A stretch of DNA of 35,817 bases, from NCBI GenBank assembly GCA_012515515.1, contig JAAYYE010000009.1:1-35817 (forward strand), written 5' to 3'. Of the stretch, positions 1 through 35,817 are shown one piece after another. The notes under the pieces were generated by a model that was given only the letters and a program-made list of their open reading frames with translations, searched no databases and had not been told where the DNA came from. Source of the DNA: Minisyncoccota bacterium. GTDB lineage: Bacteria > Patescibacteriota > Microgenomatia > UBA1400 > PJMF01. The number at the start of each line of letters is the position of its first letter. Within the stretch, counting starts at the first letter, position 1. A program made the position numbers and the translations under genes.

Positions 1-91
1 TATTAAATCTAATAAAATGCTGAAATATCAATCTAAAATATTATTAAATCTAATAAAATGCTGAAATATCAATCTAAAATATTATTAAATC
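1..91. repeat. 41-bp direct tandem repeat, about 2.2 copies (1-41, 42-82, partial 83-91)
   Basis: tattaaatctaataaaatgctgaaatatcaatctaaaatat is repeated exactly at 1 and 42; the partial third copy starts at 83. Lies at the window edge and overlaps the start of the first ORF. Confidence 0.95.
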
Positions 92-1044
92 TTTTTATTT
101 TACTGTGTTTTTTAGCAATTGGTATAAAAGATGTTCGGGCAAGTAATGAGGTCCTGGGCATGCACATTTTGCAGCCAGAAGAACTCAAGCATGTGCGCAT
201 GATTTTTGAGGATGATGAGTGGCGCTATACCACTATTCCTCTAGCCACTAGCGATACGCAAAACTGGCAGCGTTGGCAAAAATTTTTTGATGAAGCTTAT
301 CGACTTAAATTGATTCCGATTATTCGTTTAGCAACCAGCTATGATAGCGAGCAACAGCATTGGACAATCCCCACGCGCAAGGAAATTGTTAATTTGGTTG
401 CTTTTTTATCAAGTTTAAATTGGCATCAAAAGGAAAAACTGGTAGTTGTTTTTAATGAAGTTAATCACGCTCAAGAATGGGGTGGTAGAATTGATCCGCT
501 AGCTTACACGCAGGTTTTAAAATTTACTAGTAATTGGTTGCGCAGCGAGGGTTTAAATTATAAGGTTTTGCCAGCAGCACTTGATTTAGCCACAGCTAAT
601 ATTTTTCCAACTATGGAAGCTTTTAGTTATTTAGAAACAATGCTCCGCGTTGATCCAGAGATTTTTACTTATATTGATTATTGGAATTCTCACTCTTATC
701 CAAATCCAAACTTTTCAGCTTCACCCAAGACTAATGGGCAAAATTCTTTAAGAGGTTTTATTTATGAATTAAATTTTTTAAAAAACAAAACGGGTTTAGA
801 TTTTCAAACATTTATTACTGAAACTGGCTGGAAATCAAGCTATATGATTAATTTTTATTTAAGCGATTATTATGCCTATGCGCTCAAAAATATTTGGAGT
901 GATGAACGAGTTGTGGCAGTTACCCCTTTTGTGTTAAAAGGCGATCCAGGACCTTTTGCCCAGTTTGGTTTTGTGGATGCTAGTGATTTACCCACTATTC
1001 AAGCTAGTGCACTAAAAAAAGCTTTAAAAAAAATATCGCCTTGA
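58..1044 (+). CDS. Secreted/membrane-anchored TIM-barrel glycoside hydrolase-like protein
   Basis: 328-aa ORF with hydrophobic N-terminal signal segment; 'VVFNEVNH' (NE) and 'ITETGW' (E) motifs resemble the acid/base and nucleophile strands of clan GH-A enzymes. Confidence 0.55.
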   Translation: MLKYQSKILLNLFILLCFLAIGIKDVRASNEVLGMHILQPEELKHVRMIFEDDEWRYTTIPLATSDTQNWQRWQKFFDEAYRLKLIPIIRLATSYDSEQQHWTIPTRKEIVNLVAFLSSLNWHQKEKLVVVFNEVNHAQEWGGRIDPLAYTQVLKFTSNWLRSEGLNYKVLPAALDLATANIFPTMEAFSYLETMLRVDPEIFTYIDYWNSHSYPNPNFSASPKTNGQNSLRGFIYELNFLKNKTGLDFQTFITETGWKSSYMINFYLSDYYAYALKNIWSDERVVAVTPFVLKGDPGPFAQFGFVDASDLPTIQASALKKALKKISP

Positions 1045-1126
1045 TTTGCCATGACAATCATTTAAAATGTTAACTAAGTTTGCTAAGCAGTAATTTGCTA
1101 AGTGGTAAATTGCGCATTGGGCAAGC

Positions 1127-1197
1127 GCGGGTGTAGTACATCGGTAGTATATCTCCCTTCCAAGGAGAAGAGGCCAGTTCGATTCTGGTCACCCGCT
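1127..1197 (+). tRNA. tRNA-Gly(TCC)
   Basis: Acceptor GCGGGTG/CACCCGC, anticodon stem TCTCC/GGAGA with loop CTTCCAA, T-loop TTCGATT; CCA not encoded. Confidence 0.93.
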
Positions 1198-1267
1198 CAC
1201 TTTCTTCCCTTCTCACCCGCTCATTTTCTCTTGATTACTAATAGGGTTTTCTGCTTTAATGTAAGCA

Positions 1268-2233
1268 ATGTCTAATTTTGCGCTATTTTTTATTGCTTTG
1301 TTTTTATTGTGGCTGGGGGCAGAACTAGTCACGCGGGCAGCCATCAAAATTGCCAAGTCGCTAGCCATGTCAGAGGGTTTTATTGGTCTCACTATCGTGG
1401 CAATTGGGACAAGTTTTCCAGAAATTATTATTGCGGTCACTGGGGCAATTCGCCAATTAAATGGCATCGATTCTAGTCAAATCGTGATAGGTAATGTCAT
1501 TGGTTCCAGTATGGCTAATTTAGCCTTAATTTTAGGCATTGTGGGTTTGTTAAAAGTGATTAAGCTGCAAAAAACCGAATTATTATTGGATATGTTGATG
1601 TTGGTTATGTCGACTACAATCTTTTATTTTCTTGGTCAGGATGGCATCATCAATCAACAAGACGGCATATTATTAATTCTTTTTTATCTTGTTTATTTGC
1701 TCTTTTTAAATCGACAAAACTTAAAAAAACAGAGTTTACTTTGCAAAAAAAATAAAAAAATAAAGACAAAGAAAATTCAAAAAATTAATTATTTAAGTTT
1801 TTTCCAATTAATTTTAGGTTTAGTAATTTTATTTAAAGCCTCGCAAATGGTTTTAAGTCACGGGGTGTTAATCGCTGAAGTGTTGGGAGTTAATGAAATG
1901 CTGGTGGGTATTCTCTTGGTTGGTTTGGGTAGCAGCTTGCCGGAACTAATGGTGTCAATTACGGCCATGAGGAAGGGATCAACCGCCCTGTCTTTGAATA
2001 ATCTAATTGGCAGTAATATCTTGAATGTTTTCTTAGCCTTGGGGCTAAGTGGCACTATTACTAGTTGGGAAATTAATAGGCAATTGGTGCTGTTTGATGT
2101 GCCCTACTTGCTATTTACGACGATTATAGCGGTGCTCTTTTTATTGAGCAAAAACAAATTTGAGCGCAAAGAATCAATATTAATGGTTGCTCTCTATGCA
2201 ATATATATCATCTTAAAGCTCTCTGGCTTTTAA
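1268..2233 (+). CDS. Sodium/calcium exchanger (CaCA family, YrbG-like) membrane protein
   Basis: Two alpha-repeat motifs, 'GLTIVAIGTSFPE' and 'GILLVGLGSSLPELMVS'; multiple hydrophobic segments. Confidence 0.9.
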   Translation: MSNFALFFIALFLLWLGAELVTRAAIKIAKSLAMSEGFIGLTIVAIGTSFPEIIIAVTGAIRQLNGIDSSQIVIGNVIGSSMANLALILGIVGLLKVIKLQKTELLLDMLMLVMSTTIFYFLGQDGIINQQDGILLILFYLVYLLFLNRQNLKKQSLLCKKNKKIKTKKIQKINYLSFFQLILGLVILFKASQMVLSHGVLIAEVLGVNEMLVGILLVGLGSSLPELMVSITAMRKGSTALSLNNLIGSNILNVFLALGLSGTITSWEINRQLVLFDVPYLLFTTIIAVLFLLSKNKFERKESILMVALYAIYIILKLSGF

Positions 2234-2265
2234 TAATTGGCCTAATGGTACTATAATATCCGCTT

Positions 2266-3372
2266 GTGAAAAAAAATATGGAAAAAAATTGGCAAAGAAT
2301 GCGTCATGATGAGTTTTTTGCTCAACGCTTATTGTTGCGTGAACAAGTCATTAAAGCCATCAGAAAATTTTTTGATCAGCAGCAGTTTCTTGAAGTGGAA
2401 ACACCGCTCTTGGTTAAAGCACCTGGTTCAGAGCCTTATTTAGAAGTCTTTAGAACGGAATTAAAAGACGAACACGATCATAGTCAGCCCGCTTATTTAC
2501 TCACTAGCCCAGAATATAGTATGAAAAAACTATTAACTGCTGGTCTAGATAAAATTTATCAGATTTGCAAAAGTTTTCGTAATCAAGAAAGTTTTGGGCA
2601 GAATCATAATCCCGAATTTACCATCTTAGAATGGTATCGGGCTTCAGCCGACTATCAAGATATTATGTTGGATCTTGCGCAACTCATACTTTTTATTCAT
2701 GAAGAATTAAAAAAATATTACAGCACAAAAACAGACGATTTTGCACAAAGCATGCTGGCAAGATTGGGAGATAAGCAACTTGAATATTTGGGTAAAAATT
2801 ATAATTTACAATTACCCTATCAAAGGCTAACTGTGGCAGAAGTTTTTGCCAAATATTTAAATATTCAAGAAGAAGAATTGCTGAATAGAGACGCTCTTTA
2901 TCAAGTGGCAAAGAAGTTAAATTATCAATTAGCTAGCGATGCGAGCTGGGACGATTTGTTTTATCAACTATTTTTAAATGAAATTGAGCCACAATTGGCT
3001 CAATTAGATCATCCGGTAATTATTTGTGACTATCCTCTATCTCAAGCTGCTTTGGCTAAAAGAAAAACCAGCAATCCTCAATTTGCTGAGCGCTTTGAGC
3101 TTTATTTAGCTGGCTTAGAATTGGGCAACGCTTTTAGTGAATTGACAGATCATCAAGAACAAGAACAGCGCATTAAATCCGAGTTGTCATTGAGAAAAGA
3201 ATTAAATAAAATTGCTTATGAGCTAGATCAAGATTTTATTAAAGCCCTGGAAGTAGGCATGCCAGAATCTGGAGGAATTGCGGTGGGTGTTGATAGAATT
3301 ATTATGTTGTTTGCTGGAGTGAGCGACATCAATGATATTTTATTTTTTCCAGCTAGTGAGCTGTTTGCTTAA
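2266..3372 (+). CDS. epmA: EpmA/PoxA/GenX-like class II LysRS paralog (EF-P lysyltransferase)
   Basis: Class II LysRS catalytic core without an N-terminal OB anticodon-binding domain; 'VETPLLVKAPGSEPYLEVF', 'LLTSPEYSMKKLL', 'FRNQESFGQNHNPEFTILEWYR', 'GGIAVGVDRIIML'; followed directly by efp. GTG start. Confidence 0.85.
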   Translation: MKKNMEKNWQRMRHDEFFAQRLLLREQVIKAIRKFFDQQQFLEVETPLLVKAPGSEPYLEVFRTELKDEHDHSQPAYLLTSPEYSMKKLLTAGLDKIYQICKSFRNQESFGQNHNPEFTILEWYRASADYQDIMLDLAQLILFIHEELKKYYSTKTDDFAQSMLARLGDKQLEYLGKNYNLQLPYQRLTVAEVFAKYLNIQEEELLNRDALYQVAKKLNYQLASDASWDDLFYQLFLNEIEPQLAQLDHPVIICDYPLSQAALAKRKTSNPQFAERFELYLAGLELGNAFSELTDHQEQEQRIKSELSLRKELNKIAYELDQDFIKALEVGMPESGGIAVGVDRIIMLFAGVSDINDILFFPASELFA

Positions 3373-3392
3373 AGGCTGTTTGATAAATTAAC

Positions 3393-3421
3393 TTGACTAG
3401 GCAAACAAATTAAGTTTTAAT
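3393..3421 (+). promoter_or_regulatory. Predicted sigma70-type promoter for efp
   Basis: TTGACT (3393-3398), 17 bp, TTTAAT (3416-3421); ATG at 3441. Confidence 0.55.
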
Positions 3422-3440
3422 AAGCCTTGAATATTAACTT

Positions 3441-4007
3441 ATGTCAATAATTAAAGCAGGTAACATCAAAAAAGGCAGTTATATTCTGTATCGGAATGCA
3501 CCTCATTATGTGTCCTATGTGAAATTTGTCTCTCCTGGCAAGGGTTCAGCTTTTTCTCGAGTGAAAATGCGTGATATGCGTTCTGGAGCCAATGTTGAGT
3601 TTACTTTTAAATCTCACGACAATGTTGAAGAGCTAGATGTATCGAGCAAAGAAATGCAATTTTTATATAAAGCTGATGATGAGGTTATTTTTATGGATCC
3701 AGTGAGCTACGAACAAATACCTGTTCCTGCTAAACTACTTGAAGGCCAAGTGGAAATGTTAACCGCTGATATTAAAGTCTATGTGCTTTTTTATGAAGAG
3801 AAAGCTTTGGGAGTGAGTTTGCCTCCAAAAGTTAAACTGAAAGTGGCTAAGGCAGACAATGCTGTGACTGGTGATCGGCAAACTGCTGGAAAAAAACCAG
3901 TGATTATGGAAACGGGTTTAGTTGTTCAAGCACCCTTGTTTATTAAGGAGGGCGATGTATTATCAATTGATACTACTACTGGTGATTATGTTTCTAGGGT
4001 CAATTAA
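3441..4007 (+). CDS. efp: Translation elongation factor P
   Basis: 188-aa EF-P with the KOW-like domain and modifiable loop 'SPGKGSAFSRVKMRDMRSG'; C-terminal 'GDVLSIDTTTGDYVSRV'. Confidence 0.97.
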   Translation: MSIIKAGNIKKGSYILYRNAPHYVSYVKFVSPGKGSAFSRVKMRDMRSGANVEFTFKSHDNVEELDVSSKEMQFLYKADDEVIFMDPVSYEQIPVPAKLLEGQVEMLTADIKVYVLFYEEKALGVSLPPKVKLKVAKADNAVTGDRQTAGKKPVIMETGLVVQAPLFIKEGDVLSIDTTTGDYVSRVN

Positions 4008-4052
4008 TTTTTTTTAGTATATAATAAACGATTGTTCTTTAAGCAAAAACAT

Positions 4053-4126
4053 GGGTCCGTAGCTCAGTCGGTTAGAGCGACAGCCTTTTAAGCTGTGCGT
4101 CCCGGGTTCGAGTCCCGGCGGACTCA
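4053..4126 (+). tRNA. tRNA-Lys(TTT)
   Basis: Acceptor GGGTCCG/CGGACTC, anticodon stem ACAGC/GCTGT with loop CTTTTAA, T-arm CCGGGTTCGAGTCCCGG. Confidence 0.95.
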
Positions 4127-4203
4127 CAAAAACACAGGGTCCATCCACCCATCTTAAATTTTTCACTAATAGTTTGGTGATGGTCGAAATAACTCGATTC
4201 TTG

Positions 4204-4231
4204 TTGGCTGATTATTAAAAAACAGTATAAT
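4204..4231 (+). promoter_or_regulatory. Predicted promoter of the FkbM methyltransferase gene
   Basis: TTGGCT (4204-4209), 16 bp, TATAAT (4226-4231); overlaps the ORF-track start, so translation probably starts at ATG 4237 or 4240. Confidence 0.5.
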
Positions 4232-4239
4232 TGCTGATG

Positions 4240-4902
4240 ATGCATAAAACGGCTGCAAAATACTATCTTTCCTCAATTCTAACAACTCTTAACAATTTTA
4301 ATTGGTATGGCTTTCCTTTGCTTTTTATTAAAAAAGAAATTGTCATCAAAATTAAAAATAAATCTAGTTTTTATGTCAGTAATTTCATGGATATATGGAC
4401 CTTAAAGGAAGTAATTGTAGATGATCAATATAGAACTAAGAAAATGATTAATAAAAAAGATGTGGTGATTGATATTGGGGCAGCAATTGGAGATTTTTCA
4501 ATACTGGCAGCTCAGAAAGCAAAAAAAGTCATTGCTTACGAATGCAACGCTGAAAGAGTGCGGTTGATGAAAAAAAATCTAAAAATAAATAAAGTCATAA
4601 ATGTGCTTTTAAAAGATACGAAAGCCAAGTCATTGGCTCAAATTTTAAAAGGTATTGAGCGCTGCAATTTTTTAAAAATTGATTGTGAAGGATGTGAATA
4701 CGATATTTTTAATAACGCGAGTGCTAGGGATTTAGATAAGATTGAATTTATTGCCATGGAGGCCCATCAATTTAATCAGAAAATGAAAAAGCAGTATCAA
4801 GATTTATTGACTGTTTTAAAAAAACACAAGTTTGAAATAGAGATAGTCCCCAATCAAGTACACGACTATATTTGTTTTGTTTTCGCCAGTAAACAAAAAT
4901 AG
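4240..4902 (+). CDS. FkbM family SAM-dependent methyltransferase
   Basis: 'VVIDIGAAIGDFSILAAQKAKKVIAYECNAERVRLMKKNLKIN' SAM-binding motif and 'FLKIDCEGCEYDIF' FkbM signature. Start moved from the track's 4231 because TATAAT overlaps it. Confidence 0.87.
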   Translation: MHKTAAKYYLSSILTTLNNFNWYGFPLLFIKKEIVIKIKNKSSFYVSNFMDIWTLKEVIVDDQYRTKKMINKKDVVIDIGAAIGDFSILAAQKAKKVIAYECNAERVRLMKKNLKINKVINVLLKDTKAKSLAQILKGIERCNFLKIDCEGCEYDIFNNASARDLDKIEFIAMEAHQFNQKMKKQYQDLLTVLKKHKFEIEIVPNQVHDYICFVFASKQK

Positions 4903-4967
4903 TAAAGCCTAGTGAGAGTTTTGTTTGACGCGTAAATTTCTTAAAAGTTTTCATTTTTATTTTTTTC

Positions 4968-4996
4968 TTGCACTCTAGGTGCTTTATCGTTATAAT
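4968..4996 (+). promoter_or_regulatory. Predicted sigma70-type promoter, near consensus
   Basis: TTGCAC (4968-4973), exactly 17 bp, TATAAT (4991-4996). Confidence 0.7.
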
Positions 4997-5002
4997 TTAG
5001 AT

Positions 5003-6886
5003 ATGCCCACAGAAACACGTCTTCTCTATATTCTTAGCGATTTAGCTTATATTGCTAAGTTAAATCCTACAAAAAAAGCCCATGAGTTTGTTATTAGCGA
5101 TTTTCACCAGTTAAATGGTCAATTCTTAGATGAAAATAGTTTGATTGAAAAAAACATTAAGAAGTTGGTTGATAAACTCGAACCTGGGACATATCAATTA
5201 ATTTTACCCGATTTCCTTTTTACCAATACCATGGTGAATGTGAAGGTAAAGACTGAGGAAGAAGTTAAAGATTATTTAAATGACCATCTATTAGTTGATT
5301 TAAAAATTGATAAAGAAGACTTTTATTTACACACGACTGTCTTAAGTAATTATGGCGGATCATTTAAGGTGCAGCTAACTGCTTTAGAAAAAGGCATTGT
5401 TTTGCCATTGGTGAAAGCTCTCAAAAATAATAAAGACCTCAAAATCACTGCGATTGCTCCGCTGAGCTTTAGTGTTAAGTCCCTAGTCAGTTTAGAGCCC
5501 TCAGTTTCAATTTTGCAAATTAACCGAGAATTATATTTGGCTCAACACTACATCGGTGTTGACCAATGTTTTAACACCTCAATAGATCATGCTAATGACT
5601 TTGCTGACACTGTCAAAACACTCAAAGGTGTTGAGCCAAGCATCCAAACCCTATATCTTTTGTCTGACGCTTTAGTCGATCAAAAAATTAAAGAAGCTCT
5701 GAGTGATACTCTCCCTGTTCAGCAACTAGCTGAACCAACCCCGGAGGGAGAAAAAATACCTTCTTATATCAAAAAAATTATTGAAGCGGGAGCAAAAACT
5801 TTTTCTATTCCTGATTATTTATTGCCACAGTTTGAAATTGATAAAAACTATGATAAAGAATTAGACACTAAACAATTAGAAGAAGCTGATGCAGAAGACG
5901 AAACAAGTGCGGCTGCAATTAGCAAGCCAGCAGTAATTGGCGAAGAAAATATTGTGCAAGAAAGTGACGATCAAGCGTCTGAAAGTAGTGAAGAAACAGA
6001 TGCAGAAAAAGAGCCAGGCGAGCAGGAGCCAGCAGTAGATGCAGTTTTGCCAAAAGATTTAGAAAGTGAAACGCTACCTGCTCCCAAAAAGCTTGATTTA
6101 CAGGAAATTAATCAGGTTGAGACTCAGAAAGATTTGGGGCAGGAGACAAAACCTGAACCAGAGGCAAAAGAGCTTAATCAAGAAATAAAAGAAGAAACTC
6201 AAAAAGAGTCGCCTAAAAATGTCAAAAATAAGCAGGAAGCGAGTGGGTCTACCGCTGGTGAAATTGATTTGGCACAGTTTGCCAATTTAGCTATTGATCC
6301 ATCTGTCTTGAATAAAAAAGATGCACAAAAATTCAATAAGGAGCCAAGTATGTCAGACAGCAAACCGGTCATTAAGAATACTACTACTGAAGGAAAAAGC
6401 GTGCTCAAAATGATTGGCATTGCTTTTTTTAGCCTCGTTTTAACTGCTGCTATTGGCATTGGTCTTGGTTATGGGATTTTACAATTAACTAATAAGCAGC
6501 CAGCAGATGTCAAACCTAGTGATGAAACCAGCAACCCAATAGAAGAAGTAACGCCAACGCCTGAACCAGAAAAGGTCACAATTAATAAAGAAGACTATAA
6601 ACTATTAGTGGTCAATGCGACTACTAAGGCAGGCTACGCTGGTGAGATAGCCAATGCCCTAGAAGAAGCAGGTTTTCCAGATGTAGCAGCCAAAAATGCT
6701 CGTGGCAAATATGAAGAGGGCAATTATTTATTGTTCAGTGATTTAAACGAAGCAACAGAGGCCACTCATCAGGCGCTACTCAAAGAAGTCAGCGAGCTGA
6801 CTAAGCTTGACTGGGAACTATCAGATAAAATTGCTGGAGAAGACAGCGAAGGTGCTTTTCAAGCTGTCTTAGTTTTAGCCAAGTAG
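5003..6886 (+). CDS. PilM-like (actin-fold) N-terminal domain, long acidic linker, TM helix and C-terminal LytR_C-like domain
   Basis: N-terminal about 290 aa resembles PilM/GspL-like proteins; Glu/Asp/Pro-rich linker; TM 'MIGIAFFSLVLTAAIGIGLGYGILQL'; C-terminal 'KLLVVNATTKAGYAGEIANALEEAGFPDVAAKNA' resembles LytR_cpsA_psr C-terminal domains. Track start (4979) lies inside the promoter; ATG 5003 is preferred. Confidence 0.6.
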   Translation: MPTETRLLYILSDLAYIAKLNPTKKAHEFVISDFHQLNGQFLDENSLIEKNIKKLVDKLEPGTYQLILPDFLFTNTMVNVKVKTEEEVKDYLNDHLLVDLKIDKEDFYLHTTVLSNYGGSFKVQLTALEKGIVLPLVKALKNNKDLKITAIAPLSFSVKSLVSLEPSVSILQINRELYLAQHYIGVDQCFNTSIDHANDFADTVKTLKGVEPSIQTLYLLSDALVDQKIKEALSDTLPVQQLAEPTPEGEKIPSYIKKIIEAGAKTFSIPDYLLPQFEIDKNYDKELDTKQLEEADAEDETSAAAISKPAVIGEENIVQESDDQASESSEETDAEKEPGEQEPAVDAVLPKDLESETLPAPKKLDLQEINQVETQKDLGQETKPEPEAKELNQEIKEETQKESPKNVKNKQEASGSTAGEIDLAQFANLAIDPSVLNKKDAQKFNKEPSMSDSKPVIKNTTTEGKSVLKMIGIAFFSLVLTAAIGIGLGYGILQLTNKQPADVKPSDETSNPIEEVTPTPEPEKVTINKEDYKLLVVNATTKAGYAGEIANALEEAGFPDVAAKNARGKYEEGNYLLFSDLNEATEATHQALLKEVSELTKLDWELSDKIAGEDSEGAFQAVLVLAK

Positions 6887-6912
6887 AACGACTTCAAAAT
6901 ACGTTTAGGGAC

Positions 6913-6940
6913 TTGCAAAGAAGAAAAAAATCTTTATACT
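6913..6940 (+). promoter_or_regulatory. Predicted promoter of greA
   Basis: TTGCAA (6913-6918), 16 bp, TATACT (6935-6940); ATG at 6952. Confidence 0.55.
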
Positions 6941-6951
6941 TATCGCCTGTT

Positions 6952-7437
6952 ATGTCGAAACAAATCAAAGATAAAAACGATCAAATTATTTTAACCGAAG
7001 ATGGTCTGGCTGATTTGACAACTGAACTTAAAGATCTTAAAGAAGTGAAGATGCCAAAAGCAGTGGCCAGAATTGCCAATGCTCGTGACCAGGGTGATTT
7101 GAGCGAAAATTCTGATTATCATTCAGCTCTAGATGAGCAAGCGATGCTTAATGCCCGAATAGATCAAATTGAAGATATTATTGATCGAGCTAAAGTGGTC
7201 AAGGAACAATCTGGTCATTTAGTGGCTTTGGGTTCAAAAGTAAAAGTCCATTTAATCAATACTAATCAAGAATTAAGCTATTCGCTGGTTGGTCAATATG
7301 CATCTAGCCTTGAAGAAGGTAAAATTTCCATAGAATCTCCAGTGGGTAAATCCCTTTTAAATAAACAAAAGGGCGATCGGGTTGTAGTTGAAACGCCGGC
7401 CGGGAAAATGGAATATTTAATTATCAGCGTAAGTTAA
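6952..7437 (+). CDS. greA: Transcription elongation factor GreA
   Basis: 'ILTEDGLADLTTELKDLKEVKMPKAVARIANARDQGDLSENSDYHSALDEQ' coiled-coil signature; C-terminal 'IESPVGKSLLNKQKGDRVVVETPAGKMEYLI'. Start moved to ATG 6952 from the track's TTG at 6913. Confidence 0.96.
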   Translation: MSKQIKDKNDQIILTEDGLADLTTELKDLKEVKMPKAVARIANARDQGDLSENSDYHSALDEQAMLNARIDQIEDIIDRAKVVKEQSGHLVALGSKVKVHLINTNQELSYSLVGQYASSLEEGKISIESPVGKSLLNKQKGDRVVVETPAGKMEYLIISVS

Positions 7438-7458
7438 AAAAATAATTAAGCATGTCAG

Positions 7459-7480
7459 CCCCGCCAAGTGCGGGGTTTTT
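7459..7480 (+). terminator. Rho-independent terminator after greA
   Basis: Perfect stem CCCCGC/GCGGGG, loop CAAGT, followed by TTTTT. Confidence 0.9.
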
Positions 7481-7524
7481 AGTCTAGATAAAGCCAGATA
7501 TTCAAGCTAAAATATAAAGGATTT

Positions 7525-9228
7525 ATGAATAAAAAGAAGCCCATTGAGCAGTCAGCTCATAGTTTAGATACCTTAGTTGAAGAAATTTTACTTTGGCAAA
7601 AAAAACAAGCTATTCAAGACTTGCATGTTGATGATATGAAAACTCCATCTGGGAGAGTGCACACGGGTGCTTTGCGAGGGGTCTTGTTACACGATGTCAT
7701 TGCTAAAATCATTCAAGAACATTTGGACAAGGAGTCTCAAGAAAATCGCGCTCAAAAAGTGCTCAGCACTTATGTCTTTAATGATATGGATCCGATGGAC
7801 GGTTTACCTCTCTATTTAAATAAAGAGGAATATCTTCAACATATGGGTAAACCTTTATATTTAATCCCTCCTCCAGCTTTGGATAAATCTGGAATTGATT
7901 TCTCTCAAATCAATGAACAAGAAAGAATGGAGCTAGAGGCTGCCAAAAATTTTGCAGAATTTTATGCCACTGATTTCATTCATACTTTTCGCGCCCTAGG
8001 TTGTAGTCAAGAAATAGTGTGGAGTCATCACTTGTATGAGAGTGGCCAAATGGATGAAGTCATTCGCTTTTCATTAGATCATGTCGATTTATTCAAGAAA
8101 ATTTATAAAGAGGTGGCTGATTATGATTTGCCAGAAAACTGGTATCCATTTCAAGTTATTTGCCCAGTTTGTGGCAAAATTGGCACTACTTTAGTGACTG
8201 ATTGGGATGGCCAAGAAGTTGGTTTTGTTTGTCAAGAACACGCGGTTAAATGGGCTGAGGGTTGCGGTCATCAGGGCAAAATTAGCCCCTTTTCAGGCAA
8301 TGGTAAGTTGCTGTGGAAAGTTGATTGGCCAGCTCATTGGAGAACTTTAGGTGTGAATATTGAGGGTGCCGGCAAAGACCACACTAGTGCTGGTGGATCA
8401 AGAGACATGGCTAATGCCATTTGTCGAGAAGTTTTTAAAACTCAAGTGCCCTTTGACATCCCTTACGAGTGGATACTGTTGCGAGGGAGTAAAATGAGTT
8501 CTAGTAAAGGAGTTGGCACTTCAGCTCGTGAATTTACTGCTCTTTTTCCTCCAAGTGTTGGACGTTTTTTATTTGTTAACAAAGATCACAATCAGGTGAT
8601 AGATTTTGATCCGGCCAGCATGGCAATTCCTGATTTATTTGACGATTATGATCGAGCTGCGCGAATTTATTGGGGACAAGAAGAAGGAGATCAGCGTTTA
8701 GCGCGTGCTTTTGTTTTGTCACAGCCAGATAATATAATTCCCCAAGCTCATTTTTTAACTCGTTTTCGTGATTTAGCTCAGTGGATGCAATATCCTGAAA
8801 AAGATGTATTTGTGGAAGCTAGTAAAGTTAAAGGGGCTGAATTAACTGCTTTAGAAAAAGAAGTCATCACTGAGCGACTACATTATGCTGAATTATGGAT
8901 TAGCAAGTATGCTCCTGAAGAATATCAGTGGCGAGCTAAAAAAACCATGCCTCCGCAAGCTCAAGAACTGAGCGAAGAACAAATAATGTTTTTAGAAGAA
9001 ATAAGTAAAATGATCGCTGGTCAATCTTGGCAGGCCCAAGAATTGCAACAGGCTATTTTTGATTTGGCTAAGCAAGGTCTTGGCACCGGGCCTGCTTTTA
9101 AATCAATCTATCTGGCTTTTTTAGGTAAAAAATCTGGTCCAAGAGCGGCGTGGTTTTTATTAAACATTGATCAACAATTACTTCAGGATAGAATAAAAGA
9201 ACTAAAAGACTTACATAAAAAAAATTAA
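7525..9228 (+). CDS. lysK: Lysyl-tRNA synthetase, class I (archaeal type)
   Basis: 'TPSGRVHTGALRGVLLHDVI' HIGH-like region and 'WILLRGSKMSSSKGVGTSAREF' KMSKS motif; 'GAGKDHTSAGGSRDMANAI' typical of class I LysRS. Confidence 0.93.
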   Translation: MNKKKPIEQSAHSLDTLVEEILLWQKKQAIQDLHVDDMKTPSGRVHTGALRGVLLHDVIAKIIQEHLDKESQENRAQKVLSTYVFNDMDPMDGLPLYLNKEEYLQHMGKPLYLIPPPALDKSGIDFSQINEQERMELEAAKNFAEFYATDFIHTFRALGCSQEIVWSHHLYESGQMDEVIRFSLDHVDLFKKIYKEVADYDLPENWYPFQVICPVCGKIGTTLVTDWDGQEVGFVCQEHAVKWAEGCGHQGKISPFSGNGKLLWKVDWPAHWRTLGVNIEGAGKDHTSAGGSRDMANAICREVFKTQVPFDIPYEWILLRGSKMSSSKGVGTSAREFTALFPPSVGRFLFVNKDHNQVIDFDPASMAIPDLFDDYDRAARIYWGQEEGDQRLARAFVLSQPDNIIPQAHFLTRFRDLAQWMQYPEKDVFVEASKVKGAELTALEKEVITERLHYAELWISKYAPEEYQWRAKKTMPPQAQELSEEQIMFLEEISKMIAGQSWQAQELQQAIFDLAKQGLGTGPAFKSIYLAFLGKKSGPRAAWFLLNIDQQLLQDRIKELKDLHKKN

Positions 9229-9237
9229 TAAGGAATT

Positions 9238-10491
9238 ATGCTTGACATTAATTTTATTCGTCAACATGCGCAAGAAGTTAAAGAAGCCTGTATCAATAAA
9301 CAGCTGGATAGCTCAATAGTTGATCAACTATTGGTAGTTGATGAAGAAAGACGAAAATTACAGCTCACAGTAGATGATTGGCGAAAACAAAGTAACGAAA
9401 ATGCTGGTCTTATTAAACAAGAGCTTGCTCAAGGCAAACAGGTTAGTCAAGAACTGGTCAATCGAGGAAAATCAATCAAAGATGAATTAAAAAAAATCGA
9501 ACCAGAGCTTGCTGCTAATGAGGCGCGCTTTACAGAATTAATGTTGGCTATTCCTAACGTTCCAACCGCCGACACTCCGATTGGTAGTGACGAAAGTTTT
9601 AATCAAGTGCTAAGAGAAGAGGGAAAAATTCCTCAATTTAATTTTCCTGTTCTAGACCATCAAACCTTAATGGAAAAATTAGATTGGCTAGATACTAAGC
9701 GCGCAGTCAAAATTGCTGGTTTTAGAGCTTTTTTTCTGAAAAACGAGGCTTTACTCCTTGAGAGAGCATTATTAAATTTTGCTCTAGATTCAATGCGTGA
9801 GCAAGGCTTTACACTCTTATCTGTGCCAACTTTAGTAAAAGCAGAAGCAATGTTGGGCACTGGTTATTTTCCTTGGGGACAAGACGACCATTATTACACT
9901 CAAGATAAACAGATTTTAGCAGGCACAGCAGAAGTGGCTTTAACCGCCTATCATCAAAATGAACTGTTGAGGGAAAAAGATTTACCCATTAAACTTTGTG
10001 GAATTTCGCCTTGTTATCGCCGAGAAATAGGTGCTCACGGCAAAGACACTCGAGGAATTATTCGAGTTCATCAATTTAATAAGGTTGAGCAAGTAGTTTT
10101 AACCATCGCTGACGAAGATGAAACGCGACGCTGGCATGAACTAATGTTGAGTTTTGCTGAAGAATTATTAAAACAATTGGGTCTGCCCTATCGAGTGATG
10201 GCTATGTGCACTGGTGATTTGGGAGCAGGACAGCGTAAAAAATATGATATTGAAACTTGGTTCCCCAGTCAGAATACTTATCGAGAAACTCATAGTGCTA
10301 GTTATTTTAATGACTTTCAGTCTAGGCGTTTGAACATTCGCTACCAGGCTAAAGACGGAAGCATTAAATATGTTTATACGCTAAATAATACAGTTGTTGC
10401 TTCACCTCGTTTACTGGCGGCCATAATTGAGAATTATCAGAAAAAAGATGCTACAATTGAGATTCCGCAAGTGCTAAAAAAATATTTTTAA
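9238..10491 (+). CDS. serS: Seryl-tRNA synthetase
   Basis: 'MLDINFIRQHAQEVKEAC' N-terminus and coiled-coil arm; class II motifs 'FNKVEQV', 'GDLGAGQRKKYDIETWFPSQNTYRETHSASYFNDFQSRRLNIRY', 'NNTVVASPRLLAAIIENYQ'. Confidence 0.97.
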   Translation: MLDINFIRQHAQEVKEACINKQLDSSIVDQLLVVDEERRKLQLTVDDWRKQSNENAGLIKQELAQGKQVSQELVNRGKSIKDELKKIEPELAANEARFTELMLAIPNVPTADTPIGSDESFNQVLREEGKIPQFNFPVLDHQTLMEKLDWLDTKRAVKIAGFRAFFLKNEALLLERALLNFALDSMREQGFTLLSVPTLVKAEAMLGTGYFPWGQDDHYYTQDKQILAGTAEVALTAYHQNELLREKDLPIKLCGISPCYRREIGAHGKDTRGIIRVHQFNKVEQVVLTIADEDETRRWHELMLSFAEELLKQLGLPYRVMAMCTGDLGAGQRKKYDIETWFPSQNTYRETHSASYFNDFQSRRLNIRYQAKDGSIKYVYTLNNTVVASPRLLAAIIENYQKKDATIEIPQVLKKYF

Positions 10492-10520
10492 TATAGTAAT
10501 TTTTTAAGATTGTAGAAAAT

Positions 10521-13500
10521 ATGTTTAAATTTCTTAAAAGCCTTTTCGATGAGGAACAAAAAAAGCTCAAGAAGTATCAGGTATTAGTTGATCAAATCAA
10601 CGCTTTTGAGCCGGAAATGGAGGCTAAAAACAATAAAGATTTAGCCTTGCAGACCAAGAAGTTTAAAGAAATTATTGAACAACATCGACAAAAAATTGAT
10701 CCAGCTCTCGAAGCTAACTCTCCAGCTTATCAAGATGCTTTAAAGAAGATAGACCAAGAGACTCTGGAGTTAATTTTGCCTGAAGCTTATGCTACGGTTC
10801 GTGAAGTATCGCGTCGTCTCATTGGTGTGCGACATTTTGATGTGCAGATGTTGGCTGGTGTCGCTCTTCATCGAGGCAATATTACTGAACAAAAAACTGG
10901 TGAGGGTAAAACTTTAACCGTCACCTGCCCTCTTTATCTTAATGCTTTATTGGGGCATGGAGCCCACTTGGTGACAGTCAATGATTACCTTTCTGAAATT
11001 GGTGTAGGTTGGATGGGCCCAATTTATCATTTTTTAGGTTTGAAAACAGCGGTTATTGTTCATGACCACGCCCGTTTGTATGATCCAAATGTGGATAGCG
11101 AAGAACGAGGTGATGAGCGCCTTGAGCATTTTGTGGAAATTAGTCGACAAGAGGCTTATTTAGCTGATATCACTTACGGCACCAATAACGAGTTTGGTTT
11201 CGATTATTTGCGCGATAACATGGTGCAAAATTTACAGCAAATGGTGCAAAGGCAAAGTCATCCTCATCATTTTGCAATCGTTGATGAAGCCGATTCGATT
11301 TTAATTGATGAAGCGCGGACGCCTTTAATTATTTCTGCTCCTGATACTGAACCAACTAATAAATATTATCAATTTGCCGACATGGTGCGTTCCCTAAGCA
11401 AAGAGCAAGATTATAAACTTGATGAAAAGTCGAAAAGCGCCACCCTCACTGATTTAGGTGTTAAGCGTTTAGAAGCAAAACTAGGTGTTAGCAATCTTTA
11501 TGAAGAAAACTTTGATACTATTCACCATATTGAAAAAGCACTCCAAGCGCAATCTCTTTACCACAAAGACAAAGAGTACATTATTAAGGATAATCAAATA
11601 ATTATTGTTGATGAGCACACGGGTCGTTTAATGTTTGGTCGACGCTACAGTGATGGTCTACATCAGGCTATTGAAGCCAAGGAAGGAGTGGCTATTCAAC
11701 AAGAATCTCGAACCTTAGCTACTATTTCTTTGCAAAATTATTTTAGAATGTACCAAAAATTGTCTGGTATGACTGGTACAGCCTTAACTGAGTCAGAAGA
11801 ATTTAATCAAATTTATCACACCGATGTTTTAGCTATTCCCACCAACGAAGAGGTGATTCGTCAAGATCGTCCCGATCAAATTTATAAAAACACGGCCGCT
11901 AAATATTCGGCGATTGTTAAAGAGGTGGAGCGACTTCATGAAACTGGTCAACCAATTTTGTTAGGCACTCGGTCGATTGAACATAATCAAATAATTTCAA
12001 ATTTTTTGCGCCGTAAAAAAATCGATCATCAGCTTTTAAATGCCAAGAATCATGAAAGAGAAGCTTTTATTATTGCCGATGCTGGTAAAAAAGGAGCCAT
12101 TACTGTTGCTACTAATATCGCAGGTCGAGGAGTTGATATTGTTTTGGGTGGAGCAAAACCGGAATTAAAAAATTACCGCAAAGCGCAATTAAGCAAGAAA
12201 AAAAGCAAAATTCCAGCAGCTTATAAAGACCTAGATTTACCAAGTCTAATTAATCCAGCTAATTATAAATTGAAAGAATATGCCCAGGCCATGCAAGATT
12301 GGCAAGAGGCGCATCAAGAGGTGGTTGAGGTAGGCGGTTTGGCAATTATTGGTACAGAACGCCATGAATCAAGACGTATTGACAATCAATTGCGCGGTCG
12401 ATCAGGTAGACAAGGAGATCCAGGTAGTTCTCAATTTTTTGTCTCACTGGACGATGAAATCATGCGCATTTTTGGTGGCGAGCAAATTGCTAAATTAATG
12501 AATTTATTGCAAATCGACGAGCAACAAGTAATTGAAAATAAAATGGTTAGTAAAGCCATTGAGTCAGCGCAAACAAAAGTAGAAACCTTCTTTTTTGATC
12601 AACGCAAACGCTTGGTAGATTTTGATGATGTGATGAACAAGCATCGTGAAATAATTTATAAGCGTCGTCGTCGTTTACTTGAAGTGGCAACTATAAGTAT
12701 TAAGCAGGCACAGAGTGATGATCGTTTGGCCAATGTTATTGTGGATGAGCAAGGCCAAGAAACCACTTTAAAGGCACAAATTTTGGATTATATTCAGCAG
12801 GAAGTGACTTTGCTGGTTAATAATCGATTGAGCTTAGAAAACACCGATGCAGAAAGCGAAGCTGAGGCATATCAATTAATCGTCAAAGATTTTACTAAAA
12901 TAATTCCTTTCGATGAAGCTTCTCAACAAAAAATAGCTAAAAAATTGGCTAAAGAAAAAGATCCATCAGCATTAATTGATGAATTAATGAAAGTGGTTGA
13001 GCAAGCCTACGAGTCACGAGAAGCTAAAGTTGGTGAAGCACTGATGCGTGAGTTGGAAAAATTCGTCATTCTGTCAACGATTGATGAAAAATGGATGGAT
13101 CATCTTGATATGATCGATGATTTGCGTCAGGGTATTTGGCTGCGTGGTGATAAAAATACTGTTTTATCAGAATACAAAAGAGAAGCCTTTAAAATGTTTG
13201 AAGAACTTATCAACAATATTCAAAGCAACATTGCTACAAGAATTTTTAGAATCCAGCCCTTGGTGCAACAACAATCTGTCATACCCAAAAACATGCAATT
13301 AGATAAAGCTGATGTTGCTGACAGCTTATTACAAGCAGTCGCAGCAGATCCGAGGCGAGCTGGGCAAACTCCCTCTCAAGCAACTGGAAAAACAGCTAAC
13401 ACTAGTGATTTGGCTAAACTTTTAGCTAATGCTAATAATAATCAGCCAAGCGCTACGAGCACTAATCGCAGCGACTCGTCTGCTCCCACAACGGGGTCGG

Positions 13501-13592
13501 AAAAAATTGGGCGCAACGATCCTTGCCCTTGCGGATCGGGGTTAAAATATAAAAAGTGCGGATTAATTGGGGCCAAAGAACATCGACCCTAA
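10521..13592 (+). CDS. secA: Preprotein translocase subunit SecA
   Basis: 'EQKTGEGKTLTVTCPLYLNAL', 'DYLRDNM', 'VDEADSILIDEARTPLIISAP', 'GRSGRQGDPGSSQFFVSLDDEIMR'; C-terminal SEC-C zinc motif 'GRNDPCPCGSGLKYKKC'. Confidence 0.98.
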   Translation: MFKFLKSLFDEEQKKLKKYQVLVDQINAFEPEMEAKNNKDLALQTKKFKEIIEQHRQKIDPALEANSPAYQDALKKIDQETLELILPEAYATVREVSRRLIGVRHFDVQMLAGVALHRGNITEQKTGEGKTLTVTCPLYLNALLGHGAHLVTVNDYLSEIGVGWMGPIYHFLGLKTAVIVHDHARLYDPNVDSEERGDERLEHFVEISRQEAYLADITYGTNNEFGFDYLRDNMVQNLQQMVQRQSHPHHFAIVDEADSILIDEARTPLIISAPDTEPTNKYYQFADMVRSLSKEQDYKLDEKSKSATLTDLGVKRLEAKLGVSNLYEENFDTIHHIEKALQAQSLYHKDKEYIIKDNQIIIVDEHTGRLMFGRRYSDGLHQAIEAKEGVAIQQESRTLATISLQNYFRMYQKLSGMTGTALTESEEFNQIYHTDVLAIPTNEEVIRQDRPDQIYKNTAAKYSAIVKEVERLHETGQPILLGTRSIEHNQIISNFLRRKKIDHQLLNAKNHEREAFIIADAGKKGAITVATNIAGRGVDIVLGGAKPELKNYRKAQLSKKKSKIPAAYKDLDLPSLINPANYKLKEYAQAMQDWQEAHQEVVEVGGLAIIGTERHESRRIDNQLRGRSGRQGDPGSSQFFVSLDDEIMRIFGGEQIAKLMNLLQIDEQQVIENKMVSKAIESAQTKVETFFFDQRKRLVDFDDVMNKHREIIYKRRRRLLEVATISIKQAQSDDRLANVIVDEQGQETTLKAQILDYIQQEVTLLVNNRLSLENTDAESEAEAYQLIVKDFTKIIPFDEASQQKIAKKLAKEKDPSALIDELMKVVEQAYESREAKVGEALMRELEKFVILSTIDEKWMDHLDMIDDLRQGIWLRGDKNTVLSEYKREAFKMFEELINNIQSNIATRIFRIQPLVQQQSVIPKNMQLDKADVADSLLQAVAADPRRAGQTPSQATGKTANTSDLAKLLANANNNQPSATSTNRSDSSAPTTGSEKIGRNDPCPCGSGLKYKKCGLIGAKEHRP

Positions 13593-13597
13593 ACAAT

Positions 13598-14476
13598 ATG
13601 CCAGAATTACCTGAAGTTGAATCGCTAAGAAAAAATTTAGCTCCAGTCTTGTTAGAAAAAAGGATTAGAGACATTCACCTATTGAGAGAAAAAAGCTTTC
13701 CCAATTTTGCAGAAAATAAGAGTTTATTAATTGGTCAGCAATTTATTGATGTCAGGCGTCGGGCAAAAATACTCGACCTGGTGTTAAGTAATAGTCAACA
13801 TTTATTGATTCATTTAAAAATGACTGGACAATTAATTTTTCTTGATAAAGATGGTCAACGCGCAGGTGGCGGTCATCCGACTGCTGATTGGCTTAATGAT
13901 TTGCCCAGTAAACATACCCGAGTAATTTTTGATTTAGAAGATCGAAAACAAAGAAACAGTCAACTCTTTTTTAATGACATGCGAGTTTTTGGTTGGCTCA
14001 GACTCAAAGCACAAGATCAACTTTCACAAGAATTTGTTCACTATGGCTTAGATGTTAACGATCCCAACTTAAATATCAAATATTTATTAGAGAAAGCTAA
14101 AAATCGGCAGATTAGCATTAAGCAATTTATTATGGATAATCAGGTTTTAGCTGGAGTTGGTAATATTTATGCGAGTGAAGCGCTGTTTAGAGCGAAAATT
14201 TCCCCTCTTAGGAGAGCTAATAGCTTGAGTAAAATTGAAATGACTCGCTTATTATTAGAAATGCAGCAAATAATTGAGACAGCTATTCTTTCTGGTGGCA
14301 CTACTTTTGACGGTCATTATGTTGGAGTTGATGGTTTGGCTGGTTCCTATCAAGATCAATTGCTGGTTTACGGTCAAGAAAATGCTATTTGTCCAGATTG
14401 TGGCCGGGATTTTAAAATCAAAAGAGTTAAGCTGGGCGGAAGAAGCAGTTTTTATTGCGAACGTTGTCAGCGCTAA
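13598..14476 (+). CDS. mutM: Formamidopyrimidine-DNA glycosylase (Fpg/MutM)
   Basis: 'MPELPEVESLRKNL' N-terminus; 'QVLAGVGNIYASEALFRAKISPLR'; C-terminal zinc finger 'CPDCGRDFKIKRVKLGGRSSFYCERCQR'. Start set at ATG 13598 because Pro2/Glu3 must be N-terminal. Confidence 0.97.
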   Translation: MPELPEVESLRKNLAPVLLEKRIRDIHLLREKSFPNFAENKSLLIGQQFIDVRRRAKILDLVLSNSQHLLIHLKMTGQLIFLDKDGQRAGGGHPTADWLNDLPSKHTRVIFDLEDRKQRNSQLFFNDMRVFGWLRLKAQDQLSQEFVHYGLDVNDPNLNIKYLLEKAKNRQISIKQFIMDNQVLAGVGNIYASEALFRAKISPLRRANSLSKIEMTRLLLEMQQIIETAILSGGTTFDGHYVGVDGLAGSYQDQLLVYGQENAICPDCGRDFKIKRVKLGGRSSFYCERCQR

Positions 14477-14522
14477 ATACTTAGTTGCCGGCGTTAAATA
14501 CTTAGTTGCCGGCGCTAAATAC
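14471..14522. repeat. 21-bp tandem repeat, about 2.5 copies, spanning the stop codons of two convergent genes
   Basis: cgctaaatacttagttgccgg (14471-14491), cgttaaatacttagttgccgg (14492-14512), cgctaaatac (14513-14522). Confidence 0.97.
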
Positions 14523-15522
14523 TCAATAATTTTCTCTTTTTTTTCAACAAGAGCAGGGTTTTATTTAAAATTGCTTGGCTGTCTAAGTGATATTTGCTTA
14601 ATAATTGTTGGGCAGTTCCCGATTCACCAAAGGTATTGTTGACGGCAACAAACTCAGTTAGCAAGGGTTTACTATTTTTTTCTCCTAAATTATTGAGGAG
14701 TTGTTGAGCTAAATAAGCATTAAAACCACTGCCCAATTGTTCTTCACTAATAATCAATAGGGCTTGGGTTTTTTGGCAACTCAGTAAAATAGATTCGAGA
14801 TCGAGGGGTTTTAGTGAAATTAGATTAATTAATTCAGCCCTAATCCCGAGTTGCTGTAATTCAAAACAGGCTTGAACAGCTTGATGAGCAATAGTTCCCG
14901 ACACAACAATAGTTAAATCTTTGCCAGAAGTTAGAACTTGGGCTTTATCTAGAGAAAATTTGTTTGAGTCTTCTCGCTTGTTAATTAAATTTTTTAAGGA
15001 AAGTTCTAAATCCGCCACAGCCAAGCGACTTAAGCGCAAATAACTTGGACCAAGATCTTTAGCCAGAGCAAGAGTGGCTAGCTTGGCTTGCTTGGCATCA
15101 GCTGGAGAAACAAGTCGCATATTTGGCAAGCTGATCATGAGGCTTAGGTCTTCTAAAGCTTGATGAATCGCTCCATCTTCGCCAGTAACCAGACCCGCAT
15201 GTCCCCCAACAATTTTCAGGTTAAGATTTGAATAGGCTATATTTCTTATTTGATCAAAATTGCGAGCTGGATTAAAAGAAGCAAAACTAGTGGCAAAAGG
15301 TATTTTACCAAGCAAGCTTAAGCCAGCGGCTACACCAATCATATTTTGTTCTGCCACGCCACATTCAACATATTGACTAGGAAATTGCTTTTTAAAGTCT
15401 GCCAGCTTCAAAGAATCACTTAAATCTGCAGATAAAGCCATTATGTTTGGATTAACTTGTGCGGCTTTTACTAAGCCGGCAGCAAAACCATCTCTAGTGG
15501 CAAGTAGTTGGTTTTCACTCAT
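14515..15522 (-). CDS. Transketolase, C-terminal half (pyrimidine-binding and C-terminal domains)
   Basis: 'ALSADLSDSLKLADFKKQFPSQYVECGVAEQNMIGVAAGLSL', 'FASFNPARNFDQIRN', 'GEDGAIHQALEDLSLMISLPNMRLVSPADA'. Confidence 0.94.
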   Translation of the reverse strand: MSENQLLATRDGFAAGLVKAAQVNPNIMALSADLSDSLKLADFKKQFPSQYVECGVAEQNMIGVAAGLSLLGKIPFATSFASFNPARNFDQIRNIAYSNLNLKIVGGHAGLVTGEDGAIHQALEDLSLMISLPNMRLVSPADAKQAKLATLALAKDLGPSYLRLSRLAVADLELSLKNLINKREDSNKFSLDKAQVLTSGKDLTIVVSGTIAHQAVQACFELQQLGIRAELINLISLKPLDLESILLSCQKTQALLIISEEQLGSGFNAYLAQQLLNNLGEKNSKPLLTEFVAVNNTFGESGTAQQLLSKYHLDSQAILNKTLLLLKKKRKLLSI

Positions 15523-16387
15523 GATCGTTTTGTCTTTTAATTCTTAACTCATGCATGGCACTTTCAAATTCCCTTTTATTGGGAGCTTTGCCGTGCCAGC
15601 GATAATCATCCTCCATAAATGATACGCCTTTTCCTGGAATGCTGTGGGCAATTAAGGCTACTGGCTGCTTTTTATTATTTTTAGCTTGGGTGAGTTTGTC
15701 TTGCAGATCCTCAAAATCATGAGCATCAACTTCAAGAACATGGAGACCAAAAGCAATCAATTTTAATTTTAAATCTCCTAGAGAGAGAATTTCCCTAGTT
15801 TTACCAGAGATTTGTATTTGATTGTAATCGATGATGAAAGTTAAATTGCGCAGTTGATAATGAGCGGCAAACATATAGGCTTCCCAACTTTGTCCCTCTT
15901 GCTGTTCTCCATCGCTTAATAAACAAAAAACGTGATTTTTTCTTTCAGCTAATTGCAGACCATAGGCTAAACCAGCCGCTTGAGATCCTCCCTGCCCCAA
16001 AGAGCCAGCTGTAATTTCAATACCGGGCAAAGTTTTTGGATCGATATTTTCCCCAGCCATGAGTAGGTGCGGATGACCCTGTAAGCGACTATTAATCAGG
16101 CGAAAACTCGCCAACTCTTCTCTGGCAAAATATTTTTGTTGAGCTAGAACAGCGTAGAGAGCGGGACAGATATGTCCATTGGACAGCAAAAAATAATCAC
16201 GCTTTTCCCAAGTAGGTCGTTGGGGATCATGACGCAAAATACCAGTGGCGTATAAACATAAGATTAAATCAATCATGCCCAAGCTGCCCGCAGGATGTCC
16301 GCTTTGGGCTTGATAAATCATGGATAGAATATCTTGTCTAAGTTTAAAAGCGGTGTTTCGTAGCTGGGCAGGCTTGGTAATTTTCAT
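15515..16387 (-). CDS. Transketolase, N-terminal half (TPP-binding)
   Basis: 'QSGHPAGSLGMIDLILCLY', 'RDYFLLSNGHICPALYAVLAQ', 'LPGIEITAGSLGQGGSQAAGLAYGLQL', 'LSDGEQQEGQSWEA'; 8-nt overlap with the downstream half. Confidence 0.95.
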   Translation of the reverse strand: MKITKPAQLRNTAFKLRQDILSMIYQAQSGHPAGSLGMIDLILCLYATGILRHDPQRPTWEKRDYFLLSNGHICPALYAVLAQQKYFAREELASFRLINSRLQGHPHLLMAGENIDPKTLPGIEITAGSLGQGGSQAAGLAYGLQLAERKNHVFCLLSDGEQQEGQSWEAYMFAAHYQLRNLTFIIDYNQIQISGKTREILSLGDLKLKLIAFGLHVLEVDAHDFEDLQDKLTQAKNNKKQPVALIAHSIPGKGVSFMEDDYRWHGKAPNKREFESAMHELRIKRQNDHE

Positions 16388-16390
16388 TAT

Positions 16391-19300
16391 TTATTGCAAT
16401 AAGTTTTCAATTTCTTGTGCTAGCTTATCGTTCCAATCTACCTGATAAGGTAGATTGATTTTTTCTGCTTTTGAGCCATTAGGAATAATAATTACAACAT
16501 GGGTTTTGCCTAGATTGGCTTTTAGTAGTTCGCCTAATTCTTTGAGCGTTGTTTTACTGGTTTTTCTGGGAATAAAAATTTCTTGATAATCACTTAAATT
16601 CTCTTCATTAATTACTTCGTCTGAGGGCAAAGTGATTTTTTCGGCAATAAGTTTTAGTTCTTCATCACGATTTTGCACTTTGGCTCGAAGCAGAATAATA
16701 CTTTCTTCGGCGAGACGGCCAATCCATTTTTGATAAAGCTTGGGGAAAATTAAAAACTCAATTTTGCCGCTAGTATCTTCTAAAGTGGCAAAAGCCATTA
16801 ATCTGCCATTTTTAGTAGTAATTTCTTTAAATCTAGTAATGACTCCACCAAAAAGAAAGATTTGGTCTTGATGAATTTCTGGATCAATCTCGGCAATTTT
16901 TAAACTATTTCTTTTTTGTAAAACTTGCATGGCATCAGCCAAGGGATGGCTGGTTAAATAAATGCCCAAAAGCTCTTTTTCAAAAGATAAAATTTCTTGT
17001 TTTGGATACTCTTCTAATTCAACAAAATTATCAGTAATTTTAACAACTTGATCTTCAAGATTGGCGAATAAATTATCTTGACCATCAATTTCTGAGCTAA
17101 ATTGTTCTGCGCTTTGACGAATTTGCTCGAGGTTTTCTAACATGGACGAGCGATGAGCAAAGCGATCCATGGCACCAACTTTTATTAAACTCTCAATAGT
17201 TTTTTTATTAACCTTGCGCGTGCTGGTAGTTTTTAGGAAATGCGTGAAAGATTGAAATTCTTTTTCTGCATGTCGCACAGTGAGAATATTTTCAATGGCA
17301 GCACTGCCAACATGTTTAATTGCTCCCAAACCAAAACGAATAGCCATGCCTCCCAAGGAATCAGGATCTTTTTCAATAGTAAAATCTTTTTCGGAAAGAT
17401 TAATATCAGGCGGATAAATTTTAATATTCATTTGTCGACAATTTTCAATGGTAATAGCTATTTTTTCGTCTCGATTCATTGAGTGAGAATTAGACTCAAT
17501 ACTCATGACCGCAGTCATGTATTCCACTGGAAAATTAGCTTTAAGCCAAGCAGTTTGATAAGCAATCATGGCGTAGCTAGCAGCATGAGATTTGTTAAAA
17601 CCGTAATTAGCAAAAGCTTCAATGAAGCCCCAAACTCGCTCTGCAGTGGCTTTTTTATATCCTTTATTTACAGATTGCCTAATGAAGCGATTTTTATTGG
17701 TGTCTAGCAGTTTTTTCTTCTTTTTACCAATGGCTCTCCGTAAAATATCAGCCTCTCCCAAACTATAACCAGCCATAAAGTTGACAATTTCTAAAATCTG
17801 CTCTTGATAGACCATAATGCCGTAGGTTTCTTTTAAGAAAGGCTCAAGCGATGGATGAGGATATTCAATTGTTTCTGGATTATGCTTGCCCTCGATAAAG
17901 CGCGGGATAAGATCCATTGGTCCTGGTCGATAAAGCGCGACCATAGCTGTAATATCTGAAAATTTGTTGGGTTTTAAGCTTTTGGCAATTCGACGCATAC
18001 CAGCAGATTCAAGTTGAAAAACACCGGTGGTGTCGCCACTGGCTAATAAAGCAAAAGTTTTTTTATCTTCTAAAGAAATATTATCGATTTTAATGTCTTG
18101 TTTTTGATATTTTTTAATTAAGGCCAGCGCTTCTTGAATAATTGATAAATTTCGCAGGCCCAATAAATCAAATTTTAGCAAACCAATGGCATCATCATCT
18201 ACATTGCAATCTAGTGAATACATGTCTAATTGAGTGAGAGTTTTGCCAGACCGCGAATCTTTTTGAATAGCCGTGTAATTAGTTAATGGCTTATCAGCAA
18301 TAATGACAGCACAGGCATGCATCCCCGCTTGACGAATGGTGCCCTCTACTTTCATGGCTAAATCAAGTAATTTTCTAAATCTACTCTGTTGATAATAGTT
18401 AGCCAATTCTGGGACACTATGAATAGCTTGCTTAATCGATACGCGCCGACCAGGGTCATTGGGAATTAATTTAGCAATTTTATCAGGTTCTTCGTAAGGT
18501 AGACCCAAAACTCGGCCAATGTCGCGCACAGCGACCCGAGCCTCCATTCGCCCAAAAGTGATGACTGAGGCCACATGATCTTCACCATATTTAGTAGCGA
18601 CATATTTAAGGACATCATCACGTTTAATATCTGCAAAATCAATGTCGATGTCGGGCGGTGTTGGTCTTTCTGGATTGAGAAAGCGTTCAAAAGGCAGACC
18701 GTGTTCTAGAGGATTAAGCGTGGTAATATTTAAACAATAAGAAACCAAAGAGCCAGCAGCGCTGCCCCGTCCAGGACCCACAGCAATGCCCTGATTTTTT
18801 GCCCAATTAACAAAATCTTGAGTAATCAAAAAATAAGCAGGATAGCCTTTTTCATTAATAATTTTAATCTCATAATCAAGACGATCCTTAATTTCTTGAG
18901 TGATTTCTGGAAATTTCTGCTTAGCAGCTTGGTAAACAATTTTTTCTAAATAGCTTGCATAATTTTCGCCCTTGGGTAATTCAAAAGTGGGAAAAATTAA
19001 TTTACCAGTGGGAATCGTCAGCTCACATTGATCAGCAATTTTTTTGCTATTGCTAATTGCCTCAGGAATATCATTAAATGCTTCGATCATTTCTTGGCTA
19101 GATTTAAAATAAAAATCTGGTTGGTCAATCATTTTCATGCGCCTGTCATCACTTATCAAGCGTCGTGTTTGCACACAGAGTAAGGCGTCTTGGGCCTCAG
19201 CATCGTTTTTAGTTAGATAGTGAGAATCATTGGTCGCTACCAAGGGCAATTTTAGTTGTCGAGCAATGGCAATTAATTTTTTAGTCAGGGTATAAGTTTC

Positions 19301-19855
19301 TGGGACATGAGGATGTCTTTGGATTTCTAAGTAGAAACGATCTTTAAAGATTTTTTGATATTTTTTAAATAGTTCAATAGCCTGGTCATCTTTATCATCT
19401 AATAACAGTCGACTGGTAAGACTGCTCATACAACCACTCAGCAAGATAATACCTTCGTTATATTTTTCTAGGAGTTCATGATCAATCCGCGGTTTATAAG
19501 AAAAGCCTTCAAAATTGGCTAGGGACACTAGTTTCATGAGGTTTTGGTAGCCGGTAAAATCTTTGGCCAGCAAAGTTAGATGAAATTGGTCGGTGCCCAT
19601 TTTTAATTGTTTATCAAAACGAGAATTTTTAGCCAGATAAAGTTCTACTCCAATAATTGCTTTTAAATTGGCTTCTTTGCAAGCATTAAAAAAAACAATA
19701 TGCCCATACATATTGCCATGATCGGTGAGGGCTAGAGCTTCTTGGCCAAATTTTTTTGCTTGAGCAATTAAATCAGGAATTTTACTCAGGCCATCTAAAA
19801 TGGAATATTCGCTATGTGTGTGTAAGTGGACAAAATCATTATTTTGCAGGGCCAT
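16391..19855 (-). CDS. dnaE: DNA polymerase III subunit alpha
   Basis: 1154-aa ORF; PHP domain '[22 protein letters not shown]', '[51 protein letters not shown]', '[13 protein letters not shown]', '[24 protein letters not shown]'. Confidence 0.98.
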
Positions 19856-19877
19856 ATCTAGACTTAGTATATCTCAT

Positions 19878-21206
19878 TTAACTGTTTAATTGTGCTAACA
19901 AAATCTTTTTCACTTGATTAACATCAACTTTTTTAGCAATTTTTTTCATGCTTTGGCCAATGAGAAAAGCCAGGACTTCGCTTTTGCCTGCCCGATATTT
20001 TGCCACCGCATCTAAATTTTCTTTAAGCACCTCTGTGACAAAATTAGCAATTGTTTCCAGGCTCATATCTTCAACGCTGTTTAATTGTTGATAGCGTTTG
20101 ATAAGTAATTGCGGATCATCACTTAATTGATAATCAATTTTTTTATTTAATAAAGCGTTAATGATTTTTTCCGCTTCAATATTTTCTTTTTTGGCTAATA
20201 TTAAAATATTCTCAAAAAAATGTGCTTCCGCTGAACTGCTGACTAAGCGTGTAGATAAATTTAGGTCAAGCTGATATTCTTGACTAAGTCTGAGGGCGTA
20301 GTGATCAGGAAGCTCAACTAGTTCGTTTTTAATGCGTTCAATATCGGCAGGACTAAATTCTATGGGTGGTAAATCAGGATCTGGAAAATAACGATAGTCT
20401 TGTGCTTCTTCTTTGGCTCGTTGACTAAAAGTTTTACCAGATTGAGGATTAAAACCTCTTGTTTCTTGAGTTGGAGTTTCACTTTTTTCAAGCAATTGCG
20501 CTTGACGCTCCATTTCGTAATTAATGGCTAACTCCATGAAGCGAAAGGAATTGATGTTTTTACACTCGACTTTATAATTAGGTATAAAGTCGGTTGGATC
20601 GCTTGATTTCTTTAAAGAAATATTTGCTTCCAACCTCATGCCTCCTCTTTCCATATCGCAATCTGCCACATCTAAATAGCGTAAAATTTGTCTAATTTTT
20701 TGCGCATATTCTTTGGCTTGTTGAGCATTTTTAATGTCGATGTCACTGACAATTTCCACTAAGGGTACGCCTGAGCGGTTAAAGTCAATCAGGGTGTGGT
20801 CTTTTTGGTGAATTAATTTTGCAGTATCTTCTTCAAGATGAATGCGCTGAATTTTTACTCGACCTTGGCTGGTATCTAAATAACCATCATGACAAAAAGG
20901 AATATCGTATTGGCTAATTTGATAGCCCTTTGGCAGATCGGGATAAAAATAATTTTTTCGATCAAATTTTGAAAATAAATTAATTTGACAGTTAAGAGCT
21001 AAACCAATTTTGATGGTCCAGTCAATGGCTTTGCGATTGGCCAAGGGTAAACCACCGGGCATACCTAAACAAACTGGACAAGTGTGAATGTTGGGCTTTT
21101 CAGCGTTAAATGGGTCATTTTTACAAGCACAAAACATTTTCGAGGCAGTTTTTAATTCTGCATGAATTTCTAAACCACAGACTAGTTGATAATTGTTTTC
21201 AGACAT
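19878..21206 (-). CDS. gatB: Asp-tRNA(Asn)/Glu-tRNA(Gln) amidotransferase subunit B
   Basis: 'YQLVCGLEIHAELKTASKMFCACKN', 'CPVCLGMPGGLPLANRKAI', 'FDRKNYFYPDLPKGYQISQ', 'DFNRSGVPLVEIVSD'. Start ATG at 21206 forms a TAATG overlap with the gatA stop. Confidence 0.97.
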   Translation of the reverse strand: MSENNYQLVCGLEIHAELKTASKMFCACKNDPFNAEKPNIHTCPVCLGMPGGLPLANRKAIDWTIKIGLALNCQINLFSKFDRKNYFYPDLPKGYQISQYDIPFCHDGYLDTSQGRVKIQRIHLEEDTAKLIHQKDHTLIDFNRSGVPLVEIVSDIDIKNAQQAKEYAQKIRQILRYLDVADCDMERGGMRLEANISLKKSSDPTDFIPNYKVECKNINSFRFMELAINYEMERQAQLLEKSETPTQETRGFNPQSGKTFSQRAKEEAQDYRYFPDPDLPPIEFSPADIERIKNELVELPDHYALRLSQEYQLDLNLSTRLVSSSAEAHFFENILILAKKENIEAEKIINALLNKKIDYQLSDDPQLLIKRYQQLNSVEDMSLETIANFVTEVLKENLDAVAKYRAGKSEVLAFLIGQSMKKIAKKVDVNQVKKILLAQLNS

Positions 21207-22585
21207 TAACGATTTCTCCAGGTATTCCACTTGCTATTTTTTTCAAAGGCATCTGCCACTTTTATTACCAGATCTTCTCGCCACATGGGTGCGACAAAAT
21301 TGGCTCCGAAAAATAAATTAGTTTGAGGGTCTCGATAGTAAGGTACATTGATGCCCGGCAAACCACTGACCGAACTTGCTTCGAGCAGCATATCTTCTAA
21401 TTCTCCAAACATTGCAGAATTAGCGGAAGCACCAATTTTTTTTGCAAAACCTGGTGAAGTTGGACTCACCAGAACGTCATATTTCTTAAACAATTGGGTA
21501 AAATCATTTAAATATTGCGTGCGGACTTTTTGTGCCAAATTATAATATTGATCAGCATAACCTTTCGATAAAGTATAAGTGCCGAGCATAATTCTTCTTT
21601 TAGCTTCATCGCCAAAATAGGAGCGATCTTGGCCATAGCGGATGCCATCATAGCGAGCTAAATTACTACTAACCTCGGCACGCTGAACGACGGTGTAAAC
21701 GCCAATGGCATTATGTGGGTCAAGTGCTTGGGCTTTTTCTATTTTAGCTCCGAGCTGACTTAAGATGGCTAATTCCTGGGCCAATTTTTCATTAGCTTCT
21801 TCAACGCCTTGAACGTCGTGATAAATTAAGCCAATTTTTAAACCTCTAATGTCTTGATCTAAAAATTTAGTGAAATCTGGAGCTGGCTCCTGATTACAAG
21901 TTGCATCTCGCGCATCTGGTCCAGCAATGGTGTTTAAGACGAGACAAGCGTCCTCGACTGTTTTGGATAAAACTCCTGGACTATCAGTCGACGAGGCCAT
22001 AGCCACCACGCCAAAGCGACTGACTCGCCCATAACTTGGTTTTAAGCCAACTGTTCCGCACCAAGCAGCCGGCTGTCTAATAGAACCAGCCGTTTCACTG
22101 CCGATCGCTGCTAAACACAGGTCGGCGGCTACCGCAGCAGCACTACCGCCCGATGAACCACCGGGTAGGTAATCGGGGTTGCGCGGATTGAGGCTTGGTC
22201 CAAAATCACTGGTTTCAGTAGAGGAACCATGAGCCCAAGCATCTAAATTGCTTTTTCCAATAATTACTCCGCCAGCTTTTTGTAAACGCTCGGTAACAGT
22301 TGATTCATATTGTGGAATAAAATTTTCTAAAACTTTGGAGGCTGCAGTAGTTGCTAATTTTTTACTACAAAAATTATCTTTAACAGCAATTGGCAAACCT
22401 TTTAATTGTCTGTCTTGTAGTTGTTTGGCCTCTGCTTCTGCCTGTGGATTGAGTTGCAAATAAATGTTGTAAGACTTTTGCTTTTCTATAGCATCATTTA
22501 AGTCGCGATATAAATCACTAATGTCTAATGAACCAGCCTTGAGACCAGCCAGTGCTTCTTGAAGGGTTAATTGATTTAAAGTCAT
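21206..22585 (-). CDS. gatA: Asp-tRNA(Asn)/Glu-tRNA(Gln) amidotransferase subunit A
   Basis: Amidase signature 'PDYLPGGSSGGSAAAVAADLCLAAIGSETAGSIRQPAAWCGTVGLKPSYGRVSRFGVVAMASS'. Confidence 0.98.
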   Translation of the reverse strand: MTLNQLTLQEALAGLKAGSLDISDLYRDLNDAIEKQKSYNIYLQLNPQAEAEAKQLQDRQLKGLPIAVKDNFCSKKLATTAASKVLENFIPQYESTVTERLQKAGGVIIGKSNLDAWAHGSSTETSDFGPSLNPRNPDYLPGGSSGGSAAAVAADLCLAAIGSETAGSIRQPAAWCGTVGLKPSYGRVSRFGVVAMASSTDSPGVLSKTVEDACLVLNTIAGPDARDATCNQEPAPDFTKFLDQDIRGLKIGLIYHDVQGVEEANEKLAQELAILSQLGAKIEKAQALDPHNAIGVYTVVQRAEVSSNLARYDGIRYGQDRSYFGDEAKRRIMLGTYTLSKGYADQYYNLAQKVRTQYLNDFTQLFKKYDVLVSPTSPGFAKKIGASANSAMFGELEDMLLEASSVSGLPGINVPYYRDPQTNLFFGANFVAPMWREDLVIKVADAFEKNSKWNTWRNR

Positions 22586-22608
22586 TATTTTTCCGATTTA
22601 ATTGTTTT

Positions 22609-22690
22609 GCCGTTTAATGTTTATTTGTCCTCGCCGTTTAATGTTTACTTGTCCTCGCCGTTTAATATTTACTTATCTTCGCTGTTTAAG
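22609..22690. repeat. 24-bp tandem repeat, 3 copies plus a partial, spanning the gatC stop codon
   Basis: gccgtttaatgtttatttgtcctc (22609-22632), gccgtttaatgtttacttgtcctc (22633-22656), gccgtttaatatttacttatcttc (22657-22680), gctgtttaag (22681-22690). Confidence 0.97.
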
Positions 22691-22992
22691 ACCTGAGGAA
22701 CAAGAAAATAACCGTCTCGTTGTTCCCTAGCGTTAGCCAGTGCTTCTTCTTGGGTAAAACTGAGGCTTTCATCGACAATGTCTTCTCTAGTAATATTTTT
22801 AAAGCCAGTGACCTGATGGGTGCCTGCTAGCTCGGCAACATCGGCTGTTTTCAATTGATCAACTACAGTTAAAGTTTGAGCAAAATCTTTAGCCAGCTGC
22901 TGACTTTCACTTTCACTAATAGGAATATTAGCTAGTTGAGCTATATGTTTAACCTGGTCTTTGCTAACAATTTTTTTTGACACAATAGGCAT
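22669..22992 (-). CDS. gatC: Asp-tRNA(Asn)/Glu-tRNA(Gln) amidotransferase subunit C
   Basis: Small protein just upstream of gatA; 'VKHIAQLANIPISESESQQLAKDFAQTLTVVDQLKTADVAELAGTHQVTGFKNITREDIV'. Start placed at ATG 22992; the track uses an upstream TTG (23013). Confidence 0.92.
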   Translation of the reverse strand: MPIVSKKIVSKDQVKHIAQLANIPISESESQQLAKDFAQTLTVVDQLKTADVAELAGTHQVTGFKNITREDIVDESLSFTQEEALANAREQRDGYFLVPQVLNSEDK

Positions 22993-23034
22993 TAGTTTAG
23001 CAGAATTTAGCAATTTTTTTAGAAGTAATTCAGC

Positions 23035-23955
23035 TTATTTAGTAGTGATGGCTCTGAGAGCCTGAACTCGCTCAGCCACAGGTGGATGAGTTTGAAATAA
23101 ATTTTTGAAAGTAGCAACTCCGCCGCGACTATTTTTTAGAGGGTCACTAATATATAAATGAGCGGTGGCTTTATTGGCTGCTTCTAAAGGCTCTTGATCT
23201 TGACTAATTTTAATTAAGGCCCTAGCTAGTCCCTCAGGATTCTTGGTCATGGCAGCGGCGCTAGCATCAGCTAAAAACTCATAGCGCCTGGAAAGAGCTA
23301 GTTTCATCAGTTTGCTAATAATAGGTGCCAACAAGGCCATGACTATGGCGACAAAAAACATAATCATATCTAACTGGCTGCGTTCTCCGTCTTTTTTATT
23401 ATTACTTCGCATTGGACCATACATTGAACCGCGCATGACCCAGTCACCCAACAAAGCAATTAAGCCAACCAGGACAGAAACAAGTGACATTAATAAAATG
23501 TCATAATTTTTAATATGACTAATCTCATGAGCAATGACTCCCTCAAGTTCGCTGCGGTTTAATTTAGCCAATAAACCGGTGGTGGCACAAACCACGGCGT
23601 GGCTAGGATTTCGGCCAGTAGCAAAGGCATTCATCGCGCTGTCCTCGATGACATAAAGTTTGGGCATGGGCAATCTTTGACTGTTTACAATATTTTCGGT
23701 AATAGTATAGAAGTCAAAGTGTTCCTTACGATTAGCTGCTTTGGCTCCAGAGATGGTCAGAACGATCCTATCGGAAAAAAAATATGAAAAGAAAGTGCTC
23801 ATTCCAGCAACAATAAAAGCTGTGCCAACTATAGAAAGAGGGTAATCAAAAGCACGCGCAATAACATAGCTAGCCCCAAGCACAAATAAGACAAAACCAA
23901 GCATAACTGCTACAGATCGAGCTTTATTTTTAGCAACTAACTGATAATGAGTCAT
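23035..23955 (-). CDS. htpX: HtpX-like M48 family membrane zinc metalloprotease
   Basis: 'LEGVIAHEISHIKNYDILLMSLVSV' HExxH motif; 'YVIEDSAMNAFATGRNPSHAVVCATTGLL'; TM helices. Confidence 0.95.
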   Translation of the reverse strand: MTHYQLVAKNKARSVAVMLGFVLFVLGASYVIARAFDYPLSIVGTAFIVAGMSTFFSYFFSDRIVLTISGAKAANRKEHFDFYTITENIVNSQRLPMPKLYVIEDSAMNAFATGRNPSHAVVCATTGLLAKLNRSELEGVIAHEISHIKNYDILLMSLVSVLVGLIALLGDWVMRGSMYGPMRSNNKKDGERSQLDMIMFFVAIVMALLAPIISKLMKLALSRRYEFLADASAAAMTKNPEGLARALIKISQDQEPLEAANKATAHLYISDPLKNSRGGVATFKNLFQTHPPVAERVQALRAITTK

Positions 23956-24006
23956 AAATAGACGATCCTCTTAATTGAATATTTTTTGTAATTTTATTGC
24001 TCGGAA

Positions 24007-24585
24007 TTAAAGATCCACTTTTGGAGTCTTCATTTCCTCTTCTGTAACCACAACATGTTCGCCAGTCATTGGAGTTTCTAAACCTTTTTCAGCTTTGAAT
24101 CCAAATAAATTAGCTACAATGTTTGATGGAAACACCACTAATTTTTCGTTGTAAGATTGTGATAAATCTATCACGCTTCTGCGAGCGTAACTTAATTTAT
24201 CAGCGGTGTCGGTGAGCTCATCCATAAACTTTTTAATAGCTTCATTGGCTTTTAGTTCTGGATTACTTTCAAGCACCACCTGAATTTGCGGAATAACTTT
24301 TTGAATGTCATCAATGGCTTGATTAATGTCCTTACTATTGCCACTTTGTTCAGCCTTAATTGTGGATTTACGGGCATCTGTTAACATTTGATAAATACCC
24401 TGCTCGTGTTTCAGTTGACCCTTAACCGTGCTTTCAAGGCTTGGAATTAAACCAGCTTGACGTTTCAATTGGTTACCAATTTCCTGAATACTGGCTTGAA
24501 TTTGTGTTTTAAGACGTTGCAGACCATTAAAAACGCTCATAACATAGAGAGCGATAAGGATGATGGGAATTAAGATATAAAGCAT
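24007..24585 (-). CDS. lemA: LemA family protein
   Basis: N-terminal TM then 'VMSVFNGLQRLKTQIQASIQEIGNQLKRQAGLIPSLESTVKG', 'YNEKLVVFPSNIVANLFGF'. Start at ATG 24585 has an upstream AAAGGA. Confidence 0.9.
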   Translation of the reverse strand: MLYILIPIILIALYVMSVFNGLQRLKTQIQASIQEIGNQLKRQAGLIPSLESTVKGQLKHEQGIYQMLTDARKSTIKAEQSGNSKDINQAIDDIQKVIPQIQVVLESNPELKANEAIKKFMDELTDTADKLSYARRSVIDLSQSYNEKLVVFPSNIVANLFGFKAEKGLETPMTGEHVVVTEEEMKTPKVDL

Positions 24586-24655
24586 TAAATTCCTTTCACT
24601 GTTAACTATTATATATTTCATTATATACGATTAATTTACTTTTTTCGCTTGTTTC

Positions 24656-24684
24656 TTGCAGTTTTGTGATTTTCCTTTTATAAT
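24656..24684 (+). promoter_or_regulatory. Predicted promoter of the Asp-Gly-Thr tRNA cluster
   Basis: TTGCAG (24656-24661), 17 bp, TATAAT (24679-24684); tRNA-Asp begins at 24703. Confidence 0.7.
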
Positions 24685-24702
24685 CCAGGTGCAAATTAAA
24701 AA

Positions 24703-24776
24703 GGCCCTGTGGTGTAGTTGGTTAACATATCTCCCTGTCACGGAGAAGATCGCCGGTTCGAGCCCGGTCGGGGTCG
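24703..24776 (+). tRNA. tRNA-Asp(GTC); CCA encoded at 24777-24779
   Basis: Acceptor GGCCCTG/CGGGGTC, anticodon loop CTGTCAC, T-arm GCCGGTTCGAGCCCGGT. Confidence 0.94.
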
Positions 24777-24835
24777 CCAAATAAATATAGAAATTTCACC
24801 CATCAAAATATTAAAAATGTTAAAATAAGCTAACA

Positions 24836-24906
24836 GCGACCGTAGTTCAGCGGTAGAATGCGAGCTTCCCAAGCTTGAGGTGAGGGTTCGACTCCCTTCG
24901 GTCGCT
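24836..24906 (+). tRNA. tRNA-Gly(CCC)
   Basis: Acceptor GCGACCG/CGGTCGC, anticodon stem CGAGC/GCTTG with loop TTCCCAA, T-arm GAGGGTTCGACTCCCTT. Confidence 0.92.
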
Positions 24907-24922
24907 CGCTAAAACAAGAACA

Positions 24923-24996
24923 GCCAAAGTAGCTCAGCTGGCTAGAGCAGCGGTATCGTAAACCGCAGGTCGTGGGTTCGAATCCCACCTTTGGCT
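24923..24996 (+). tRNA. tRNA-Thr(CGT)
   Basis: Acceptor GCCAAAG/CTTTGGC, anticodon loop ATCGTAA, T-arm GTGGGTTCGAATCCCAC. Confidence 0.94.
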
Positions 24997-25046
24997 CATA
25001 AATCGACTTTATGATATGATTAATTTAGTTTAATTTATAATTTAAT

Positions 25047-25811
25047 ATGGCAAGTTCAAATCGATATTCTTCTGTTTATAAAACTAGTTCTCGAAGCAAT
25101 CGAGGCAATTCTCGTTTATTAAAAAAACAAGAAAAAGAGATGCGTAAACAAACCTTTTTCTTCATTTTTTTAGCGATAGTGTTGTTATTACTGTTTCTTT
25201 TTGTAATTATGCCGAATTTAATTAAATTGGTTTTTAATTTTATCGATAATGATTCTGGCACAGATATTAATAATGATTTGCCTCCACAGGCACCGGTTTT
25301 ATTTGAGGCGCCTCCAGAAGCAACTTTTAGTGCGCAATTAAAATTGCAAGGCTATGCTGACCCAGATTCAAGAGTAGTTTTTATCTTAAATGGCCAGCAG
25401 GTTGAAGAAGAACTAATTGGCGAAAAAGGAGAATTCGACAAGCAATTGCAATTAGAAAAAGGTGATAATCAATTAACCTTATATGCGGTGAATGAATTAG
25501 GCACGGAATCCTTGCAAAGCAAGACCTATCAACTTGTCTACGATGATGAGCCGCCAGTCATTACCATAACAGAGCCAAAAGCAGACAGCACTATAGAGTT
25601 AAAACGGAATCGGACCACCAGTGTAGTTGGCGAAACAGAGCCATCTTCTAGAGTTTATCTTAATGATTTGTTGATTTTGGCTGATGAAAATGGTCAGTTT
25701 ACTAGCACTTACTATCTAGAGGAAGGCGACAATCTTTTACGATTTGTGGCTGTGGATCGCGCTGGTAATCAAAGCGAATTAGAGATTAAAGTGAAATTTC
25801 TCAATAACTAA
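25047..25811 (+). CDS. Membrane-anchored extracellular protein with two Ig-like/glucodextranase-B-like domains
   Basis: Basic N-terminus, one TM ('FFIFLAIVLLLLFLFVIMPNLI'), then two repeats of 'GETEPSSRVYLNDLLILADENGQFTSTYYLEEGDNLLRFVAVDRAGN' type. Confidence 0.65.
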   Translation: MASSNRYSSVYKTSSRSNRGNSRLLKKQEKEMRKQTFFFIFLAIVLLLLFLFVIMPNLIKLVFNFIDNDSGTDINNDLPPQAPVLFEAPPEATFSAQLKLQGYADPDSRVVFILNGQQVEEELIGEKGEFDKQLQLEKGDNQLTLYAVNELGTESLQSKTYQLVYDDEPPVITITEPKADSTIELKRNRTTSVVGETEPSSRVYLNDLLILADENGQFTSTYYLEEGDNLLRFVAVDRAGNQSELEIKVKFLNN

Positions 25812-25830
25812 AGATAAATTAAAGATAAAA
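25809..25830. repeat. 11-bp tandem duplication at the convergent stop codons of two genes
   Basis: taaagataaat (25809-25819), taaagataaaa (25820-25830). Confidence 0.8.
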
Positions 25831-26937
25831 AGCCCAAAAAGTTAAGCTTGTCATAGCTTGAGTCATATTATTATTGAATAAGCTGTGGACAAGCAGAGCA
25901 ATTAATAGACTGATTTGCCAATGATGTTTATGCTCCCACTCTTGTTTAAATTCTCTGATTAGTAAAAGTAAAATCAAAGAAGTACCAAAAATTCCAAAAC
26001 CGTTATATAGAAAAATTAGAAAATTATCAGCAAAGCGGGCGTGACTAATACTGCCCTCTTGATTAATTTGATATTGGGGAGAAAAAGGTCCTTGGCCAAA
26101 GAAAATAGCTGGACCCCGATTGCTGCTTAAATATTGTTGAGCACTAGTCATTCTTGCCGAAATTGAACTAACTCGTGTTAAATTTACCCCTTCTCCGCCA
26201 CTTTTTTTGGGTAAAAAGGGGATGAAAACAATGAATAAAAGTAAGGAGAAACTAATAAATAATTTAGTGATTTTTTGACTATTGATTATTAAATAGATGC
26301 CAGCCAGCAGCAAACTCAAATAACTTGCTCTTGAGTAAGTTAATGCTAGGCCGACTAAAAACAATAAGGCTAAGAAAATATTCTTTTTATCAAGATTTTT
26401 TTGCTTAAAATAATATAAACAATTAAACGCTAGAATCAATCCAGTGAAATTAGGATCAAGCAGTGTGGAAGCGAGTCGATAAAAATGATCATCATAACCT
26501 AAATGATAAAGACTAGTTAAATCTGGTAAAAGAAAATACTGCAACAAGCCCAGAATTAAAATCAAGAAGGAGGCAGACAAAAAGACATTGAGATTTTTTT
26601 TCTTAGTAAAGTTTTGCTTTAAGAGCAAAATAAATAAAAAATAGGCCACAGCTCGAGCCATATATAAAAAACTAGTCAATTGGAAGCGATTTTGATAAAT
26701 TGCGTAGCTAATTGCTAAAAAAACATTAACAATTAGTAAGAAAAGTATTTTTTTATTAATTTTATTAATTTTTTTTAACTTTTTAATAATATTTTTTAAA
26801 CTATTAAAATTAAATAATAGGTAGGCAATTAGTAAAAAATCGTGTAAATAAACAGCTATTGTTTCTGTCAGATGAATTTTACCCAACTCTCCCCCAGCAA
26901 GAAATAATAAAAGACTAATTAAGAAAATATTTTTCAT
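25819..26937 (-). CDS. O-antigen ligase/polymerase-like polytopic membrane protein
   Basis: About 10 hydrophobic segments; 'LTYSRASYLSLLLAGIYLI' and a large loop with 'RVSSISARMTSAQQYLSSNRGPAIFFGQGPFSP', as in Wzy_C/O-antigen ligases. Confidence 0.75.
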   Translation of the reverse strand: MKNIFLISLLLFLAGGELGKIHLTETIAVYLHDFLLIAYLLFNFNSLKNIIKKLKKINKINKKILFLLIVNVFLAISYAIYQNRFQLTSFLYMARAVAYFLFILLLKQNFTKKKNLNVFLSASFLILILGLLQYFLLPDLTSLYHLGYDDHFYRLASTLLDPNFTGLILAFNCLYYFKQKNLDKKNIFLALLFLVGLALTYSRASYLSLLLAGIYLIINSQKITKLFISFSLLLFIVFIPFLPKKSGGEGVNLTRVSSISARMTSAQQYLSSNRGPAIFFGQGPFSPQYQINQEGSISHARFADNFLIFLYNGFGIFGTSLILLLLIREFKQEWEHKHHWQISLLIALLVHSLFNNNMTQAMTSLTFWAFYL

Positions 26938-27703
26938 AAAGATAAATTCTAACCAGTAAAGAATGAATACTCATTAGCCAAGCATAACATAAGCCAGCAA
27001 AACCATCTAAAAAACCTAATTTTAGCCAATAATTAAGTAAAAATTTACCCATTGGATAAAATATAGCTTGTAAAATAATTTTTGTCTTTGTGTAAGGAAT
27101 GTTCTGAGCAAAACGATAATTTGCTTCAAGTTGGGCGTATTGATCAACACTCAGCAGAAAATTGGCTAAATTTTGATGAGAGAAATGCTTAATGATTAAA
27201 TTGCTCTTTTTAACTTGACCAGTAATTTGCGCGACTTCATGAACTTGACGATCATATTTAATAGCATTAACTCTAGCTAAACGCGGACTATAATAATTGC
27301 CCGTTTCGCCAAACTTCAGTTTTCGCTGGTGAAAATAGTCAATTCTTTTGAGCAGATAAGCATCCACCAGCTCATCATTAAGTAGCTCTGCCAACTGCTT
27401 CAAATTTTCTTGACTCAGAATTTCATCACTATCCAAAAACATTAACCAAGGAGTACTTACTTTTTTGATCATTTTGTTGCGAAGAGCGGCAAAATCAGTG
27501 ATGGGATTTTTTCTAAAAATTAGACGAAAGTTGAGCTGAGGGTTGAGTTTTTTTAATTTTTTTTCTAATGCTTGCCAATCATTGGCGCTTTCTTGATCTA
27601 AGACAATGATTTGCTCAGCAAAAGCAACACTCATCAAAGCTTGTTCAAAAAGTTGATCTTGCCGATCATTTAAAACAATGATGCTTAAATTTTTGATTCG
27701 CAT
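26915..27703 (-). CDS. Glycosyltransferase family 2
   Basis: 'LSIIVLNDRQDQLFEQALMSVAFAEQIIVLDQESANDW', 'STPWLMFLDSDEILSQENLKQL' (DSDE), 'VHEVAQI'; resembles LPS/heptose-type GT2 enzymes. Confidence 0.87.
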   Translation of the reverse strand: MRIKNLSIIVLNDRQDQLFEQALMSVAFAEQIIVLDQESANDWQALEKKLKKLNPQLNFRLIFRKNPITDFAALRNKMIKKVSTPWLMFLDSDEILSQENLKQLAELLNDELVDAYLLKRIDYFHQRKLKFGETGNYYSPRLARVNAIKYDRQVHEVAQITGQVKKSNLIIKHFSHQNLANFLLSVDQYAQLEANYRFAQNIPYTKTKIILQAIFYPMGKFLLNYWLKLGFLDGFAGLCYAWLMSIHSLLVRIYLYEKYFLN

Positions 27704-28920
27704 GTACTCTTTTTCAGAGAAATTAGACTGATAGGAAAGCTAATAACCCTGGCTATTAGAATGCCCAAACAAGCACCAAATAAACCATAAGTTGGCGTCA
27801 GCAAAAAGATTGCCAGCAACATTAAGATTAAAGAAACAGTCAAATGCAAATTCATGGAGAAATATTTTTTTTGAGCAATAAGGAAGGCATAAACAATATT
27901 CACAACACTGTGTACTAGGCCCGCGAGGATTAAAACTGGCAAAACCTGACTGGCCTCTATCCATTGATCACCCAAAACCACCTTCACAAAAAATTCAGGC
28001 CAAATAATTAAAGGCAAACTAAACAACAAAGTGATCAGCAGGGTGCTAAAAACAGATTTTTTGAAAGCTTGTTTTAAACGAGCTTCTTCTTGCTCTCGAT
28101 GGAGGTTGGCAAAAACCGGCATTAAACCATGGTGAGCAGCCTTAGAAAGCTCATAATTGACTTTATGACTCAAAGAATAGGCATTATGATAAATGCCTAG
28201 TTGATGAGAATTAAGCAATTTACCAATCACAAAATCATCTGCGTTATCATTCAAATAAGAAAACAAGCTTGCCAAAGCCAAAGATTTAGCATTTTTAAAA
28301 ATATAGCGCCCGCGATTCACATGATAATGAAATCGCGGGCGCTCTTTATTCATTAGGAATGAAATAATAACTTCAAATACGGCTGCCAGAATGACACCGC
28401 CAACCAAGCCCCAGACTGTTTTTAAGATCAGCACTAAAATAATTTGTAATATAAGTTCAGCTGCTAAATGAAGAGCTTGATACAAGCCTTCCTTAGTGAA
28501 ATTAAAGTTTTTTTGCCACTGAGCCACAGCTGGATTGATAAAACCCTTAATAATTGGCACCAAGGCTGCTGCCCTGATCAGCGGTAACAATAATGCTTCT
28601 TGATAAAAATTGCTCAAAAATGAGGCTAATAGCCACATAATTAAGCCAATGATTAAGCCACGAAAAATAGCAATCACCCAAGCAGTGTCCAGAAAATAAT
28701 TAATATCTTTTTTAGATTGAACGATAGTGGTATTAATTCCAGTTTGCGTAAAACTTTCAGTTAAACCTAGGGCAATCATGACCAAAGAAAACAATCCAAA
28801 ATCACTGGGCTTGAGTAATCTAGCCAACACCACAATTTTTACAAAATTAATGACAAAAACAAAAACCTTTTGCAAACTCTGAACAGAGAAACCAATAATG
28901 GCGTGTCGCTGATAACCCAT
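27685..28920 (-). CDS. Oligosaccharide flippase (Wzx-like, MOP/MVF superfamily)
   Basis: 'KIVVLARLLKPSDFGLFSLVMIALGLTESFTQTGINTTIVQSKKD' N-terminus and polytopic topology. Confidence 0.9.
   Translation of the reverse strand: MGYQRHAIIGFSVQSLQKVFVFVINFVKIVVLARLLKPSDFGLFSLVMIALGLTESFTQTGINTTIVQSKKDINYFLDTAWVIAIFRGLIIGLIMWLLASFLSNFYQEALLLPLIRAAALVPIIKGFINPAVAQWQKNFNFTKEGLYQALHLAAELILQIILVLILKTVWGLVGGVILAAVFEVIISFLMNKERPRFHYHVNRGRYIFKNAKSLALASLFSYLNDNADDFVIGKLLNSHQLGIYHNAYSLSHKVNYELSKAAHHGLMPVFANLHREQEEARLKQAFKKSVFSTLLITLLFSLPLIIWPEFFVKVVLGDQWIEASQVLPVLILAGLVHSVVNIVYAFLIAQKKYFSMNLHLTVSLILMLLAIFLLTPTYGLFGACLGILIARVISFPISLISLKKSTCESKI
28305..28343. other. Perfect 13-bp inverted repeat inside the flippase CDS
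   Basis: AGCGCCCGCGATT (28305-28317), 13-nt loop, AATCGCGGGCGCT (28331-28343). Confidence 0.95.
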
Positions 28921-28948
28921 AGCTTAATTATAAAGCAATCTTTTCCAC

Positions 28949-28978
28949 TTGCCAGTTGCTAAGTGGCGGCGTTAAAAT
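28949..28978 (+). promoter_or_regulatory. Predicted lepB promoter; its -35 overlaps the -35 of the divergent flippase promoter
   Basis: Plus: TTGCCA (28949-28954), 18 bp, TAAAAT (28973-28978). Minus: CTGGCA (complement of 28950-28955), TATAAT (complement of 28927-28932). Confidence 0.5.
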
Positions 28979-28986
28979 AGATGTTT

Positions 28987-29577
28987 ATGACAAAAGTTTT
29001 GGGAAAAATTGCTGGTGGTTTTTTAGACCTCGTAGAAACGGTGGCTATTTCCTTATCGATTTTTTTGGTAGTTTATCTAGTGATCATGCAGCCACATCAA
29101 GTAAATGGTCAATCAATGGTGCCCAATTTTCAACATGGCGAACATGTGATGACCGATAAAATATCTTATAAATTTCGGGAACCGAGACGCGGTGAAGTAG
29201 TGGTTTTTCATGCTCCGCCCGCAGCCGAGTGTGTTGAAGGCACCGGTTGTGATTTTATTAAACGAATTATTGCCCTACCAGGCGATCGGGTGGCAGTTCG
29301 AGATAATGCCATTTGGGTTAATGGTCAAAAATTAATTGAATCATACATCCCTGCTAATTTTGAAATCTCTCCAGGGAGAGCGACCCTCAATGAAGAAATT
29401 TATTTGGGTGCCGACGAATATTTTGTTTCTGGTGACAATCGTCCCCATTCTAGTGATTCCCGATCTTGGGGAGCAATTAAAAAAAGTGATATTGTTGGTC
29501 GAGTTTTCTTGCGCTATTGGCCTTTAAACGAGATTTCCTTAATTGAAAAAGTTGAATATCTGACGAATTTTAATTAA
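28987..29577 (+). CDS. lepB: Signal peptidase I
   Basis: 'VNGQSMVPNFQHGEHVMTDKI' (catalytic Ser), 'DFIKRIIALPGDRVAV' (catalytic Lys), 'YFVSGDNRPHSSDSRSWGAI'. Start possibly ATG 28987 rather than 28981. Confidence 0.95.
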   Translation: MTKVLGKIAGGFLDLVETVAISLSIFLVVYLVIMQPHQVNGQSMVPNFQHGEHVMTDKISYKFREPRRGEVVVFHAPPAAECVEGTGCDFIKRIIALPGDRVAVRDNAIWVNGQKLIESYIPANFEISPGRATLNEEIYLGADEYFVSGDNRPHSSDSRSWGAIKKSDIVGRVFLRYWPLNEISLIEKVEYLTNFN

Positions 29578-29635
29578 ATTTTATTTCTTGCTCATCTTTC
29601 ATCTCATAATTGATTATAATAGTTTTATATTACCC

Positions 29636-29665
29636 TTGAGATTTTTCTTAAATAACAAGTACAAT
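29636..29665 (+). promoter_or_regulatory. Predicted murB promoter
   Basis: TTGAGA (29636-29641), 18 bp, TACAAT (29660-29665); ATG at 29674. Confidence 0.5.
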
Positions 29666-29673
29666 AGGCAGTA

Positions 29674-30660
29674 ATGACGAATAATCAAAGATTAGTAAAA
29701 GCTAAATTTCCTGATTTGGACTGGTCTTTTAATTATCCTTTAGCGGAATCAAGTTATTTTAAACTGGGGGGCTTAGCAGAAATTTATTATAAAGTTAAAG
29801 ATCAGCTACTGCTCAAAAAAATCCTAGTCTTTTGTGAGCAAGAACGGATCCCTTGGAAAATTGTCGGTGGTTTAAGTAATTTAGTCATAGCAGATGCGGG
29901 AGTGAGTGGCTTAGTTTTACAAATCGCTGTTAGAGATTTTCAAGTGCTTAGCGATCAAGAAGATGCAGTAGTTTTTAGAGCAGCAACGGGCATAAAAACC
30001 AGTCAGCTGGTTAGCAAGGCAGTTAATCTTGGCGGAACTGGTTTGGAGGGTTTTATTGGCGTTCCAGGTACTTTGGGAGGAGCTATTTACAATAATGCTC
30101 ATTATCTCAAGGCGTTGATTGGCGATTATGTAGAAAGTGTTGTTGCGTTTCACGTGAAACATAATAAAGAAATTATCTTTTCACGTGAAATGTGCAAGTT
30201 TGCTTATGAACACTCGGTGTTTCAAGAGGATCCACAGCTGGTCATTTTAGCTGCAACTTTTTCTTTACGCAAAGATCAGCCAGACGTTATTAAAGAAAAG
30301 TTACTCCAAGCTCAAGAACATCGACAACAGACGCAGCCCTTACATCTGCCCAGTTCTGGTTGTATTTTTCGCAATCCTCCCAACACCGATGAGTTGCGAC
30401 AACTTTTTCCACAGTTCGCTCAAAGGGAGTTTATTCCTGCAGGCTTCTTAATTGATCAAGCCGGGCTGAAAAATCAACAAGTGGGAGCCATTGTGGTGAG
30501 TGACAAACACGCTGCCTTTTTGGTCAATATGAGTGAAGAACTGCAATTACCCGCTAAAGCTCAGGATGTTAAAAAACTAATTGCGCAAATTCAGCTAGCA
30601 GTAAAAAAACAATTTAAAGTAGAATTAAAAGAAGAAATATTTTATCTTGGTCAAGATTAA
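29674..30660 (+). CDS. murB: UDP-N-acetylenolpyruvoylglucosamine reductase
   Basis: 'GGLSNLVIADAGVSGLVLQI', 'GLEGFIGVPGTLGGAIYNNAHY', 'LPSSGCIFRNP', 'AGFLIDQAGLKNQQVGAIVVSDKHAAFLVN'. Confidence 0.96.
   Translation: MTNNQRLVKAKFPDLDWSFNYPLAESSYFKLGGLAEIYYKVKDQLLLKKILVFCEQERIPWKIVGGLSNLVIADAGVSGLVLQIAVRDFQVLSDQEDAVVFRAATGIKTSQLVSKAVNLGGTGLEGFIGVPGTLGGAIYNNAHYLKALIGDYVESVVAFHVKHNKEIIFSREMCKFAYEHSVFQEDPQLVILAATFSLRKDQPDVIKEKLLQAQEHRQQTQPLHLPSSGCIFRNPPNTDELRQLFPQFAQREFIPAGFLIDQAGLKNQQVGAIVVSDKHAAFLVNMSEELQLPAKAQDVKKLIAQIQLAVKKQFKVELKEEIFYLGQD
30146..30192. promoter_or_regulatory. Two parS-like palindromes (candidate ParB binding sites)
   Basis: CGTTTCACGTGAAACA (30146-30161; 15/16 to Bacillus-type parS TGTTTCACGTGAAACA) and TTTCACGTGAAA core at 30179-30190. 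Confidence 0.65.
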
Positions 30661-30702
30661 ATTAATCATGATTAAAAAATTAATAATACAAAGAAAGCAA
30701 AT

Positions 30703-32052
30703 ATGGGTGTAAATGCTAAAGCAGCTTTTTATATTCAAGGTGGGACGCCTTTGCATGGCAGCGTCAGAGTTGGCGGGGCAAAAAATGCTTCATATAAGCT
30801 GATGATTGCTTCTTTATTGGGTAGTCAGGAAAGTCGCTTATTAAATTTGCCTAATATTGCTGATGTGGAAATGGTCAAGCAAGTGATCAATGAATTGGGA
30901 GCCAGAGCTTATAACGCAGGCGAGCATAATCTGTTTATTGATCCACAAAATTTTCGTTTTAGTCGAGTGGATGGTCAATATGGTAAAAGTTCGCGAGCTT
31001 CATCCCTGTTTTTGCCGGTTTTGTTAGCCAAATTTGGCGAAGCGGCAGTGCCGCTACCCGGTGGTGATCAAATTGGCAAGCGACCATTAGAGCGCCACCT
31101 TCAAGGTCTAGAAAAGATGGGCGTGGTTTTTTCCCAAGAAGACGATATTTTATTAGCCAAAATTAAGAATAATGATCGTAAAAAAAGATTAAAGGCTTGT
31201 CATTACAAGTTTGAAAAAAATACTCATACTGGCACAGAAACGTTAATTATGGCTGCGGTTTTGGCAGAGGGAAAAACTATTCTTGAAAATGCCGCGCTCG
31301 AGCCAGAAATAGATGATCTGATTGTTTTTCTCAATGCTATGGGCGCTAAAATTCGCCGACGTTCTTTTCGCACAATTGAGATTGAGGGTGTAGAACGACT
31401 TGGTGGAGCTATTCATCGAGTGATGCCTGATCGTAATGAAGCGGTCAGTTATGCTTGTGCGGCCTTAATTACTCGAGGAGATATTGTCGTAGAAAATGCC
31501 GTGCATAAAGATTTAACGGCTTTTTTGGAAAAACTTGATGAGCTGGGAGCTGGTTACGAAATTGGCAATTATGGTATTCGCTTTTTTTATAAAGGTGCCT
31601 TGCAAGCGACTGATATCGAAACGGAAATCCATCCTGGTTTTATGACCGACTGGCAGCCTTTGTTCGCGACTCTACTCTGTTTAGCCCACGGTCAAAGTGT
31701 TATTCATGAAACCGTGATGCAGAGTCGTTTTCAATATGTTGACCACCTCAAACAAATGGGAGCAAAAATTGAATATTTTAATCCAGAAGTAAAATATCCT
31801 GAAAAAACTTATAATTTTAATTGGTCAGATAATCGTAGCAGCGATCAACACGCCATCAGAATTACTGGCCCTTGTGATTTTAAGGGAGGGACATTTGAAA
31901 TTCATGATTTGCGGGCTGGAGCAACGATTTTATTAGCAGCCATTGCGGCCAAAGGCGAAACAATCTTAACAAATATTGAACAGATTGAACGAGGCTACCA
32001 AGAAATTGATCAAAAATTGATATCAATGGGAGCCAGAATCGAAAGGAAATAA
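30703..32052 (+). CDS. murA: UDP-N-acetylglucosamine 1-carboxyvinyltransferase, Asp-type active site
   Basis: 'LHGSVRVGGAKNASYKLMIASLL', 'LPGGDQIGKRPLERHLQGLEKMG', 'EIDDLIVFLNAMGAKI', 'HPGFMTDWQPLFATLLCLA', 'DLRAGATILLAAIAA'. Confidence 0.95.
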   Translation: MGVNAKAAFYIQGGTPLHGSVRVGGAKNASYKLMIASLLGSQESRLLNLPNIADVEMVKQVINELGARAYNAGEHNLFIDPQNFRFSRVDGQYGKSSRASSLFLPVLLAKFGEAAVPLPGGDQIGKRPLERHLQGLEKMGVVFSQEDDILLAKIKNNDRKKRLKACHYKFEKNTHTGTETLIMAAVLAEGKTILENAALEPEIDDLIVFLNAMGAKIRRRSFRTIEIEGVERLGGAIHRVMPDRNEAVSYACAALITRGDIVVENAVHKDLTAFLEKLDELGAGYEIGNYGIRFFYKGALQATDIETEIHPGFMTDWQPLFATLLCLAHGQSVIHETVMQSRFQYVDHLKQMGAKIEYFNPEVKYPEKTYNFNWSDNRSSDQHAIRITGPCDFKGGTFEIHDLRAGATILLAAIAAKGETILTNIEQIERGYQEIDQKLISMGARIERK

Positions 32053-32053
32053 T

Positions 32054-33097
32054 ATGGGGTCACTTGTTTTATTTTTAGGAATTTTATTATTTTCCTTTAT
32101 TTTGACCAGCATGGTAGTAGTGCCATTTATTAATTTGCTTTATCGATTAAAATTTCGTCGTGCTCAACAAAAAACCACTGATGCTTTTGGCAAAAGGACG
32201 CCAATTTTTGATAAATTTCATCGAGGCAAAGCAGGAGTGCCAGTTGGTGGAGGCTTATTAATTATTGTTTTGGTGTCGATTTTGTTTGCTTTGATGATTC
32301 CTCTTTTGGAATATTTTGGTATTGAGATCACTTCTTTACATCAAAATAGCCAAGTTGAAGTTCAGGTTTTATTTTTTACTTTTTTATCTTTTGCTCTGCT
32401 TGGTTTGTATGATGATATTAAAAAATTTTTTGCCTTTGAAAAAAGTAAATTTTTTGGTTTAAGATTGCGCCAAAAATTATTACTGCAAATAATTTTAGCC
32501 CTCATCATCTCTTGCATGCTCTATTTTCGCTTGGGCATTTCAATTTTACATATTCCTTTCATTGGGACTTTTGAATTGTCTTGGGGCTATATTCCTTTTG
32601 CCACTTTTGTTATCGTTGCTTTTACCAACGCGGTTAATATTACAGATGGTTTAGATGGCTTGGCTTCTGGTTTATTGATGGTGGCTTTATTTGGTTTGTG
32701 GATTTTGTCTTCCAGTATTTTAGATGTGCCTTTGTCAGTATTTATTGCTTTATGGCTGGGTTCTTTAATTTCTTTTCTGTATTTCAACATCTATCCAGCT
32801 CGCTTATTTATGGGGGATGTTGGCTCACTGGCTTTTGGGGCGACACTGGCTGTGGTTGGTTTGCTATTGGGCAAAGTCTTTACCCTGATCATTATTGGTT
32901 TTATTTTTGTGCTAGAAATATTTAGTTCCTTAGTCCAACTGCTAGCGAAAAAATATTTTAAAAAGAAAATTTTGCCAGCAGCTCCTCTGCACTTAACTCT
33001 GCAAGAACGCGGTTGGGACGAGCCAAAAATTGTCCAACGAGCCTGGTTAATACAAATTATGCTAACTCTTTTTGGCTTGTGGTTGGCTTTTATTTAA
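32054..33097 (+). CDS. mraY: Phospho-N-acetylmuramoyl-pentapeptide transferase
   Basis: 'GLYDDIKKF', 'NAVNITDGLDGLASGLL', 'FNIYPARLFMGDVGSLAFGATLAVVGLL', polytopic; 'ERGWDEPKIVQRAWLI' C-terminal motif. Confidence 0.95.
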   Translation: MGSLVLFLGILLFSFILTSMVVVPFINLLYRLKFRRAQQKTTDAFGKRTPIFDKFHRGKAGVPVGGGLLIIVLVSILFALMIPLLEYFGIEITSLHQNSQVEVQVLFFTFLSFALLGLYDDIKKFFAFEKSKFFGLRLRQKLLLQIILALIISCMLYFRLGISILHIPFIGTFELSWGYIPFATFVIVAFTNAVNITDGLDGLASGLLMVALFGLWILSSSILDVPLSVFIALWLGSLISFLYFNIYPARLFMGDVGSLAFGATLAVVGLLLGKVFTLIIIGFIFVLEIFSSLVQLLAKKYFKKKILPAAPLHLTLQERGWDEPKIVQRAWLIQIMLTLFGLWLAFI

Positions 33098-33101
33098 ATT
33101 A

Positions 33102-34178
33102 ATGTCAAAAGCAAATTGGCGCTTTACTGTTTTAGTGATGATACTAGCTTTTACTGGTTTGTTTTTTTTATTTGAAGCATCAACTGTTCAGAGCGTTAAA
33201 TTATTTGATCATCCTTATCATTTTGTGACTCAGCAGGCCAAGTGGCTGGGTTTAGCTTTTCTTTTGGCAATTTTTGCCTATTTTATTAATTTGAGAATTT
33301 TTCAGAAACTTTCATTAATCCTGTATTTTTTAGCTTTAATTTTATTAGCCTTGCCCCTAATACCAGGATTGGGCATCACTCTCAACGGAGCTAGTCGCTG
33401 GATAAATGTTTTCGGCTACACTTTTCAACCGGTAGAAATTTTTAAATTTTTTTTCATTAATTTTTATGCCAGTTTATTGGCTAAAAAAACTAACATTTTA
33501 AGTTTTTTGTTTTTTCTGATTTGGCCCAGTTTAATTTTACTATTACAGCCTGATTTTGGTTCGCTATTGGTCTTATTTTTTAGCGCGATGATCATGTTTT
33601 TTTTGTCGAATGTAGACATTAAACTGTTTATTTCAGTGCTAGCTGGATCACTAATTTTGGGTCTGGTAGCAATTTTACTAATTCCCTATCGACGAGAACG
33701 CTTATTAACCTTCATTAATCGAGATGTTAATGTGCAAAATGAGGCCTATCATAGTCACCAGGTGCTACTGGCCCTAGGGAGCGGCTCTTGGTTTGGTCGG
33801 GGTATTGGCAATTCTCAACAAAAATACGCCTATGTGCCAGAAGCCAGTAGCGATTCGATTTTTGCTATTATTGCTGAGGAGATTGGTTTTATTGGCTCTT
33901 CAGTAATTGTGTTGATGTTTGCCGCCTATTTCTTTTTTGCAGAGAGAATGATTAAAGATAAAAAATTAAATAAGTATCAATATCTTTTGTTTTATGGGAT
34001 TTTAGCTTGGATTCTTGCTCATTTTTTGTTTAATTTGGGGGCTGTGGTGGCAATTTTACCATTAAGTGGCATGCCTTTACCTTTTTTCTCTCAAGGAGGT
34101 TCATCTTTAATTAGCATGTTTTTTGTGAGTGCCATTTTACTAAATATTAGTAAAAGCAATAGCAAAGTGTTAAGATAA
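33102..34178 (+). CDS. ftsW: FtsW/RodA/SpoVE (SEDS) family peptidoglycan glycosyltransferase
   Basis: 'NGASRWINVFGYTFQPVEIFKFFFINFYASLLAKK', 'LLQPDFGSLLVLFFSAM', 'GMPLPFFSQGGSSLISMFF'. Start at ATG 33102. Confidence 0.93.
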   Translation: MSKANWRFTVLVMILAFTGLFFLFEASTVQSVKLFDHPYHFVTQQAKWLGLAFLLAIFAYFINLRIFQKLSLILYFLALILLALPLIPGLGITLNGASRWINVFGYTFQPVEIFKFFFINFYASLLAKKTNILSFLFFLIWPSLILLLQPDFGSLLVLFFSAMIMFFLSNVDIKLFISVLAGSLILGLVAILLIPYRRERLLTFINRDVNVQNEAYHSHQVLLALGSGSWFGRGIGNSQQKYAYVPEASSDSIFAIIAEEIGFIGSSVIVLMFAAYFFFAERMIKDKKLNKYQYLLFYGILAWILAHFLFNLGAVVAILPLSGMPLPFFSQGGSSLISMFFVSAILLNISKSNSKVLR

Positions 34179-34182
34179 AATT

Positions 34183-35298
34183 ATGAAAATTCTGATGACC
34201 GGCGCTCATCTGACTCCTGCTCTAGCCTTGATTGATTATATAAAACTTAAACATCCAGGAGATGAGATGGTTTTTGTTGGTCGCTTGTATAGTCAAGAGC
34301 GATTAAAACAAAGAGCTGTTGAAGAGCAAGAAGTGAAAAAAAGAGGCATTAAGTTTATTCCTTTTGCGGCAGTGAAATTTGTTAACTCTTCTTTGATTGA
34401 TTTGATCTTAGCAATCTTAAATTTTCCCAAAACAATTAATCGAGCTAAAAAAATTTTATTGAAAGAGCAGCCAGATGTTTTATTATCTTTTGGCTCGTAT
34501 TTGGCAGTGCCTTTTGTTTTAGCTGCGAAAAATTTAAAAATTCCAATTGTCACTCACGAGCAAACCCTGGCCATGGGTAAAGCTAATCAGTTTATTGCCA
34601 ATTTAGCGGATAAGGTGGCGATTTCTTTTGCTGAAACCAGTCAATATTTAAAAAAGGATAATTACACTGTGACGGGTAATCCCGTTAGACAAGCAATTTT
34701 TAAGAAAAATTTACAAAAACCCGACTACTTGCCCAAAGATTATAAAAATATTTTGCTCATTATGGGTGGTAATCAGGGTTCTTTTGTTATTAATAATTTG
34801 ATCAAAACCCTCATTAAAGACTTGCTGGTTGATTTTACGGTGGTCCATCAGTGTGGTCGCCCTAATAAATTAAGAGATTTTCCCAGCGAGTTAAAGCAAA
34901 TCAAGGCTTCTCTACCCAAAAACTTAGAAAAACGCTATTTTATTCGGCAATGGATGGAGGAAGAAGAGTTGTTTTGGCTTTACCAACGTGCCGACTTTGC
35001 TATTACCCGAGCAGGAGCCAATACGGTTTTAGAAATGTGTCTAGCTCCCTTGCCAGCAATTCTCTTGCCCCTGCCTAACACACATAACGATGAACAAACG
35101 CTCAATGCTCAAATGATGGAAAAAGCTGGCGGAGCAATTATGATTGAGCAAAAAAATTTAACAGCCGCAGTACTAATCTCGGCCGTGAAACAGATGAAAA
35201 AACAACATTCTGCCATGCGTCGTCAATTAAGTCAAAAAAATTTCTATCAGGAAGCTGAACCAAAAATTTATCAATTACTTGTCGATGTCCATCATTAA
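34183..35298 (+). CDS. murG: MurG-like UDP-GlcNAc:undecaprenyl-PP-MurNAc-pentapeptide GlcNAc transferase
   Basis: 'MGGNQGSFVINNL', 'QWMEEEELFWLYQRADFAITRAGANTVLEMCLAPLPAILLPLPNTHNDEQTLNAQMMEKAGGAIMIEQ'; located after ftsW. Confidence 0.88.
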   Translation: MKILMTGAHLTPALALIDYIKLKHPGDEMVFVGRLYSQERLKQRAVEEQEVKKRGIKFIPFAAVKFVNSSLIDLILAILNFPKTINRAKKILLKEQPDVLLSFGSYLAVPFVLAAKNLKIPIVTHEQTLAMGKANQFIANLADKVAISFAETSQYLKKDNYTVTGNPVRQAIFKKNLQKPDYLPKDYKNILLIMGGNQGSFVINNLIKTLIKDLLVDFTVVHQCGRPNKLRDFPSELKQIKASLPKNLEKRYFIRQWMEEEELFWLYQRADFAITRAGANTVLEMCLAPLPAILLPLPNTHNDEQTLNAQMMEKAGGAIMIEQKNLTAAVLISAVKQMKKQHSAMRRQLSQKNFYQEAEPKIYQLLVDVHH

Positions 35299-35817
35299 GA
35301 AGCAATATTCCACTTATTTGTTTTTTGTCAGCGTGCTGCTGTTGACAAGTTTATTGCTAGTATTTGCTTTTAGAGTGAAAAAGGTCAGCTGTTATCAGCC
35401 AGAAGCCAAGCTGGAAGAATTGACTCAGGTTTGTCAAGATATTAATGCTGCCTTTGTGGGAAAATCGCTACTGTTTTTTAATTTTTCTGAAGCAGAAATT
35501 TGGCAAGAATTGGCTGAGAAAAGTGATTACTCGCAGTTATATTATTTATCCTCACTAAAAAAAATCCCACCTGGAGAACTAGTTCTAGATCTAGATAGCA
35601 AGTTGCCCGATTATCGCTTAAGGATTATCAATGAGCAGCAAGAAGAACAAAGTTTTATCTTAAATCAAAATAGCCATTTAAAAAAAGATTTGAGTCAAAG
35701 CCAACTTTTTACAATTGTTTATCATGGAGACGAAGAGATTCTCAGTAAAAATAAGCAATATTTGAACGATGATTATCATCAATTTTTTCTCTCCCTCAAA
35801 ACTAGCTTAGATTACTA
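35285..35817 (+). CDS. FtsQ/DivIB-like division protein (3'-truncated by window edge)
   Basis: Open frame from ATG 35285 to the window end, missing from the ORF track because no stop is reached; one N-terminal TM 'YLFFVSVLLLTSLLLVFAF' plus extracytoplasmic region with 'FVGKSLLFFNFSEAEIWQEL'; follows murG with a 14-nt overlap. Confidence 0.55.
   Translation, partial: MSIIKKQYSTYLFFVSVLLLTSLLLVFAFRVKKVSCYQPEAKLEELTQVCQDINAAFVGKSLLFFNFSEAEIWQELAEKSDYSQLYYLSSLKKIPPGELVLDLDSKLPDYRLRIINEQQEEQSFILNQNSHLKKDLSQSQLFTIVYHGDEEILSKNKQYLNDDYHQFFLSLKTSLDY

What the first reader, a model, noticed from the sequence alone, without database searches (positions are those of the whole stretch)
14471..14522. 21-bp tandem repeat carrying the stop codons of two convergent genes (mutM and transketolase)
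mutM ends at TAA 14474-14476 in copy 1, and the opposing transketolase gene ends at TAG (complement of 14515-14517) in copy 3. Each full copy has an in-frame TAA for mutM (14474, 14495, 14516). Collapsing the repeats gives one CTAA in which the two stops overlap. Most of the intergenic gap is therefore the duplication itself. This suggests slippage or duplication was tolerated, or selected, at an overlapping convergent end, perhaps to separate the genes or add back-up stops.
Basis: partly seen in the sequence, partly recalled or inferred. Interest (0 to 1): 0.68.

Follow-up and report, generated by a model that had tools for sequence, protein, structure and literature searches.

The report
Tandem duplication separating two overlapping genes
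In one small-genome bacterium, a 21-letter DNA stretch spanning the shared stop codons of two facing genes was copied twice in tandem; both proteins kept their ends and the genes came apart, which is a simple, probably neutral route for losing a gene overlap.

Summary
The repeat is real: three 21-bp copies at 14463-14525. It starts 11 bases inside mutM and ends in the opposing transketolase C-subunit gene. Each copy carries a TAA in the mutM frame; the transketolase stop lies in copy 3. Two same-genus species keep the same gene pair, without repeats, and there the two stops overlap in one tetramer (CTAG, CTAA). The copies differ at four sites. Two successive 21-bp duplications with four point changes reproduce the array exactly, so an assembly error is unlikely. 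Neither protein changes length.

The unit is found nowhere else in this genome or in 41 family genomes, so it is not a mobile element. It is one of many short tandem duplications in this genus, about half of which overlap a stop codon. I found no support for selection for back-up stops: periods of stop-spanning arrays are not biased to multiples of three. A terminator role is weak: the array folds into a hairpin, but no U-tract follows directly, and the trend did not repeat in new data. Best reading: replication-slippage duplication, tolerated because it spans both stops, resolving a gene overlap.

The parts
13598..14476 (+). mutM (formamidopyrimidine-DNA glycosylase), 292 aa, ends ...CERCQR-TAA
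   Evidence: Pfam PF01149 and PF06831; translation
14515..15522 (-). transketolase C-terminal subunit, 335 aa, ends ...KRKLLSI-TAG
   Evidence: Pfam PF02779 and PF02780; translation
15515..16387 (-). transketolase N-terminal subunit, overlapping the C-subunit start
   Evidence: Pfam PF00456; ORF list
14463..14483 (+). repeat copy 1: last 11 bases of mutM before the stop, then the mutM TAA
14484..14504 (+). repeat copy 2: two derived changes giving GCCGGC; extra TAA in the mutM frame at 14495
14505..14525 (+). repeat copy 3: shares the two derived changes with copy 2; holds the transketolase stop (complement of 14515-14517) and a mutM-frame TAA at 14516
22609..22689 (-). second array of the same kind in the window: 24 bp x 3.4 at the gatC 3' end, each copy carrying a TAA in the gatC frame; absent in both sister species

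Best explanation
An ancestor had mutM and the transketolase C-subunit gene converging with their stop codons overlapping in one CTAA. A 21-bp segment spanning both stops (11 bp of mutM end, the stop overlap, and the last codons of the transketolase end) was duplicated in tandem, most likely by replication slippage. After a few point changes a 21-bp stretch of the doubled region was duplicated again. Each gene reads into the array from its own side and meets its original stop in the first copy it enters, so both proteins kept their ends while the genes moved from a 4-bp overlap to a 38-bp gap. Shown: the copies, the overlapping state in both relatives, the unchanged protein lengths, and the order of events by parsimony. 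Inferred: slippage as the mechanism, and near-neutrality as the reason it was kept.
For: Orthologous junctions in G001 and G002 have gap -4 (CTAG, CTAA) and no array, against 38 in the window. mutM and transketolase end at the same relative codon in all three. Two duplications, with three point changes between them and one (14494) after, reproduce the 72-bp sequence exactly. The unit is found only here among 42 family genomes. The genus has many such non-coding micro-duplications: 24 in 127.5 kb of non-coding DNA against 4 in 104.8 kb in other family and order members, P=0.0009. Stop overlap among non-coding arrays is 12 observed against 7.0 expected (P=0.02); starts 6 against 7.5. Arrays inside genes are 28/29 multiples of three; stop-spanning ones are not. 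Parallel cases: gatC, a 30-bp duplication with the stop in G002 where G001 has one copy, and a 16-bp duplication touching both stops of another convergent pair.
Against: With two relatives, the alternative (an array in the ancestor, lost twice) is less parsimonious but not excluded. The excess at stops is modest and was tested in a partial genome sample with a simple ORF caller. The density difference between genus and others may partly reflect base composition. Neutrality was not measured.
Confidence: 0.82

Rival explanations
1. The array is kept because the copies pair into a hairpin that stops or protects both transcripts, a bidirectional 3'-end element that the overlapping ancestor lacked.
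For: Copies 2 and 3 pair through GCCGGC and the adjoining near-palindrome TAAATACTTA; z about -2.3 on the transketolase strand. Both derived changes shared by copies 2 and 3 perfect the GCCGGC palindrome. Four convergent arrays folded better than the other junction arrays in the first sample (P=0.016).
Against: No U-tract follows the stem directly on either strand; no terminator was called here and no Rfam match. mutM-sense folding is no better than shuffles. The convergent trend did not repeat in new data (2 against 6 arrays, P=0.86). The sister species do without it.
Confidence: 0.13
2. Selection for back-up stop codons in frame.
For: Period 21 gives in-frame stops for both genes at 21-nt spacing; the gatC array does likewise.
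Against: Multiples of three are not enriched among stop-spanning arrays (6/13, P=0.24). The first mutM stop is already UAA.
Confidence: 0.03
3. Assembly artefact.
For: The genome is a draft in 26 contigs; reads were not available.
Against: The copies differ at four sites in a nested pattern; the 63-bp array is shorter than a typical short read; independent arrays of the same kind occur in the sister genomes.
Confidence: 0.02

Closest known systems
Mycobacterium tuberculosis rnc-fpg1 tandem repeats (VNTR3239/ETR-F), PMC2734929
   Same: Lineage-specific tandem repeats filling a junction that in relatives is only a few bases from stop to start; the neighbour is also an fpg/mutM gene (apparently coincidence).
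   Different: Co-directional genes, repeats upstream of fpg1, complex 55- and 79-bp units, polymorphic between strains and linked to expression. Here it is a convergent pair, 21-bp units, and the unit contains both stop codons.
Tandem repeats of Borg elements, PMC9879509
   Same: Units near 20 bp that may start inside the end of an ORF; units inside ORFs divisible by three, intergenic ones mostly not; absent in close relatives.
   Different: Borg arrays are perfect repeats in archaeal extrachromosomal elements; these are diverged and lie among ordinary housekeeping genes.
Mycobacterial interspersed repetitive units (MIRU), discussed in PMC12548453
   Same: Short repeats at gene junctions that spare the neighbouring gene.
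   Different: MIRUs are a dispersed family and appear to be mobile; this unit occurs at one site only.
Convergent 4-bp gene overlaps (CTAA, TTAA, CTAG, TTAG), PMC2174442
   Same: The two relatives show exactly this class, as does the collapsed array.
   Different: The passages I read treat the origin and phase of overlaps, not their loss by duplication.

Membership tests
Short tandem repeat locus (VNTR-like minisatellite) | Head-to-tail copies of a 10-60 bp unit | tested here: met
   period 21, 2.9 copies, 90% matches
Short tandem repeat locus (VNTR-like minisatellite) | Copy number varies between close relatives | tested here: met
   one copy-equivalent in G001 and G002, three in the window; variation within the species not testable
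MIRU or other dispersed repeat family | Unit present at many sites | tested here: not met
   2 matches, both in this array; none in 41 other family genomes
Convergent 4-bp stop/stop overlap (ancestral state) | Both stops inside one CTAR or TTAR tetramer | tested here: met
   CTAG in G001 and CTAA in G002; the window array collapses to CTAA
Intrinsic (rho-independent) terminator | GC-rich stem followed directly by a U-tract | tested here: not met
   stem present, no adjacent U-tract on either strand

The most novel reading that the evidence does not exclude
Micro-tandem duplication spanning a shared stop is a recurrent route by which convergent gene overlaps are lost: it separates two genes without changing either protein, and in this genus it has acted at several junctions, some of them hit independently in two species.
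Probability: 0.4. Interest if true: 0.55.

Novelty: new variant of a known kind. Interest (0 to 1): 0.38.

Why it matters
Work on overlapping genes has concentrated on how overlaps arise; one survey says published studies addressed creation but not loss (PMC4161906). Here the overlapping state survives in two relatives and the steps of separation can be read in the copies. It offers a concrete signature (a repeat unit that contains both stops) that can be counted across genomes.

Tried and rejected
Mobile or dispersed element: rejected, single site, no phage match. Known RNA element: no Rfam match. Viral relatives: none. Ancestry of the TAGTTGCC 8-mer shared with G001 at the same place: considered, then set aside, because in the window it arises at a copy junction (TA plus GTTGCC from the mutM end). 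Back-up stops: period test negative. Hairpins as a rule at convergent arrays: seen in the first sample, not repeated in the second. First attempt at the event reconstruction failed through an index slip and was redone. The genome-contig scan gave only distant transketolases and no name for the organism.

Full report
What is there. The window carries three head-to-tail 21-bp copies at 14463-14525. Copy 1 starts inside mutM: its first 11 bases encode the end of ...Cys-Gln-Arg and it holds the mutM stop TAA at 14474-14476. Copies 2 and 3 repeat that end, with TAAs in the mutM frame at 14495 and 14516. The opposing gene is the C-terminal subunit of a split transketolase (Pfam PF02779, PF02780; its N-subunit follows at 15515-16387). 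Its stop TAG is the complement of 14515-14517, in copy 3. Because 21 is a multiple of three, the transketolase frame also meets further stops at 21-base spacing.

Not chance. The unit has no other match in the window with up to 3 mismatches, and shuffles gave none. Dinucleotide-shuffled non-coding DNA gave essentially no arrays of comparable score.

Relatives. Two genomes of the same genus, G001 and G002, carry mutM at about 80% protein identity, with the same opposing transketolase. At the junction both lack the array and the two stops overlap: G001 reads ...CAGCGCTAGTTGCCC..., with CTAG serving both genes, and G002 ...CAGCACTAATTAGC..., with CTAA. In all three species mutM ends CQR or CQH and transketolase ends at the same relative codon (KLLSI, NLLGN, NMLAN), so 42 extra bases changed neither protein's length. 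The gap is -4, -4 and 38 bp. Collapsing the repeats in the window restores CTAA.

Order of events. The relatives show TGTCAG at the mutM end. Copy 1 has TGTCAG; copies 2 and 3 share TGCCGG. So the second duplication copied an already changed copy. Starting from one copy, a 21-bp duplication, three point changes, a second duplication of TAGTTGCCGGCGCTAAATACT and one later change at 14494 reproduce the observed 72 bases exactly. This nested pattern of differences argues against an assembly error. Slippage is the inferred mechanism; nothing here distinguishes it from other ways of making short tandem duplications.

A wider habit of this genus. In sampled stretches (not whole genomes), arrays of period 15-60 in non-coding DNA numbered 24 in 127.5 kb of non-coding sequence in the three genus members, against 4 in 104.8 kb in twelve other family and order members (P=0.0009, with G001 itself lower). 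In one search, which added 200 kb of the window's genome, 14 of 28 arrays at gene junctions overlapped a stop. Against random placement in non-coding DNA, stop overlaps were 12 against 7.0 expected (P=0.02) and start overlaps 6 against 7.5, a modest excess. Arrays inside genes have periods divisible by three (28 of 29); stop-spanning ones do not (6 of 13, P=0.24). That is what tolerance predicts: inside a gene only in-frame duplications survive, while one that copies the stop leaves the protein intact whatever its length.

Parallel cases. The gatC 3' end in this window has 24 bp x 3.4 with a TAA in each copy, absent in both relatives. G001 has its own 21-bp x 2 array at the secA end, next to mutM, absent in the window. 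G002 has a 30-bp duplication containing a stop where G001 has a single copy. A coaD-coaE-like gene facing an exonuclease III-like gene (names from my reading of the sequences, not tested) has a 16-bp duplication touching both stops in the window's genome and a different 21-bp array in G002. Another convergent pair has a 31-bp array in the window's genome and a different 37-bp array in G002. With so few shared convergent pairs I do not claim hotspots.

Function. Two adaptive readings were tested. Back-up stops: not supported by the period test. Hairpin or terminator: copies 2 and 3 can pair through GCCGGC, and the two shared changes perfect that palindrome, which is suggestive. But no U-tract adjoins the stem, the mutM-strand fold is no better than shuffles, and the tendency of convergent arrays to fold, seen first with 4 against 16 (P=0.016), was not repeated with 2 against 6 (P=0.86). 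I keep it as the main rival at 0.13.

Comparison with what is known. Closest is the rnc-fpg1 repeat region of the M. tuberculosis complex, where species outside the complex have only a few bases between stop and start (PMC2734929). Borg repeats show similar unit sizes and may begin inside an ORF end (PMC9879509). MIRUs insert at start codons in a way that spares the neighbouring gene, but they are dispersed (PMC12548453). The CTAA and CTAG tetramers are the known class of 4-bp convergent overlaps (PMC2174442). I found no paper describing loss of such an overlap by a tandem duplication that contains both stops, but my literature searches were few and limited to open papers. A 2014 survey says studies dealt with the creation of overlaps and not their loss (PMC4161906).

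Limits.

Noticed in passing
window 22609-22689: 24 bp x 3.4 array at the gatC 3' end, each copy with an in-frame TAA; absent in both sister species.
   Followed up: yes
L128:11911-11951 (G001): A different 21 bp x 2 array in the secA-mutM gap of a sister species, just upstream of the same mutM gene; absent in the window.
   Followed up: partly
L122:9901-10004 and L142:11418-11513: The same convergent junction carries different tandem arrays (31 bp and 37 bp units) in two sister species.
   Followed up: partly
L237:19050-19080 and L216:9910-9962: Second convergent pair with different arrays in two sister species; in the window's genome the 16-bp unit array touches both stops.
   Followed up: partly
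window 1-92: Perfect 41 bp x 2.2 tandem repeat at the window's (and contig C8's) first base, running over the start codon of ORF 58-1044, which has no Pfam match.
   Followed up: no
window 14484-14525: The two changes shared by copies 2 and 3 turn GTCAGC into the perfect palindrome GCCGGC; might be a templated quasi-palindrome correction or selection for a stem.
   Followed up: partly
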